Part shown: piece after piece, positions 1-64,000 of the stretch | Numbering within the stretch: the stretch's first letter is position 1 | Layout: each line of letters begins with the position of its first letter | Source: Arenimonas daejeonensis | GTDB taxonomy: Bacteria > Pseudomonadota > Gammaproteobacteria > Xanthomonadales > Xanthomonadaceae | Assembly (NCBI RefSeq): GCF_007993735.1 | Contig: NZ_CP042453.1 | Span: 558,001-622,000, forward strand | Length of the DNA: 64,000 nt | Direction: 5' to 3' | The notes under the pieces: generated by a model | Seen by the model: only the letters and a program-made list of their open reading frames with translations | Told to the model about the DNA's origin: nothing | Databases searched by the model: none | Program-made: the position numbers and the translations under genes

Positions 1-279
1 GTCGGCGACGTCGGTCGGCGTCAGGCGATGGTGGCGGATCGACTCGATGTCGAAGTCGCGGCCCGGCTGCACCAGGCGTTCGAAACGTTCGCTCAGCCGC
101 ACACGGCCACCGCGCACCGGCACCGCGGCCAGGCTCAGCACCGCGTCGCTGCCGGTGTCCAGGCCAGTGGTCTCCAGGTCCAGCGACACCCATTCGCGCG
201 CGGGTGGCGCGGCGAACAAACCGCCCCAGTCGCCGTCACCATGGCGCCTCGCCAGCCACCAGCGCCGCAGCGGATGCAT
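1..279 (-). CDS. 3'-5' exonuclease, DnaQ/DEDD family (partial, runs off window)
   Basis: The N-terminal 93 residues are visible; the gene continues beyond base 1. Residues 31-39 read VSLDLETTG, the ExoI motif of DEDD exonucleases, whose D and E bind the catalytic metals; H-R-L-T-P follows near residue 85. The family trims 3' ends of DNA, and members of this short type resemble the DNA polymerase III epsilon proofreading domain. The ATG at 279 lies one base after the stop of the CBS/DUF294 gene, so the two are almost certainly co-transcribed. The same pairing occurs next to acetate-uptake genes in pseudomonads (family knowledge). The exact substrate is unknown. Confidence 0.85.
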   Translation of the reverse strand, partial: MHPLRRWWLARRHGDGDWGGLFAAPPAREWVSLDLETTGLDTGSDAVLSLAAVPVRGGRVRLSERFERLVQPGRDFDIESIRHHRLTPTDVAD

Positions 280-280
280 C

Positions 281-2100
281 TCAGGCCCCCAGGTGGAACT
301 CGGACTGCACGTGTTCCTTGAAGCCGTTGACCACGCGCAGCGCGTCGCGCAGCAGTTCGCGGTCGAGCCGGCGCAGCGCGGCCACGTCCACGCCGTTGCC
401 GGGCACGCAGCCGGCGTCCAGGTCGGCCAACTGCTGGCCCAGGCGCAGGCGCATCAGCACCGCCAGCGCCTGCGGCACGTCGCGGCCGAGCTCGGCGTCC
501 ATCGCACCGGCCGCCACCAGTGACGCGCAGCGGTCGAAGCTGTTGCGGTGGGCGATGCCGTGTTTCAGCGCCAGCGTGCGCAGCCCGTGCACCAGCGGGA
601 ACACGCCGCCGCGCTTGAGGTCGGCGCGGCCCTCGGCCTCGCGCACCTGGCCGCGCCAGGTCAGCGGGTTGCCCTTGCTCAGCGTGGCGTCCGCCAGGTA
701 ACGCAGCAGGATGGCGTCCTTGCCCAGCGCGCGCAGCGACGGCAGCAGGCTTTCGTACAAGGCGGTGTTGCCGGCCACCGGGCGTGCGTCCAGCACGATC
801 GCCAGGTCCAGCGACGTCTGCCCGTCGGCCACCCGCGACCACTGGGCGAAACGTTCGCGCCAGGCCGTCTGGTCCAGGCGCCAGTGCGGGTTGTTGACCA
901 TCACCTGGCCGGGGCAGGGCGGATAGCCGATGCGCGCCAGCGCTTCGGAAAAGCGCTGCATCGCCGCCGGCAGGCCTGGCCAGTCGAAGCCGTCGGCCAG
1001 GATCAGGGCGTTGTCCTGGTCGGTCTTCAGTATCTGTTCGCGCCGGCCTTCGCTGCCCAGCAGCAGCAGGCAGAGGCGGTCGCGGAATTCCTCCGGCACC
1101 ACCTGTTCGAACACGCGCGCCATCACCCGGCTGTTGAGCGCGCTCACCAGTTCCATCAGGTAACTCATCTTCGCGCCCTGGGCGTGCAGCTGGCGCACCA
1201 GGTCGGTCATGCCGCGGGCGGCGTCGGCGATGTCCTCCAGCGTCTGCGCGCGCGCCAGGCGCAGGCTGATCAGGTGCGAACTGCTGGCGTAGTGCGCCAG
1301 CACCTCGGCCATGCCCAGGTGCCGATGGCGCCGCCGTCGTGCATCACCACCACGCGCTCGATGTGGTGTTCGGTCATGGTGACCAGGGCCTGGAACAGCA
1401 CTTCGTCGCCGCGCACGGCGCGCAGCGGTCGGCTGGCCAGCAGGCCTACCGGCGCCTGGCCGTCCAGGCCGCGCGCGGTCAGCGCGTCCAGCAGATCGGT
1501 GCGGGTGACGATGCCGGGGCCCGCGGCATCGCCGGCCACCAGCAGGCAGTCGACGCGGTGTTCGCGCAGCTGCGCGGCGGCATCGGCGATGGTCGTGTTG
1601 GGCGCGACTTCGCGCACCGGCGCCAGCTGGGCGTCGCGCACGCGGGTCAGCATCATGCGGCCCAGTTCGCCGGGCTGCTGCTGGTCGGCCAGCAGGCGGC
1701 GTTTCACCGAGAGGGCTTCGTGGAAATAGGCGGCGAACTGCGGATTGTCGGCCAGCAGGCTTTCGAACACGGGTGCCGGAACCAGGAAACACAGCGTGTC
1801 TTCCAACGCGGTGTATCGGTGGCGCGCGCGTCCGGCGATCACCGCGAAAGCGCCGAACAGGTCGCCCGGCCCGTAGTCGGCGAAACGCGCGTCCTCGCCC
1901 TGCCTGCGCGGATCGCTGGCCTGCACGCTGCCCTTGAGCACCACGTAAACCTGCGCCGACGCAGCGCCTGCTTCGATCAGGCGCGTGCCGGCGGGATGGA
2001 AGCCCAGGTCCACGGCCGCGGACAGGCGCGCCTTCTGGCCTGCGTCGAGCAGGTCGAAGGGTGGCGAATCCAGGTCCAGCCCGGGCACCGTGGCGGTCAT
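281..2100 (-). CDS. Cyclic-nucleotide/CBS-domain nucleotidyltransferase-like signalling protein (DUF294), frameshifted
   Basis: Repaired length is about 606 aa. Order of domains: cNMP-binding fold (about residues 15-130), two CBS motifs (about 155-270), then the DUF294 nucleotidyltransferase core with LLLLGSEGRREQ and DQDNALI, and a DUF294 C-terminal helical domain. The DUF294 core resembles the GlnD nucleotidyltransferase domain, and the whole is a predicted ligand-responsive signalling enzyme. One base is missing near 1318-1321, at a CCAGG site; restoring it joins H-D-G-G-A-I-G-T to L-G-M-A-E-V-L-A. It begins 32 bases after the desaturase and is followed at once by the exonuclease, so a four-gene operon SRPBCC-desaturase-CBS-exonuclease is likely. 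The specific reaction is unproven. Confidence 0.85.
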
Positions 2101-2132
2101 GGCCGCCAGCCTGCCACGGCACGGCGGTGGCG

Positions 2133-3026
2133 TCAGTACGACCTTGGTGGGACGAGTGCGTCCGGCGCCGCCGTGGCTTCGGCCGGATCGGCTTCGACGC
2201 GTTGCGCATGCGCGCGTTCCGGCGGCCCGAACAGCTGTGCCAGCCGCGAGCGCCAGGGCTGCGGCCGCGCCGCGTCGCGGAACATGTCGCGCCATTCGTG
2301 GAAGGTCAGCACCAGCGGATTGTACGAAGGCACCGGCTTGACGATGCCGTAGTCGCAGGGCACCGCCGGGTCTTCCTCGACGAAGCTGCCGAACAGCTTG
2401 TCCCAGACGATCAGCACGCCGGCGTAGTTGCGGTCGATGTACTTCGGGTTGCGCGCGTGGTGCACACGGTGGTGCGAAGGCGTGTTGAACACCTTCTCCA
2501 GCCAGCCCAGTTTCCCGACCGCTTCGGTGTGCACGAAGAACTGGAAGCCCAGATTGATCGCCACCACCGCGACGATGTGCGGTGGCGAAAATCCGATCCA
2601 GGCCAGCGGCAGCCAGAAGACCCACATGCCCGACACCGGGTAGGTCAGGCTCTGCCGGAACGCGGTGGAGAAGTTCAGCCGCGGCGAGGAATGGTGGGTG
2701 ACGTGCGAGGCCCACATCCAGCGGATGCGGTGGTGCGCCCGATGGAAGAAGTAGTAGAAGAAGTCCTGCGCGACGAACAGCAGCAGGATCGTCCACCACG
2801 CCGTCGGCAGTTCGAACAGGCGGTACTGGTATATCCACCAGTAAATGCCGATCACCGCGGCCCAGGCCAGCGCGTCGGCGCCCTGGTGCATCAGCGCCAG
2901 CGCGGCGTTGCTCAGCGTGTCGCGCAGGCTGTAGGCGTCGCGGCCGCGGCGCCGGAAATACCAGGCCTCCCAGGCGACGAAGCCCAGGAACACCGGGGCC
3001 ATCGCCAGCAGGATCCACTCGCCCAT
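2133..3026 (-). CDS. Sterol desaturase / fatty acid hydroxylase superfamily membrane protein
   Basis: 297 aa integral membrane protein with the histidine clusters of di-iron membrane hydroxylases: HRAHH, HVTHH and HHRVHHARN, spread over four or five hydrophobic segments. Such enzymes oxidise lipids at a carbon position using O2; the substrate cannot be read from the sequence. The start chosen is the ATG at 3026 (M-G-E-W-I-L-L), which overlaps the upstream SRPBCC stop as TGATG. That points to translational coupling. The longer in-frame extension into the SRPBCC gene is low-complexity arginine-rich sequence and is rejected. Confidence 0.88.
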   Translation of the reverse strand: MGEWILLAMAPVFLGFVAWEAWYFRRRGRDAYSLRDTLSNAALALMHQGADALAWAAVIGIYWWIYQYRLFELPTAWWTILLLFVAQDFFYYFFHRAHHRIRWMWASHVTHHSSPRLNFSTAFRQSLTYPVSGMWVFWLPLAWIGFSPPHIVAVVAINLGFQFFVHTEAVGKLGWLEKVFNTPSHHRVHHARNPKYIDRNYAGVLIVWDKLFGSFVEEDPAVPCDYGIVKPVPSYNPLVLTFHEWRDMFRDAARPQPWRSRLAQLFGPPERAHAQRVEADPAEATAAPDALVPPRSY

Positions 3027-3517
3027 CAGGCGCGGCCGGCGGGTTCGGCGTCGGGCGCGACCAGGGCACGCGCCATGTTCTTCAGGCAGCGGTGCATCGC
3101 CCGGGCCATGAACAGCTTCAGCAGCAGCGCCGCCACCGGCCACAGCCACGCGCGCGCCAGCGTGAACTCGTAGTCCCAGCGCACGCGCGAACCGAACTCG
3201 TGGCCGGTGAAGGTCCAGTTGGCCTCGCCCTTGTCCACCAGCCAGGCGAACGGCGGGCGGAAGCCGCTGAGCGTGTAGGCGTGGCGCACCGGCGGGTCGT
3301 GCGCGGTGATGCGTTCGCTGAGCACGGTGCCGTCGGCGTTGTGCACGCGGCGTTGGCTACCGACGGCGAGCTGCGAATGCAGGCGGATGCCGCGCACGGC
3401 CGGGATCGGCCCGAAACCGGTGAAAAACCCGGGGAAACGGTCGGGGTCGGTGGCCATCGCAAACGCCACTTCGGGGGTGCAGGGCAGGCTGCGTTCGGCG
3501 GAACAGGTGACGGACAT
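3026..3517 (-). CDS. SRPBCC-family (polyketide cyclase/START-like) protein
   Basis: 163 aa. The pattern V-T-C-S-A-E-R-S-L-P-C-T-P-E-V-A-F near the start, followed by W-T-F-T-G and R-V-R-W-D-Y-E-F, fits the SRPBCC helix-grip fold that binds hydrophobic ligands. A hydrophobic stretch near residue 125 (WLWPVAALLLKLFMARAM) may be a membrane-facing helix. It is first in the minus-strand operon and its stop overlaps the desaturase start. A role in presenting or sensing a lipid for the desaturase is inference only. The start at 3517 is preferred because upstream in-frame codons run into the divergent promoter region. Confidence 0.8.
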   Translation of the reverse strand: MSVTCSAERSLPCTPEVAFAMATDPDRFPGFFTGFGPIPAVRGIRLHSQLAVGSQRRVHNADGTVLSERITAHDPPVRHAYTLSGFRPPFAWLVDKGEANWTFTGHEFGSRVRWDYEFTLARAWLWPVAALLLKLFMARAMHRCLKNMARALVAPDAEPAGRA

Positions 3518-3612
3518 GCGCCGATTTTGGCCGCCGGGCGCGCGGCTGTCCACGCCGCAACGACCCTACGCGGGCGCATGTGCCGCAGGCGCGCACGCCT
3601 GTGCACACCCAC

Positions 3613-3618
3613 TACACT
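3613..3618 (+). promoter_or_regulatory. Possible -10 box (TACACT) just ahead of the transglycosylase start
   Basis: TACACT lies seven bases before the ATG at 3625, so transcription from it would start on or next to the start codon. No Shine-Dalgarno sequence is visible between them. This suggests a leaderless mRNA, but no convincing -35 element is seen. Confidence 0.3.
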
Positions 3619-3624
3619 CGCGCC

Positions 3625-4368
3625 ATGACCCTGTTCGCCGTCCTGCTGGCCCTGTCCCAGGCCGCGCCGCCACCGGCGGAGACCCGCACGGTCTACCGCT
3701 GCACCCGCGACGGCACGGTCAGCCTGGCCACGGCGCCCGAACCCGGCTCGCGCTGCCAGGCCATCACCTACGACGCCAATGCCGCCAGGCTGCCCGACCT
3801 GTGGGGCGTGCCGGGCGCGCAGCGCGGCGTGCTGTACCAGCGCCAGCAGGACGGCCGCACCGTCTACAGCACCCGCGAACTGCCCGGCTCCACCCGCGTG
3901 CTGGCCTTCGCCGTGCCGGCGCCGCCAGGTTCGCCCGCACATGCCGGCCTGGCCGACCCCGGCCCGCCGCGCACAGACGTCTACCGCGATCAGTTCCGCG
4001 CCGCCGCCCGGCTGACCGGCGTGGACGAAGCCTGGCTGCGTGCGATCGCGCACGTGGAAAGCGGCTACGACCCGCAAGCGGTCTCGCCCAAGGGCGCCCA
4101 GGGCCTGATGCAGCTGATGCCCGACACCGCGGCCGCCTACGAGGTCACCGACCCCTTCGACCCGAACCAGTCCATCCAGGCCGGCGCGCGCCACCTGGGC
4201 GACCTGATGCGGCGGTATCCCAAGGACCTGCGCAAGGTCGCGGCGGCCTACAACGCCGGCGCGGAGGCCGTGGACCGGCACGGAGGCGTGCCGCCGTATG
4301 CCGAGACCCTGGACTACGTCGAGAAGGTGATGAGGCTGCACGGTGAATATCGCCGCGTGACCCGCTGA
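3625..4368 (+). CDS. Lytic transglycosylase with SLT domain
   Basis: 247 aa, exported. A short signal-like N-terminus (MTLFAVLLALSQAA) is followed by a DUF4124-like segment beginning TVYRCTRDGTVSL, then the SLT catalytic domain (about residues 115-240). The catalytic glutamate is E145 in IAHVESGYDP; the family motifs GAQGLMQLMP and VAAAYNAGA follow. Such enzymes cleave the MurNAc-GlcNAc bond of peptidoglycan to leave 1,6-anhydroMurNAc. It is a single gene divergent from the SRPBCC operon. The start is the ATG that begins the hydrophobic segment. Confidence 0.9.
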   Translation: MTLFAVLLALSQAAPPPAETRTVYRCTRDGTVSLATAPEPGSRCQAITYDANAARLPDLWGVPGAQRGVLYQRQQDGRTVYSTRELPGSTRVLAFAVPAPPGSPAHAGLADPGPPRTDVYRDQFRAAARLTGVDEAWLRAIAHVESGYDPQAVSPKGAQGLMQLMPDTAAAYEVTDPFDPNQSIQAGARHLGDLMRRYPKDLRKVAAAYNAGAEAVDRHGGVPPYAETLDYVEKVMRLHGEYRRVTR

Positions 4369-4492
4369 CCGGTTCCGTCGCCGCCTCACGGTGTTCCGCG
4401 CGGTCCTGCGCGCCTTCCGTCGCATGGCTGGCATGGGCCTGCGGGCAACCGCTAGCCTGTGCGCTCCTGTGACCATGCGCTCCGGAGTTGCC

Positions 4493-5445
4493 ATGACCCG
4501 AGTCCTGCACCACGCCGCCGCCTGCCTGCTGGCCTGGTCCACCGTCGCCGCAGGCGCCGACCCGGTGCCCGCGGAATTCGTGCACGACCAGATCTGGCTG
4601 ACGCCGAAGGTCGATGGCCGCGAGCTGCGCTTCTTCACCGACACGGGGGTGGCTGGAATGCGATCGCAAGACAGACGGCGATGGATCTCGGGCTGGCCTT
4701 CGAATCGATGGACGTGGACGGCAAGTCGGCGGCACTGGTGCATTACCCGTCGTTCGATCCCTGCCGCGCGCTGCCCGCGGCACCGAACCACTTCATGCAG
4801 GGCCGGCTGATGGTGGCTGGCGAGGGCCCGTTGCTGCACGGCGGCGACGGTTTCCTGGGCGGCCGCTGGTTCGCCGACGGCATCTGGGACTTCGACTATC
4901 CGCGCCAGCGGCTGACGAAGCTCGAACGCCACACGCCCGCGAAAGACGCCACCGCCGTGCCGCTCGGCTTCCAGGTGAACGACGCCGGCGAACGAACGAC
5001 GCATTTCCCGTCCGTCGCCGTGGAAGTGGACGGCGAAGTGCTGGACATGCTGTTCGACACCGGTGCCACGGCCACGCTGACCGACACCTCCGGTCCCGCC
5101 TTCGGCCTGCCGGCCGGCACGCATATCGGCACCTCCTTCATCGAGAACGCGAAGTTCGAGCGCTGGGTGCAGCGCCATCCCGACTGGCGCGTACTGGCGC
5201 AGGCCGACGCCAAGGGCGACCAGCAGCGGCGCATGATCGAAGTGCCTGAAATCGTGATCGCCGGGCACCGCGTGGGACCGGTGTGGTTCGCCGAACAGCC
5301 GCCGGGCGCGTTCCAGAAATACATGGCGCAGTGGATGGACCGGCCAACCTGGGGTGCGATCGGCGGCTCGGGGCTGAAGTACTTCCGCGTAGTGGTGGAC
5401 TATCCTGGCGCCAAGGCGTACTTCGAGCCGGCCCCAACACGCTGA
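4493..5445 (+). CDS. Secreted clan-AA aspartyl protease-like protein, two-lobed, frameshifted
   Basis: About 317 aa after repair. Signal peptide (MTRVLHHAAACLLAWSTVAA), then a first lobe with FFTDTGG and a second with MLFDTGATATLTD near residue 190. D-T-G is the catalytic motif of retropepsin/pepsin-like enzymes; two copies in one chain would give a self-contained pair of catalytic aspartates. A G is missing from the G run at 4645-4649; adding it gives D-T-G-G-G-W-N-A. The ATG at 4475 is an alternative start. It stands alone between the transglycosylase and the kinase, and its substrate is unknown. Confidence 0.7.
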
Positions 5446-5456
5446 CCGGTCGTCCC

Positions 5457-5478
5457 GGCTACGACTTTGGTCGTAGCC
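5457..5478. repeat. 9-bp palindrome, intergenic
   Basis: GGCTACGAC and GTCGTAGCC face each other across a TTTG loop, twelve bases after the protease stop. There is no T tract, so it is at best a weak terminator or a dispersed palindromic repeat. Confidence 0.5.
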
Positions 5479-5538
5479 GCGCACGGCGCGGCCCCGGCGC
5501 TACACTCGGCCTTCCCAGGATTCGCGGCAGGAGGGCCC

Positions 5539-8500
5539 GTGATTCCAGGCTGGATCCTGCTGCTGGTGTCGGTCGGTTACGTCGGGCTGCTGTTCGGCGT
5601 GGCCTGGATCGGCGACCGCAAGCCGCTGTACCCGGGCCGCGACTGGCTGCGGCCGCTGGTGTATTCGCTGGCGCTGGCGGTGTACTGCTCGTCCTGGACT
5701 TTCTACGGCGCGGTCGGCACGGCGGCGAAGTCGGGCCTGGGTTTCCTGCCGATCTACCTCGGGCCGATCCTGCTGTTCGTGTTCGGCTGGCGCATCCTCG
5801 AACGCCTGGTGCTGGTGGCGCGCGAACAGAGCACGGTCTCGATCGCCGACTTCCTGGCCGCCCGCTACGGCCGCGCCCAGAGCATCGCCGCCACGGTGAC
5901 GCTGATCGCGGTGATCGCCGCCATCCCCTACATCGCGCTGCAGTTCAAGGCGGTGGCGATGAGCATCGACGTGCTGTCGGGCACGCCTTCGGGCAACGGC
6001 GCCGTGCTGGCCGATCCGGCGCTGTACGTGGCGCTGCTGCTGGCGCTGTTTGCGATCCTGTTCGGCACCCGCGAGATCGACGCCACCGAACACCACCACG
6101 GCATGATCCTGGCGGTGGCGCTGGAATCGCTGGTGAAGCTGGTGGCCTTCGTCGCCGTGGGCGTGTTCGCGCTGGGCCACCTGCCGGGCAGCGAGGACCT
6201 GCTGCAACGTTTCCAGAGCGCGGCGCGGGATTTCGTCGCGCCGGGCATCCCGCAGGGGTTCGTGGCGCAGTCGCTGCTGGCCTTTGCCGCCATCGTCTGC
6301 CTGCCGCGGCAGTTCCATGTCGCCGTGGTCGAATGCGGCGATGTCGCCGACGTGCGGCGGGCGCGCTGGCTGTTCAGCGGTTACCTGGCGGTGATCTGCC
6401 TGTTCGTGCTGCCGATCACCGCCGCCGGGCAGTTCGTGCTGGCCGGCAGCGGCGCGGCACCCGACACCTATGTGCTGGCGCTGCCGATGGCGATGGACAA
6501 CACCGCATTGGCGCTGGCGGTGTACGTGGGCGGATTCTCGGCCGCCACCGGCATGGTGATCGTGGCCTCGGTGGCGCTGGCGACGATGGTCAGCAACGAC
6601 CTGGTGATGCCGCTGCTGTGGCGCGACAGCCTGACCGACGCCGACCAGCGCCAGCACCTGGGCCGGCGCGTGCTGTGGGTGCGGCGCGTGGCCATCATCG
6701 GTATCGCACTGCTGGCCTATGCGTATTACCGCGGCGCCGGCGCCAGCGGCAGCCTGGCGGCGTTCGGCCTGCTGGCGTTCGCGGCGGTCGGCCAGTTCGC
6801 CCCCGCCCTGATCGGCGGCCTGTACTGGCGCGGCGCCAGCCGACGCGGCGTGCTGGCGGGCCTGGTGGCGGGCTTCGCGCTGTGGATCTACACGCTGCTG
6901 CTGCCCACGTTGACCCGGGCGGGCTGGTTCGACACCGGCTGGCTGGTGGTCGGCCCGCTCGGCATCGAATGGCTGCGACCGGAAAGCCTGTTCCGCCTGC
7001 GCGGCTGGGACCCGATCACGCATGGCACGTTCTGGTCGCTGCTGATGAACGTGCTGGCGCTGCTGGTGGTGTCGGCGCGTTTCCGGCCCAGCCTGGAAGA
7101 ACGCATCCGCGCCACGCCTTTCCTGGACCCGTACGCGCAGCGGCCGCTGGCCTCGCCGGGCGGCTGGCAGGGCAGCCTGACCGCAGGCGACCTGCAGGCG
7201 CTGGCTTCGCGCATCCTGGGCGAACGCGCCGCGCAGCGCGCCTTCGCCGAACATGCCGCCGGCCTGGGCCGCGAGCTGGCGCCGGGCGCGCCGGCCGACC
7301 GCGTGCTGATCCAGTTCACCGAGCGCCTGCTCGCCGGCGCCATCGGCGCCGCCTCGGCGCGCCTGACGCTGACCACCGCGCTGCGCGGTTCGGGCATGGA
7401 GCTGGGCGAAGTGATGTCGCTGCTGGACGAAGCCAGCCACGAGCTGCGCTTCAACCGCGAGATCCTCTCGGCCACGCTGGAAAACCTGTCGCAGGCGGTC
7501 AGCGTGGTGGACCGCGACCTGCGCCTGGTGGCCTGGAACCGGCGTTACCAGCAGCTGTTCGAGTACCCGGACGGCATGCTGTACGTCGGCCGGCCGGTGG
7601 CCGACCTGATCCGCTACAACGCCGAACGTGGCGAGATGGGCCCGGGCGATGTCGAACGGCAGGTTGGCAAGCGCGTCAGCTACCTGCGCCAGGGGTCGCC
7701 GCACGTGTTCGAACGTGTGCGCGCCAACGGCCAGGTGATCGAGATGCGCGGGCAGCCGCTGCCGGGCGGCGGTTATGTCACCACCTACAGCGACGTGACC
7801 GATTACAAATCGGTGGAACAGGCGCTGCGCGAGTCGAACGAAACCCTGGAACAACGCGTCGAACTGCGCACCCGCGAGGCCGAGGACGCCAACCTGTCCA
7901 AGACCCGCTTCCTGGCCGCGATCAGCCATGACGTGCTGCAGCCGATCAATGCCGCGCGCCTGTTCACTTCGGCCCTGCGCGACAGCGAGGAAAGCGCCGA
8001 ACAGCACCGGCTGGCCGAACGCGTGGACGCCTCGCTGCGCGACGCCGAGGAACTGCTGGACGGGCTGCTGGACATCTCGCGCCTGGACGCGGGCTCGCTG
8101 AAGCCCGAGCTGACGGTGTTCCGGCTGGACGAACTGCTGGCCAGCGTCGCCGCCCAGTACGCACCGCTGGCAGCGACGCGCGGGCTGAAGTTCCGCGTGC
8201 ACGCCAGCAGACTTTCGGTGCACAGCGACCGGCGCCTGCTGCGGCGCGCGCTGCAGAATTTCGTGGCCAATGCGCTGCGCTACACCAAGGAAGGCCGGGT
8301 GATCATCGGTGCGCGGCGGCGCGGCGGCGGGGTCGAGGTCGAAGTCTGGGACAGCGGCCCGGGCATCCCGCCGCATCACCTGGCGCAGATCTTCGAAGAG
8401 TTCCGCCGCTTCGACCAGCCCTCGCCCTGGGGCGAACGCGGCCTGGGCCTGGGCCTGAGCATCTGCCAGCGCGTGTCGCGCATGCTCGACCACCCGATCG

Positions 8501-8991
8501 GCGTGCGCTCCTGGCCGGGGCGCGGCAGCGTGTTCAGCATGCGGGTGCCGATCGCCGACACGGTGGCGCCGTCGAAACCGCCGCGCGCGCCGGCGGCGCA
8601 CCGCGACCTGGCCGGCCTGCGCGTGCTGTGCCTGGACAACGACCGCGAGATCCTGGACGGCATGGAAGCGCTGCTGACCCGCTGGGGCGTGGACGTGCGC
8701 GTGGCCGAAACCGTGGCCGAAGCACTGGCCCTGGCACAGGCGGAAACCCCCGACGTGCTGGTGGCCGACTACCACCTGCACGACGAGCTCGACGGCCTGG
8801 GTGCGCTGCAGGCCCTGCGCGCCGTCTGCGGGCCGCGCATTCCCGCCGTGCTGGTGACCGCCGATGGCAGCGATGCGCTCAAGCGTGCGGCTCGCGATCT
8901 CGGCATCCCCGTGCTTACCAAGCCGGTGAAGCCGGCGAGCCTGCGGGCGTTCCTGGCGGCGCAGCAGCGGCGGGTCGTCGTGGGCGGATAG
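5539..8991 (+). CDS. crbS: SSS-transporter-fused hybrid sensor histidine kinase (CrbS/MxtR type)
   Basis: 1150 aa from a GTG preceded by GGCAGGAGG. Residues about 1-470 form a sodium:solute symporter-like domain with many membrane helices. A linker and PAS region (about 610-770) follow, then a HisKA domain with phospho-acceptor H797 in ISHDVLQPINAARL, an HATPase domain (NALRYT, DSGPGIP, GLGLGLSI) and a C-terminal receiver with D1077 in VLVADYHLHD. This is the architecture of CbrA and of CrbS/MxtR kinases, which govern acetate use. The CrbS assignment rests on the LuxR regulator and acs just downstream. CbrA-type carbon/nitrogen control is the alternative. Confidence 0.85.
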   Translation: MIPGWILLLVSVGYVGLLFGVAWIGDRKPLYPGRDWLRPLVYSLALAVYCSSWTFYGAVGTAAKSGLGFLPIYLGPILLFVFGWRILERLVLVAREQSTVSIADFLAARYGRAQSIAATVTLIAVIAAIPYIALQFKAVAMSIDVLSGTPSGNGAVLADPALYVALLLALFAILFGTREIDATEHHHGMILAVALESLVKLVAFVAVGVFALGHLPGSEDLLQRFQSAARDFVAPGIPQGFVAQSLLAFAAIVCLPRQFHVAVVECGDVADVRRARWLFSGYLAVICLFVLPITAAGQFVLAGSGAAPDTYVLALPMAMDNTALALAVYVGGFSAATGMVIVASVALATMVSNDLVMPLLWRDSLTDADQRQHLGRRVLWVRRVAIIGIALLAYAYYRGAGASGSLAAFGLLAFAAVGQFAPALIGGLYWRGASRRGVLAGLVAGFALWIYTLLLPTLTRAGWFDTGWLVVGPLGIEWLRPESLFRLRGWDPITHGTFWSLLMNVLALLVVSARFRPSLEERIRATPFLDPYAQRPLASPGGWQGSLTAGDLQALASRILGERAAQRAFAEHAAGLGRELAPGAPADRVLIQFTERLLAGAIGAASARLTLTTALRGSGMELGEVMSLLDEASHELRFNREILSATLENLSQAVSVVDRDLRLVAWNRRYQQLFEYPDGMLYVGRPVADLIRYNAERGEMGPGDVERQVGKRVSYLRQGSPHVFERVRANGQVIEMRGQPLPGGGYVTTYSDVTDYKSVEQALRESNETLEQRVELRTREAEDANLSKTRFLAAISHDVLQPINAARLFTSALRDSEESAEQHRLAERVDASLRDAEELLDGLLDISRLDAGSLKPELTVFRLDELLASVAAQYAPLAATRGLKFRVHASRLSVHSDRRLLRRALQNFVANALRYTKEGRVIIGARRRGGGVEVEVWDSGPGIPPHHLAQIFEEFRRFDQPSPWGERGLGLGLSICQRVSRMLDHPIGVRSWPGRGSVFSMRVPIADTVAPSKPPRAPAAHRDLAGLRVLCLDNDREILDGMEALLTRWGVDVRVAETVAEALALAQAETPDVLVADYHLHDELDGLGALQALRAVCGPRIPAVLVTADGSDALKRAARDLGIPVLTKPVKPASLRAFLAAQQRRVVVGG

Positions 8992-9001
8992 CGGTTGCCG
9001 A

Positions 9002-9039
9002 GCCTGAACAAGCCGATCCAGCCTGAACAAGCCGATCCA
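9002..9039 (+). repeat. Tandem 19-bp duplication of REP half-site
   Basis: The 19 bases at 9002-9020 (GCCTGAACAAGCCGATCCA) recur exactly at 9021-9039. Only the second copy continues into the 42-bp inverted end, so the first looks like a partial duplication. Confidence 0.85.
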
Positions 9040-9064
9040 GGTTCATTTTCTTTCTGGCTGAGAC
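9023..9064 (+). repeat. Left inverted end of RAYT unit (REP-like)
   Basis: 42 bases beginning CTGAACAAGCCGATCC and ending TGGCTGAGAC. The reverse complement of 9849-9890 matches it at 41 of 42 positions, bracketing the transposase gene. Confidence 0.9.
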
Positions 9065-9173
9065 AGTAGGCACTTTGGCCGAGCGCGGATTTCTGACACA
9101 CACCGGGGGCCTGTCCGACAGCCCAAGCCACAGTGGCGCACTACCTTCAGCAAACTTCACCGCCACGCAGTCC

Positions 9174-9870
9174 ATGGCCAGAACCCCACGCCTCGAAGCA
9201 CCCGGCATTCCGCTGCACATCATCCAGCGAGGCGTGGACCGCCAACCCTGCTTCATCCGCGACTGGGACTACATCCGCTACCTGCACGAACTTTCCGAAT
9301 GCGCGGAGCAGCATGGCTGCGAGATCCATGCCTACGTCCTTATGACGAACCATGTGCACTTGCTGGCCACAACCCACCTCCAGGGGAGCCGCCAGCCTGA
9401 TGATGCAGCGGCTTGGACGACGCTACGTGGGGTACTTCAATCGCTGCCACATGCGCACGGGCACATTGTGGGAGGGCAGGTTCAAGTCGTGCCTGATCGA
9501 TACCGACGCATACCTTCTTGGATGTCAGCGCTACATCGAGCTCAATCCGGTCCGGGCGGGAATGGTGGCGTCCCCCGACTTGTACCGTTGGTCCAGCTAT
9601 CACTGCAATGCGCGTGGCCAACCCGATCCACTGGTCCGTTCGCATTCCGCGTACTTGGCCCTGTCGCCCGATCGCACGCGGCGCTGCGCCATTTATCGTG
9701 ACTTCGTCGGTATCGGTACACCGCCGGCCGAACTTGCGCAGCTCAGGGACCGTGCCCGGCAAGGGAAGGCGTGGGGAAGCGCAAGGTTCCAGGCCCAGAT
9801 CGAGGCGCTGCTCGGAAGGCGCTGTGATATCCGCGGGAAGGGGCGCCCGTCTCAGGCAGAAAGAAAATGA
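9174..9870 (+). CDS. REP-associated tyrosine transposase (RAYT, IS200-like Y1), frameshifted
   Basis: About 231 aa after repair. N-terminal MARTPRLEAPGIPLHIIQRG, the metal-binding HVHLL (in MTNHVHLLAT), MMQRLGRRYV, GTLWEGRFKS, and the YIELNPVRAGMV block containing the catalytic tyrosine are all diagnostic of the Y1 transposase family tied to REP sequences. RAYTs nick REP DNA and are usually single-copy domesticated genes. The reading frame shifts at 9383-9386, in a G run next to CCAGG; dropping one G restores Q-G-A-A-S-L. Its last codons lie inside the right inverted end. It separates the kinase and its partner regulator. Confidence 0.88.
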
Positions 9871-9890
9871 ACCTGGATCGGCTTGTTCAG
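9849..9890 (-). repeat. Right inverted end of RAYT unit (REP-like)
   Basis: 42 bases starting GTCTCAGGCAG, covering the RAYT stop codon. It is the inverted partner of 9023-9064 with a single mismatch and ends one base before the regulator stop codon region. Confidence 0.9.
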
Positions 9891-9891
9891 T

Positions 9892-10566
9892 TTAGGCCAC
9901 GTCCACGTCGGACACGGCCGCCGGATCCACCGCCAGGCGCCCCGCCATCAGCACCGCCTGGGTGCGGTTGCTGGCGCCGAGTTTGCGCAGCACGGCGGTC
10001 ATGTGCGCTTTCACGGTGGCTTCGGACACACCCAGCGCGTGCGCGATCTGCTTGTTCAGCAGGCCGCTGCCCAGCATGCTCAGCACACGGAACTGCTGCG
10101 GTGTCAGTTCGCGGATGCGGGCGGCGATGTCGGCTTCCTCCGGGGCCAGGCCCTCGGCCTGGTCGGCCTGCGCCGGCACCCAGGTGCCGCCGTCCAACAC
10201 GGTCGCGATCGCATCGCGGATCACCGCCGGACTGGACGACTTCGGGATGAAGCCGACCGCGCCGTGCTCGAGCGCGCGCCGCACCACGTTCGCCTCCTCG
10301 CGCGCCGAGACCACGATCACCGGCAGCTGCGGCTGCACCGCGCGAAGGTGCACCAGCGCGCTGAAGCCGTGCGCTCCGGGCATGTTCAGGTCGAGCAGCA
10401 GCAGGTCGGCCTCGGGATGCGCTTCGGCGCTGGCGAACAGCGACTCGGCGTTTTCCGATTCCACCAACGCCGCCCCCGGAAGCAACTTCGCCACCGCCCC
10501 CTTCAACGCCTCCCGGAACAAGGGATGGTCGTCGGCGACCAGGATGGTCCGGGCGGTGACGGTCAT
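9892..10566 (-). CDS. crbR: LuxR/NarL-type response regulator (CrbR/ErdR type)
   Basis: 224 aa. Receiver domain (1-125) with acidic pair DD in VADDHPLF, phospho-acceptor D59 in LLLLDLNMPG and K in FIPKSSS. The C-terminal helix-turn-helix (about 150-215) has LTPQQFRVL and LNKQIAHALGVSEATVKAHMTAVLRKLG. It starts two bases after the acs stop, so it is transcribed with acs. In Vibrio and Pseudomonas the matching regulator, phosphorylated by CrbS/MxtR, switches on acs (established knowledge). Here the kinase lies 0.9 kb away, convergent, beyond the RAYT. Autoregulation is plausible because it is downstream of acs. Confidence 0.85.
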   Translation of the reverse strand: MTVTARTILVADDHPLFREALKGAVAKLLPGAALVESENAESLFASAEAHPEADLLLLDLNMPGAHGFSALVHLRAVQPQLPVIVVSAREEANVVRRALEHGAVGFIPKSSSPAVIRDAIATVLDGGTWVPAQADQAEGLAPEEADIAARIRELTPQQFRVLSMLGSGLLNKQIAHALGVSEATVKAHMTAVLRKLGASNRTQAVLMAGRLAVDPAAVSDVDVA

Positions 10567-10568
10567 GT

Positions 10569-12529
10569 TCAGCGGACCTGGCGCTCGCGCACCAGCGATT
10601 CCACCACCGCCGGATCGGCCAGCGTGGACGTGTCGCCCAGGCCGGCGCGGTCCACGCCTTCGGGGCCGGCTTCGGCGATCTTGCGCAGGATGCGCCGCAT
10701 GATCTTGCCGCTGCGGGTCTTGGGCAGGCCCGGGGCCCACTGCAGCCAGTCCGGCGCGGCGATCGCGCCGATGTCGTGGCGCACGTGCGCCACCAGGTCC
10801 TTGCGCAGCTCGTCGCTGGGCTCGATGCCGGCCTTCAGCGTGACGTAGGCGTAGATGCCCTGGCCCTTGATGTCGTGCGGCGCGCCGACCACGGCGGCTT
10901 CGGCCACCGCCGGATGGCCCACCAGCGCGCTCTCGACTTCCGCCGTGCCCATGCGGTGGCCGGAGACGTTGATCACGTCGTCCACGCGCCCGGTGATCCA
11001 GTAATAGCCGTCGGCGTCGCGGCGGCAGCCGTCGCCGGTGAAGTACATGCCCGGATAGGTCTTGAAATAGGTCTCGATGAAGCGCGGGTGGTCGCCGTAG
11101 ACGGTGCGCATCTGGCCGGGCCAGGAATCGAGCAGTACCAGGTTGCCTTCGGTCGCGCCCTCGAGCAACTGGCCTTCTGCACTCACCAGGGCCGGCTGCA
11201 CGCCGAAGAAGGGCAGGGTCGCCGAACCGGGCTTGGTGGCGATGGCGCCCGGCAGCGGCGAAATGAGGATGCCGCCAGTCTCGGTCTGCCACCAGGTGTC
11301 CACGATCGGGCAACGTTCGTCGCCGACCACGCGGTGGTACCACTCCCATGCCTCGGGGTTGATCGGCTCGCCGACCGTGCCGAGCAGGCGGATGGACTGG
11401 CGGGAATGTTTTTCACCGGCGCATCGCCCTCGCGCATCAACGCGCGGATGGCGGTGGGCGCGGTGTAGAAGATCGTCACCTGGTGCTTGTCGCAGACCTG
11501 CCAGAAGCGGCCGGCATCGGGGAAGTTCGGCACGCCCTCGAACATCACCGTGGTGGCGCCGTTGGCCAGCGGTCCGTACACGACGTAGCTGTGGCCGGTG
11601 ACCCAGCCGACGTCGGCCGTGCACCAGAACACATCGCTGTCCTTGAGGTCGAACACGCACTCGTGGGTGTAGCTGGCCCAGGTCAGGTAGCCGCCGGTCG
11701 TGTGCAGCACGCCCTTGGGTTTGCCGGTGCTGCCCGAGGTGTAGAGGATGAACAGCGGATCTTCGGCGTTCATGGGCTTGGCATCGTGCGTGGCCGGCTG
11801 CGGGTCCACCACGGCGTCGTACCAGCGGTCGCGCGGCATCTGCATGGGCACGCCGGCGCCAGTGTGGCGCACCACCAGCACGGTTTCCACGGTATTGGTG
11901 CCCGGCTTGCGCAGGGCTTCGTCCACGTTGGCCTTGAGCGGAATCTTCTTGCCGCCGCGCAGGCCTTCATCGGCGGTGATCACCAGCTTGCTGCCGCAGT
12001 CGGCGATGCGGTTGGCGATGGAGTCGGGCGAGAAGCCGCCGAACACCACGGAATGGATGGCGCCGATGCGCGCGCAGGCCAGCATCGCCGCCGCCGCTTC
12101 GGGAATCATCGGCAGGTACAGGGTGATGCGGTCGCCCTTGACCACGCCCAGGGCTTCCAGCGCGTTGGTCAGTTTGCAGACCATCGCGTGCAGCTCGCGA
12201 TAGCTGATCCGGCGCGACGGCGTGGCCGGGTCGTCGGCTTCCCAGACGATGGCGGTCTTGTCGCCGCGCTCGGCCAGGTGCCGGTCCAGGCAGTTCACGC
12301 TGACGTTCAGCTCGCCGTCCTCGAACCAGCGGATGTGGAAGTCGTCCACGTCGTAACTGGTGTCCTTGACCTTCGTGTATGGCCTGGACCACTGCAGCCG
12401 CTGGCCGATGCGGCCCCAGAAGGTATCCGGCGAAGCGATGGATTCGGCATACAGGCGGTCGTAGTCGGCGCGCCTGAGCGCGGCAGCGGCCTCGAAACCG
12501 GCGGGGACGGGATGGATGCGATCGGACAT
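10569..12529 (-). CDS. acs: Acetyl-CoA synthetase, frameshifted
   Basis: About 653 aa after repair, the usual Acs length. It makes acetyl-CoA from acetate, ATP and CoA through acetyl-AMP. Visible motifs: [11 protein letters not shown] (ATP loop), [45 protein letters not shown], and near the end [10 protein letters not shown], whose second lysine is the site acetylated in this family. An A is missing from the run at 11409-11413; restoring it gives P-V-K-K-H-S-R-Q-S. It is divergent from the porin-symporter operon across a 204-bp region holding a perfect inverted repeat, the likely regulator site. Confidence 0.93.
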
Positions 12530-12733
12530 GGGGACTCCTGCGGCCCGCGGCCGCGTAGGGACAGCACAAGATTACTCGTCTCGGCACCATTCTGGCGGCG
12601 TGCTCCGTCTGCCCAATTAGACCTTCGTCTAAAGCCGCCCGTCCTTCGACCAATGGGTAATGGTTCGCCACCCCCACGCGCCACAGACTCGGCCGGCCAA
12701 TGTGGCAACGGTCCGAATTCCGGGAGGGGAAGG
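12530..12733. promoter_or_regulatory. Divergent promoter region acs / porin-symporter
   Basis: 204 bases between two divergent start codons. It contains one perfect dyad at 12617-12632 and a Shine-Dalgarno sequence GGGAGGGGAAGG before the porin ATG. Both transcripts serve acetate use, so shared control is expected. Confidence 0.6.
12617..12632. promoter_or_regulatory. Perfect dyad TTAGAC-N4-GTCTAA, candidate CrbR operator
   Basis: Six-base arms separated by CTTC, about 85-90 bases from the acs start and 100 from the porin start. It is the only such dyad noticed in the window. LuxR-type regulators bind short inverted repeats of this kind. Assignment to CrbR is inference from position. Confidence 0.45.
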
Positions 12734-14068
12734 ATGAACCGATTCACAGCTCGTCGCCGTGCGGCGCTGCCGCTCGCGCTCAGTCTGGCGCTGCTCGCGC
12801 CGGGCATGGCCCTGGCGCAGACCGCCAGCCCGCAGGACCTCGAGGCCCGCATCGCCCAGCTCGAACAGATGGTGCAGGGACTGAAGTCCGAACTCGAAGC
12901 CCAGAAGGCCGCCGAAGCCGCGAAACCGGTGCCCGCACCGCTGCCGGCCGGCGCCCAGCCGGTCCAGGCCACCACGGTGATGCCGGCCGCCAATGCCGGC
13001 ACCCGGTTCAGCTACGGCGGCTTCATCAAGCTCGACATGATGTACACCAACACCGACGGCGGCGAGATTCCCGACAGCAGCACGGGCCGCCTGTTCTACG
13101 TGCCCAGCACGATCCCGGTCGGCGGCGCCGACGAAGGCACCGACCTGGACATGCATGCGCAGTTCTCGCGCTTCTGGTTCGGCGCCGACACCGACATCGA
13201 CGGCCACAAGCTCAAGGCCTACCTCGAGATGGACCTGTTCGGTGGTTCGCTCGGCAACGAGACGTCCACCAACACCTACGGCGTCACCATCCGCCATGCC
13301 TACGTGAGCTGGGACAAGTGGCTGGCCGGCCAGACCTGGTCGAACTTCCAGGATGCGGCGGCACTGCCCGACGCCGTGGACTTCGTCGGCCCGACCGACG
13401 GCACCATCTTCGTGCGCCAGCCGCAGCTGCGTTACACCAATGGCCCCTGGTCGTTCTCGGTGGAGAACCCGGAAACGCTGATCAACGGCTATCAAACCGC
13501 GGCCCGCATCACCAGCGACGACAACAACGTGCCCGACTTCACCGCACGCTACCTGCACAAGGGCAGCTGGGGCCACTTCACGGTCGCCGGCCTGGCGCGG
13601 CAGCTCAAGTACGAAACCGCCACGCTGGATGAGTCCGAGACCGGCTTCTCGCTCAGCCTGTCGGGCAAGTGGAACCTCAACGCCAACAACGACCTGCGCT
13701 ACATGCTGAGCGGCGGCAGCGGCCTGGGCCGTTACTTGGCCTTCGGCCTGGGCGCGGACGCGATGCAGCAGGCGGACGGTTCGCTGGAGGCGCTCGACGG
13801 CTTCGGCGGCTTCATCGCCTGGCGCCACGCCTTCAGCCCGAAACTGCGCGGCAACCTGTTCTATTCGGCGGCGCAGTTCGACAACGACCCGGCACTCACC
13901 GGCCTGGCGGTGACCGAGTCCTCGCAGTCCATCCACGCCAACCTGATCTATTCGCCGATCCCGAAACTCGACATCGGCGCCGAGATCATCTTCGGCGAAC
14001 GCGAGATCGAGAGCGGCCTGGACGGCGACCTCAACCGCCTGCACATGCACGTCAAGTACAACTTCTGA
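12734..14068 (+). CDS. DcaP-like outer membrane porin
   Basis: 444 aa. Signal peptide to ALAQ (about 28), then a coiled-coil stretch (LEARIAQLEQMVQGLKSELEAQKA, about 33-58), a proline/alanine linker, and a beta-barrel from FSYGGFIKLDMMYT to the terminal HVKYNF. The aromatic C-terminal residue and the N-terminal coiled coil match the trimeric DcaP family, which passes small carboxylates in Acinetobacter (family knowledge). Being first in the operon with the symporter and divergent from acs, it probably admits acetate or similar acids. The start has a strong Shine-Dalgarno sequence. Confidence 0.88.
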   Translation: MNRFTARRRAALPLALSLALLAPGMALAQTASPQDLEARIAQLEQMVQGLKSELEAQKAAEAAKPVPAPLPAGAQPVQATTVMPAANAGTRFSYGGFIKLDMMYTNTDGGEIPDSSTGRLFYVPSTIPVGGADEGTDLDMHAQFSRFWFGADTDIDGHKLKAYLEMDLFGGSLGNETSTNTYGVTIRHAYVSWDKWLAGQTWSNFQDAAALPDAVDFVGPTDGTIFVRQPQLRYTNGPWSFSVENPETLINGYQTAARITSDDNNVPDFTARYLHKGSWGHFTVAGLARQLKYETATLDESETGFSLSLSGKWNLNANNDLRYMLSGGSGLGRYLAFGLGADAMQQADGSLEALDGFGGFIAWRHAFSPKLRGNLFYSAAQFDNDPALTGLAVTESSQSIHANLIYSPIPKLDIGAEIIFGEREIESGLDGDLNRLHMHVKYNF

Positions 14069-14088
14069 CCCGCGCCGGGAGGCAAACC

Positions 14089-14358
14089 ATGAGCACCCCC
14101 GTTACCGAAGAACGGCGCCAGGAGTACTGGCGCCGCACCCTGAGGATCACCGCCATCCTGCTGGCGATCTGGTTCCTCGTCACCTACGTCGTGATCTGGT
14201 TCGCGGTACCCCTGAACCAGTTCACCTTCCTCGGCTTCCCGCTCGCCTTCTACATGGGTGCGCAGGGTTCGCTGGCCATCTATGTCGTGCTGATCGTCTT
14301 CTATGCCTGGTACATGAACCGGCTGGATCGCGAATTCGGCGTTTCCGAGGAGGGCTGA
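14089..14358 (+). CDS. Small subunit of sodium:solute symporter (DUF4212)
   Basis: 89 aa with two membrane helices (ITAILLAIWFLVTYVVIWF and GSLAIYVVLIVFYAWYM) and the family signature YWRRTLRITAIL...NQFTFLGFPLAFYMGAQGS...MNRLDREFGV. DUF4212 proteins always accompany the large subunit of the VC_2705-type symporter, which follows three bases later. It is analogous to YjcH (DUF485) beside ActP in E. coli but belongs to a distinct family. Shine-Dalgarno GGGAGG. Confidence 0.9.
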   Translation: MSTPVTEERRQEYWRRTLRITAILLAIWFLVTYVVIWFAVPLNQFTFLGFPLAFYMGAQGSLAIYVVLIVFYAWYMNRLDREFGVSEEG

Positions 14359-14361
14359 CCC

Positions 14362-16133
14362 ATGTCCGGTGATTTCGTAAGCCGCTTGCCCAAGATCTAC
14401 GCCATGTACACAGGCGGATTCCTGGCCTTCGTGGTCGGCCTGGCCATTGCGGAGCAGATGGGCCTGCCCAACGTCTGGATCGGTTACGTGTTCATGGCCG
14501 CCACCATCGGCCTGTACGCGATGATCGGCATCATGAGCCGCACCGCCGAGACCGACGAATACTACGTCGCCGGCCGGCGCGTGCCCGCGCTGTTCAATGG
14601 CATGGCCACCGGCGCTGACTGGATGTCGGCGGCCAGTTTCATCGGCATGGCCGGCACGCTGTACGCGCAGGGTTACGACGGCCTGGCCTTCGTGATGGGC
14701 TGGACCGGCGGTTACGTGCTGGTGGCGCTGTTCCTGGCGCCCTACCTGCGCAAGTTCGGCCAGTACACGATCCCGGACTTCCTGGGCACGCGTTATGGCG
14801 GCAACCTGCCGCGCACCATCGGCATCATCTGCGCCATCACGGCCAGCTTCACCTACGTGATCGCGCAGATCTACGGCGCCGGCATCATCACCAGCCGCTT
14901 CCTGGGCATCGACCTGGCCACCGGCGTCTGGGTCGGCCTGATCGGCGTGCTGGTGTGTTCGCTGCTGGGCGGCATGCGCGCGGTGACCTGGACCCAGGTG
15001 GCCCAGTACATCGTCCTGATCATCGCCTACCGGTGCCCGTGGTCTGGCTGTCGCTGAAGGTCACCGGCAACCCGATCCCGCAGCTGGCCTATGGCGAAGT
15101 GCTGCAGCAGATCGGCCAGCTCGAGCAGCAGCTGGGCATCACCGCCGGACACGCCACGCCGTTCGTGAAGAACGACATCGTCAACTTCATGGCGCTGACC
15201 TTCTGCCTGATGGTGGGTACCGCGGCGCTTCCGCACATCCTGATGCGCTTCTTCACCACCCCGAGCGTCAAGGAAGCGCGCAAGTCGGTGGGCTGGTCGC
15301 TGTTCTTCATCTTCCTGCTGTATTTCACCGCGCCGGCCTATGCGGCCTTCGCCAAGCTGGAGGTGTATTCGAACGTGATCGGCCAGTCGGTGGCGACGCT
15401 GCCGGCCTGGGTCGCGTCGTGGGCGCAGGTGGGCCTGGTTTCGGTCTGCGATGCGGTGGACGCGATGACCACGGTCAAGGGCTGCGCGGCCAACGGCAAC
15501 GGCGACGGCATCCTGCAGCTGGCGGAGCTGGTGCTCAACGCCGACGCGATCGTGCTGGCCACGCCGGAAATCGCCGGCCTGCCCTATGTCATCGCCGGCC
15601 TGGTGGCCGCGGGTGGCCTGGCGGCGGCGCTGTCGACGGCCGACGGCCTGCTGCTGACGATCTCCAATGCGCTTTCGCATGACGTGTACTACAAGATGGT
15701 GAACCCGAACGCGTCCGCCAAGAAGCGCCTCACCATCGCCCGCGTCCTGCTGCTGGGCGTGGCGGCGATCGCCGCCTTCGCGGCCTCGAACGCACCGGCG
15801 ACCATCCTGTCGATCGTGGCCTGGGCATTCTCGATCGCCGCGGCATCCTTCTTCCCCGCGCTGGTGCTTGGCATCTTCTGGAAGCGGGCGAACAAGGCCG
15901 GTGCGGTGGCGGGCATGCTGGTCGGCTTCGGGCTCACGCTGTACTACCTGATCAACGTGAAGTTCCTCGGCATGACCCCGTGGTTCGGCATCAAGGACGT
16001 CTCGGCCGGCATCTTCGGCATCCCGCTCGGTTTCATCACCATCTGGGCCGTGAGCCTGATGACGCAGGAACCGTCGCAGGAGACCAAGGACATGGTCGAG
16101 GACCTGCGTTATCCCAGGCTGTCCCAGGGCTGA
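14362..16133 (+). CDS. Sodium:solute symporter, VC_2705 family, frameshifted
   Basis: About 590 aa after repair. It has a dozen or more hydrophobic helices and the SSS signatures TGADWMSAASFIGMAG and GLAAALSTADGLLLTISNALSHD. This subfamily carries a long loop between helices, here ending CAANGNGDGILQLAELV. It presumably brings acetate or another small acid into the cell with sodium, judged from the acs/crbR/porin setting; family members have few tested substrates. A single base is missing at 15031; adding T gives I-A-Y-L-V-P-V-V-W and recreates a CCTGG site. A strong terminator follows. Confidence 0.9.
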
Positions 16134-16180
16134 TGGAGCCCGCCGCGGTCTTCCTCCCCGAAGGCCGCGGCTTAGATGAG

Positions 16181-16216
16181 CGCCGGTGCCCCCAGGCACC
16201 GGCGCTTTTTTTTTTT
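16181..16216 (+). terminator. Rho-independent terminator of the porin-symporter operon
   Basis: Ten-base stem CGCCGGTGCC / GGCACCGGCG with a four-base loop, followed by an eleven-T run. It lies 47 bases after the symporter stop and 22 bases before the next gene. Confidence 0.92.
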
Positions 16217-16238
16217 CGCCTGCCGTTAGACTCGACCC

Positions 16239-16534
16239 ATGCTGACGACCTATACCCTGCTGCAGTTCCTGCTGGCCGTGCTGATGTGGACCCTGATCGG
16301 GCGCGGCGTACTGCGCCTGATGATCCCGGGCGACCCGTCGAAAACCCGGTCTACCGCATCTTCACCTGGGCCTGCTGGCCCGTGCTGGCACCGCTGCGCG
16401 CGCCACCTGGGCCGCGTGGTGCCACATTCACACCTGGGCTGGTACGCGCTGATCGCACTGATCGCCCTGCGCGTGGGCCTGTACATGCTGTTCTACAGCC
16501 AGGGCTGGCTGGTGCTGCCCCGGCGGCCGGATGA
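16239..16534 (+). CDS. Small integral membrane protein, unknown function, three frameshifts
   Basis: About 99 aa if repaired. N-terminal helix (LLQFLLAVLMWTLIGRGVLRLMIP), a middle segment NPVYRIFTWACWPVLAPLR, then VVPHSHLGWYALIALIALRVGLYMLFY, giving two or three membrane helices in a YggT-like layout. The frame shifts near 16341-16344 (A run), 16395-16402 (GC dinucleotide run) and 16519-16523 (C run). With all three mended, the protein ends V-L-P-P-A-A-G at the TGA 16532-16534. Read without repair the frame would run on into the epimerase gene, which is unlikely. No function is claimed. Confidence 0.6.
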
Positions 16535-16624
16535 AACTTCGGCGCGACGCACGCAAAATGCCACGACGGGAACACGGCGCCAACGACACGATCGGCTAAC
16601 CTCCGGTTCCCCGATGGAGCCCCC

Positions 16625-17554
16625 ATGTCGACCCCGTCCCCCTCGCCCGCAACGAAAAAGAAAGTCCTCGTCACCGGCAGCTCCGGCCGCGTCGGCCGCG
16701 CCATCCACATCCGCCTGTCCTCGCGTTTCGACGTGAGCGGCCTGGACCGCCAGCCGTCCTCCACGGCCGCCTGGGTCGGCGAACTGGACTCGCCCGGGCT
16801 GCTGGAATGGGCGCTGCAGGACGTCGACACGGTGGTGCATACCGCCGCGCTGCATGCACCACACGTGCCGCACCTGTCCGAGGCCGAATTCCGCCGGGTC
16901 AACGTGGACGGCACCCGGCGCCTGCTGGATGCCGCCACCGCCGCCGGCGTGCGGCGCATTGTCTTCACCAGCACCACGGCGCTGTATGGCGACGCGGCGA
17001 CGCCGCCAGGCTGCGCCGGCTGGGTGGACGAGGCGCTGCCACCCGAACCCCGCACCATCTACCACCGCACCAAACTGGAGGCCGAAGCGCTGCTGCGCGA
17101 AGCGGCGCTGGCGGGCGGGCCGAGCCTGCGCATCCTGCGCATGTCGCGCTGTTTCCCGGAGCCGGCGAACGTGATGGCGCTGTTCCGGCTGCACCGGGGC
17201 GTGGACGCCCGCGATGTCGCCGCCGCGCACGAGGCGGCCATGGAACACGACGGACCACCCTGCGCCACCTTCGTCATTTCCGGCGCCACGCCCTTCGTGG
17301 TCGAGGACGTCGATGCGCTGTGGCACGACGCGCCGACGGTCCTGGCCCGGCGGGCACCGTCCCTGGTGGCGGCGTTCGCCGCGCGTGGCTGGCGGCTGCC
17401 GGCGCGCATCGACCGCGTGTACAACCCCGAGGCCGCGGGCCGCGAACTGGGCTGGTATCCGCGCTACGGCCCGGGTGAAGTCCTGGCGATGCTGGTGGCC
17501 GGGTCGGGCGAAGTGTTGCCGCCCGACGAAAGCCTGGCCTGGTCGGCCGACTGA
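16625..17554 (+). CDS. NAD-dependent epimerase/dehydratase (extended SDR)
   Basis: 309 aa. Rossmann motif TGSSGRVG (19-26), N-V-D-G-T at about 95, and the catalytic YHRTK (Y-x3-K) near residue 150 mark an extended SDR. Such enzymes act on nucleotide sugars or other alcohols; the C-terminal half (DRVYNPEAAGRELGWYPRYGPG) is of the sugar-epimerase kind. No pathway neighbours fix the substrate. It converges on the zinc-ribbon SDR gene with one base between stop codons and no terminator hairpin. Confidence 0.82.
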   Translation: MSTPSPSPATKKKVLVTGSSGRVGRAIHIRLSSRFDVSGLDRQPSSTAAWVGELDSPGLLEWALQDVDTVVHTAALHAPHVPHLSEAEFRRVNVDGTRRLLDAATAAGVRRIVFTSTTALYGDAATPPGCAGWVDEALPPEPRTIYHRTKLEAEALLREAALAGGPSLRILRMSRCFPEPANVMALFRLHRGVDARDVAAAHEAAMEHDGPPCATFVISGATPFVVEDVDALWHDAPTVLARRAPSLVAAFAARGWRLPARIDRVYNPEAAGRELGWYPRYGPGEVLAMLVAGSGEVLPPDESLAWSAD

Positions 17555-17555
17555 A

Positions 17556-19100
17556 TCACCAGTCGGTCGGCCGGTAGTCCTTCAGGAACTGGCCCCAGAC
17601 GTGGTGGCCGGTGTTGAAGCCGTCGATGATCGGATCGACGATGCGCGCCGCGCCGTCGACGATGTCCAGCGGCGGATGGAAGCGCTCCTCGCGGGTCTTG
17701 CGCTCGGCGATCTCCAGCGGATCCTCGTCGGTCACCCAGCCGGTGTCCACGGCGTTCATGTGGATGCCGTCGGACTGGTAATCGGCGGCCGAGGTGCGCG
17801 TCATCATGTTCAGCGCGGCCTTGGCCATGTTGGTGTGCGGGTGCCGCGTGGTCTTGAAGTTGCGGTAGAACTGCCCCTCCATCGCCGAGACGTTGACGAT
17901 GTGCTTGTCGTGTTCGGGCGTGCGCTGCATCAGCGGCTTCAGGCGCGCGTTGATGATGAAGGGCGCGACCGCGTTCACCAGCTGCACTTCCAGCAGCTCG
18001 ACCGCCGGCACTTCGTGCATCAGCAGGCGCCAGGAATTGCGACCGCGCAGGTCCACCTGCTGCAGGTCGGCGTCCAGGCGACCTTCCGGGAACAGGTGCT
18101 GCTGGCCCAGCAGTTCCTCGGCCAGCAGCGGCACCTGCGAGAGTTCGGCGGCGCGCACCAGGCCCGGCGCCTCGGCGCCGTGCGCCAGTGCGTTGCCGTC
18201 CGGCACCAGGTCGTAACCGCGCAGGCCTTCGTAGCTGCCCAGCAGCTTGCGCACGTGTTCGGGCATGTCCGAATGCGCGGCGGTTTCGCCGGCGATCATG
18301 TGCGCGTAGAACGCCGGCGGGCGGCGCACGGTCTGGCAGGCGTTGTTGATGATGAAGTCCAGGCGATCGCGCGTCTGCAGCAGGGTCTGGCAGAAGGCTT
18401 CCACGCTGGGCGTGTGGCGCAGGTCCAGGCCGAAGACCTCGAGGCGATGGCCCCACTCGGCGAAATCGGGCTCCTCGGCATAACGCGCCGCGGAGTCGCG
18501 CGGGAAACGCGTGGTGACGATCAGCGAGGCGCCGGCGCGCAGCAGCTTCAGGCCGGCCTGGTAGCCGATCTTGACGCGACCGCCGGTGAGCAGCGCGACA
18601 CGCCCGCGCAGGTCGGCGGTTTCGGTGCGCTTGTGGAAATTGAACTCGCCGCAGGCCGGGCACATCTGGTCGTAGAAGTGGTGGATGCGCGTGTACTTTT
18701 CCTTGCACACGTAGCAGTGCTGCGGCTCGATGGTTTCGCGCGCGGGTTCGTCGGTGATGGTGTCCACCGGCGCCTTCGAGGGCGGGAAATAGTTCGGCGT
18801 GGTGAACACCGGCTTGCGCCGCAGCTCGCGGATGCCGGTGGCGTTCAGCACTTCGTCGTCGTGCGTGTTCTTCTGCGCCACCTGCGCACGCTTCTTCTCG
18901 CGCCGCCGCTTGCGGTGGTCGATCGGGTCGGGATTGTGGAACCGGTGCACGGCCGCTTTCAGGCGCTTCTGCTCGACTTCGGGCAGGGTTTCGAGCACCG
19001 ACCGGTCGGCCGCGATGGCGTCGAGCAGTTCAGCGGCGACGCGCAGGCGTTCGAGCAGGGAATCACCGCCGGCGGGCGGAGGGGTGGGTTTATCGGTCAT
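17556..19100 (-). CDS. SDR-family oxidoreductase-like protein with N-terminal zinc ribbon
   Basis: 514 aa, about twice the size of a classical SDR. Residues 1-125 are charged (HRKRRREKKRAQ at 62-73). C129, C132, C147 and C150 (CYVC, CPAC) form a four-cysteine zinc ribbon. The SDR core starts at about 165 with LLTGGRVKIG, then N-N-A-C-Q, V-S-A-M-E-G and HTNMAKAALNMMTR. Where SDRs have Y-x3-K on this helix, this protein has T-N-M-A-K, so the catalytic Tyr position is Thr; a displaced YRNFK lies ten residues earlier. The function is unknown, and oxidoreductase activity is uncertain. Confidence 0.8.
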   Translation of the reverse strand: MTDKPTPPPAGGDSLLERLRVAAELLDAIAADRSVLETLPEVEQKRLKAAVHRFHNPDPIDHRKRRREKKRAQVAQKNTHDDEVLNATGIRELRRKPVFTTPNYFPPSKAPVDTITDEPARETIEPQHCYVCKEKYTRIHHFYDQMCPACGEFNFHKRTETADLRGRVALLTGGRVKIGYQAGLKLLRAGASLIVTTRFPRDSAARYAEEPDFAEWGHRLEVFGLDLRHTPSVEAFCQTLLQTRDRLDFIINNACQTVRRPPAFYAHMIAGETAAHSDMPEHVRKLLGSYEGLRGYDLVPDGNALAHGAEAPGLVRAAELSQVPLLAEELLGQQHLFPEGRLDADLQQVDLRGRNSWRLLMHEVPAVELLEVQLVNAVAPFIINARLKPLMQRTPEHDKHIVNVSAMEGQFYRNFKTTRHPHTNMAKAALNMMTRTSAADYQSDGIHMNAVDTGWVTDEDPLEIAERKTREERFHPPLDIVDGAARIVDPIIDGFNTGHHVWGQFLKDYRPTDW

Positions 19101-19205
19101 GAAAGGGGTCGGAAAGCGGGCGCGGCGGCCGTCGAGGGGCGGCATTGTCGCAGGACCGGGCCACGATTGCCCCGGTCCGGGCCTCGCGGCCCCGGGCCCG
19201 CCGCC

Positions 19206-20306
19206 TCAGGCGAAGGTCAAGGCATGGATCGGCGGCAGCCGCAGGGCCGGCGCCATCCAGCAATCGCCCTGGTCCTCGCTGATCCACAGGCCGCCGGTGG
19301 TCGAACCGATCGCCACCTGGTCGCCGCTGCCGTCCACGGCCAGGCCGTGCCGGTAGACCAGGTCATAGGCCGGATCGTGGGGCAGCCCTTCGGACAGCAC
19401 GTCGAAATTCGCGCCGCCGTCGCGCGTGCGCGCCACCACCAGGCGGCCATCCACCGGCACCCGGCGCTCGTCCTTGATGGCCGGCACGAACCAGGCCGTG
19501 CCCGGCTCGCGCGGATGCACGCCGACGGCGAAACCGAACACCGAGGGTTTCACCGTGGCGACTTCGTGCCAGCGTGCGCCGCCGTCGTCGCTGCGGAAGA
19601 CGCCGTTGTGGTGCTGCACCCACAGCGTGTCGGGCGCGGCGGCGCACTGCACCATGCGGTGCGGATCCTGGATCACCGGATCGAAACGACGGTCCTCCGG
19701 CATGTATTCGGCAAACATGCCGTCGCTGGTGACGCGCCAGGTGGCGCCGTCGTCGTCGCTGCGCCAGACGCCGCCGCAGGACACCGCGATGCGGATGCAG
19801 CGCGGATCGCGCGGATCCACGCAGATCGAATGGATGCCCGGCGAGTCGTATCCGCCGCCGAACCAGCCCGAACGCGACGGCTGGTCCCAGAGGCCGCGCA
19901 TCAGCTGCCAACTCGCGCCGCGATCGTCGGAGCGGAACAGCCCGCCCGGCAAGGTGCCGGCCCAGAGCCGCCCGGGCTGGTCCGCGTCACCGGCTTCCAG
20001 CGACCAGATCAGTTCCAGCGTGGCGGGTTTGGGCGGTTTGCCGTCGCCGGTGGCGACGCTGTCGTCGGGGCCGTAGGCCGGCACCGCCAGTTCGGTCCAG
20101 GTGCGGCCGCGGTCGTCGGAGCGCTGCAGTTTGGCGCCGAAATGCCCGAGGTCGAGCGCCGCGTACCAGGCGCCGTCGCGTGGATCGGCGAGCGACAGTG
20201 CGACCTTGTCGCCGAGGAACGCCACGTGTTCGGTTTCCCAGCCCACGCGCCCACGCCGCAGCACGAACAGTCCCTTGCGGGTCGAAACCAGCAACGTGTC
20301 GGTCAT
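19206..20306 (-). CDS. BNR/Asp-box repeat beta-propeller protein
   Basis: 366 aa with at least six Asp-box hairpins: SDDRGRTW, SDDRGASW, SDDDGATW, SDDGGARW, TRDGGANF and SEDQGDCW, evenly spaced as in six- or seven-bladed sialidase/sortilin propellers. There is no signal peptide (MTDTLLVSTRKGLFVLRR), so it is probably cytoplasmic. Sialidase catalytic arginines are not evident, so an enzymatic role is not claimed. It starts one base after the MoaD-like gene; the two are found together in related genomes (family knowledge) and probably form a complex or pathway. Confidence 0.85.
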   Translation of the reverse strand: MTDTLLVSTRKGLFVLRRGRVGWETEHVAFLGDKVALSLADPRDGAWYAALDLGHFGAKLQRSDDRGRTWTELAVPAYGPDDSVATGDGKPPKPATLELIWSLEAGDADQPGRLWAGTLPGGLFRSDDRGASWQLMRGLWDQPSRSGWFGGGYDSPGIHSICVDPRDPRCIRIAVSCGGVWRSDDDGATWRVTSDGMFAEYMPEDRRFDPVIQDPHRMVQCAAAPDTLWVQHHNGVFRSDDGGARWHEVATVKPSVFGFAVGVHPREPGTAWFVPAIKDERRVPVDGRLVVARTRDGGANFDVLSEGLPHDPAYDLVYRHGLAVDGSGDQVAIGSTTGGLWISEDQGDCWMAPALRLPPIHALTFA

Positions 20307-20307
20307 G

Positions 20308-20597
20308 TCAGCCTCCTGAAAGCGCCTGCATCACGTAGATTTCCGCGTCCTCGCGCACGGCGAGGGCGAAGTTGATTTCGGTTGCAGTGCGTCGCCGTCA
20401 ACGAACAGGGCGACGTGGCGGCGCAGTGCGCCGCGTTCGTCCAGCACGTAGCCGCGCAGGCCGGGATGGATTCGGAACAGTCCGTCGAGCACGGCGCCGA
20501 CGCTGGCACCCGGCACCTGCACTGCCACTTCGCCATCCCCCGCCGGCGCCGGCGTCAGCCAGCGCGCGAGGGCGGATGCGATCACGACCTTGGCCAT
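20308..20597 (-). CDS. MoaD/ThiS-like ubiquitin-fold protein, frameshifted
   Basis: About 96 aa after repair. Beta-grasp features: V-Q-V-P-G-A-S-V-G-A-V-L-D-G, HPGLRGYVLDERGALRRHVALFVDGD, and a C-terminal ALSGG. The terminal di-glycine is what MoaD and ThiS need for adenylation and sulfur transfer or protein conjugation. An A is missing at about 20381-20384; restoring it gives D-A-L-Q-T-E-I-N-F-A-L-A. No molybdopterin or thiamine genes are near, so a sulfur-carrier role in cofactor synthesis is unproven. It is upstream of the propeller gene in a two-gene operon. Confidence 0.8.
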
Positions 20598-20708
20598 GGT
20601 TGTGCTCCGGCGTGGGCGGCCAGCATAGGCCAGTCCCTGCGCCGATGCCATGCTCGCTGTGTGCTGGATTTGTGTACTCGCATAGTGCTGGATCTGGCGC
20701 CGTCATCA

Positions 20709-20780
20709 CCGGGGAAGTGAAGGGCTCTTTCTGCTCAGTGAAGCCTTTTATTTCGCAGAAAGAGCCCTTCACTTCCCCGG
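20709..20780 (+). repeat. Perfect 26-bp-stem hairpin, copy 1
   Basis: Stem 20709-20734 (CCGGGGAAGTGAAGGGCTC onward) is exactly complementary to 20755-20780, with a 20-base loop TCAGTGAAGCCTTTTATTTC. As RNA or extruded DNA this would be extremely stable. Confidence 0.92.
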
Positions 20781-21286
20781 CGCTGCCGGTACGTTCTACC
20801 CGGGCCGCTGATTGGAGGGCAGGTGTGGCATCGGCGTTTTGCATACGCGTGCGGCTTCGCGGGCTTCCGCATGTGCGATCTTTCCTGCGCATCACGCTTG
20901 GCTAAGACGGGCAAGGCGAAAAGCCAGCGACACGTCTATCGCGGGCGCGTTCCCTGAACGCGTCTGGTGCCTTCCGTGCGAGGTTGGGTTGTAGGCGAGT
21001 GCGGCGCTTCGTGCGAAAACCGGGCAGTTGTGTGCGGCGCATCGCGCCGCCCGCTCTTCGCCGCTGCGCGGCGGGTACTCCTTCCGGCCTAGCCCCGAAG
21101 GCACCAGACGCGTTCAGGGGAACGCGCCGCGACGTGGCGCGTGGTGGAGAAGGGCCTCGGCACGATTAACCGCCAGATCCGCAGGAAAGATCGCGCATGC
21201 GGAAGCCCGTACACATGCACGCGTATGCAAAACGCCGATGCCAGCAAGAACTCCGTCACGAAACCGGGCCGACCCGACCGACGGCG

Positions 21287-21358
21287 CCGGGGAAGTGAAT
21301 ACCTCTTTCTGCGAAATAAAAGGCTTCACTGAGCAGAAAGAGGTGTTCACTTCCCCGG
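21287..21358 (-). repeat. 26-bp-stem hairpin, copy 2 (inverted)
   Basis: Stem 21287-21312 pairs with 21333-21358 at 25 of 26 positions, the exception being a G-U pair. The 20-base loop is the exact reverse complement of the copy 1 loop. The mid-stem differs from copy 1, yet pairing is kept. Confidence 0.92.
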
Positions 21359-21405
21359 TGTCGACGGCCCAGATCCCCACGTGCAGAACGTCACAGCAAT
21401 GCCAA

Positions 21406-21432
21406 ACAAAAAGGCCCGCCGAAGCGGGCCTT
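21406..21432 (-). terminator. Rho-independent terminator of the desaturase gene
   Basis: Nine-base stem AAGGCCCGC / GCGGGCCTT followed on the minus strand by a T tract, 22 bases after the desaturase stop. Confidence 0.88.
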
Positions 21433-21454
21433 CCTGCAGCACCAGCGCGTGGAA

Positions 21455-22703
21455 TCAGACCCGTGCCGGCGCCATCGAATAGCCCTTCAGGCGCGCCGAG
21501 AACTCCTCGAGCTGGCGGATGCCCGAGGCTTCGGCCTCGGCGCACCAGGCGCGCAGCGCCTCCATCTTGGCTTCCGCCTCGGCGCTCCTGAGCTCGTAGA
21601 TGCCGAGCAGGCGCGCACGGAACTCCATCAACCGCTGCGTATTCGGACGCTCCGCGATCCAGGCACTGAACCGCGCCCGGTGCGCCTCGTCCAGCCAACG
21701 GCCCTCACTGCGGAACGCACGACGCAATCGACCCGGCAGATCCTTGGCCTCCGCCTGCAGATGCGGCTTGAGCACCATCTGGAAATAGTCGGTCGCCACC
21801 TGCCAGCGATGCGCCATCACCGCACGCATCGTGTCCGCGTCGGGGACCTGGATGTTCGGGCGCACGTCGAGTTCCGGCGCCACGCGCAGCACCTTGGCCA
21901 GGCCGACGGCCTGCAGGCCGCGGATCACGGTCCAGCCGATGTCGAATTCGTACTTGCGCAGCGCGAACTTTGCCGAACTCGGGAACGCGTGGTGGTGGTT
22001 GTTGTGCAGCTCCTCGCCGCCCACCCAGAACGCCCACGGCGTCAGGTTGGTCGCGGTGTCGGCGGTGTCGAAGTTGCGGTAACCCCACCAGTGGCCCAGG
22101 CCGTTGATGACGCCGGCGGCCCAGAACGGGATCCACGCCATCTGCAGCGCCCACATCACGATGCCCGGGATGCCGAACAGGGTGAGGTTGATGGCCAGCA
22201 TCAGGATCGGGCCGAAAGTCGCGCGCGGCGTGTACAGCTTGCGTTCGATCCAGTCGTCCGGCGAACCCTTGCCGTACTTCTCCAGCATGTCCTTGTCCAG
22301 GCGCGCTTGGTAGAGCTCGACGCCGCGCCACAGCACCTGGTGGATGCCCCAAACGCGGGCTGTGCGGATCTTCCTCGGTCTCGCACTTGGCGTGGTGCTT
22401 GCGGTGCACCGCGGTCCACTCCTTGGTGACCATGGCGGTGGTCAGCCAGGCCCAGAAACGGAAGAAGTGCGTCAGCACCGGGTGGAAGTCCACGCCGCGG
22501 TGCGCCGCGCTGCGGTGCAGGTACAGCGTGGTGGTCATGATGGTGAGCTGCGTCACCACCAGGAAATAGACCGCCATCTGCCAGTAGCTGGCCTGCGTGA
22601 AGCCACGCGCCAACCAGTCGAACAGGTCCAGGACATGGGGAAAACTCCGTAAAAAACGGGCGCTTGGCCCGGTATCAGCTGCGGATGATGCCCTCGGCAC
22701 CAT
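21455..22703 (-). CDS. Acyl-CoA/fatty acid desaturase (membrane, di-iron), frameshifted
   Basis: About 394-416 aa. The three histidine boxes of delta-9-type desaturases are visible: HRSAAH, HRKHH and, in the other frame, HNNHH. Four hydrophobic segments surround them. The enzyme inserts a cis double bond into membrane acyl chains. The frame breaks near 22363-22367 in a CGCG run; adding two bases gives P-H-S-P-R-V-W-G-I-H-Q-V-L. The start is uncertain: the ATG at 22703 is in frame, but ATG 22636, eight bases after ACGGAG, would fit better if another base is missing just after it. Single gene with its own terminator. Confidence 0.85.
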
Positions 22704-22761
22704 GCTCCGTCACCCTGCGTCGAGGTATGGTGTTCAGCCTCGGCCACCACAAGGGGCGGAC

Positions 22762-23172
22762 ATGAACGCGGATTCATCCCGGCAGCGTGTGATCCACCTG
22801 CCAAAGGGCGCCGGCCGGGTCTATGCGCTGGGCCCGATGCGCAGCGTGTTCCTGGCCGACGGCGAGGAAACCGCCGACACCTATTCGATCTCGGAATGGT
22901 GGCTGGAACCGGGCACGCCCGGCCCCGGCCCGCATTCGCACGAGGCCAACGACGACATCTTCTACGTGCTCGAAGGCCGGTTCAGGTTCCAGGCCGGCGA
23001 CGACTTCATCGACGCCGGCCCGGGCGACTTCCTGCGCGTGCCGGCTGGCGTGGTGCACGACTTCAGCAATCCCGGCGCAGTGCGCGCCGGCCTGCTCAAC
23101 CTCTACATCCCCGGCGGCTTCGAGCGGGAGATGCCGGGCATCGTCGCCTGGTTCGCCGCGCCGGAGCGCTAG
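22762..23172 (+). CDS. Cupin-domain protein
   Basis: 136 aa single-domain cupin. Motif 1 is GPHSHEANDDIFYVLEG (metal ligands H, H, E); motif 2 is P-A-G-V-V-H-D-F. The glycine-rich strands between (GDDFIDAGPGDFLRVPAG) are typical. Small cupins of this kind bind a metal and act as dioxygenases, isomerases or binding proteins; the role here is unknown. It converges on the MscK gene, the two stop codons overlapping in CTAG. Confidence 0.85.
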   Translation: MNADSSRQRVIHLPKGAGRVYALGPMRSVFLADGEETADTYSISEWWLEPGTPGPGPHSHEANDDIFYVLEGRFRFQAGDDFIDAGPGDFLRVPAGVVHDFSNPGAVRAGLLNLYIPGGFEREMPGIVAWFAAPER

Positions 23173-26100
23173 GCCCCGGGTTTCGTTGGTTCGGGCTCGC
23201 GCGGATCCTGCGGCCGCCGCGGCTCCGGAAGTTCGCGCACGTGCACGTCCAGCTGCGGATAGGCGAAGGCGATGCCGTTCTCGGCGAACAGCTCGACCAG
23301 CCGGGCATTGATCTCGTTGCTCACGTGCAGGCGGTCGTTCATCGAGCCGACGAACACCCGCAGCTCGAAATCCATCGTGCTGGCGCCGAAGCCCAGCAGC
23401 CAGCTGCGCGGCGGCCAGTCCGTGAGCACGCGCGGGTTCTCCTCGGCCGCCTGCAGCAGCAGCCGGTGCACCAGGGCCGGGTCGGTGCCGTAGTCCACGC
23501 CCATCTTGATGGTGACGCGCGTGGTCTCGTCGCTCAGGGTCCAGTTCACCAGCTGGCCGGTGATGAAGACCTTGTTCGGGACCACGATCTCCTTGTTGTC
23601 GAAATCCAGGATCGTGGTGGCGCGGGTGCGGATGCGGGTGACGGTGCCGTCGAGGTTGTTGACGGTGATGGTGTCGCCGACCCGGAACGGCCGCTCGAAC
23701 AGCAGGATCAGGCCCGAGACGAAGTTGGCGAAGATCTCCTGCAGGCCGAAGCCCAGGCCGACGGTCAGCGCCGCCGCCATCCACTGCAGCTGGCCCCAGC
23801 GCAGGCCGAGCAGGCCCAGGCCGGCGATGACGCCGATCACCACGATGGCGTAGCGCGAGACGCTGGTGATGGCGTAACGCGAGGCCGCGTCGATGCCGCC
23901 CCGCGACATCAGCGCGATCTCGATCAGGCCCGGCAGGTTGCGCGCGGCGACGAAGGTCAGGGCCAGCACCAGCACGCCCACCATCACCGCGACCAGGGTG
24001 ACCGGCACCAGCACGTTGGCGCCGTCGGCGCCGGTTTCGGTGATGCTCCAGAGCGCGATCTCGTCGAAGCGCGCGATCGCCGGCAACACGTCGGCCCAGA
24101 CCCAACCCAGGCCGATCGCCAGCAGGGTCAGCTTGAGCGCGCGCAACAGGCTGCGGCTGTGGGTGTTGACCTGCTCCAAGGTGATTTCCTCGTCGAGCTC
24201 GACCGGCACCGCTTCGCCGCTGGTCTCGGCCGGGCCTTCCCCGGCCTGCGCCTCGGCCTCGCGGCGCTGCTGCAGCCGGCGCAGGGCCAGCCGGCGTTCG
24301 CCCAGCACGAACCAGCGCGACAGCATGCCGTTCACCACCGCCACCACGGTGATCACGCCGACGCTGGAGAACACCGAATCCACCAGGATCGCGGCCGAAT
24401 AAACGTATCCCTCCAGCGCAAGCACGGCGCAGACCGCCAGGAACAGCGGCACCGTGGCCCGCAGCAGGCGCCGCGCGCGCGAGCCGGTGTCGTCGCCGGC
24501 GCGCGTATGCCACAGCCTGCCCGGCGCCAGCAGTTGCCAGATCGCCCAGGCGCCGCTGATCGAGGCGAACGTCACCGCGATGCGCGCATGCACGTTCACC
24601 GCCAGGTCCTGGTTGCGGATGAAGGCCAGCAGCATGACGAAGTAGGCCGGCAGCAACAGCCACTGCAGGCGCGGCACCCAGAGCTGCAGCGCCTCGCGGC
24701 GCGGCCGGGTCCAGCGGAAGTGCGCGTGCGCCAGGCCGCGTTCGCGCACCAGCCAGCGCAGGAATCCCAGGGTGAACACCGGCAGGGCCAGCGCGATCAG
24801 GGCCTGGCCCAGCGAGTCGCTGTACTTGCCGGCGCCCACGCTCTGCAGCAGGCCGCCGAACATCAGCAGTGCCATCGCCGCCGGCAGCGCCGCCACGACC
24901 GTCCAGGCCAGGCTCTCGAGCGTGCGCCGGTAACGGTCCGCGCGCGCGTCGCGGATCGCCTGCGCCAGGATCCCCAGCCGCACCGGCGCGCGCCGGCGCA
25001 GCACCAGCAGCGCAGCCAGCACCAGCACGGCGCCCGCATGGGCCCAGGGGCGTTCCCGGATCGAATGCAGCAGCTGCTGGCCGCTGGTGGCCAGACGCGA
25101 AGGGTTCACCAGGTCATAGGCTCCGGCCGGCACCTGGGCCAGCCAGGCCAGGTCCACCGGCGGGTGGCTGCGTATCCACAGCAGGTGCCGGTTGAGGGTC
25201 TGGCGCAGCTCGCGGTTGGCGTCCAGGCGCGACTGCAGGCGCCGGCCGCTCTGCTCGCAGGCGGCGATCAGGCGCCAGATCATCGGCTCCAGCCGGTAGA
25301 CCAGGTCCACCCGCTCGCTCAACAGCGATTCCAGCGGGTCTTCACCGGTCGCCTCGGCGGCCGGGGCGGCCGCGTCTTCCCGGCCGAGTGCGTTTTCGCG
25401 CAGTACGCGCGCCGCCGCCGGCAGGTCGGCCAGGTCGCGCTTGAAGTCGGCCAGGCCGATCAGGCGCAGGCGCAGTTCGGCCTCGGTCTGGCGCACGCTG
25501 TCGAGCTGCCGGCGGATGCGGGCCTCGGGTTCGAGCCGCCGCAGTTCGGCCCAGAGCCAGATGCCGACCTGTTCGCTGCGGCCGCCGAGGTCCACGCGGG
25601 TCTGGCTGTCGCGCACGCCGGCGAGGTCGCGCTCCAGCGCCTGTTCCTGCGCGGCTTGGGCGCGGCGTTGGTCGTTGAGGCGCTGGTTGGTGGCCAGCAG
25701 TTCCTCGCCCAGGGCCAGGTTTTCCCGCGCGACCTTCGAGGTCACGGCATCCGGAGTGGCGGCTTCTGCCTGCTGGGTCAACCGGGCGGTCAGCGCCTCG
25801 AGTTCCCGGCGGCCGCGCTCGGCGATCAGGGCGCGCAGCGTGGCCAGCCGCGGTTCGTGCATCGACAGGCGGTTGCGCAGGTCGCGCAGTTCCAGGTCCT
25901 GCAGGGCCTGGCGGGTGCCCGCGACATCCTGTTCGGCCTGCCACAGCGCCTGCTCGGCGACCAGTCGACGGCGTTCGGCGGTATTGCGGGCCTGGCGCGC
26001 GGTGGTGAGGGCGGCGGGCTCGCCGTCGCCGGGCACCACGGGCACGGCCAGTTCGTCGATGCGGCGCTGGCGCTCGCCCTGGCTCAGCTGGCCGGCGGTG

Positions 26101-26551
26101 CCCTGGGCGATGGTGGCCGACAGTTCGCTGGTCAGGACATCGATGCGGTCGCGCAACTGGCTGGCGGTGGTGCGCTCCTGCTCCAGCAGGCGCTCCAGGG
26201 TCTCGATGTCGGCGTTGGCGGGCAGCATGCTGCGCCAGACCTGCAGCGCCTCGCGCGTGTCCACGGCCAGTTGGGACTGCAACTCGGCGGTACGGGTCGG
26301 GGCATTCGCGACCTCGGCATGCAGCGCTTCCAGGCGCTGGGTGAGGGTATCGGCATCGCGGTCGGCGGCAGCGGCGGCGTCCAGCGCTTATGGGTGGCCT
26401 TGGCCTGCGGGTCGGCCAGATCGCTGGCGGCGGCGCGCAACGAGTCCAGCGGGCTCGACCCCGACGGCTTGGCCTGTACGGACGTCGTCAGCACCAGCAG
26501 GACGGCCAGACAGAACCGGAGGGAAACGGCGGACGATCGGTTCGGGCCCAT
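23169..26551 (-). CDS. MscK/MscM-type large mechanosensitive channel, frameshifted
   Basis: About 1127 aa after repair, like E. coli MscK (1120). Signal peptide ([18 protein letters not shown]), a long periplasmic coiled-coil region (about 40-480), many membrane helices (about 490-850), then the MscS core: the pore-lining helix [29 protein letters not shown] and the cytoplasmic vestibule to residue about 1110. It opens under membrane tension to release ions in hypo-osmotic shock. A G is missing near 26386-26388; adding it gives T-H-K-A-L-D-A-A-A. Monocistronic by appearance, divergent from mutM. Confidence 0.9.
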
Positions 26552-26622
26552 GGGCCTAGGCTATCCCCGCGCAGCGGCCGGGCAATTCACGGCCTGCCCC
26601 GCGGCTCTGCGACACTGGCGCC

Positions 26623-27433
26623 ATGCCCGAACTACCCGAAGTCGAGACCACCCGCCGCGGCCTGGCGCCGCACCTCGAAGGCCGCCGCATCACCGGCGTG
26701 GTGCTGCGCCGGCCCGACCTGCGCTGGCCGATCCCGCCCGAAGTCGCGCGCGAACTTCCGGGCCAGCAGGTGCTGGGCGTGCGCCGCCGCGCCAAATACC
26801 TGCTGCTCGACACCGCGCCGGGCAGCGCGCTGCTGCACTGGGCATGTCCGGCATGCTGCGCGTGCTGCCGGCGGCGACACCGGTGGCCGCGCACGACCAC
26901 GTCGACCTGGCCTGGATTCGGGCCGCGTGCTGCGCTTCACCGACCCGCGGCGGTTCGGTTGCCTGCTCTGGCAGCCGGCCGGCGCGATCCACGCACTGCT
27001 CGAACACCTCGGCCCCGAACCGCTGTCGGACGATTTCGACGGCGACTATCTGTTCGAGCGCAGCCGCGGCCGCAAGGCGCCGGTGAAGGCCTTCCTGATG
27101 GACCAGGCGGTGGTGGTCGGGGTGGGCAACATCTACGCCGCCGAAAGCCTGTTCCGCGCCGGCATCGCCCCGGGCCGGGCCGCGGGCTCGGTGAGCCGGG
27201 AGCGATATGCCCGGCTGGCGACGGCGGTGCAGCAGATCCTGGCCCACGCCATCACCCGCGGCGGCACGACCCTGCGCGATTTCCTCAGCCCGGACGGCGC
27301 GCCGGGCTATTTCGAGCAGGAGTTGTTCGTTTACGGCCGCGAGGGCGAGCCCTGCCGGACCTGCGGCCGCCGGATCCGCGACGGCCGCATGGGCAACCGC
27401 GCCACCGCCTGGTGTCCCGGCTGCCAGCGTTGA
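26623..27433 (+). CDS. mutM: Formamidopyrimidine-DNA glycosylase, two frameshifts
   Basis: 270 aa once repaired, the standard size. The chain begins M-P-E-L-P-E-V-E, whose P2 and E3 are the catalytic residues, and ends with a four-cysteine zinc finger, CRTCGRRI...[17 protein letters not shown] and [13 protein letters not shown] are further signatures. It excises 8-oxoguanine and formamidopyrimidines and nicks the strand. One C is missing at about 26838 and another at 26911, each restoring a CCTGG site and giving L-L-H-L-G-M-S-G and V-D-L-A-L-D-S-G-R-V. Upstream of the sigma-factor gene by 69 bases. Confidence 0.94.
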
Positions 27434-27463
27434 GCCCGGACGACGCCCGCCCTCCAATGCGGC

Positions 27464-27469
27464 TATATT
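27464..27469 (+). promoter_or_regulatory. Possible -10 box (TATATT) for the sigma-factor operon
   Basis: The only AT-rich hexamer in the 69-base gap before the sigma gene. A Shine-Dalgarno GGGGAG follows before the ATG at 27503. No clear -35 is seen. Confidence 0.35.
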
Positions 27470-27502
27470 GTCCCCAGCCCGCGCAGACGGGCCCGGGGAG
27501 CC

Positions 27503-28066
27503 ATGAACGAAACTGCCGAAATCACCCAGTGGTTGAGCGCTGCCCGTGGCGGCGACAAGTCCGCGCTCGACCGGGTGCTGGCGACGCTTTACCGTGAGCT
27601 GCACGGCATGGCCCGGCGCCAGCTGGGCGGCCAGCAGTACGGCCACACGCTCGACACCACCGCCCCGGTGCACGAGGCCTACCTCAAGCTCGCCGGCCGT
27701 GCCGAGGCCGAGTTCGAGGACCGCGCCCACTTCTTCGCCTACGCCGCCAGCGCCATGCGCTCGGTGGTGGTGGACTACGCCCGCCAGCGCATGGCGGTCA
27801 AACGCGGCGGCGACCTGCACCGCGTCACCGACCTGCCCGAGGACGCCGGCGGCGGCATGCGCCTGGACGAGGACATGCTCGGCCTCGATGTCGCGCTGAA
27901 CAAGCTGCACGACCTCGACCCGCGCCTGGCCCAGGTGGTCGAGATGCGCTATTTCGCCGGCCTGTCCGAAACCGAGATCGCCGGCCTGCTCAAGCGCTCC
28001 GAACGCAGCGTGCGCCGCGACTGGCAAAAGGCCCGCATGTTCCTGCTGGCCGCCCTGCAGGGCTGA
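27503..28066 (+). CDS. ECF-type RNA polymerase sigma factor
   Basis: 187 aa. Region 2 contains HAYLKLAG-like PVHEAYLKLAGRAE and FFAYAASAMRSVVVDYARQRMAVKRGG; region 4 has LDPRLAQVVEMRYFAGLSETEIAGLLKRSERSVRRDW. This matches the ECF subfamily (TIGR02999-like) that in Xanthomonadaceae and planctomycetes is encoded beside Ser/Thr kinases. It has no anti-sigma partner here; the kinase 16 bases downstream is the likely regulator. The regulon is unknown. Confidence 0.88.
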   Translation: MNETAEITQWLSAARGGDKSALDRVLATLYRELHGMARRQLGGQQYGHTLDTTAPVHEAYLKLAGRAEAEFEDRAHFFAYAASAMRSVVVDYARQRMAVKRGGDLHRVTDLPEDAGGGMRLDEDMLGLDVALNKLHDLDPRLAQVVEMRYFAGLSETEIAGLLKRSERSVRRDWQKARMFLLAALQG

Positions 28067-28081
28067 GGTCGGCGCGCCCGC

Positions 28082-30892
28082 GTGGACACCGAACGCTGGT
28101 CCACGCTGTCGGCGCTGCTCGACGAACTGCTCGAGCTCGAACCGCCCGTACGCGCACGCCGCCTGGCCGAGATCACCGCGGGCGATGCGTCGCTGGGCGA
28201 AGAACTGTCGCGGTTGATGGCGCTGGAGGACGACCGCCCCGACTTCCTGTCGCAGTCGGTGGTGGACGCGGCGGTGTTCTCGCCGCAGCCCGGGCAGTCG
28301 ATCGGCCCCTACAAACTCGAACGCCCGCTGGGCGAAGGTGGCATGGGCCAGGTCTGGCTGGCGCTGCGCGCCGACGGCCTCTACCACCGGCGCGTTGCGC
28401 TGAAGCTGCTGCGCCCGGGCCTGGGCGACGCCGGCCTGCGCACCCGCTTCACCCGCGAACGGCAGATCCTGGCGCGCCTGGGCCACGCCCACATCGCCCG
28501 CCTGCTCGACGCCGGCGTCAGCAGCGACGGCCAGCCCTATCTCGCGCTGGACTACGTGCAGGGTGAACCGATCACCGCCTATGCGCAGAAACTCGGGTTG
28601 CCGACGGCGGACCGGCTGCGCCTGTTCCTGCAGGTCTGCGCCGCGGTCAGCCACGCGCACGCCAACCTGGTGGTGCACCGCGACCTCAAGCCTTCGAACA
28701 TCCTGGTGACCTCGGCCGGCGAGGTCTGCCTGCTCGACTTCGGCATCGCCAAGCTGCTGGACGAATCCGACGTCGGCGCCACCGAGATCACCGGCACCGG
28801 CACCCGCGCCTTCACCCTGCACTACGCCGCGCCCGAACAGTTGCGCAACGGCGTGATCACCACCATGACCGACGTGTATTCGCTCGGCGTGGTGCTGTAC
28901 GAACTGCTGGTCGGCCGCAAACCCTACGACCCGACACGCGCCACGGACGCCGCCTGGGAAGAGGCGATCCTCGACGCCGACCCGGTGCGCCCGTCGGCGG
29001 CGGCGCTGCGGGTGGCGCGCGAATCGGGCCTGCTGGCGCCGCGCCGGGTGGCGCGCGAATTGTCCGGCGACCTGGACAACATCCTGCTGCGGGCCCTGGC
29101 CAAGCTGCCGGAGAACCGCTACGTCTCGGTGGAGGCACTGGCCCAGGACCTGCGCCGCTACCTCGACGGCGAACCGGTGCTGGCGCGGCCGCAGAGCCTG
29201 GGCTACCGCGTGCAGAAGTTCGTCCGGCGCAATTCACTGAGCCTGGGCATGAGCCTGCTGGTCGGCGGGCTGCTGGTGTCGGCATTGGTGTTCGTGTCCT
29301 GGCAGGCACGCAAGGCGATCGCCGAGGCGCAGCGCGCGCAGGCGATGCAGGACTTCGTGGTGGCGCTGTTCGAGAACACCGAACAGGCCGGCAACGGCGG
29401 ACTGGACGTGCGCACGCTGCTGGATTCCGGCGTGCGCCGCGCCGACACCGAACTGATCGGCCAACCGCAGACCCGCGCCGAACTGCTGGGCCTGGTGGCG
29501 CGCCTGCGCCAGGGCCTGGGCGACGACCGCCAGGCGCTGGAACTGCTGGACCGGCAGTCGCAGGTGCTGACCGCATTGAGCGGCGAAGCACCGGCCCGGC
29601 TGGGCATCGAGGCGGCGGCACTGCGCGGCCGCAGCCTGCGCGCACTCGGCCAGCCCGAGGTCTGCGTACGCACGCTCAAACCCTGGCTGCCGGTAAGCCA
29701 ACTGCAGGCGCCGCGGCATCCGCGCGCGGTATCCGAATTCCTGTCCCAGCTCGGCCGCTGCCATCGCAGCCTGGGCGGGCTGGACGTGGCGCGCGACCTG
29801 TTCGGCCAGGCGCTGGCGCTGCGCAGCGGCCTGAACGAGTCCAAGCCGCTGCAGGCCGAAAGCCAGGCCGACCTGGCGGGCCTGCTGGCCGACGAGGCGC
29901 GTTACGAAGAGGCGATCACCGCCATACGCGGCGCGCTGGGCCTGCTGCGCGAGAGTGGCGGCGATCGCAACGCATTGGGCGTGGAGATCTGGCGCGACCT
30001 GGGCGGCCTGTACCGCGCCATCGGCGACCGCATGGAAAGCGAGGCCTCGTACCGGCAGGCGCTCGAGATCGCCTTGAACCGGTTCGGTCCCAACCACCCG
30101 GCCAGCACCGCCGTGCAGCGGCCGCTGGGCCGCGTGCTGATCGAAGCCGGCAAGCTCGAGGAGGCCGAACGCCTGCTGCGCCTGGCGCACGAGCGGCTGC
30201 TGGCCCGTTTCGGCCCCGAACATCCGGAAGTCGCCGCGTCCTGGCACCAGCTGGGCCGGCTGGCCTGGGAGCAGGGCCGCACGCCGCAGGCCCAGGACGC
30301 CTTCCAGCGCAGCCTGCAGCTGCGCCGGCGCAGCAACGAACTCGGCGCGCACGCGTCGGTGCTCTGCGACCTGGCGGAAACCCGATTGGCGCTGGCGCAA
30401 CCCGACAGCGCGGAACTGCTGGCGCGCGAGTGCCAGCAGATGGCGCCGGGACCGGCCCTGGCGGCACGCGCCGACGGCCTGCTGGCCGACGTCGCGCTCG
30501 GTCGCGGCCATGCCGACGCCGCGCAGGCGCTGATGAACTCGGCCGAACAGCGGCTGCTGGAAGACGGCCAAGACCCGGTCACGTCGCTGGCGTTCGCACC
30601 GGTGGTGCTGATGCGCGCACGCATCGCGATGGCGGAAGGCGACTACCCCGGTGCCGGCGCGGTGGCCGCGGCGATGCGGGCGCGGCTGAGCGACGGACGC
30701 ACGCCTGAAGCCCAGGTCTGGGCCTTGCGTTTCGAAGCGCTGCAGGCCGGGCTGGAGTGCCGGCGCGGCCAGGGCGCCGACGGACGCCTGCAGCGCGACC
30801 GCGCGCTGGAAGAAGCCGGCAGCCGGCAACCCGAACGCAAACGCCTGCTCGACGACATCGCCCGGCTTTCCGCCGCCTGCGGCCGTACCTAG
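28082..30892 (+). CDS. Membrane Ser/Thr protein kinase with C-terminal TPR array
   Basis: 936 aa from a GTG. A Hanks-type kinase domain spans about 80-365: GEGGMGQVW (P-loop), K108 in [14 protein letters not shown] with D201, DFGIAK, and a substrate-site APEQ. One membrane helix follows at about 387-406 ([20 protein letters not shown]), then some 500 residues of TPR-like helix pairs (e.g. repeats of [13 protein letters not shown]). By topology the TPRs would be periplasmic and could sense a ligand. It is co-transcribed with the sigma factor. The gene overlaps tdk tail to tail in CTAG. Confidence 0.9.
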
Positions 30893-31521
30893 TCGTCGCC
30901 GCCCAGCGGCAGGCGCGGCTGCTGCAGATCAATGCAGCCCTCGCCCGCCATCACTTTCTTGAACTCGCCGCGGCTCACCGACACATAGCGGTCATTGCCG
31001 CCGATCTCGACCTGGGGGCCATCGGTGATCGCACGCCCGTGTTCGTCCACGCGCACCACCATCGTCGCCTTGCGGCCGGTGTGGCAGATGGTCTTGATCT
31101 CGACCAGGTTGTCGGCCCAGGCCAGCAGGTACTGGCTGCCCTCGAACAGCTCGCCGCGGAAATCGGTGCGCAGCCCGTAAGCCAGCGCCGGCACGTTCAG
31201 CCGGTCGACGATCTCGGTGAGCTGCCAGACCTGGGACTTGCCCAGGAACTGCGCCTCGTCGACCAGCACGCAGTGCAGCGGGCCGTGCGCGGCGATGTCG
31301 GCAGCCACCAGCGCCTGCAGGTCTTCTTCGCGACCGAAAATGCGGCCGCGCGCCTTCAGGCCGATGCGCGAGGCCACCACGCCCTCGCCGTAGCGGTCGT
31401 CCAGCCGCGGCGTGAGGATGAGCGTGCGCATGCCGCGCTCGTGGTAGTTGTGCGCGCTCTGCAGCAGGGTGGTGGTCTTACCGGCGTTCATCGCCGAGTA
31501 GTAGAAATAAAGCTTGGCCAA
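30889..31521 (-). CDS. tdk: Thymidine kinase (type II)
   Basis: 210 aa. It phosphorylates thymidine with ATP for salvage. Walker A is [21 protein letters not shown] holds the Walker B acidic pair and catalytic Glu. The zinc-site cysteine seen is in [12 protein letters not shown]. The start is set at the TTG giving [11 protein letters not shown], the conserved N-terminus; a TTG at 31533 is an alternative four codons upstream. No ATG fits. A rare start codon may keep expression low. Confidence 0.9.
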
Positions 31522-31601
31522 AACAGCGTCCAACTGCGGGGTGGGCCGCCATTATCGCCCGGCCGGCCCGGCCTGTCCGGCCGGGCGCGGTGGTCATCCG
31601 T

Positions 31602-32336
31602 TCAGTCGTCGGCATCCGGCGGCGGCACGTCCCGGCCGGTCATCACGTCGCCCACCTCTACGGTGCCCTGGCCCGGGTGCTTCCAGTCGAAGTCCTGCCA
31701 CTGCCAGTACTGCTCGGGTTTCCAGAACGTCTCGGCGTAGTACTCCTCGCCGCGCACCGTGCGCCAGCCATTGGCGGTCGGGATCTGGATCTGCAGGTTG
31801 CCAACCGAACCGACCCGGCTGCCGGTGGTCTCGCGGCGCGCCTGCTTCAGTCGCTTCTCCAGGCGCGGCTTGGCGGCGGCGTCGCCGTATTCGTCCAACA
31901 GGTCACGGCCGACCACGATGGCGCGGTCGCGCTCTTCCGGCGTCATCGCGGCCCAGTACTCCTCGCGCTTGATGAGCAGCATCGGATAGGCGCGCTCGGC
32001 CGCGATGTCCATCCAGGCGTAGGCCAGCGCACGGTCGGCGGCGGCACCCTGGCCCTTCCAGTGCATCTCGCCCAGCAGGCCCTGCGACGGTTTGTCGGCG
32101 TATCGCGCCGCGCGCAGGAATTCCTTCCGCGCCGTCTCGAATTCACCGCGGCTGTAGGCATCCAGGCCCGCCAGGCGGTGTTTGAGGTCCGGGTGCGCAC
32201 CGAGGAAGGCTTCCGAACTCATGATTTCCCGGTCGGTCTTGTTCAGCGACGGCGGCGGGCTGCCTTCCTGTGCCGCAACGAGCGGGGGCAGCGGCAGGAC
32301 GAGGGCGATCAGCAACGGGGCGAGAACTGGACGCAT
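31602..32336 (-). CDS. Exported SEL1/TPR-like protein of unknown function
   Basis: 244 aa with a signal peptide (MRPVLAPLLIALVLPLPPLVAAQ). The middle contains helix pairs resembling SEL1 repeats: LAGLDAYSRGEFETARKEFLRAARYADKPSQGLLGEMHWKGQG followed by AYAWMDIAAERAYP. The C-terminal third is unlike anything I recognise (YYAETFWKPEQYWQWQDFDWKHPGQ). The start is the ATG before the hydrophobic segment; the upstream in-frame extension is arginine/proline-rich and unlikely. Periplasmic. Confidence 0.75.
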   Translation of the reverse strand: MRPVLAPLLIALVLPLPPLVAAQEGSPPPSLNKTDREIMSSEAFLGAHPDLKHRLAGLDAYSRGEFETARKEFLRAARYADKPSQGLLGEMHWKGQGAAADRALAYAWMDIAAERAYPMLLIKREEYWAAMTPEERDRAIVVGRDLLDEYGDAAAKPRLEKRLKQARRETTGSRVGSVGNLQIQIPTANGWRTVRGEEYYAETFWKPEQYWQWQDFDWKHPGQGTVEVGDVMTGRDVPPPDADD

Positions 32337-32457
32337 GGGGACAACCTCTGGGTCGGGTCTGCGTGGGCGGGGCGCGTGTGTCGTGCGCTGCGATGCGACG
32401 CAGCGACTATGGAGGGATGCCATGGCGACGGCATCGGTCGCAAGTCATGCCGTGTCG

Positions 32458-33205
32458 TCAGGCCCCCTGGTCATGCCTGGTCGGGGGCGCCAGGTCCAGC
32501 AGGGCCAGGGCACGCGCGAAACCTTCGTCCAGCGGCGCCACCACGGTGATGCGGCGTCCGTCCAGCGGGTGCGGGAAGGACAGGCGCCGCGCATGCAGCA
32601 GCATGCGGTGCACGCCGCGCATGCGGAACGCCTGGCTGTGCCGGCCGTCGCCATGGCTGGAATCACCGATCAGGTGATGGTGCAGGTGCTTGAGGTGGCG
32701 GCGGATCTGCCGGAAGCGGCCGGTCAGCGGCGTGCAGCACAGCAGTGCGTAACGCGAGCTGGGGTGCTGGGCGCTGGGCCAGTCGACTTCGGCCGTGGCC
32801 AGCGTGCGGTAGCGGGTCTGCGCCGGTTTTTTCTGCGGCTTGCCGGGGCCGCCGTCCAGCGCGTGGTCGATCAGCCCTTCCGGCGGCGCCGGCCAGCCAC
32901 GGCAGACCGCCAGGTAGTCCTTCTCGAACTCGCGTTCCATCAGGCGCTTGCCCAGCGCCGACGCACTCGCGGTCGAAGGCCAGCAGCAGGCAGCCGCTGG
33001 TCGCACGGTCGAGGCGGTGCACGAGGAAGATGGGTTTTCCGAACTGTTCGCGCAGGCGGTCGGCGGCGAAATCGGTCTCGCCGCGCGCCAGCGCACTGTC
33101 ATGCACCATCAGGCCGGCGGGTTTGTTGACGACGGCCAGCTGGTCGTCGGCGTACAGGACGTCCAGGGCGCGTAGCGCGATTTCGTCCACTGGCGGTTCG
33201 TGCAT
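32458..33205 (-). CDS. truC: tRNA pseudouridine(65) synthase TruC-like, frameshifted
   Basis: About 249 aa after repair. RluA-family motif HRLDRATSG with the catalytic Asp, and TGRFRQIRRHLKHLHHHLIGDSSHGD near the end. The short length, the opening L-D-V-L-Y-A-D-D-Q-L-A-V-V-N-K-P-A-G and absence of an S4 domain match TruC, which modifies U65 of tRNA, better than RluC/D. The frame changes near 32965-32970; adding two bases (or removing one) gives D-R-x-S-A-S-A-L-G-K-R-L. It is eight bases after ubiB. Confidence 0.85.
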
Positions 33206-33213
33206 CGCCGCGG

Positions 33214-34902
33214 TCAGCGGCGGGGCCAGGCGGCGAGGAAGGCGCCGAAGGCGCCGAGGCCGGCGATGCCCGCGGCGGCGGGGATGCCGAGCAGGCGCGG
33301 GCCGCCGGCATCGAGGCCGACGAGCACTGCAGCGACCACCATCAGGCCGGTGCCCAGGATCGCGTACACGGTCTGGCGCTGGCCCGCCTTCGAGATGCGG
33401 GCGAGCTCCGCCAGGTCTTCGCTGCGCATGTTCAGCGTGTGCTGGCCACGCACCTGCAGGGCCAGGAAGTCGTGCAGCAGGCGCGGCATGTCCGGCGCGT
33501 GCGTGATCAGCTCGGGCAGGCGCTTGCGGAATTCGGATCCCAGCGTCTGCGGGCTGTAGCGTTCGCGCAGGATCTTCTCCAGCACCGGTCGCGCCTCGGC
33601 CCAGATGTCGAGCTTCGGGTCGAGCAGGCGGCCGACGCCTTCGATGTTGAGCAGCGTCTTCTGCAGCAGGATCAACTGCGGCTGCAGCGTCAGCTCGTAA
33701 CGCTGCGCAGTCTTGAACAGCTTCACCAGCACCTCGCCCAGCGAGATCTCGCTCAGCGGGCGGGTGAAATAGGGTTCACAGACGGCGCGCGTGGCGGCCT
33801 CGAGTTCGTCGATGCGGATGTGGCCGGGCATCCAGCCGGCCTCGATGTGCAGCTCGGCGATGCGGCGGTAGTCGCGCTGGAAGATCGCCATGAAGTTCTC
33901 GGCCAGGTAGTACTGGTCGCGGCGGTCGAGCTGGCCGACGATGCCGAAATCTATGGCGATGAAACGCGGATTGTCCGGGCGGGTGGCGTCCACCCAGATG
34001 TTGCCGGCGTGGGCGTCGGCGTGGAAGAAATTGTCGCGGAAGACCTGGGTGTAGAACACGCGCACGCCACGCGCGGCCAGCAGCTTGCGGTCGATGCCGG
34101 CGGCGTCCAGCGCGGCGATGTCGTCGGACGGGATGCCACGCACGCGCTCCATGGTCAGCACGGTTTCGGTGCTGTAGTCCCAGAACACTTCGGGCACGTA
34201 CAGCTCGTCGCTGCCCAGCCAGGTGCGGCGCATCAGGCTGGCGTTGGCGCCTTCGCGCTGCAGGTCGAGTTCGGCGTGCAGCGTCGCCTCGATCTCCGAC
34301 ACCACTTCCTGCGGGCGGATCTTGTCGGCGGCGGGGTGGTGGCGGTCGGCCAGCGAGGCCAGGGTGCGCAGCAATTCGACATCGGCCCGGATCTGCCGGC
34401 GGATGCCGGGGCGCAGCACCTTGACCACCACTTCGCGGCCGTCGTGCAGGCGCGCCGCATGCACCTGGGCGATCGAGGCCGAGGCCAGGGGCGTTAGGTC
34501 GAACTCCGTGTACACCGCAGCGATCGGCTTGCCGAGCGCCGCTTCGATCAGCGTCTGCGCCTGCTCGCCCGGAAACGGCGCCACCCGGTCCTGCAGCAAT
34601 GTGAGCTCTTCAGCGATGTCCGGCGGCAGCAGGTCGCGGCGCGTGGACAGCACCTGGCCGAACTTGACGAAGATCGGGCCCAGCTCCTGCAGCGCCAGGC
34701 GCAGGCGCTGGCCGCGCGGAAGGCCGGTTTCGCCGTCGTGCGCGGGCGTGATCGGCCGCAGCAGCCAGAGCCAGCGGCCGAACACGGTGCTTTCGAGCAG
34801 TTCGTCGAGCCGGTGCCGCAGCAGCACGCGGGCGATGCCGACGGCGCGCAGGGTGGACTTCAGGCCGCGCGAACCGCCGCGCACCAGGCCGGCGGCACTC
34901 AT
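33214..34902 (-). CDS. ubiB: UbiB-family protein kinase-like ATPase, ubiquinone synthesis
   Basis: 562 aa. The UbiB/ADCK signature KFGQ sits at 80-83 ([14 protein letters not shown]); the alanine-rich nucleotide loop is [20 protein letters not shown] and AIDFGIVGQ carry the catalytic and metal-binding residues. Two C-terminal membrane helices (about 510-555) anchor it. It is an atypical kinase/ATPase that supports the membrane steps of ubiquinone biosynthesis. ATG at 34902 overlaps the ubiJ stop by four bases (ATGA). Confidence 0.93.
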
Positions 34903-35536
34903 GCGCCACGCTCCGGATCGAGCCGGGCCAGGCGCGCGGCCAGCCGTTCGGCGCGGTCGCGCAGCGTGTCCACGTCATCGTGGAAAGCGGACAGTTCGGC
35001 CTTGCCGACCAGGTCGCGCGATTCTTCGGTGAGGTAGTCGACGGCGTCGCGGCTGAAACCCTTGGCGAAACCGGCACCGGCCTTCAGCGCCTCGCGCAGG
35101 CCGCGGCCGATCTGCGGGCCCAGCACCGGGCCGAACACTTCGGCGAAGGGTTTTTCCCAGTCGGGATCGAAGCGCTGCGCCAGGTGCTGCAGCGTGCGCG
35201 CGAGTTCGGCGTCGCCGTTGATGCGGACCTTGCCGACCGGCGGCGCGCCGTCCTGGCGCAGGAAAGGCAGCTGCGAAAGCACGCCGGACAGCGTCGCGCG
35301 GATGCCGAGGTCGGGTTCGTCCTTCGGCGGGCCGACCCTCAGGCGGCCGGCGTCCACGGTGATATCGAGCGCGACCGGCGGGGCCTCCAGGGCCAGGCCG
35401 ATGCGCCGGCCGCCGAGGCGCTCCAGCGCCCCGGCGGTGTCCGGGTCCAGCGCGACGATCCGGTTCAAGGCCTGTTCCAGCGCACGGCCGGCCAGGGGCT
35501 TGAGGGCGTCGAAGGGGAAGCGGCACGGTCCGTCAT
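34899..35536 (-). CDS. ubiJ: Ubiquinone biosynthesis accessory factor UbiJ (SCP2 domain), frameshifted
   Basis: About 212 aa after repair. The N-terminal SCP2 lipid-binding fold ([22 protein letters not shown] to [11 protein letters not shown]) precedes a helical tail ([22 protein letters not shown]). UbiJ carries ubiquinone intermediates in the Ubi complex with UbiB downstream. The ATG at 35536 (M-T-D) joins the conserved frame [13 protein letters not shown] only if a base is added near 35525-35531. The first in-frame codon without repair is a TTG at 35468, which would cut into the domain. Confidence 0.85.
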
Positions 35537-35584
35537 GCCGCCATTCTAGCGGGCCGACGCGGGCTTACGGCGCGGCCCCGGGGC

Positions 35585-35740
35585 CTAGGCGGCCCGCTTG
35601 AGGAAGGAAACGATCGCCAGGATCAGGAAAACGACGAACAGCACCTTGGCGATGGTGGCGGCCAGGCCGGCCAGGCTGCCGAAACCCAGCACGGCGGCGA
35701 TGATGGCCACGACGAGAAAGATCAGCGCGTAATGGAGCAT
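35585..35740 (-). CDS. DUF1328 small membrane protein
   Basis: 51 aa, two membrane helices: [21 protein letters not shown] and [21 protein letters not shown], the standard DUF1328 (YtjA-like) pattern with G-S-L-A-G-L-A between. Shine-Dalgarno AAGGAGAG lies six bases ahead of the ATG. The family is often stress-induced; the role is unknown. Confidence 0.9.
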
Positions 35741-35884
35741 GTTTGCTCTCCTTGTTTTTTGCCCCTCGTGGGACGCACAGACCCTAGCCCCTGAACCTGA
35801 ACCCCTGCAGGCAGGTTCAGTCCGCGTTACTCGGGGATTCATCGCCGTGAACACCGCTTCACGCGCCGCGCAAGGCGCGCGACG

Positions 35885-36883
35885 TCACCCGCGATCACGC
35901 CACCACGCCGCCAGTCGCTGCAGGCCCTCGGCGGTGGACACACGCGGCAGGTAGCCGAAATCGCGCTGCGCGGCGGAGATGTCGTACCAATGGGGCGTCG
36001 AAAGCTGCTCGGCGAGGAAACGCGTCATCGGTGGTTCGCCCGAAAGCCGGAACACCGCCCACACGCCTTCGAGCAGGGCACCGGCGCCGTAGGCGATCGG
36101 GTACGGCACGCTGCCTGTCACCGGTGCCACGCCCGCGGCACCGAGCATGTCGTTGACGATCCGGCGCACTTCGCGCGGTTCGCCGTTGGAAATGAAATAG
36201 GCCTTGCCGGCGCAGGCCGCACCGGGCGCCAGCGCCTTGAACGCGTCCACATGCGCCTGTGCGGCATTGTCGATGTAGGTGGTGTCCATGCGGTTGTGGC
36301 CGCCGCCGACGAAACGCAGGCGGCCGGCCAGGGCGCGTTCGACCAGGCGCGGCAGCAGCTGGGTGTCGCCCGGACCCCAGATCAGGCGCGGGCGCAAGGC
36401 GACGGTGGCGAGCATGGCGTCGTTGGCCGCCAGCACTTCTTCCTCCGCGATCAACTTGGTGGCCGGGTAGGGCGCCTTGAAACCATGGCCGTAGGGCGTG
36501 TTGGTTTCGTTGCCGCCTTCGACCGGTGTGCGGCCGCTGTGGGTGACGCTGGGCGTCGAGGTGTAGACCAGCCGGCCGATGCCGTGCGCGCGCATCGCCG
36601 CCAGCACGTTGCGGGTGCCGGTGACGTTGGCGCTGAAATAACTTTCGTGGCTGCCCCAGGCGCCGGCCTTGGCGGCGTTGTGGAAGATCGCGTCCTGGCC
36701 TTCGAACGCCGTGTGCACGGCACCGGCATCGGCCAGGTCGCCGCGCAGCTGGCGCACGCCCATCGCCTCGAGCGCGGGCGAATGGCTGCGCTGGAAGCTG
36801 GTCACGGCATGGCCTTCGGCCAGCAGCGCCCTGCACAGCGCCTGGCCCAGGAATCCCGCACCGCCGGTCACCAACACCTTCAT
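35885..36883 (-). CDS. oleD: 2-alkyl-3-oxoalkanoate reductase OleD
   Basis: 332 aa extended SDR. Rossmann motif VTGGAGFLG (5-13), S-T-P-S-V-T-H-S at about 120, and Y-P-A-T-K catalytic Tyr/Lys near 160. OleD reduces the 2-alkyl-3-ketoacid made by OleA to a 2-alkyl-3-hydroxyacid using NADPH. Its ATG overlaps the oleC stop by four bases (ATGA), so translation is coupled. It is last of oleBCD. Assignment rests on the complete ole set in order. Confidence 0.93.
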
Positions 36884-38537
36884 CGATTTCGCAGCTCCTT
36901 CGCCGCCCAGACCGCCAGCTGCTCGCGGCCGATCTTGGCGTTGTGGCGGATGTCCACCGGGAAGCCCGGGTGGATCAGGAAATCCTGGATGCGCGCGGTG
37001 TGCACGAAGCCCATGCCGAGCCGGCGCAGTTCCGCCAGCACCCGCTCGTGTTCGTACATCGGCAGGTGCGGCGCCATCTCCACGCACAGCACCGGCCGCT
37101 GCCGCCCGGGTTCGCCGATGCCGACCAGGGCCGTGCGCGCCACTTCGGGATGCACGTTGAACACCGGTTCCACCTGTTCGGTGTACAGGCCACCGAGCTC
37201 GGTGCGCACGCGATGCGACTTGCGGCCGCAGAACCACAGCCGCCCCTGCGCGTCGAAACGGCCAAGGTCACCCATGCGATGCACGATGCGCGTGCTGCCG
37301 TCGGGCAGGGTTTCGCGGATCTTCGCCAGCGCGGTCGCCTGCGGGCGATTGAAATATTCGTCGGTGGCGGTGGGGCCGGCGACGGTGATCTCGCCGATGG
37401 CTTCCGCGCCCAGCACCTGGGCCTGCGACCACTCGGGAATCGCTTCATCGGTGATGGCGATGATGCGCACCTCGTTCGGCGCCACCGGGCGGCCGACGCA
37501 GGTGCCTGAACCCTGCTCGGTCGCTTCGCGCGTGGCCTGCAGTTCGGCACCTTCGATCACCGCCACGGGCAGGCATTCGGTGGCGCCGTAGGGGTCCAGA
37601 ACTGCGCCTGCGCGGGCAGCAGCGTGCGCATCTTCGCCACCACGTCGGCCGGCACCGGGGCGCCGGCCGAGGTCACGCGGCGCAGGGTCGGCAGCGCTTC
37701 GCCGTGTTCGGCCAGCACGCGCATCAGCGCCGGCGAGCCGAACAGCTGGTCCACGCCGAAACGCCGGATGGCGTCGTGCAGCCTGCGCGGTTCGGCCTTC
37801 GCGGGTCGGGTCGGGTCCATGTCGGGGATGATCGAACTCACGCCCAGCGCCGGGTCGAACAGCGCGAACGGCGGAAAGGTCGGCAGGTCCACGCCACCCG
37901 CCTCGATGCCGAAGGCGTCGCGCAGCATCTGCACCTGCGCGACAAAATGCCGGTGCCGGTACACCACGCCCTTGGGCACGCCGGTGGAGCCGGAGGTGAA
38001 CAGGATCGCGGCCACGTCGTCGGGTGCGGTGGCGGCCAGCTGCGGCCCGGCATTCGCGCCTTCGGCTTCCACCGCCGCCAGCGTCGGACCTCCCCAGAAC
38101 CAGCGCCGGCCCACGGTGACGACCTGCTTCGCGCCGCGCGCCCAGCCCAGCAGCAGCCGCGCGGCATGCGCCAGCGGAATGCCGATGAAGGCCTGCGGTT
38201 GCGCCTCGTCCAGACACTGCTTGAGCGCACGTTTGTCGATGCCCGGGTCCACCAGCACCGGCACCACGCCGGCCTTGAACAGGGCGAACATCAGCAGGAA
38301 GAACTCGGGCGAGGGCCGCACCATCACCACCGCGCGCTGGCCGCGGTGCAGGCCGTGTTTCGCCAGGCCGGCGGCAATGGCATCGGAGCGTCGGTCGAGT
38401 TCGGCGTATGTCAGCGTCAGGTCATAGCGCGCCATTCCGCCGGCACCGCGCGACCCCGGGCAACGCATGGCGATGCGTTCCGGCGCCTCGGCGGCGAGGC
38501 GCGGAACAGCAGCGGCGATGTTGCAGGCGTCGGGCAT
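36880..38537 (-). CDS. oleC: Olefin beta-lactone synthetase OleC (ANL superfamily), frameshifted
   Basis: 552 aa after repair. AMP-binding motif [17 protein letters not shown] and, across the shift, Y-G-A-T-E; later [10 protein letters not shown] and [10 protein letters not shown] with the C-terminal lysine. OleC activates the 2-alkyl-3-hydroxyacid with ATP and closes it to a beta-lactone. One C is missing in the run at 37591-37594; restoring it gives [12 protein letters not shown]. The ATG at 38537 follows a GC-rich palindrome in the gap after oleB. Confidence 0.93.
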
Positions 38538-38553
38538 CACGGCTGGATTGGCT

Positions 38554-38577
38554 CCCTCCCCTGCCTGCAGGGGGAGG
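38554..38577. repeat. GC-rich palindrome, CCTCCCCTGC type
   Basis: CCTCCCCTGC followed by CTGCAGGGGGAGG in the 47-base gap between oleB and oleC. It is the same family as the two palindromes at 41242-41319. Confidence 0.65.
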
Positions 38578-38584
38578 AGATGGG

Positions 38585-39516
38585 CTAGAGCAGGTTGCGG
38601 TCGAGGAAATCCCGGATCCGCGGCACCAGCACTTCGTGCTTGTCTTCCAGCACGTAGTGGCCGGCGTCTTCGTAGATCTGCTTCTCGGCGCGCGGCAGCG
38701 CCCGCTCGAAACCCTTCAGGAAATGGTCGTCGAACACGAAGTCCTTCAGGCCCCAGCCGAGGAAGGCCGGGCGGTCCGCGAAGGACGCCAGGCGGCGGCC
38801 CGCGTCCTCGACCAGGTCCCAGGCGCGGTCGCCCGGGCCCAGCGGGATGTCCTGCACGAAGCGCACGGTGGAAATGCGGTTGGCCCAGCTGTCGTAGGGC
38901 GCCAGCAGCGCGGCCTTCACTTCCGGCGACAGCGGACGCACCACGCCGTCGCGCGCCGCACCCGCCGCGAAGGCGTTGGCGCCGCGGATCAGCCATTCGC
39001 CCAGCGCCCAGTTGCGGCCCAGGTTCAACTGCCAGGGCAGCGCCTTGGCGGCCGGCAGCGGGAAAGCGGCGGTGTTGAGGATGACCAGGCGCTTCACGCG
39101 CGCGGCGTGTTTGAGCGCCCAGCCGAAGCCGATCATGCCGCCCCAGTCGTGCACGGCGAGGGTGATGTCATTGCCGAGGTTGAGCGAATCGAGCAGCCGG
39201 TCCAGGTCCTGCACACGGTTGCGCAGCGTGTAGCCGTAGTCGGCGTCGGCGGGTTTGTCCGACAGGCCCATGCCGATGTGGTCGGGCACGATGCAGCGGT
39301 AATCGTCCTGCAGGCCGCGCACCATAGGTGGCGCCAGTAGTAGGACCAGGACGGGTTGCCGTGCAGCATCACCACCGGGTCGCCCTCGCCTTCGTCCAGG
39401 TAGGACTGCTGCAGCCCGTTCGGGTGCAGGAAGGTCTTCGGCGTCCAGGGATAGTCCGGGAACGGGCCCTTGGCCAGGATCCGGGACTGTTCGGGGGTCA
39501 GGGCGGTGTCGGTCAT
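38585..39516 (-). CDS. oleB: Beta-lactone decarboxylase OleB (alpha/beta hydrolase fold), frameshifted
   Basis: 310 aa after repair. Haloalkane dehalogenase-like fold: oxyanion motif HGNPSWSYYWR, nucleophile Asp in VHDWGGMIG, and the base His in DAGHYVLED near the end. OleB removes CO2 from the OleC beta-lactone to leave a cis-olefin. A base is missing near 39324-39327; adding one gives W-R-H-L-x-V-R-G-L-Q-D-D-Y. It follows oleA after 127 bases that include a terminator-like hairpin. Confidence 0.93.
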
Positions 39517-39551
39517 AGGGGCGGGATTCTACGCGACACGACGGCGAGGCC

Positions 39552-39579
39552 AATAAAAAGCCCGCCGGAGGGCGGGCTT
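39552..39579 (-). terminator. Rho-independent terminator between oleA and oleB
   Basis: Nine-base stem AAGCCCGCC / GGCGGGCTT, loop GGAG, followed on the minus strand by TTTTTATTG. It would end or attenuate transcripts leaving oleA before oleB. Confidence 0.85.
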
Positions 39580-39608
39580 GGCGGCGAGAGTGATTCCCCT
39601 CTCCGCGG

Positions 39609-39631
39609 CCCTCTCCCGCAAGGGGAGAGGG
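39609..39631. repeat. GC-rich palindrome, CCCTCTCCC type
   Basis: CCCTCTCCCG, a short CAA loop, then GGGGAGAGGG, just downstream of the oleA stop. Such repeats are dispersed widely in related genomes. Confidence 0.65.
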
Positions 39632-39643
39632 AGAAGTGCTGCT

Positions 39644-40660
39644 TTACCAGACGACTTCGGCCATCGAGCAGTTCAGGCCCGAGCCGATGCCCAGCAGGGC
39701 GACGCGGTCGCCCTTCTTCAGGCGGCCCATTTCCTTGAGCTTGCTCAGCACGATCGGCACCGAGGCCGGGCCGATGTTGCCGTGCTCGTTGAAGATGGTC
39801 AGCACCTTCTTCGGGTCGATGCCGAAGGCCTTGATGAAGGCCTGGGTGTGCACCTGGCTGACCTGGTGGATGACGAATTCGTCCAGCTCGTCCACCACCC
39901 AGCCCAGCGCCTGGCGGGCGGCGCCGAAGGTGGCGGTGGCCAGCTTCAGGCCTTCGATCAGCAGCATGCGGGTGTCGGTGACCATGCGGTCGAGGTTGCC
40001 GCGGCACAGGGTGTTCCACTGCGTGGCGGCCTTGGTGACGCCGCCGCGGTATCTGGGCGCGTCCGGGGTCAGTTCGGTGCGCGAGAGCACCATCGCGGCG
40101 GCGCCGCAGCCGAGGGTGAGCGTGGCCAGTTCGTTGCGGAACTGTTCTTCGGTCACGTCCGGGGCACTCAGGCGCTCGAGCGTCTTCTTGTAGGCGAGGT
40201 TGGCGGTTTCGCCGTCCACGACCAGGGCGTAGTCGATCTCGCCGCGTTCGATCATGCGGCTGGCGATGTCCATGCCGTTGAGGAAGGCCAGGCAGGCGTT
40301 GGCGACGTCGAAGTTCTGGCAGTTCTCGCCCAGGCCCAGGTTGCCCGAGACGATGGAGGCGGTGGACGGCTCCAGGAAGTCGCGGCTGACCGAGGTGTTC
40401 ACCAGCAGGCCGATCTTCGCGCGGTCGATGCCGGCGTCGGCGATCGCCTTCTCGGCGGCCAGGGTCGCGGCGTCGGACGCCTCGACCTCGTCACCCCAGA
40501 GGCGGCGGGCATAGATGCCGGCGATGTCCTGCAGGACGTCGGTCTTGATGCCGAGGCGGTCCATCGTGGGCTGGAGCTGGGCATTGATATCGGCCGAGCT
40601 CAGGCGGTTGGGCGCATCGATGTGCGCGAGGCCGGCAATGGAAACGTGCTGGAACAGCAT
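39644..40660 (-). CDS. oleA: Acyl-CoA head-to-head condensing enzyme OleA (thiolase fold)
   Basis: 338 aa, the same length as Xanthomonas OleA. It joins two acyl-CoA chains (non-decarboxylating Claisen condensation) to a 2-alkyl-3-ketoacid. Catalytic Cys123 is in VANACLAF; His in VIHQVSQVH and Asn in NEHGNIGPAS complete the triad. The C-terminal LLGIGSGLNCSMAEVVW is typical. First gene of the locus, transcribed toward oleBCD. No frameshift here. Confidence 0.96.
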   Translation of the reverse strand: MLFQHVSIAGLAHIDAPNRLSSADINAQLQPTMDRLGIKTDVLQDIAGIYARRLWGDEVEASDAATLAAEKAIADAGIDRAKIGLLVNTSVSRDFLEPSTASIVSGNLGLGENCQNFDVANACLAFLNGMDIASRMIERGEIDYALVVDGETANLAYKKTLERLSAPDVTEEQFRNELATLTLGCGAAAMVLSRTELTPDAPRYRGGVTKAATQWNTLCRGNLDRMVTDTRMLLIEGLKLATATFGAARQALGWVVDELDEFVIHQVSQVHTQAFIKAFGIDPKKVLTIFNEHGNIGPASVPIVLSKLKEMGRLKKGDRVALLGIGSGLNCSMAEVVW

Positions 40661-40706
40661 GGGCAGGGTCGCCTTCGGGGAAACCCGCGAAGATTACCCT
40701 TTTCAG

Positions 40707-40731
40707 GCCCCCGGCTCCACTTCGGGGGCCG
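40707..40731. repeat. 8-bp GC-rich palindrome between oleA and the DUF4156 gene
   Basis: GGCCCCCG and CGGGGGCC face each other across about nine bases. No T run follows on the minus strand, so a terminator role for the upstream lipoprotein gene is doubtful. Confidence 0.45.
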
Positions 40732-40757
40732 GCGGCGTGAAGACCGTGACCGGAAAC

Positions 40758-41147
40758 TCAGTCCTGGACCGGGTTCACCGTGCCCTCGGTTTCGGCGGCC
40801 GGCGTGCCAGCCGGCGCCGTGCCGATGCGGGCGCTGCCGCAGCGGAAAGCCAGGAAACGCTGCTCGCCGTCTTCCGGCTCGCCCTTGGGCATCACGGTGT
40901 CGGCCTGCAGGCCGGGGGCCTCGTTGCGGGCCAGGGTCTCCAGCTCGTCGCGCACCCGGATGTTGTTGCGCTCATAGGGCCCCAGGCGGTTCTTGACCGA
41001 TACCGACACTTCGCCGCGCTTCTCGCAGGCGCCCAGGTCCTGGCCGGCGCGCGCCACCCGCACCTCGGCGCCACCCGGGGCCATCTTGACCCACGTACAG
41101 GCGGAGACGACGGGAACAAGAAGCAAAGCCAGTGCAAGCGTTCGCAT
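40758..41147 (-). CDS. DUF4156 lipoprotein
   Basis: 129 aa. Lipoprotein signal MRTLALALLLVPVVSAC, with Cys17 as the lipid-modified residue. The mature part has two further cysteines (GACEKRGEV and AFRCGSARI) and the DUF4156 pattern RNNIRVRDELETLARNEA.GLQADTVMP. YjeI of E. coli is in the same family. It is probably outer-membrane attached; the role is unknown. The tail after residue 110 is low complexity. Confidence 0.85.
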   Translation of the reverse strand: MRTLALALLLVPVVSACTWVKMAPGGAEVRVARAGQDLGACEKRGEVSVSVKNRLGPYERNNIRVRDELETLARNEAPGLQADTVMPKGEPEDGEQRFLAFRCGSARIGTAPAGTPAAETEGTVNPVQD

Positions 41148-41241
41148 GAAGGTCTCTCCAAAGAGTACGGGCGGGATTGTCGCCCCGCCCGCACTGAACC
41201 GGCAATGACGCGTTCGCGCTTCGAAGTTCCACCCCTCCCGG

Positions 41242-41319
41242 CCTCCCCCTGCAAGCAGGGGGAGGAGAAATGTGGGCCCTTGCGAAAGACGGACTCCCTC
41301 CCCTGCTTGCAGGGGAGGG
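41242..41319. repeat. Pair of CCTCCCCTGC-type palindromes
   Basis: Palindrome A (41242-41265) has an 11-base stem with loop AA; palindrome B (41296-41319) has an 11-base stem with loop TT. They share the core CTCCCCTGC and lie in the gap between the M16 peptidase stop and the lipoprotein start. A nine-G run follows at 41322-41330. Confidence 0.75.
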
Positions 41320-41345
41320 CTGGGGGGGGGTGTACGCGGAGCAGG

Positions 41346-44212
41346 TTACTTCGCCGCCACCGGCTTCCCATCCGCGTCCACCACCTGCACCTCGCCGAGA
41401 TCCAGCGCACGCACACCGGCCTCGATCTTGGACAGGTCGCCCACCACCACCCAGGTCAGCGCCTGCGGCTGCAGGGTGCGGGCGGCGGCGTTGACCTCTT
41501 CGGGCGTCAGCGCTTCAACCTTGGCGCGGCGCTGCACCACGTAATCGTCCGGGCGCTGGTAGCGCACGATGCCGCCGATCGCGCCCATCACCGCGCCGGC
41601 GGTTTCGTACGAACCGGGCAGGCTGCGGATCTCGGTGGCCTGGATCTTGGCCACTTCCTCGGCCTTGGCCGGCACCTTGCCGCTGGCGTACTCGCTGATC
41701 TCGCGCTGCAGTTCGGCGATCGACTCGGTGGTCTTGTCGATCTGCACCGCCGCGAACGCCATCCACGGGCGCTGGCCCTTGGCACCGGACACCCAGCTGT
41801 AGGAACCGTAGGCCCAGTGTTTGTCTTCGCGCAGGTTCATGTTCAGGCGCGAGCTGAACTCGCCGCCCAGCACCGAGTTGGCGATCTCGAACTCGGTGGC
41901 CTTCGGGTCCATGGTCGAAGGCACGACCTGGCCGACGAAGACATTGGCCTGGATCGCACCCGGCTGGTCCACCAGGAACACGCGCGGCTTGGCCGGCAGG
42001 GCCACCGACGGCACCACCACCGGCTTCGGCGCCGGGCCGGCACCCTTCCAGCTGCCCAGGTGCTTCTCGAGCACCGGCGTGATTTCGGCCAGCGTGGTAT
42101 CGCCGACCACGATCAGGGTCGCGCCCTCGGGCCGCACCCACTCGCGATGGAACGCCTGCAGGTCGGCGCGCGTCAGCGACTGGATCGAGGCTTCGTCGCC
42201 GCTGCCGCTGAACGGGATCGCGTACGGGTGGCCTTCGTTGTAGAGCAGCGGCGGCAGCAGGCGCAGCGCGGCCGAATTCGGGCGCGCCTTCTCCTGCTTG
42301 ATGCCGGCGATCCAGGTCTGGCGCACGCGCTCGATTTCCTTTTCGTCGAAACGCGGCTCGCGCAGCATGGTCGCGAACAGCTGCACCGACGGCTCCGGGT
42401 TCTGCTTCAGCGCCGACAGGTAGGCGTTGCCCCCGTCGAGCGAGGCACCGGCGCCGAGCTGCGCGCCCAGCGCTTCGGCGCGGTCGCCGAAGGCCAGGGC
42501 GTCGTAGTTGCCGGCGCCTTCGTCGAGCATGCCCAGGGTGAAGCTGGCGGTGCCGAGCTTGCGGCCGACGTCGGCCACGTAACCGGCCGGCAGCTCCAGG
42601 CTCAGGCGCACCACCGGAATGTCGTGGCGTTCGGCCAGGATCACCTGCACGCCGTTCGACAGCGTGGCGCGCTGCAGCGCCGGGAACTTCAACGCCGGGA
42701 ATTCCGTGGTCACCGGCACGCCCTGGCTGCGGTCCACGTCGGACTCGAGCGTGGTGTACTTCGGGTCGGCGGCCGGCACCGGCGCCATGTCCGGATGCGT
42801 CTTGCTTTCTTCCTCCACCGTGGCCACGCGCTCGCCCGGCGTCACCACCGGGGTGTGGTCGCCCTTGGCCAGCCAGCGGTTGCCGGCGGCGATCAGGTCG
42901 GCGGCGGTGGCGGTTTCGATCGTGCGCAGGCCGTCGCGGAAGCAGCCCGGGTCCTTGGCGAACACGGCGCACTCGGCCAGGGCGTCGGCCTTGCCGCCGA
43001 AACCGCCGATGCGCTCGATGCCGCGCACGAAGCCGGCGGTGAACACGGTGCGCGCCTGCTCGAGTTCGGCCTTGCTGGGACCGTCGGCCAGCAGCTTCGC
43101 CATCTCTTCATCGAGCGCGGCTTCGACCTTGGCCACGTCCACGCCCTGCTTCACGTCCACCTGCACGAAGAACAGGCCGCCCAGCTGGTTCGGCCAGGCA
43201 CCGGCGGAAACGCTGTCGGCCAGCTTGTCCTGGAACACCAGGCGCTTGTCCAGGCGCGAGCTCCTGGAACCGCCCAGCACCTGCGACAGCAGCTGCAGGC
43301 GCTCGACGTCGGCCTGGCCGTATTCGGCGGCGTTCCAGACGCGGTACACGCGCGCCTGCGGCACGTTGTCGGTCATCACCTCGCGGGTGGAGGCGGTGCG
43401 CGGCGCCGGGTCGACCTTGGGCTGGGCCATGCTCGGGCCGGCCGGGATGTCGCCGAAATATTTCGCGACCTTCTGCTTCGCGGTGGCGACGTCGATGTCG
43501 CCGGCCAGCACCAGCACGGCATTGTTGGGGCCGTACCAGGTCTTGAAGAAACGCTGCACGTCCTCGAGCGAGGCGGCGTTGAGGTCGCTCATCGAGCCGA
43601 TGGTCATCCAGCTGTAGGGATGGCCCTTGGGATAGCTGGCCTTGAGCAGGCGCTCGAACACCTGGCCGTAGGGCTGGTTCTCGCCCTGGCGCTTTTCGTT
43701 CTGCACCACGCCGCGCTGCTCGTCCAGCACGTCCAGGTGACGGCGCCGAGGAAGTGGCCCATGCGGTCGGACTCCATCCACAGCGCCATGTCCAGCGCGG
43801 TGGTGGGCACGTTCTGGAAGTAGTTGGTGCGGTCGGAATTGGTGGTGCCGTTCTGGTCGGTGGCGCCGACCAGTTCGAACGGGGTGAAGAATTCACCCTG
43901 GTGGTTTTCGCTGCTCTGGAACATCAGGTGTTCGAACAGGTGCGCGAAACCGGTGCGGCCGGGCACCTCGTTCTTCGCGCCGACGTGGTACCAGATATTC
44001 ACCGCGACGATCGGCGCCTTGCGGTCGGTGTGCACGATCACGCGCAAGCCATTGGGCAGGGTGAATTCTTCGAAGGCGATATCGGCGGGCAGGGCCGCGG
44101 CGGCCTGTTCCCGGGCCAGCGCGTCCGGCGAGTGCAGCGGCGAGAAGCTGGCGACGGCGAGGCCGAGGGCCAGGGCAAGCGCGCGGACGCGCGGACGGCG
44201 GTTCTGGGTCAT
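41346..44212 (-). CDS. M16-family zinc metallopeptidase, exported, frameshifted
   Basis: About 955 aa after repair: signal peptide (VRALALALGLAVASFSPLHSPDALA) and two tandem M16 halves. The first half has the inverted zinc motif HLFEH with a downstream Glu; the second half (from about residue 480, ATLSNGVQVILAERHDIPVVRL) lacks it, as is usual for the non-catalytic half. Members degrade peptides in the periplasm, like pitrilysin. One C is missing at a CCAGG site near 43733-43737; adding it gives A-V-T-L-D-V-L-D-E-Q-R-G-V-V-Q-N-E. No operon partner. Confidence 0.92.
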
Positions 44213-44481
44213 TCGGGTACCTTGCAGTGACGGCCGGATATACCGGGGACCCGAATCCTAGCCTGCCTTGGCGGGGCACACACTAGGCCGGAGGCCATGA
44301 TCACGGGCAGTTTCGCGCTGGCGTCCCGGCGGGCGGCTCCGGACGCAGCCGTACGGCTTTCCCGGCGGGCGGCGTCGTATTGGGCGAACGTCCATTTGAC
44401 TGCCATATACCCTTGTGAAATCGTGGGACGGCTCAGGTGTGTACCGGGATTTCAGGGGCACAACAAAAGGAGTGCGTCACG
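44213..44481. other. Intergenic region, 269 bases, divergent promoters
   Basis: It lies between the M16 peptidase start and the charged-repeat protein start. A possible -35 TTGACT is at 44396-44401; no matching -10 is convincing. Nothing else was recognised. Confidence 0.4.
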
Positions 44482-44781
44482 ATGAGTCATGTCACGGGAT
44501 TTCGGTTTGGAGCCCTGGCCGTGCTGATCACGGCAGGTGTGATGGCCTGGCCCGAGCCTGCGTCCGCGCAGACCCGGGGCATGGAGCGCCGCGATGACCG
44601 CCGCGATGACCGCGGTGAAAAGCGCGACATCAAGCAGGACGGGCGCGAGGCTGGGCGCGACGCGAAAGAGGAATGCAAGGACGCCGGCGGCAACCGCATC
44701 GAATGCCGCCAGGAAAAGCGCGATATCAAGCAGGACTCACGCCAGGAAGGGCGCTCGGAAAAGCACGACGGCGACGATTGA
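44482..44781 (+). CDS. Small exported highly charged protein with EKRDIKQD repeats
   Basis: 99 aa. Signal peptide (FGALAVLITAGVMAWPEPASAQ), then a chain almost wholly of D, E, K, R, G and Q: RRDDRRDDRGEKRDIKQD, a spacer with two cysteines (KEECKDAGGNRIECRQ), and a second EKRDIKQD. The two octapeptides are 38 residues apart. The start has AAAAGGAG eleven bases ahead. Probably periplasmic and disordered. I do not recognise a family. Followed by a hairpin and T-rich tract. Confidence 0.7.
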   Translation: MSHVTGFRFGALAVLITAGVMAWPEPASAQTRGMERRDDRRDDRGEKRDIKQDGREAGRDAKEECKDAGGNRIECRQEKRDIKQDSRQEGRSEKHDGDD

Positions 44782-44815
44782 ACCGTCACGGCGGGATATC
44801 ACGCCGGTCATGGCG

Positions 44816-44848
44816 CGGGGCTGGGGTTTCCCGGCCCCGTTTCCTTTT
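44816..44848 (+). terminator. Probable rho-independent terminator
   Basis: CGGGGCTGGG pairs with CCCGGCCCCG (one G-T pair) across GTTT, then TTTCCTTTT. It is 35 bases after the stop of the charged-repeat protein gene. Confidence 0.7.
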
Positions 44849-45007
44849 AGAGGGTGGAGCCCGGAGCTGTCCGGCGCGGGTGTCCGGTCCGCGGCGCGGA
44901 CGCCTGCGGACAGATCCGCGCCTGACGCAAGCCATTGATTTTTGTTGATTCCAGGACTTGGCACGGTTCCTGCTGTCTCCAGGGAAAGTGATCCCGAGGA
45001 CGACGCC

Positions 45008-45241
45008 ATGAGCCACCGACTCTCCACTCCGATCCATCGCAGCCTGTTCTGCCTGCCCCTGTTGGCCGTGGCTCTCGCCGCCGCCATGCATGAGCCTCCC
45101 TCCCTGGGGCTGAGCCTGGAACGGGTCGTCGCCGCCGGCGTCGATTGCAGCAACGCGCCGCGGCCCGCCGGCATGCTCGCCCTGGCCCGCATGCCCGGCG
45201 ACCTGGGCCTGATCAGCCGCCGCATCCACTGCGCCGGCTGA
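45008..45241 (+). CDS. Small exported protein, hypothetical
   Basis: 77 aa. A likely signal peptide (HRSLFCLPLLAVALAAAM) precedes about 45 residues containing two cysteines (DCSNAP and HCAG). There is no recognisable family. GAGGAC lies about nine bases upstream of the ATG. It ends 29 bases before trmL. Coding potential is plausible but not certain. Confidence 0.5.
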   Translation: MSHRLSTPIHRSLFCLPLLAVALAAAMHEPPSLGLSLERVVAAGVDCSNAPRPAGMLALARMPGDLGLISRRIHCAG

Positions 45242-45270
45242 AGCGCGGGCCGGCGATGGATAATCGCCGG

Positions 45271-45744
45271 ATGCTCAACGTCATCCTCTACCAACCCGAG
45301 ATCCCGCCCAACACCGGCAACATCATCCGGCTGTGCGCCAACACCGGCGCCGGGCTGCACCTGGTCGAACCACTCGGCTTCGATCTCGAGGACGCGAAGC
45401 TTCGCCGCGCCGGACTCGACTACCACGAATTCGCACGTGTGCATCGGCATGCTTCGCTCGAACACTGCCTGGAATTCCTGAACGCGCCACGGCTGTTCGC
45501 ATTCAGCGCGCGTTCGAGCAATCGCTACGATCGCGTCGCCTATCAGCTGAACGATGCGTTCGTGTTCGGTCCGGAAACGCGCGGCCTGCCCGACGCCGTG
45601 ATGGCGCGAATACCGCTTGAAAACAGGCTCCGCCTGCCCATGCGCGCGGGACAACGCAGTCTCAATCTTTCCAACGCCGTCGCGGTCGCGGTGTTCGAAG
45701 CCTGGCGGCAATCCGGCTTCGCCGATGCCGCGATGCATGACTGA
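45271..45744 (+). CDS. trmL: tRNA (cytidine/uridine-2'-O-)-methyltransferase TrmL
   Basis: 157 aa, SPOUT fold. It 2'-O-methylates the wobble base 34 of tRNA-Leu using SAM. Start M-L-N-V-I-L-Y-Q-P-E-I-P-P-N-T-G-N-I-I-R-L is the conserved N-terminus; FGPETRGLP and the knot motif RSLNLSNAVAVAVFEAWRQ follow. An ATG 15 bases upstream (M-D-N-R-R) is possible but lacks conservation. Confidence 0.93.
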   Translation: MLNVILYQPEIPPNTGNIIRLCANTGAGLHLVEPLGFDLEDAKLRRAGLDYHEFARVHRHASLEHCLEFLNAPRLFAFSARSSNRYDRVAYQLNDAFVFGPETRGLPDAVMARIPLENRLRLPMRAGQRSLNLSNAVAVAVFEAWRQSGFADAAMHD

Positions 45745-45858
45745 CGACACGGGTCGCATCAAAACATCGCGTCGTTAATCCCGCGTTACGTTGCACTTCC
45801 CATACTCGGCCCTGCGCTCCCCACGGGCGTCCCCAAAGTCGAAATAAGGAAGTTCAAC

Positions 45859-46416
45859 ATGAAGCGTTCCCTTCTTGCCCTGGCCCTGCTCGCCACCGTT
45901 CCCTTCGCCGCCCAGGCCGACGACAAGCTCAGCTACACCTATGTCGAAGGCAACTACCTGAACACCCAGGGCGACAACAGCCTCGATGCCGACGGCTTCG
46001 GCCTGCGCGGTTCCTACGAGTTCGGCCAGTCCGGCTTCTACGCGTTTGGCGGCTACTCGCAGACCGAATTCGACGACACCAACATCGACGCCGACACCAC
46101 CGACTTCGGCCTGGGTTACCACCACAGCCTCGGCGCCAACGCCGACCTGATCGGTGAAGTGGCCCACAGCCGTTCGGACCTCGACTTCGCCAAGCTCGAC
46201 GGCTTCCGCACCTCGGTCGGTGTGCGCGGTTCGTTCAGCGACAGCTTCGAGGGCCTGATCAAGGCCAACTACTACGACGGCAGCGATTTCGACGGTGATT
46301 TCACCGGCACCGTCGGCGCCCAGTACAAGATCACCCAGACCTGGGGCATCACCGGCGAAGCCGAATTCGGCGACAACGGCGAGTCCTACCTGGTGGGCGT
46401 GCGCGCCAGCTTCTGA
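45859..46416 (+). CDS. Ax21-family outer membrane protein
   Basis: 185 aa. Signal peptide MKRSLLALALLATVPFAAQA, then alternating amphipathic strands (LSYTYVEGNYLNTQGD, GLRGSYEFGQSGFYAFGGYSQTEF) ending in VRASF, a terminal Phe as in outer membrane barrels. The Ax21 family is abundant in Xanthomonas and Stenotrophomonas and is secreted partly in vesicles. AAGGAAG gives a good ribosome site, and a strong bidirectional terminator follows. Confidence 0.9.
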   Translation: MKRSLLALALLATVPFAAQADDKLSYTYVEGNYLNTQGDNSLDADGFGLRGSYEFGQSGFYAFGGYSQTEFDDTNIDADTTDFGLGYHHSLGANADLIGEVAHSRSDLDFAKLDGFRTSVGVRGSFSDSFEGLIKANYYDGSDFDGDFTGTVGAQYKITQTWGITGEAEFGDNGESYLVGVRASF

Positions 46417-46436
46417 TCCAAGGCGTCCTGCGAATG

Positions 46437-46464
46437 AAAAGCCCGGCTTCGGCCGGGCTTTTTT
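46437..46464. terminator. Bidirectional terminator between ax21-like gene and gpsA
   Basis: GCCCGGC / GCCGGGC with TTCG loop, A run on the left and six T on the right, so it can serve both convergent genes. Confidence 0.93.
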
Positions 46465-47486
46465 ATTCGAACAGGCCTTCGGGGTATTCGGGTTTCTGCT
46501 CGCGCGACAGCAGCATGCCCAGGCCCTCGATCGGCGTGATGCGTTCGTGCAGCACCTCGCGCACCAGGGCCGAGATCGGCAGTTCGATGCCGTGGCGTTC
46601 GCCCAGGCGCATCACTTCGTCAGCGGTCTGCACCGACTCCACCACCTGGCCGATCGCCGCCACCGCTTCCTTGATGGACTGCCCGCGGCCCAGCGCCAGG
46701 CCCAGGCGGCGGTTGCGCGACAGGTCGCCCGTGCAGGTCAGCACCAGGTCGCCCAGGCCCGCCAGGCCCATCAGGGTTTCGGCACGGCCGCCGAGCGCGA
46801 CATTGAGCCGCAGCATCTCGTTGAGCCCGCGCGTGATCAGACCGGCGCGGGCGTTGAGGCCCAGTTCCATGCCATCGGCGACGCCGGTGGCGACCGCCAG
46901 CACGTTTTCATCGCGCCGCCGAGCTCGGCGCCGAGCATGTCGTTGCCGGTGTAGGCGCGGAAGGCCGCGCCGTGCAGCGCCTCGGCCACCGACAGCGCGA
47001 ACTGCTCGTCGTCCGAATGCACCGTCACTGCGGTCGGCAGGCCTGGGCCACTTCCTTGGCGAAGGACGGGCCGGTGACCACCGCCAGCGGCACGGCGAAG
47101 CCGAGCACCTGGCCGGCGACCTCGTGCAGGAAACGGCCCGAGCCGGGTTCGAAGCCCTTGGTGGCCCAGGCCACGCCGGCATGCGCGCGGCGGTGCGGCG
47201 CCAGCGCGTGCAGGGTTTCGGTGAAGGCATGGCTGGGCGTCACCACCAGCACCAGGTCGGCGCCGGCGACGGCCGCGGCCAGGTCGGTGGTGGCGGCCAG
47301 CGACGCCGGCAGCGGGATGTCCGGCAGGTAGCGCGGATTCTCGTGCCGGGTGGCGATGGCCTCGACCTGGGACGCATCACGGCCCCAGATCGTGGTCGCA
47401 TGGCCATTGCGGGCAATCAGCGACGCCAGCGCCGTGCCCCAGGAACCACTCCCGAGCACGGCGATCGCAGGCTTGGCGGTGCTCAT
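46463..47486 (-). CDS. gpsA: Glycerol-3-phosphate dehydrogenase [NAD(P)+], two frameshifts
   Basis: 341 aa when repaired. It reduces dihydroxyacetone phosphate to sn-glycerol-3-phosphate for phospholipid synthesis. Nucleotide site [12 protein letters not shown] (9-20), W-A-T-K-G-F-E and [11 protein letters not shown], the catalytic Lys in [13 protein letters not shown], then [19 protein letters not shown] is missing at 47041-47046 (CCTGG site) and an A at 46905-46908. Last of rhodanese-secB-gpsA, sixteen bases after secB. Confidence 0.93.
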
Positions 47487-47502
47487 CGGCGCCGCAGCCG
47501 GA

Positions 47503-47996
47503 TCAGGCGTTGCCGGCCTCGGCCGCCGGACCGCCCTGGGCGGCTTCGGCGCGACGACGCAGGCCTTCGGCGTACAGCGCCTCGAAGTTGATCGGCTGCA
47601 GGTAGAACGGCGGGAAGCCGCCCTGCGCGACCAGGTCGCCGATCGCCTGGCGGGCGTACGGGAACAGCACGTTCGGGCAGTAGGTGCCCAGCATCATGTC
47701 CAGGGTGCGGTCGTCGAAACCGGCCAGGCCGAACAGGCCGGCCTGCTCGAGCTCGGCCAGGTACACGGTCTTCTCGCCCAGCTTGCAGGTCAGGGTGATG
47801 CCGGGGCCACTTCGAACACGCCGTCGGCGGCGCGGGCCACCTTCTGGTTGAGGTTGAGCTCGAGGTTCGGCTGGCCCGGCTCGTTGAAGATCTGCGGCGC
47901 GCCCGGGACTTCGAAGGACACGTCCTTGACGTAGATCTTCTGGATGGTGAACTGCGCCTGTTCGGCGCCAGTGGCACCATTGTTCTGCTCGGCCAT
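47503..47996 (-). CDS. secB: Protein-export chaperone SecB, frameshifted
   Basis: 164 aa after repair. It keeps preproteins unfolded and hands them to SecA. Conserved [22 protein letters not shown] and L-N-L-N-Q-K-V, then [15 protein letters not shown] and the [36 protein letters not shown] block. A C is missing in the run at 47803-47806; adding it gives E-V-A-P-G-I-T-L-T-C. Upstream of gpsA as in E. coli. Confidence 0.95.
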
Positions 47997-48070
47997 GACG
48001 GCAACTCCGGGAAAGGTGGAAAGGTGAAAGGGCCGCGATTATCGCATGCCCGGCTGTTCCGGGTCCGCGC

Positions 48071-48502
48071 TCAGGTCCGGCCCTTGGCCAGCGGCAGGCC
48101 GGCGGACTGCCAGCTGGTGATGCCGCCATCGAGCACGCTCACCCGCTTGAAACCGGCCTTGACCAGCTTCTCGGCGGCGGCGGACGCGGTGACGCCGGCG
48201 GCGCAGACCAGGACCACGGGGTTTTCCTTCGCCTTGGCCAGCAGCTTGCCCTCGGGCTCGATCTGGCTGGGCAGCAGGTGCCGGGAACCGATGATGTGGC
48301 CCTTCTCGAAGTCCGGCTGGCCGCGCAGGTCCAGCACCAGGGCGTCCTCGCGGTTGATCAGTTCGGTCAGCTGGGCCGGGTTGACGGCCTTGTAGCCGCG
48401 GAACAGCCCGCGGATCTCGGTGTAGACGATGGCCAGGGTCAGGCCCACGAAGGCGATGGACAGCAGCGGGTTGGCTTGGGCGAAGTCGAGCAGGCGATCC
48501 AT
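48071..48502 (-). CDS. Membrane-anchored rhodanese-like protein (YibN type)
   Basis: 143 aa. One N-terminal helix ([18 protein letters not shown]), then a rhodanese fold with the active-site loop CAAGVTAS; C100 would carry the persulfide. In E. coli yibN precedes grxC, secB and gpsA; here the gene is 74 bases before secB with no grxC between. The start M-D-R-L-L-D-F is preferred over an upstream extension rich in alanine and proline. Confidence 0.88.
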
Positions 48503-48573
48503 GGTGGGCGGGGCATTCCGGGCAGCGGGGGCCGGCATTATGGGCGCCGCCGCGGCCGCGGGCAAAACCCGGG

Positions 48574-49002
48574 TCAGTGCACTTCGGCGTCGAGGTCCGG
48601 CAGGCCGCTGGCCAGCCACCAGCGTTTGCCCTCCGGGTCCCAGCGCCAGATCTGGTGGTCGGTGATGATCTTCTCGACCTGTGTGTTGATGTTGACCAGG
48701 CGGATCTCGACGATCTGTTCGTACTCGTCCTCGCTCAGGTCGCGCGCGGACTTGACCTCGTAACCGGAGACCTTGAACTGCTTGTAGCGCTCGAGCTCGA
48801 AGGACGACACCGGATCGGCCTCAAGGATCTTGGGGTCGATGAAACCCAGGGCCGCTTCGAACTCGCTCCAACGGATCACGCTGACGTAGTGGTAGAGCAT
48901 CTCGTCGCGCGGGTTGGTCTTGGTGGCCGAACTGCAGCCGGCCAGCGTCGCCAGCAGGAGCAGCACGAGCAGTGCGGGAATCCGGATCGGTCGGAGGTTC
49001 AT
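48574..49002 (-). CDS. Small lipoprotein of unknown function
   Basis: 142 aa. Lipoprotein signal with lipobox LATLAGC, followed by S-S. The mature domain, KTNPRDEMLYHYVSVIRWSEFEAALGFIDP...WRWDPEGKRWWLASGLPD, is conserved in Xanthomonadaceae as far as I recall, but no function is known. The start chosen gives MNLRPIRIPALLVLLLL; a start at 49017 adds five residues. GGAGG lies seven bases upstream in the opposite sense of no use, so the choice rests on the signal peptide. Confidence 0.8.
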   Translation of the reverse strand: MNLRPIRIPALLVLLLLATLAGCSSATKTNPRDEMLYHYVSVIRWSEFEAALGFIDPKILEADPVSSFELERYKQFKVSGYEVKSARDLSEDEYEQIVEIRLVNINTQVEKIITDHQIWRWDPEGKRWWLASGLPDLDAEVH

Positions 49003-49035
49003 GGCCGCATTATGCACAAAGCCGCCCGGACGGCA

Positions 49036-49485
49036 TCAGGGCGCGCGCAGCAGGGCGAAACGACCGCCCAGGTCGGCCACCGGCTCGCCGTCGGGACCAC
49101 GCACCACGGCCTGGACGACGGCGCGGGCGCGGCCGCGTTCGCGGAAGGTGCGCAGCACGTTGTCCCAGTCGGTCCCGGGTTCGAGCCGGGCCTCGGCCAT
49201 CAGGTCGGCGTACAGCGGCTTGAGGTAGCGCAGCTGGCTGTCGGCGACATAGACCTCGGCGTCCAGGCCCGCCGCCTCCAGCTTCAGGGTCAGCAGGCCC
49301 CAGCCGCCCAGGGTCATCAGCCCGGCCAAGCTGCCGCCGAAGGCGCAGCCCTTGTCGTTGAGGTTGGCGTCCAGCGGCGCGTGCAGGCGCAGGCAGTCGC
49401 CGTCGAAGCCGGTGGCGCGGATGCGCATCGCGGCGACCGGCGGCATCGCCTGGTAATGCGCATTGAGTCTTTCGAGGTCGGGCAT
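49036..49485 (-). CDS. YiiD-C-terminal-like thioesterase (hotdog fold)
   Basis: 149 aa. The segment LRLHAPLDANLNDKGCAFGGSLAGLMTLGGWGLLTLKLEAAG is the signature of the TIGR02447-type hotdog thioesterases, in which N-D-K-G-x-A-F-G-G-S lies at the active site. Natural substrate unknown. The start is M-P-D-L-E-R-L-N-A-H-Y, typical for the family. Divergent from hemD with 38 bases between. Confidence 0.85.
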   Translation of the reverse strand: MPDLERLNAHYQAMPPVAAMRIRATGFDGDCLRLHAPLDANLNDKGCAFGGSLAGLMTLGGWGLLTLKLEAAGLDAEVYVADSQLRYLKPLYADLMAEARLEPGTDWDNVLRTFRERGRARAVVQAVVRGPDGEPVADLGGRFALLRAP

Positions 49486-49523
49486 GCGATGACGGTGTCC
49501 TGGGGCTGTGCCAAGCTGGCGCC

Positions 49524-50303
49524 ATGGCCAAGCCAGGATCCACGCCAACGCTGGCGGGATGGTACGTCATCTCGCTGCGCCCTTCGGGTGGCCACGCGCC
49601 GGTGCGCCGGGCCGCCGCCGCGCAAGGCGCGCGTGTGCTGGCGCTGTCCACGCTGCGGCTGGCGCCGCTGGATGCGGGCGCGGCGCTGACGGCGGCACTG
49701 GCCTGCGACGATGTGGTGTTCACCAGCCCCAGTGCGGTGGCTTTCGCCGCCCGGCAGGTCGTGCTGCGGGCGCGACGCGGGCAACGCTGGCTGGCGGTGG
49801 GCAAGGGCACGGCGGCGACACTGCGGCGCGCGGGCATCACCGGCGCACGGGTGCCGGCCGGCCGGGCCGACTCCGAGGCGCTGCTGGCGCTGCCGGAACT
49901 GCAGGATCCCGCCGGCCGCGACATCGGCCTGGTCACCGCGCCCGGCGGCCGCGGCCTGATCGCCGAAACCCTGGCGCGGCGCGGCGCGCGTGTGCATGTC
50001 GCCCCGGTGTACCGGCGTGAAGCCATCGTCCCGCGTGCCGACCGCCTGCGGGCGGCGCTCGACGCGCCGGCTTCCTGCGCCCTGCTGGTGAGCAGCGCCG
50101 AGGCGTTCGATAGCCTGTGGAAAGGCCTGCCCGACAAGTCGCGCGATCGTTTGCAGCAGCGTCCGGCCGTGGCCAGCAGCCCGCGCCTGGCGATGATGCT
50201 GGCGGACGCGGGTTTCAGCTTGATCGTGCCGGCCGAGGGGGCCACGCCAGCGGCCATGCTCGCGGCCCTCGCCGCCGATGTGGCGCAGGGTCGCTTCCGG
50301 TAG
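49524..50303 (+). CDS. hemD: Uroporphyrinogen-III synthase
   Basis: 259 aa, the family's usual size. It closes hydroxymethylbilane to uroporphyrinogen III. The fold shows as two weakly conserved halves: WYVISLRPSGGHAPVRRAAAAQGARVLALSTLRLAPLD and GLVTAPGGRGLIAETLARRGARVHVAPVYRR, with LLVSSAEAFDSLWKGL and VASSPRLAMMLADAG. Sequence identity in this family is low, so the following hemX and hemY support the call. Start ATG at 49524. Confidence 0.9.
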   Translation: MAKPGSTPTLAGWYVISLRPSGGHAPVRRAAAAQGARVLALSTLRLAPLDAGAALTAALACDDVVFTSPSAVAFAARQVVLRARRGQRWLAVGKGTAATLRRAGITGARVPAGRADSEALLALPELQDPAGRDIGLVTAPGGRGLIAETLARRGARVHVAPVYRREAIVPRADRLRAALDAPASCALLVSSAEAFDSLWKGLPDKSRDRLQQRPAVASSPRLAMMLADAGFSLIVPAEGATPAAMLAALAADVAQGRFR

Positions 50304-50335
50304 GATTGCCGGCGAATTCGCGTTCTCTGTCGGTA

Positions 50336-51355
50336 ATGGACACCGTGCTCGACACTTCTCCCGAAACTCCGCCTGTCCGACGCCGTTCCGGTGCGCTGGG
50401 ATGGCTGCTGCTGCTCGTGGTGCTGGTCGTCGCCGGCTACGGCGGCTGGCGCGCGTGGCAGGCCTGGCGACCCGCCGAAGACGCCGGCCCCGACCTCAGT
50501 CCCGAAGCGCTCGACGCCCGCCTGCTCGAGGCCGAACAGGCCCTCGCCACGCTGCGCCGCACCCACCAGGGCCTGGACCAGCGCCTGACCGACACCAGCG
50601 CGCGCACCGGCCTGCTGCGCGACGAAGTGCTGGGCGTCGGCCAGCGCGCCGCCATCCTCGAAGACAACCTGCGCGAACTTTCGGCACAGGCCAGCGAAGG
50701 CCGCGAAGCGCTGCGCCTGGACGAAGCCGAACTGCTGTTGAGCCTGGCGCAGGCGCGTCTGGCGATCGCCGGCGATGTCGAAGGCGCGATCCGCGCCACC
50801 GTGATGGCGCGCGACGTCCTGGCGCCGCTCACCGATCCGCAGTTCATCAGCCTGCGCCAGACCCTGGGCCAGGAACTGTCGGCACTGCGCGCGCTGCCGG
50901 CCGACCCGCGCCGGATCGCGGCCGCTGAACTCGACGCCCTGCAGTCCAGCCTGGGCCACCTGGCCAGCCGCGCGCCCGGGGCGCCGACGATGGCCGGCGG
51001 CAGCGACTCGCGCTGGCAGCGCCTGCTCGACGCCGTCGTGCAGGTGCGGCCCAGCAGTGCGCAGGACCTGATCTCGCCATCGGACCGCGCCACCGGCGAG
51101 GCCGCGCTCGGCCTGGAGCTGGCCCTGGCCCGCACCGCCCTGGACCGTCGCGACCAGGCCAGCTTCCGCGCCGGTCTTGAACGCATCGATCAGTGGCTGC
51201 AGCGGCTGTACGCGGAAAGCAACACGCTGCGCGTGCAGCGCGAGCGCCTGGTGGTGCTGGCCAGCCTGTCGCTGACGCCCGACCTGCCGGTGCAGGGCGC
51301 CGGCCTGCAGCAGCTGCGCAGCCTGCGCCAGGGCAGCCGGATCGAGCGGCCGTGA
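50336..51355 (+). CDS. hemX: HemX-like membrane protein
   Basis: 339 aa. One membrane helix near the N-terminus (ALGWLLLLVVLVVAGYGGW, about 21-39), then a coiled-coil region (ARLLEAEQALATLRRTHQGLDQRL) and the HemX body AELLLSLAQARLAIAGDVEGAIRATVMARDVL. HemX is often labelled uroporphyrin-III C-methyltransferase, but it lacks methyltransferase motifs; it is a scaffold-like partner of heme synthesis. The stop overlaps the hemY GTG start (GTGA). Confidence 0.92.
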   Translation: MDTVLDTSPETPPVRRRSGALGWLLLLVVLVVAGYGGWRAWQAWRPAEDAGPDLSPEALDARLLEAEQALATLRRTHQGLDQRLTDTSARTGLLRDEVLGVGQRAAILEDNLRELSAQASEGREALRLDEAELLLSLAQARLAIAGDVEGAIRATVMARDVLAPLTDPQFISLRQTLGQELSALRALPADPRRIAAAELDALQSSLGHLASRAPGAPTMAGGSDSRWQRLLDAVVQVRPSSAQDLISPSDRATGEAALGLELALARTALDRRDQASFRAGLERIDQWLQRLYAESNTLRVQRERLVVLASLSLTPDLPVQGAGLQQLRSLRQGSRIERP

Positions 51356-52602
51356 ACCTGTACCGCCAACTGGTGTGGTGGCTGCTGCTGGCCGTGGCCG
51401 GCGCGCTGGCCTGGCACTGGTTCTCGCAGGACCTGGGCGATGTGGTGGTGCGCTTCCGCGGCCTCACCTACACGACCACGCTGGCGTATTTCGTGCTGGC
51501 CTGGGGTCTGCTCTGGTTTTCGCTGTGGGCGCTGTGGTGGCTGCTGCGGCTGCCGCTGCGGGCCTGGCAGCGGCACGCGCGCCAGCAGGCACGCAACCGC
51601 CTGGTCAGCGGCCTGCAGGCGCTGCACCAGGGTCGCTGGGCCCGCGCGGAATCGCTGCTGGTCAAAGCCGCCGATGAAACCGACCTGCGCACCGCCGCCC
51701 TGATCGGCGCGCATCAGGCCGCCAGTGCCCGCGGTGACGTCGAGGCCGCCGCCCGCCACCAGGCCGCGCTGCTGGAACACGAACCGCAGGCCGCCGCGCT
51801 GGAACAGGCCTCGCGCCTGGCCAGCCTCGGCCGGCACGACGACACGCTGGCGGCGCTGTCGGGCCTGACCGGTGCACTGCCGCCACGGGCGCTGCTGCTG
51901 CAGGCGCGGGCGCTGGCCGCCACCGGGCGTGCGCACGACGCCCAGGTCCAGCTCAACACGCTGCGCCGCGAACAGACGCTGCCCGCCGACGCGCTGGCCG
52001 CACTGGAACGCGAGCTCTGCGCCGCCGCACTCACGCAGGCGCCGCAGGCCGACAGCCTGCTGCAGCGCTGGAACGCCATGCCGCAACGGCTGCAGCAGAC
52101 GCCGGACGTGACCGCCGCCTTCGCCCGCCGCGCCGCGCAGCTGGGGCTGGACGAGCCCGGGCACCAGGCCGTGGCCGAGACGCTGGACGCGCAGTGGGAC
52201 GAATCGCTGGTGGCGCTGTACGGCCAATTGCCCGGCGGCTGCGACGGTGGTCCGCGCCTGACCCGCGCCGAAGGCTGGCTGGCCGCGCACGCCGCCAGCC
52301 CGGCCCTGCTGCTGGCCCTGGGCCGGCTGTGCCGCGGACAACAGCTCTGGGGCAAGGCCGAGGACTACCTGCACCGCGCGCTGGCGCAGGGCGCCGGTGC
52401 CGACGCCTGGGAAGCCCTGGGGGATGTCTGTACCGCGCAGAACGACGCCAACCGCGCCCAGCTGGCCTATGCCAATGCCTTGCGCATGGGCCGCAGCGAA
52501 ACCGCGCTGCCACTCGGCGGCCGCGGCCTGCGCGAACAGATCGCCGACCAGGCGGTGGCCGAGCTCCGCAACGAACACGGCATCCCGCAACTGCCGCGCT
52601 GA
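51352..52602 (+). CDS. hemY: HemY-like heme biosynthesis-associated TPR protein
   Basis: 416 aa from a GTG overlapping the hemX stop by four bases. Two N-terminal membrane helices (VWWLLLAVAGALAWHWF and TLAYFVLAWGLLWFSLWALWW) with the HemY_N motif D-L-G-D-V-V-V-R-F-R-G-L-T-Y-T-T-T. The rest is TPR-like, e.g. LGRLCRGQQLWGKAEDYLHRAL. This is the gammaproteobacterial HemY, not protoporphyrinogen oxidase. Its stop is three bases from the thiolase stop on the other strand. Confidence 0.92.
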   Translation: MNLYRQLVWWLLLAVAGALAWHWFSQDLGDVVVRFRGLTYTTTLAYFVLAWGLLWFSLWALWWLLRLPLRAWQRHARQQARNRLVSGLQALHQGRWARAESLLVKAADETDLRTAALIGAHQAASARGDVEAAARHQAALLEHEPQAAALEQASRLASLGRHDDTLAALSGLTGALPPRALLLQARALAATGRAHDAQVQLNTLRREQTLPADALAALERELCAAALTQAPQADSLLQRWNAMPQRLQQTPDVTAAFARRAAQLGLDEPGHQAVAETLDAQWDESLVALYGQLPGGCDGGPRLTRAEGWLAAHAASPALLLALGRLCRGQQLWGKAEDYLHRALAQGAGADAWEALGDVCTAQNDANRAQLAYANALRMGRSETALPLGGRGLREQIADQAVAELRNEHGIPQLPR

Positions 52603-52605
52603 ACC

Positions 52606-53882
52606 TCAGCGCTCGACGATCGCGGCTACACCCATGCCGCCGGCGGTACAGATCGAGATCAACGCGCGGCCCTGGCCCTTTTCCTTGAGCAGCTTGGCGG
52701 CGGTGGCGACGATGCGCGCGCCGGTGGCCGCGAACGGATGGCCCAGCGCCAGCGAACTGCCGACCACGTTGAGCTTGCTGCGGTCGATGCTGCCCAGCGG
52801 CGCGTCCAGGCCCAGCTTGGTCTTGCAGAACTCCGGGTCTTCCCAGGCCTTGAGTGTGCACAGCACCTGGGCCGCGAAAGCCTCGTGGATCTCGTAGAAA
52901 TCGAAGTCCTGCAGCGTCAGGTTGTTGCGCTTGAGCAGGGTCGCCACCGCCCAGCACGGCGCCATCAGCAGGCCTTCGCCGTGCACGAAATCGACCGCCG
53001 CCACCTGCGCGTCCACCAGCCAGGCCTGCACTTCCGGGTTGCGCGCCTTGGCCCAGCCCTCCGACGCCAGCAGCGCCGCCGAGGCGCCATCGGTGAGCGG
53101 CGTGGAGTTGCCGGCGGTCAGCGTGCCCTGGCCCGAGGTCTTGTCGAAGGCGGGCTTGAGCGTCGCGAGTTTTTCCAGCGAGGTGTCCGGGCGCAGGATG
53201 TTGTCGCGCTCCAGGCCGCGGAACGGCGTCACCAGGTCCGCATAGAAACCACGCTCGTACGCCGCCGCGGCCTTCCTGTGCGATTCCATCGCCAGCTGGT
53301 CCTGCGCCTCGCGCGGGATCTGCCATTCCTGGCCATCAGCTCGCAGTGCTCGCCCATGGACTTGCCGGTGCGCGGTTCGCCCACGCCCGGGAATTCCGGC
53401 TTGAGTTCCTTGAACTTGAATCCCTTGAACGCCTTCAGCCGCGCGCCGAAGCTGCGGGCCATGTTGGCGTCGAGCAGCCGGCGGCGCAGGCGCTTGCCGA
53501 CCACGATCGGCACGTCGGACGTGGTGTCGGAACCACCGCCGATGCCGGCTTCCATCTGCCCCACCGCGATCTTGTTGGCGACCAGGATCACCGTGTCCAG
53601 GCCGGTGCCGCAGGCACGCTGCAGGGTGATGCCCGGCGTCATCGGCGACAGGCCGGACGACAGCGCGGCCTCGCGGCCCAGGTTCCAGTCGCTGCTGTGC
53701 TTGAGCACGGCGCCCATCGCCACTTCGCCCAGCACTTCGCCATGCAGCTGGAACTTCTCCACCAGCGCACCCAGCGCCTTGATCGACATGCCGAGGTTGC
53801 CGACGTCGTGATACGCCGTGTTGTTGCGGCAGAAGGGGATGCGGACGCCGCCGAGGATGGCGACACGACGGGTGAGCTGCAT
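52606..53882 (-). CDS. Acetyl-CoA C-acyltransferase (thiolase, FadI-like), frameshifted
   Basis: 425 aa after repair. Nucleophile Cys in LQRACGTGLD, then NSTPLTDGASAALLAS, N-E-A-F-A-like EIHEAFAAQVL, GHPFAATGAR with the catalytic His, and the C-terminal Cys in ISICTAGGMG. It cleaves 3-ketoacyl-CoA in beta-oxidation or condenses acetyl-CoA. The length (about 425) suits FadI rather than AtoB. A C is missing at the CCTGG site 53328-53332; adding it gives L-M-A-Q-E-W-Q-I-P-R-E-A-Q-D. No hydratase gene adjoins. Confidence 0.92.
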
Positions 53883-54021
53883 CGGAACACTCCTTGACTC
53901 GGGACGTACGGGCACCGCCGCGGAGGGGCGGGAGCGCCTGGGGAAACCGCACCGGGCGGCCTGCGGGACGGCCTTCCGGGGTGCGGCGGGTATGATGCCG
54001 ATCATAACCCGACGCCACCGT

Positions 54022-54903
54022 ATGCCCATGCCCCAGACCGTCCTCAGTTGCCTCGGTGCACTCGCACTGGAGCTCGCGCCCGGCAGCCACGCCGAGCGCG
54101 CGGCGCTTGCCCCGGCCAGCGCCGGCGAATTGGCGGCGCTGGTCGCGCGCGATCTGGCCAAGCTGGTCCCCGAGGCCGCGCAACTGGACCTGGGCCTGGT
54201 GGCCGCACTGTTCGATCCGGTCGAACTGCTGCGCCCGGGCCATCCGCTGCACGCCGAACTCGAACGCCTGGTGGCGCGCGCGCCCGGCGCGGCCGGTGGC
54301 CAGGTCATCGGCTTCGGCGCCGATGCCGCGGGCCTGCCGGAACCGCTGCGCCCCGACCCCGCACACGCCGCGGGTCCGCTGCGCCTGCTGCCGTTCCTGC
54401 TGCGTGGCGACGCCGGCCGGGTCGCCGAAGTCGGCGAGCGCCTGGAACAGGTGCTGCTGGACACCGGCATGGCCGGCGCCGACACCGCCCTGCTGGCCCA
54501 GGACGGGTTCGGCGCATCGGTGGAACACGCCCGCCTGCTGACCCTGCACGACCTGGCGGCGATGATGGCCCTGCAGTACGAACATGCCGGCCTGGCGCCC
54601 CTGTGGCCCCTGGTCGAGGCCGCACTGCTGGCCCCCGACAGCGAACAGTGGCTGGACACGCCGCCCGAACCGCTGCTGCGTTACCACGCGGGCGAAGTGC
54701 GCATCGCCCTGCTCGACGCCGAGGCCTGGGCCGAGGGCGGCTTCGCGCCGACACCGGCGGATCCGGGGCAACTGACGCGTGCCTTCGAACGATTCCAGAT
54801 GCGCCAGCGCCAGTTGGCCGCCGTGCTCGACGCGCACGGTATCCCGGTCACCTACGACCACTGCCCCGCCGGACGCGATCCACGCAAGATCCTCATGGCC
54901 TGA
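54022..54903 (+). CDS. Conserved hypothetical protein
   Basis: 293 aa, alanine/leucine-rich and acidic, without signal peptide or membrane helix. Segments such as ELAALVARDLAKLVPEAAQLDLGLVAALFDPVELLRPGHPLHAELERLV and FERFQMRQRQLAAVLDAHGIPVTYDHCPAGRDPRKILMA look like folded cytoplasmic helices. I do not recognise the family. Codon use and third-position GC match the neighbours, supporting a real gene. Two ATGs (54022 and 54028) could start it. Confidence 0.75.
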   Translation: MPMPQTVLSCLGALALELAPGSHAERAALAPASAGELAALVARDLAKLVPEAAQLDLGLVAALFDPVELLRPGHPLHAELERLVARAPGAAGGQVIGFGADAAGLPEPLRPDPAHAAGPLRLLPFLLRGDAGRVAEVGERLEQVLLDTGMAGADTALLAQDGFGASVEHARLLTLHDLAAMMALQYEHAGLAPLWPLVEAALLAPDSEQWLDTPPEPLLRYHAGEVRIALLDAEAWAEGGFAPTPADPGQLTRAFERFQMRQRQLAAVLDAHGIPVTYDHCPAGRDPRKILMA

Positions 54904-55007
54904 ACATGCCTTTAGCGCCGCGTCCGCGCTGGGGCCGGAAAAACGGACGCGCAGGCTAGACTTCCGGGCGATCGGGTGCGCCCCCACCGCGCGCCGAGGA
55001 CTCCGCC

Positions 55008-57261
55008 ATGACGCATCCCAGCCGCTGGTTCGCCGGCGCCCTGTTGTTCCTGTCCGCCGCCGGCACCCTGGCCGCAGACCCCGTGCCCACGACCACGCCG
55101 CTGCCGGTGGCCGGCACCTGCGGCCCCGCCGGCGACCCCGGCCGCCCGCGCATCGGCCTGGTGCTGGGCGGCGGCGGCGCGCGGTTTTGCGCACGTGGCC
55201 GTGCTCAAGGAACTCGAACGCCAGCGCATCCCGGTGGACTGCATCGCCGGCACCAGCATGGGCGCGCTGGTCGGCGGCCTGTATGCCGCGGGCATGCCGG
55301 CCGACGACATCGAGAAGGCGCTGCGCGAGATGGACTGGGTGCAGATGTTCAACGACCGCGTGGCACGGCCGGAACGTTCGTTCCGGCGCAAGCGCGACGA
55401 CGACCTGGCGCTGATCGCCGGCAAACCCGGCATCGGCAACGAGGGCATCAAGATCGCGCCCGGCGTGCTGTCGGGCGAACGTGTGCTGCTGCTGCTCGAA
55501 CGCCTGACCCAGCCGGTGGCCGCGCGCGCGCATTTCGACGACCTGCCGATCCCGTTCCGCGCGGTCGCCACCGACCTCAACAGCGGCCAGGCGGTGGTGA
55601 TGGACCAGGGCAACCTGGCGCTGGCGATGCGCGCCAGCATGTCCATCCCCGGCGTGTTCCGGCCGGTGACGCGCGACGATCGCCTGCTGGTGGACGGCGG
55701 CCTGGTCAACCAGCTGCCGGTGGACGTGGTGCGGGCGATGGGCGCCGAGCGGGTGATCGCGGTGGACGTCAGCTCGCCCCTGCTCAAACTCGACGAGGGC
55801 GCCAGCCCGTTCGAGATCGTCGACCAGATCAGCGGCTTCATGACCGTGGGCAGCGCCAACACGCAGATCGCCACGCTGGGTCCCGACGACATCCTGATCA
55901 AGCCCGCGCTGGGCACCGAAGTCGGCACCGGCGACTTCGAGAAACTCGAGCTGGCGCTGAAGCTCGGCGACGCGTCGGCGGAAGCGGCGCGCCCGCGGCT
56001 GGCCGCGCTGGCCGTGGACCGCGCCCGCTACGACGGCCTGCAGGCCGCACGGCCGATGCCCGACCCGCTGCCGCCGGTGATCGACTTCGTGCGCCTGGAC
56101 AACCGCAGCCGTTACGCCGACGAAGTGCTGCTGTCGAAGATCGACATCGCGCCCGGCCTGCCGCTGGACACCGACCGCCTGCAGCGCAACCTGCAGCGCA
56201 TCTACGGCCTGGACACCCTGGACCTGGTCACCTACGACCTGATCGAGGAGGACGGCGAGACCGGCGTGCTGGTGACCGTGGTGCCGCACAGCTACGGCCC
56301 GAACTACCTGGAAACCGGCCTGAGCCTGTATTCGGACTTCAGCGGTGACTTCTTCTTCAACCTGCGCGCCGGCGTGCTGCGGGCGCCGCTCAATCCCCTG
56401 GGCGGCGAAGTGCGCGGCCTGCTGCAGATCGGCAACGAGCCCGGCCTGCTGGTGGACTACTACCAGCCGCTGGGCGTGCAGGGCCGCTATTTCTTCGGCG
56501 CGCTGGCCAGCATCGAGACGCCGCGCTTCAGCGCCTTCGACGAGTCCACCGGCGAGCGCATCGCCAGCTATCGCGCCCCGAACTGGGGCGGAGAAGTGAC
56601 CTTCGGCCGCGAATATGGCAACCACGGCGCGATCGCGATGACCCTGCGCCGGCGCGAGGGCAAGGCCGAACTGGAGCTGGGCGAACCGCAGTTCGATGAC
56701 CTGAGCTACGACCAGGGCGAGGTCGAACTGGCGCTCACCTACGACCGCATCGACAGCGTCTACATTCCGCGCAAGGGCACCTACGGGGTGCTCGGTGGCC
56801 TGGTGTCGCGCACCGCCTTGGGTGCCGACGCCGATTTCGAGCAGACCAACTTCGACCTGCTGCACGCCCAGGCGATCGGCAAACATTCGGGTTTCGTCGG
56901 CCTGCGCTACCACGACTCGGGCGGCGACACGGTGCCGATCCAGAGCAAGTTCCGGCTCGGCGGCCTGACCCGGTTCGCGGGTTACCGGCCGAACGAACGC
57001 CTGGCCGACAACTACGCCATGGGCTACGCCGGCTACACCTACGAGCTGGGCCGCGTGTGGAGCCGGCCGGCGGTGTTGGGCGGCACGCTGGAATACGGCC
57101 GCACCTGGCTGGCGCACGAAGACATGGACGACGGCGAGGACGAGCTGCACGGCAGCCTGTACTTCAGCTTCGATTCCTGGATCGGCCCGATGCAGTTCGG
57201 CTACGGCGTGCGCGAGGGCGGCGACGGCGTCTTCCTGCTGGAAATCGGCCGGCCGCGCTGA
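55008..57261 (+). CDS. PlpD-like patatin phospholipase with POTRA and Omp85 barrel (type Vd), frameshifted
   Basis: About 751 aa after repair, close to Pseudomonas PlpD (728). Signal peptide (FAGALLFLSAAGTLAA), patatin domain (about 45-320) with oxyanion loop GGGGARG, nucleophile Ser in AGTSMGA and the dyad Asp in LLVDGGLVN, then a POTRA-like region and a C-terminal barrel from about 430 to the terminal LLEIGRPR. Type Vd proteins translocate their own lipase domain to the cell surface. Two bases are missing in the CG run near 55178-55186; adding them gives G-A-R-G-F-A-H-V-A-V. Confidence 0.9.
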
Positions 57262-57265
57262 GCCG

Positions 57266-58312
57266 CTAACCCCAGTAGCCGAGTTCCCAGCGCATCTGCA
57301 GGCCGCGGCGCCAGGCGCCGAGCGGCTTGCGCTTGAGCGGGCCGAGTTCACCGGCGATCAGGGCTTCCGTGGCGGCCAGCACACGCTCGCTGGCGCGGCC
57401 GTCGCGCGCAGGGTGGATGGCGTCGGCGTAGTCGGCCAACGCCCGCTGCAGTTCCGGTGTCGGTGCGAAGCCACGTTCGATCATCGCCGGCAACTGCGCC
57501 GGATCGCTGAAGTCGAGCATGTGCGGCTTCGGCGCGCGGTTGCGGAACGTGACCACCGGCTTGCGCTGGACGACGAACTCCGAAACCACCGAGGTGGTGT
57601 CGGCCAGCAGCACGTCGGCGGCGCGCTGTGCCGGCACCAGTTGTTCGGGTTCGACGAAGTGGGCGTTGGCGCCGGCCAGCGCGCGGTAGCGATCGAACAG
57701 CTCCGGCGCACATTTGGGATGCAGGGTCAGCAGCCAGTAGCGGTCGCCGCGCGCGATCTCCGCCGCGATGGCGTCGAACAGCACCGGCGCGGCGCTCAGG
57801 CGTTCGGTGAAGGTGGAGGCGAACATCACCACCGGGCGGCCGCCGGCTTTTGCACGGAGTGCGGCTGCTTCCGGATCCTCGCCGCGGAACAGCGGGTCGA
57901 GCTTGGGCCAGCCGGTTTCGACCACGGCAAAATGGCCGAGCTGCGCCGCCAACTCCTGGAACGGCGCCGTGGTCAGCGGGCCCTGCGTGCAATACAGGTC
58001 GAACAGCCCGCGCACCCGGAAATGTCCTCGGGCGTCGCCACGTTTTTCGACGTTGAAGCCATGGAACAGCTGCACCTTGGCGCCGGACACGAAGGTGGGC
58101 ACGTCGTTGGCGGCGCTGAACACCGCGCGCGGCTTCAGGGCGACGGCACCACGTACGTCCACGGCACGCACCGGCGCCGGCAGCGCCGAACCCGCGGCAC
58201 CACGTACCAGCAGCGCGGAAACGCCGTGCCCCGCGGCTTGCAGCGTTTCCGCCAGCGGCCGCAGAATGGGCAGCGCATACCGTTCGGTCGCGAACAACAG
58301 GTAGTCCGCCAT
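57266..58312 (-). CDS. Glycosyltransferase-like / CDP-glycerol glycerophosphotransferase-like protein
   Basis: 348 aa. FHGFNVEKRGD, TQGPLTTAPFQELA, G-W-P-K-L-D-P-L-F, MFASTFTERLSA, LLTLHPKCAPELFDRY and LLADTTSVVSEFVVQRKPVVTFRNR match the GT-B glycerophosphotransferase fold seen in teichoic-acid-type and lipopolysaccharide enzymes; in Gram-negatives such proteins act on surface glycans. The donor is not determined. The ATG at 58312 abuts the divergent GT2 reading frame. It is next to GT2 and asnB genes, supporting an envelope polysaccharide role. Confidence 0.8.
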   Translation of the reverse strand: MADYLLFATERYALPILRPLAETLQAAGHGVSALLVRGAAGSALPAPVRAVDVRGAVALKPRAVFSAANDVPTFVSGAKVQLFHGFNVEKRGDARGHFRVRGLFDLYCTQGPLTTAPFQELAAQLGHFAVVETGWPKLDPLFRGEDPEAAALRAKAGGRPVVMFASTFTERLSAAPVLFDAIAAEIARGDRYWLLTLHPKCAPELFDRYRALAGANAHFVEPEQLVPAQRAADVLLADTTSVVSEFVVQRKPVVTFRNRAPKPHMLDFSDPAQLPAMIERGFAPTPELQRALADYADAIHPARDGRASERVLAATEALIAGELGPLKRKPLGAWRRGLQMRWELGYWG

Positions 58313-59117
58313 CAATCCTTCCTCCGCCAGCCCGCCCCGTGTCTCGGCCTGCATTATCGCCTTCAACGAGGCCGGGCGCCTGGGCGACTGCCTGGCCTCG
58401 CTGGATTTCTGCGACGAGGTGCTGGTGGTGGACTCGTTCTCCACCGACGCCACGGTCGAAATCGCCACCGCCGCCGGGGCGCGCGTGTTGCAGCGGCCCT
58501 TCGACGGGTTCCGCAGCCAGAAGCAGTTCGCGGTCGAACAGGCCACGCACGACTGGGTGCTGTGCCTGGACGCCGACGAGCGGATCAGCCCGGAACTGCG
58601 CACCAGCCTGGTGGCCGCCCGCGATGGCGGGTTCGAAGGCGCCGCGGGTTACCGCTTCGCGCGGCTGTCGGATTATTTCGGCCGCTTCCTGCGCCACGGC
58701 AACGCCTATCCCGACCGCGTACTGCGCCTGTTCGACCGGCGCCGCGGCGGCTGGCGCGGGAAACGCGAGATCCACGAAGCCGCCAGTGTTGACGGCGCGG
58801 TGAAGACCCTGCACGGCGACCTGATCCACTACCCCTACCGTTCGCTGGAACAGCAGCTGGCCAAGACACAGAAGTACGCGCGCCTGATGGCGGAACACGA
58901 TTTCGCCCGCGGCAAGCGTGCGTCGCTGTTGAAGCTGGTGGTTTCGCCGGCCTGGCGGTTCTGGCGCGGTTACCTGCTGCGCGGTGGTTTCCTCGATGGT
59001 TGGCACGGCCTGGTCTATGCCTACGTGCGCGCCAACTACGTGCGGCAGAAGACCGTGATGTTGTGGCTGCTGCAGAACGGGCAGGCGGTCGTGGATCCGC
59101 CGGCTGCGCGGGACTGA
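58311..59117 (+). CDS. Family 2 glycosyltransferase (LPS-core WaaE-like), start unclear
   Basis: About 265 aa. The frame is coding from at least 58345: ACIIAFNEAGRLGDCLASLDFCDEVLVVDSFSTDAT is the GT2 N-terminus, with LCLDADERI as the DxD-type metal site and WRGKREIHE further on. It resembles WaaE/KdtX glucosyltransferases of the LPS inner core. A TAG at 58302-58304 closes the frame upstream, and no ATG, GTG or TTG occurs before 58419, where a GTG would cut into the domain. The start codon is therefore missing or altered. Confidence 0.82.
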   Translation: MNPSSASPPRVSACIIAFNEAGRLGDCLASLDFCDEVLVVDSFSTDATVEIATAAGARVLQRPFDGFRSQKQFAVEQATHDWVLCLDADERISPELRTSLVAARDGGFEGAAGYRFARLSDYFGRFLRHGNAYPDRVLRLFDRRRGGWRGKREIHEAASVDGAVKTLHGDLIHYPYRSLEQQLAKTQKYARLMAEHDFARGKRASLLKLVVSPAWRFWRGYLLRGGFLDGWHGLVYAYVRANYVRQKTVMLWLLQNGQAVVDPPAARD

Positions 59118-59124
59118 CCGCGCC

Positions 59125-61017
59125 ATGTGCGGCATCGCAGGCGTCTGGTTCCCCGGCGGCAACAGCCAGGCGACGCTGATCGCACTCGGGCACCGCCTCG
59201 GCGACGCGATCGCGCACCGCGGCCCGGACGATTCCGGCGCCTGGGCCGATGCCGAGGCGGGCCTGGTGCTGTCGCACCGCCGCCTGTCCATCGTCGACCT
59301 CAGCCCGGAAGGCCACCAGCCCATGGTGTCGGCCGACGGCCGCTGGGTGATCGCCTTCAACGGCGAGATCTACGACCACGGTGCGATCCGCACGGAACTG
59401 GCCGCGCTCGGCCATCGCTTCCGCGGCCATTCCGATACCGAAGTACTGCTGGCGGCGATCGCGCAGTGGGGCGTCGAAGCGGCGCTGGCGCGCGGCAACG
59501 GCATGCTGGCGCTGGCGGCCTGGGACCGACAGGACCGCACGCTGTGGCTGGCCCGCGACCGGCTGGGCAAGAAGCCGCTGTATTACGGCCGTGCCGCCGA
59601 CGGCACCTTCGTCTTCGGCAGCGAGCTCGCGGCGCTGCGCGCCCTGCCGGGTTTCCACGCCGACGTGGACCCCGACGCGCTGGCCCTGCTGCTGCGTTTC
59701 GACTTCATCCCCGCGCCGTATTCGATCCTGCGCGGTGTGCACAAGCTGCCCGCGGGCCAGTTCCTGCGCCTGAAAGCATCCGACATCGCCGGCAATGCCC
59801 TGCCGGCGCCGCGTACCTGGTGGAGCGCGCTGGACACGCAGCGCGCCGCCATCGCGCAAGGCTTCGACGGCAGCGACGACGAGGCGCTGGACCAGCTGGA
59901 CGCCCTGCTGCGCGACGCCACGGCCCTGCGCATGGAAGCCGACGTGCCGCTGGGCAGTTTCCCGTCCGGCGGCACCGATTCTTCGCTGGTGACCGCGCTG
60001 ATGCAGGCGCAGTCCTCGCAGCCGGTGCGCACCTTCTCGATCGGTTTCGACAATGCCGTGCACGACGAAAGCGAACAGGCCGCCGCGGTCGCCGCCCACC
60101 TGGGCACGGCGCACACGCCGCTGCACGTGGATGGCCGCGCGGCGCTGGACCTGGTGCCGCATCTGCCGCGGCTGTTCGACGAACCCTTCGCCGACTCCTC
60201 GCAGATTCCCACCGCCCTGCTGTGCCGGCTGACCCGCGAACACGTCACCGTGGCGCTGTCGGGCGACGGTGGCGACGAACTGTTCTTCGGCTACCGGCGT
60301 TACGCGCGCACGCTGCAGAACCACGCGCTGCTGCGCTGGCTGCCTCGCGCGTCGCTGGCCCGCCTGGCCGGCGACCCCGGTGAACGCGCGCGCCTGGGTG
60401 GCCTGGCCGCGCTGCGGGCCGAACTGGCCGCCGGCGACCTGCAGGGCCTGGCCCATCACCGCATCAGCCACTGGCGGCTGCCGGAAGCGGTGGTGATCGG
60501 CGCCCGCCGCCTGCGCACCGCCTACGACGACCCCGCGGCGATGCCCGGCGTCGGCCACGCGGCCGATGCGCTGATGGCGCTGGACACCGCCTGTTACCTG
60601 CCCGAAGACATCCTGACCAAGGTGGACCGCGCCAGCATGGCGTATGCACTGGAAGCACGCGCACCGCTGCTGGACTGGCGCGTGGCGCAGTTCGCCTGGT
60701 CGCTGCCGCTGCACATGAAATGGCGCAACGGCCAGCTCAAGGTCCTGCCCAAGCGCCTGCTGGAACGCTACCTGCCGCGCGAACTCGTGTACCGCAGCAA
60801 GTCCGGCTTCGGCGCGCCGGTGGGCGACTGGCTGCGCGGCCCGCTGCGCGACTGGGCCGAAGCGCAGCTCGACGACAGACGCCTGCGCGAGGAAGGCCAT
60901 TTCGACCCGAAACCGATCCGCGCACTGTGGCACGAGTTCCAGGCCGGCGAACGCAAGTGGCACACCCACCTGTGGGGCGTGCTGATGTTCCAGGCCTGGC
61001 GCGAGACCTTGCGCTAA
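59125..61017 (+). CDS. asnB: Asparagine synthase (glutamine-hydrolysing), amidotransferase of surface glycan type
   Basis: 630 aa. Cys2 after the start Met is the glutaminase nucleophile; HRRLSIVDLS, N-G-E-I-Y and RGPDDSG mark the Ntn domain (1-210). The synthetase domain has the P-loop SGGTDSS, DGGDELFFGYRRY and KVDRASMAYALEARAPLLD. AsnB makes asparagine, but paralogues beside glycosyltransferases amidate uronic-acid sugars of O-antigens (WbpS type). The setting favours the latter; sequence alone does not decide. Seven bases after the GT2 gene. Confidence 0.88.
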   Translation: MCGIAGVWFPGGNSQATLIALGHRLGDAIAHRGPDDSGAWADAEAGLVLSHRRLSIVDLSPEGHQPMVSADGRWVIAFNGEIYDHGAIRTELAALGHRFRGHSDTEVLLAAIAQWGVEAALARGNGMLALAAWDRQDRTLWLARDRLGKKPLYYGRAADGTFVFGSELAALRALPGFHADVDPDALALLLRFDFIPAPYSILRGVHKLPAGQFLRLKASDIAGNALPAPRTWWSALDTQRAAIAQGFDGSDDEALDQLDALLRDATALRMEADVPLGSFPSGGTDSSLVTALMQAQSSQPVRTFSIGFDNAVHDESEQAAAVAAHLGTAHTPLHVDGRAALDLVPHLPRLFDEPFADSSQIPTALLCRLTREHVTVALSGDGGDELFFGYRRYARTLQNHALLRWLPRASLARLAGDPGERARLGGLAALRAELAAGDLQGLAHHRISHWRLPEAVVIGARRLRTAYDDPAAMPGVGHAADALMALDTACYLPEDILTKVDRASMAYALEARAPLLDWRVAQFAWSLPLHMKWRNGQLKVLPKRLLERYLPRELVYRSKSGFGAPVGDWLRGPLRDWAEAQLDDRRLREEGHFDPKPIRALWHEFQAGERKWHTHLWGVLMFQAWRETLR

Positions 61018-62333
61018 CGACGCGGCAGGCTTTCGATCATCGCCAGGATCCGGTCCACGTCGGCATCGGTGGTGGACCAGTTCGAAAAGGCCGCACGGAT
61101 CGCCGGCCGGCCGTGCAGCACGGTCGGCGTCATGAAGGTGACGCCGCTGGCATTGATGGCCTGCAGCAGCGCGTCGCGCGCCGCGGCGTCGCCGGCGGGC
61201 GGCGCGAACGCGACGATGTTCAACGCCACTTCCGGATTGAGCACGTCGTACCCGCGTACCTGCAGGCCCGCGGCCAGCGTGCGCGCCTGCCGGCAGTTGG
61301 CCGCCACCCATTGCGCGATGCCGTCGCGGCCGCGCACGGCCAGCACCATCCAGGCGGCCAGTGCGCGGAAGCGGCGCGAGTTTTCCGGCGTGTAGTGCAG
61401 CGGATCCGGGTCGTCGCCGAGGTAGGCGGACGAAGCCGCGAACACCTGCCGCTGCAGGTCCGGCCGCGTGGTGTAGGCGATGGCGCTGTCGTAGGGCACG
61501 TTCAGCCACTTGTGCAGGTCCACCGTGACCGAATCGGCGCGTTCGACACCCACCACCCGGTGCCGCAGCGACGGCTCCAGCGCCGCGAACAGTCCGAAGG
61601 CGCCGTCCACGTGCAGCCAGGCGCCGGCTTCGCGGCAGATGTCCGCAAGCGCCTGCAGGTCGTCGAAGTCACCGATGTTCACTTCACCCGCGCTGGCGAC
61701 CACGATCTTCGGGCCGGTCTCGGCCGCCAGTGCGGCGCGCAGTGCGGCGGGATCCACCGCGGTGCGTCCGGGCAAGGTGGCGACGGGCACGTGGCGCTCG
61801 CGGCCGATGCCGGTGATCGCCATCGCCTTGAGGATGCTCGAATGCGCGGCGCCGGCGAACACCTTCGGCAGCGCGCCGCCTTCCTGCTGCGCCCACTGGC
61901 GCGCGGTGGCCAGGCAGACCAGGTTGGCGGCCGTGGCGCCGCTGACGAAGTGCCCGTGCAGGTTCCCGCCCAGGCCGAATGCCCCGGCGAAGGCGATAAC
62001 CGTCATCGCTTCCACGCTGGCCGCGATCGAGCCGGCGTGGTTGGACACGTTCTGGTCCCAGGCGCTGGCCAGCCAGTCCGCCGCCAGCGCTTCCGGCGTG
62101 GCGCCGCCGGTGACGTAACCCAGGTAACGCGGACCGGGCGAGGCCGACAGGAACGGTTCGACCTGCGCCGCGAGATGTTCGAACGCCGCCTGCAGGCCAA
62201 TGCCTTCGGGCAGCGGGCCCGCCACGGGCACCTGGGCGGGCGTCGCGGGGCGGTCGGGCAGGCTGGCCAGGTAGCGGTCGGCCAGGCGGCGGGTGTGGTC
62301 CAGGGCCGTGCGGTAGTCGTCGGCGGTGCTCAT
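61014..62333 (-). CDS. PLP-dependent group II amino acid decarboxylase
   Basis: 439 aa. PLP-binding Lys in VDLHKWLNVPYD; H-V-D-G-A-F-G has the Asp that pairs with the pyridine nitrogen; VSGATAANLVCLATAR is the cofactor phosphate region. It belongs with aromatic-L-amino-acid and tyrosine decarboxylase-like enzymes. The substrate is not predictable. It starts M-S-T-A-D-D; a 14-residue upstream extension is possible. Convergent with asnB, the stops overlapping in CTAA. Confidence 0.88.
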   Translation of the reverse strand: MSTADDYRTALDHTRRLADRYLASLPDRPATPAQVPVAGPLPEGIGLQAAFEHLAAQVEPFLSASPGPRYLGYVTGGATPEALAADWLASAWDQNVSNHAGSIAASVEAMTVIAFAGAFGLGGNLHGHFVSGATAANLVCLATARQWAQQEGGALPKVFAGAAHSSILKAMAITGIGRERHVPVATLPGRTAVDPAALRAALAAETGPKIVVASAGEVNIGDFDDLQALADICREAGAWLHVDGAFGLFAALEPSLRHRVVGVERADSVTVDLHKWLNVPYDSAIAYTTRPDLQRQVFAASSAYLGDDPDPLHYTPENSRRFRALAAWMVLAVRGRDGIAQWVAANCRQARTLAAGLQVRGYDVLNPEVALNIVAFAPPAGDAAARDALLQAINASGVTFMTPTVLHGRPAIRAAFSNWSTTDADVDRILAMIESLPRR

Positions 62334-62452
62334 CGGAATTCCAGGCAAAAGATGTCCGGCCCGCAGTGTGCCCAAGGCCCACCCTGCCCGGAAACCGCCG
62401 GCGGTGAACGCCGTGTTGCGTTGCCCGGGTGCGGCGCGATGCGGCGCTGGGC

Positions 62453-62917
62453 TCAGCGTTTCGGCAGCGCCGTCTCGTACATGCGGTAACCCGCATCCAC
62501 CATGCCCAGCGATTCGTAGGTGCGCTGGGCATTGGCGTTATGGTGCTCAACGTACAGCCGCAGGCCGCAGACCTGCGGCGTCGCCTGCGCCAACTGCTTC
62601 ACGTGTGCGTACAGCGCGGCGTACACGCCCTGGCGGCGATGTGCCGGCGCCACATACACGCTCTGGATCCACCACCAGTCGCCGTCGCGCCAGTCGCTCC
62701 ATTCGTAGGTCAGCATCAGGGTGCCGGCGGCTTCGCCATCGCGTTCGGCGATGAAGTAGCGGCCGCGGCCGGGCTGTTCGAACACGGCACGAATGCCGCG
62801 GCGCACGCTGTCGCCGTCGAGCTTCTTCTGCTCGGTTTCCCAGGCCATCGCGACGGCCCAGTCGGCCATGCGGTCGATGTCGTCCGTCGTGGCGTTGCGG
62901 ATTTCGGGTTGGGTCAT
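62453..62917 (-). CDS. GNAT-family N-acetyltransferase
   Basis: 154 aa. Acetyl-CoA motif A is WWIQSVYVAPAHRRQGVYAALYAHV, with R-R-Q-G-V-Y-A as the pyrophosphate loop; motif B is GLRLYVEHHNANAQRTYESLGM. The acceptor is unknown. Two in-frame ATGs lie two codons apart (62923 and 62917); the second fits M-T-Q-P-E-I-R-N-A-T, typical of the family start. Confidence 0.88.
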   Translation of the reverse strand: MTQPEIRNATTDDIDRMADWAVAMAWETEQKKLDGDSVRRGIRAVFEQPGRGRYFIAERDGEAAGTLMLTYEWSDWRDGDWWWIQSVYVAPAHRRQGVYAALYAHVKQLAQATPQVCGLRLYVEHHNANAQRTYESLGMVDAGYRMYETALPKR

Positions 62918-63063
62918 GTGCACTTCCCCGCCTGTTCGGATGCCGTGGGTCCACGCAGCTTATCGCTGCTCCGCGGCGTGCGGTGGCGGCGGACTTGCCG
63001 GTGCGGCTGCTAGCATCCGGACGCCCCGGCCTTCCGGGACCCTGATCCGGAGAACCGACGCGC

Positions 63064-63945
63064 ATGATGCCGACGATCCGCCTCGCACTGCTGGGAGCTG
63101 CTCTGGTCCTGCGCCTGGCCACCGCGCCCGCGCTGGCGCAGCCGCTGCTGCCCGGACAGTTCCAGGCCTACGCCGAAGACGGTCGCACCGAAATCCACCA
63201 GTCCCCTCAGGCGCTGGCCCGCTTCGATGCCCTGTTCGCTGCGGCAGGCGATGTGACGGCCTTGCCCGACGACACGCTGCGCGGCCTCGCCGCCGATGCC
63301 GCGGCCGCGAACTTCTATTACGGCGGAACCCGGGCCGAAGCGCACGGGACGGTGTTCGCGGAACTGGTGCGAAGAGACCTGGCGACCGGCCTGCAGATCG
63401 AGGATTACCACCGCAGCCTGATCGCCGCGCGCCGGTGGCAGGACGCCAGCACCCTGGCCCGGCAACATCCGGACGTTCCGCTGGAGGCGCTTCCGGCCCA
63501 TTTCGATGGCGACAACGGCAACACGACGGGGGCGCACTACTGGCGTTTCGATGCCAGCGAAGACCGGCTGACGCGCGAGCCGCTGGCGACGGGCGGCGTC
63601 ACGCTTGTGGTGGTTTCGCACCCCGGCTGCCGCTATTCCCGGGCCGCGATGGCTGCGATCGAAAACGACCCCGCGCTCGACCAGGCCCTGCCTGCGCGCC
63701 GGGTTTTCGTGGCCCCCGCTTTCGCCAGCCTGGATCTCGAACACATCGGCGGATGGAACGCCGCCCATCCGCGGGCACGACACGTGCTGGCGGATCGGCC
63801 GCAGGCCTGGTCCTTCGTGCGCAAGTGGAACACGCCGCAGTTTTTCTTCCTGGTCGATGACGCGCTGGTGGCGACGGTCGAAGGCTGGCCGGAGGAAGGC
63901 CGGGTGGATGAACTGCTGGCCGCCTCGCGGAAAGTCGAGCGCTGA
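63064..63945 (+). CDS. Exported protein with possible thioredoxin-like domain
   Basis: 293 aa. Signal peptide (LALLGAALVLRLATAPALAQ). The N-terminal half is helical (ALARFDALFAAAGDVTALPDDTLRGLAADAAAANFYYGG). From about residue 180 the sequence GVTLVVVSHPGCRYSRAAMAAIE resembles a thioredoxin-fold strand-loop-helix in which the active-site pair is C-R-Y-S, leaving one Cys. It later has PQFFFLVDDALVATVEGWPEEGRVDELLAA, consistent with that fold. The function is unknown. GGAGAACC lies ahead of the ATG; a second ATG follows at once. Confidence 0.7.
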   Translation: MMPTIRLALLGAALVLRLATAPALAQPLLPGQFQAYAEDGRTEIHQSPQALARFDALFAAAGDVTALPDDTLRGLAADAAAANFYYGGTRAEAHGTVFAELVRRDLATGLQIEDYHRSLIAARRWQDASTLARQHPDVPLEALPAHFDGDNGNTTGAHYWRFDASEDRLTREPLATGGVTLVVVSHPGCRYSRAAMAAIENDPALDQALPARRVFVAPAFASLDLEHIGGWNAAHPRARHVLADRPQAWSFVRKWNTPQFFFLVDDALVATVEGWPEEGRVDELLAASRKVER

Positions 63946-63952
63946 AACTCTG

Positions 63953-63982
63953 GATCGGGGAGCCCATGCCGGGCTCCCGATC
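63953..63982 (+). terminator. Hairpin after the last gene, possible terminator
   Basis: GATCGGGGAGCCC pairs with GGGCTCCCGATC (one bulged G). The following TCTGTTGCCT is only moderately T-rich. Confidence 0.5.
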
Positions 63983-64000
63983 TGTTGCCTGCTTACTTCG

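Follow-up and report, generated by a model that had tools for sequence, protein, structure and literature searches.

The window analyzed here, a stretch of 64,000 nucleotides from the genome of Arenimonas daejeonensis (G000), carries a non-coding element that acts like a MITE and probably is one, with ISL3-type ends in part of its family. Our preferred reading, which we hold with somewhat more confidence than doubt, is that of a MITE-like non-autonomous transposable element of Arenimonas that is moved in trans by an ISL3-type transposase. A preliminary description of the window had offered a non-autonomous mobile element, a structured RNA gene pair or a chromosomal site as explanations. The first of these is borne out by 10 dispersed copies, by positions empty of it in one sister species and by target duplications that flank related copies.

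The element is built of two mirrored arms of about 330 bp, each with a long DNA hairpin at its end (Table 1), which supports the earlier account of two units of roughly 340 bp lying head to head. Its limits were set by alignment against other copies. A repeat search found inverted arms of 105, 68 and 45 nt within it, at 86, 88 and 80% complementarity, and the best 64-nt inverted match agrees at 59 of 64 positions, compared with a maximum of 42 in 200 block shuffles of the region. In other words, the nested inverted repeats are confirmed as genuine and lie far above chance. On recount, the hairpin at 20709-20780 mirrors that at 21287-21358 at 66 of 72 positions, and blocks 20826-20889 and 21180-21243 are identical at 57 of 64, just as first described. 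The innermost block needed a small correction, in that 20944-20974 mirrors 21097-21127 at 25 of 31 positions while the partner first given ran one base too far (to 21128), and the pairing of the outer edges is weak in the register first proposed (11/19). None of the nine open reading frames of at least 45 aa in the window copy is conserved among copies; the best of them is complete and free of stops in 7 of the 21 others. The concern that the inverted arrangement might be an assembly artifact is refuted by the copies in the assemblies of A. terrae, A. metalli and A. malthae. The sequence GGATCTGGCGCCGNC has five exact matches in G000, every one at an element or lone-hairpin end; a partner with the same tip in the element's own genome was accordingly rejected as a candidate, the five exact tip matches being such ends.

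Table 1. Features of the element and its surroundings (positions within the window).
Feature	Position	Strand	Remarks
Left neighbor, small ubiquitin-like (SAMP1/MoaD-like) protein	20331-20597	-	Longer ORF reading starts at 20651
Whole element, 687 bp	20690-21376	.	One of 10 full copies in the Arenimonas daejeonensis genome (G000)
Left tip GGATCTGGCGCCGTC	20690-20704	+	Common to the ends of other copies (alignment)
Left terminal hairpin	20709-20780	+	Stem 20709-20734 / 20755-20780, 26/26 paired; conserved loop 20735-20754
Inverted block 2, left copy	20826-20893	+	Inverted-repeat search; similar in both arm types of the compared subfamilies
Inverted block 3, left copy	20939-20983	+	Inverted-repeat search; holds small hairpin GCGCGTTCCCTGAACGCG
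Inverted block 3, right copy	21088-21132	-	Inverted-repeat search
Inverted block 2, right copy	21176-21243	-	Inverted-repeat search
Right terminal hairpin	21287-21358	-	Stem 21287-21312 / 21333-21358, 25/26 paired; loop 21313-21332
Right tip GGATCTGGGCCGTCG, read inward	21362-21376	-	Alignment with other copies
Intrinsic terminator of the minus-strand desaturase gene	21405-21432	-	Points at the element; stem end 34 nt from it, farther than in most copies
Right neighbor, C-terminal part of DesA-family desaturase	21455-22336	-	Profile match

The G000 assembly (3.03 Mb, single contig) holds 10 full copies, 663-763 bp long, and a lone hairpin (2856583-2856682), all dispersed; judging by its sequence, the latter seems to consist of the outer half of a left end joined to that of a right end, such as a deletion between the hairpins would produce. 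Across the family, copies range from about 640 to 880 bp. An exact loop pattern was matched in A. terrae R29, A. metalli CF5-1, A. malthae CC-JY-1 and an Arenimonas MAG, which assigns the family to Arenimonas, and viral contigs gave no exact match to either loop pattern. A covariance model of the terminal hairpin was positive in 14 of 27 Arenimonas genomes, three of them with one or two matches, and BLAST with one arm in 10 of the 27. Where matches were traced, they were the two strands of known element hairpins: 16 of 16 in A. terrae (G026; 7 contigs, 99% complete), all within four elements, and 16 of 16 in G009, while the 39 listed of 42 matches in G000 all fall on known element hairpins. 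Among 247 genomes of the bacterial family, eight were matched by BLAST, and the sole match outside the genus spans 26 bases. With stricter filters, the hairpin model matched 10 of 299 genomes of the order; five of these lie outside Arenimonas (E about 1e-7 to 1e-5), and at the one locus inspected in each (L153-L157) the match is a CGTCAT(C/T)CCCGCG hairpin with an unrelated loop (about 46-49 bits). These hairpins from other genera of the order, of the type CGTCAT(C/T)CCCGCG...GGGATGACGG, resemble CGTC-tagged palindromes arranged head to head. The loop pattern also occurs, in an Arenimonas-type hairpin, on contigs of two MAGs labelled Rhizobium and Burkholderiales (L094, L099), which are possibly mislabelled or mis-binned.

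Descent was studied in 22 complete elements (10 from G000, 4 each from G026 and G009, 2 from G007 and 1 each from G011 and G023), which also underlie the pair counts and the terminator count given below; partial copies and the complete copies of G005 and G017 were left aside. A tree of their 44 arms, from six genomes, resolves subfamilies, and those of G000 and A. terrae each contain arms of two distinct types, which means that whole two-armed units were copied. The hairpin, block 2 and block 3 are alike between arm types, and in these two genomes the intervening stretches are alike mainly within a type; no consistent excess of arm similarity within elements was seen. One element, Td, whose right arm aligns poorly, was excluded from the analyses of interior folding, strand bias and core phase, and the core-phase table comprises 19 elements, 11a and 23a being absent. 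The core is inverted relative to the ends in two of these 19, Gj and 9d, with the switch in or at the edge of block 2 (L031 compared with L074 and L080), and its orientation is ambiguous in 7b. Judging from the inverted cores in Gj and 9d, recombination in place seems to occur between the long inverted blocks. The hairpin tip is also partly duplicated directly outside some copies, namely 11a and, as a doubled GGATCTGGCGCCG, in G017 (L085 flanks, L112).

The strongest evidence on the mechanism is the combination of ISL3-type ends and target duplications. An outer 16-bp repeat, GGTTCTTCTCCCAAGT, lies external to the hairpin at ten places in six genomes (G009, G011, G005, G014, G015 and G012; at most 3 mismatches), and at this threshold it is confined to element-bearing loci among the 86 sequences scanned. 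Both outer repeats are visible at four loci, and there the 8-bp A/T-rich flanking bases are duplicated: as AACAAAAA at L160, the GAP site of G011 (exact, 8/8), as CAAAAAAA at L164, a 147-bp lone hairpin (exact, 8/8), again as CAAAAAAA at L166 (exact if the joint is shifted by one base), and as AAGAAGAA/AAGAAAAA at L077 (7/8). ISL3 elements generally produce 8-bp duplications and begin with GG. ISL3 transposases that span the whole PF01610 profile occur in G007 (three), G004, G001 and G010, with scores of 228-232 bits for the ISL3 insertion sequences of G007, G004 and G001. One copy from each of these three genomes measures 1311-1312 bp, carries a terminal repeat GGTTCTTC[T/A]CCCAA[C/G]T... and is flanked by 8/8 A/T-rich duplications like those of the repeat-bearing element copies. 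When ten element ends were compared with two insertion sequence ends, 18-22 of 24 positions matched, with one value of 15. The insertion sequence of G004 lies directly on the T-tract of a terminator, and that of G007, judged by eye, is likewise at one. An Enterococcus rearrangement is also reported to involve an ISL3 element with an 8-bp duplication (PMC11702846).

On our preferred reading, an ISL3-family DDE transposase, complete in only four of the 27 Arenimonas genomes, would join the element ends in trans, and the terminator T-tract would be the favored A/T target in these GC-rich genomes. The signal is restricted to part of the family. Of the 28 ends in G000 and A. terrae, none resembles the ISL3 repeat at p<0.05; the 22 complete elements have 16 further ends, and two of these do resemble it, both belonging to copy 9a. 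The repeat is thus recognizable in one of the 22, and the remaining repeat-bearing copies are partial or stand outside this set. Nor do the boundaries in G000 and A. terrae show a convincing duplication: an 8/8 flank repeat occurs in 4 of 14 elements, compared with 1.6 in shuffled pairings, and in none at both boundaries. The ISL3 repeat has 59 matches within 3 mismatches in G000 (17 for a reversed control), none of them at an element end, and complete ISL3 transposases are found in two of the 14 genomes with the hairpin and in two of the 13 without it. The window copy itself shows neither outer repeat nor target duplication, and we infer its ISL3 mobility from its relatives. The copies in G000 and A. 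terrae may be old, may use a diverged end (several have GCTCGCGG or GCGC in common just beyond the T-tract) or may have moved otherwise. A motif beyond the T-tract of some G000 copies (TTTCTTGCTCGCGG) is not enriched in the window, with 5 matches within 3 mismatches where 7.9 are expected. A search of G000 with PF01610 gave no ISL3 transposase, only a cross-hit to the desaturase beside the element; for this reason the window copy is probably old and stranded. Considering that G000 is listed as 86% complete, a transposase may possibly have been missed. The inner arms, in addition, hold conserved blocks beyond the needs of a passive MITE, which counts against the MITE reading. The cross-hit has a simple cause: the desaturase (21455-22336, minus strand) has a DesA/ISL3 alpha-bundle tail (NCBIfam NF049919), which makes it a false positive in the transposase search. 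Weak ISL3-profile matches in other Arenimonas genomes look like the same desaturase.

Within groups, divergence of the terminal hairpins is 0-4% in the loop and reaches 26% in the stem (Gf is absent from group I B in this comparison). At the two sites common to G000 and A. terrae, about 18% of the four-fold sites of the flanking genes differ (weighted), and the eight hairpins there show one mismatch, whereas by rough arithmetic about 37 would be expected without correction or selection. On our preferred reading the hairpins would be kept near-perfect as DNA, either because selection favors a cruciform or hairpin shape or because one stem half is copied onto the other, and a protein may contact them at the loop and base, which are conserved. 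It is conceivable, though rather improbable, that the hairpin pair is itself a selfish unit whose DNA shape is inherited and which is carried by any transposase end, ISL3 in some species and another in G000. The stems would then drift at about the neutral rate and be continually re-copied to near-perfect palindromes, the loop and base staying fixed.

We consider it unlikely that the element is a hairpin element which a Y1/HUH enzyme (RAYT or TIRYT) moves as single-stranded DNA; this would make it a giant relative of REP doublets (REPINs, TIRtrons). Hairpin ends with a conserved loop and tip, and the absence of a duplication in G000, speak for such a route, and passages of PMC3733652 describe RAYT-like genes with partly self-complementary terminal repeats and head-to-head CGTC hairpins. 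Y1_Tnp genes are present in 21 of the 27 Arenimonas genomes, G000 among them, and in 14/14 hairpin-positive compared with 7/13 hairpin-negative genomes (p 0.006), but the association weakens among genomes of at least 2.2 Mb (14/14 compared with 7/8). Moreover, the hairpin flanks no Y1_Tnp (PF01797) gene among the matches listed for eight genomes (G000, G026, G009, G007, G005, G011, G017 and G023), the nearest on the same contig lying about 5.5 kb away, which sets the element apart from TIRtrons and REPtrons. The GTAG tag is absent, CGTC varies in the hairpin alignment, and the 8-bp duplications beside related copies are unlike single-strand transposition.

Copies occupy a characteristic position in the genome. 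An intrinsic terminator points at an end within 60 nt in 19 of the 22 complete elements, compared with 19 of 2000 random points in a control drawn anywhere in the window, including spots that are not downstream of genes. In total there are 22 terminator-facing ends, 18 of which lie at 11-26 nt (34 nt for the window copy). With genes called by a codon-score script, convergent genes flank 6 of the 10 G000 copies, compared with 5 of the window's 48 gaps (p 0.002), and none of the 10 lies between divergent genes. In A. terrae, two copies sit at positions that are also occupied in G000 (Gi=Ta and Gj=Tb, the rhlE and suhB-secF sites), while the other eight G000 positions have no detectable copy there: at those of Ga, Ge and Gh, A. 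terrae has short intergenic regions without an element, although the element-proximal G000 bases are partly unaligned, and at that of Gg the gap is filled by other sequence. Shared occupancy takes several forms. The rhlE site has copies in two species. At suhB-secF, three species have a copy and a fourth has a lone hairpin; two have just a terminator, one more genome has an unrelated element built to the same plan, and others have different sequence. At the GAP-gene site, G000 and G011 have a copy and A. terrae and G023 have none.

Together with the preference for convergent genes, this shared occupancy is what would be expected of a chromosomal site maintained by the host, such as an insulator or a terminator booster lying between convergent genes, which ordinary recombination has spread. 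We regard this as quite improbable: the chromosomal site of the preliminary description fails in the main on the eight positions empty of a detectable copy in A. terrae, with two common to both species; no hairpin match occurs in 13 of the 27 Arenimonas genomes; the duplications beside related copies, that at the GAP site of G011 included, indicate transposition; and terminators presumably lie in convergent gaps as well.

The same hairpins suggest which molecule is under constraint. RNA drift normally leaves many G.U pairs. In 44 sequences with 26 stem pairs each, 1121 of the 1140 ungapped cells hold a Watson-Crick pair, and the rest are 13 A.C, 1 G.T and 5 other mismatches; RNAalifold found both-sided changes at 27 of 36 pairs, whereas one-sided changes number seven cells, of which five are at a loop pair. 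Because wobble intermediates are this scarce, the stems appear to be maintained as DNA, and the pattern points to a constraint that acts on DNA. The lean of 13 A.C to 1 G.T, read inward, is a hint that stems from about a dozen events. Arm interiors covary little, except for the small block-3 hairpin. Counted as distinct events, arm-to-arm mismatches are about as often G.T as A.C in each of the blocks (p at least 0.3), while the raw counts are lopsided once (block 3, subfamily II, 2 compared with 19). A helix between the arms in RNA was considered and rejected, given the lack of strand bias in distinct events and of a consistent excess of similarity within elements.

That the element is a structured RNA gene, or a pair of such RNAs, disseminated in some unknown way, therefore seems very improbable: it does fold very stably as single-stranded RNA (-501 kcal/mol, z -26 against 20 shuffles, with z -29 against 20 shuffles in a second fold), its hairpins have a conserved loop and compensatory changes, and their A.C mismatches read as G.U on the outward strand, but the near-absence of G.T from the stems, the even arm-to-arm events, the zero Rfam matches at gathering score in the window, the lax matches in six loci (mainly to microRNA-type hairpins, all under the gathering score) and terminators that by eye can face either arm type weigh against it, and with it against the RNA gene pair first suggested.

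Returning to the reading as a MITE-like element moved by an ISL3-type transposase, we compared it with known classes of repeats. Compared with the ISL3 insertion sequences of Arenimonas, the element encodes no PF01610 transposase, or any other protein, and the resemblance is seen in the outer repeat alone, which is unrecognizable in the window copy. Bacterial MITEs (RUP, NEMIS, ERIC, Bcr1 and Nezha; PMC3733652, PMC10969869) are likewise non-coding and intergenic, have inverted repeats and are moved in trans. The element shares with them its lack of coding capacity and its dispersed copies at non-homologous sites (10 in G000, 22 complete ones compared in 6 genomes). However, MITEs measure 70-300 bp according to PMC3733652, compared with about 640-880 bp here, and the two mirrored arms with ordered conserved blocks, the 72-nt covarying hairpins and the inversion of the core between the arms are unlike them. 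In these four respects (its size, its mirrored conserved arms, the covariation of its hairpins and the inversion of its core) the element stands apart. REP/REPIN doublets and CGTC head-to-head palindromes are likewise inverted hairpin pairs between genes, often convergent ones, but REPs span 20-40 bp (PMC3733652), whereas the hairpins here are about 72 nt long and bracket a core of about 450-700 nt, CGTC occurs in only part of the 44 hairpins, and related copies have 8-bp duplications. TIRtrons, according to PMC3733652, are families of self-complementary repeats, many in dimers or clusters, with S. maltophilia among the hosts. Among the matches listed in the literature searched (Arenimonas repeats, MITEs and ISL3, subscription journals falling mostly outside its scope), no such element was found. 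The layout matched no Rfam family and fits in full the definition of none of the repeat classes tested. The family offers a natural record of how long palindromes persist near-perfect in a bacterial chromosome, and it suggests that ISL3-type ends land on the T-tracts of terminators, which are scarce stretches of A/T in a genome rich in GC.

Two further observations concern neighboring and similar sequences. In the window, the left neighbor scores 32.4 bits against NCBIfam NF041918, under the cut-off of 60, and the desaturase region to the right (21455-22703, minus strand) is apparently split, with a probable N-terminal part upstream in another frame, through either a frameshift or an assembly error. 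In genome G002, a sequence-unrelated element of about 840 bp with the same plan occupies the suhB-secF site (L113 511-1350 / L140; G002:C12:32873-33712). It has inverted terminal hairpins with loops TCCGCGTGGCTC/GAGCCGCGAGGA, an ISL3-type end is not evident by eye, and it has 40 BLAST matches in its own genome (pieces, on both strands, self included). If the hairpin pair were indeed a selfish unit of inherited shape, this family would be a convergent or very ancient member of a mobile class defined by shape.
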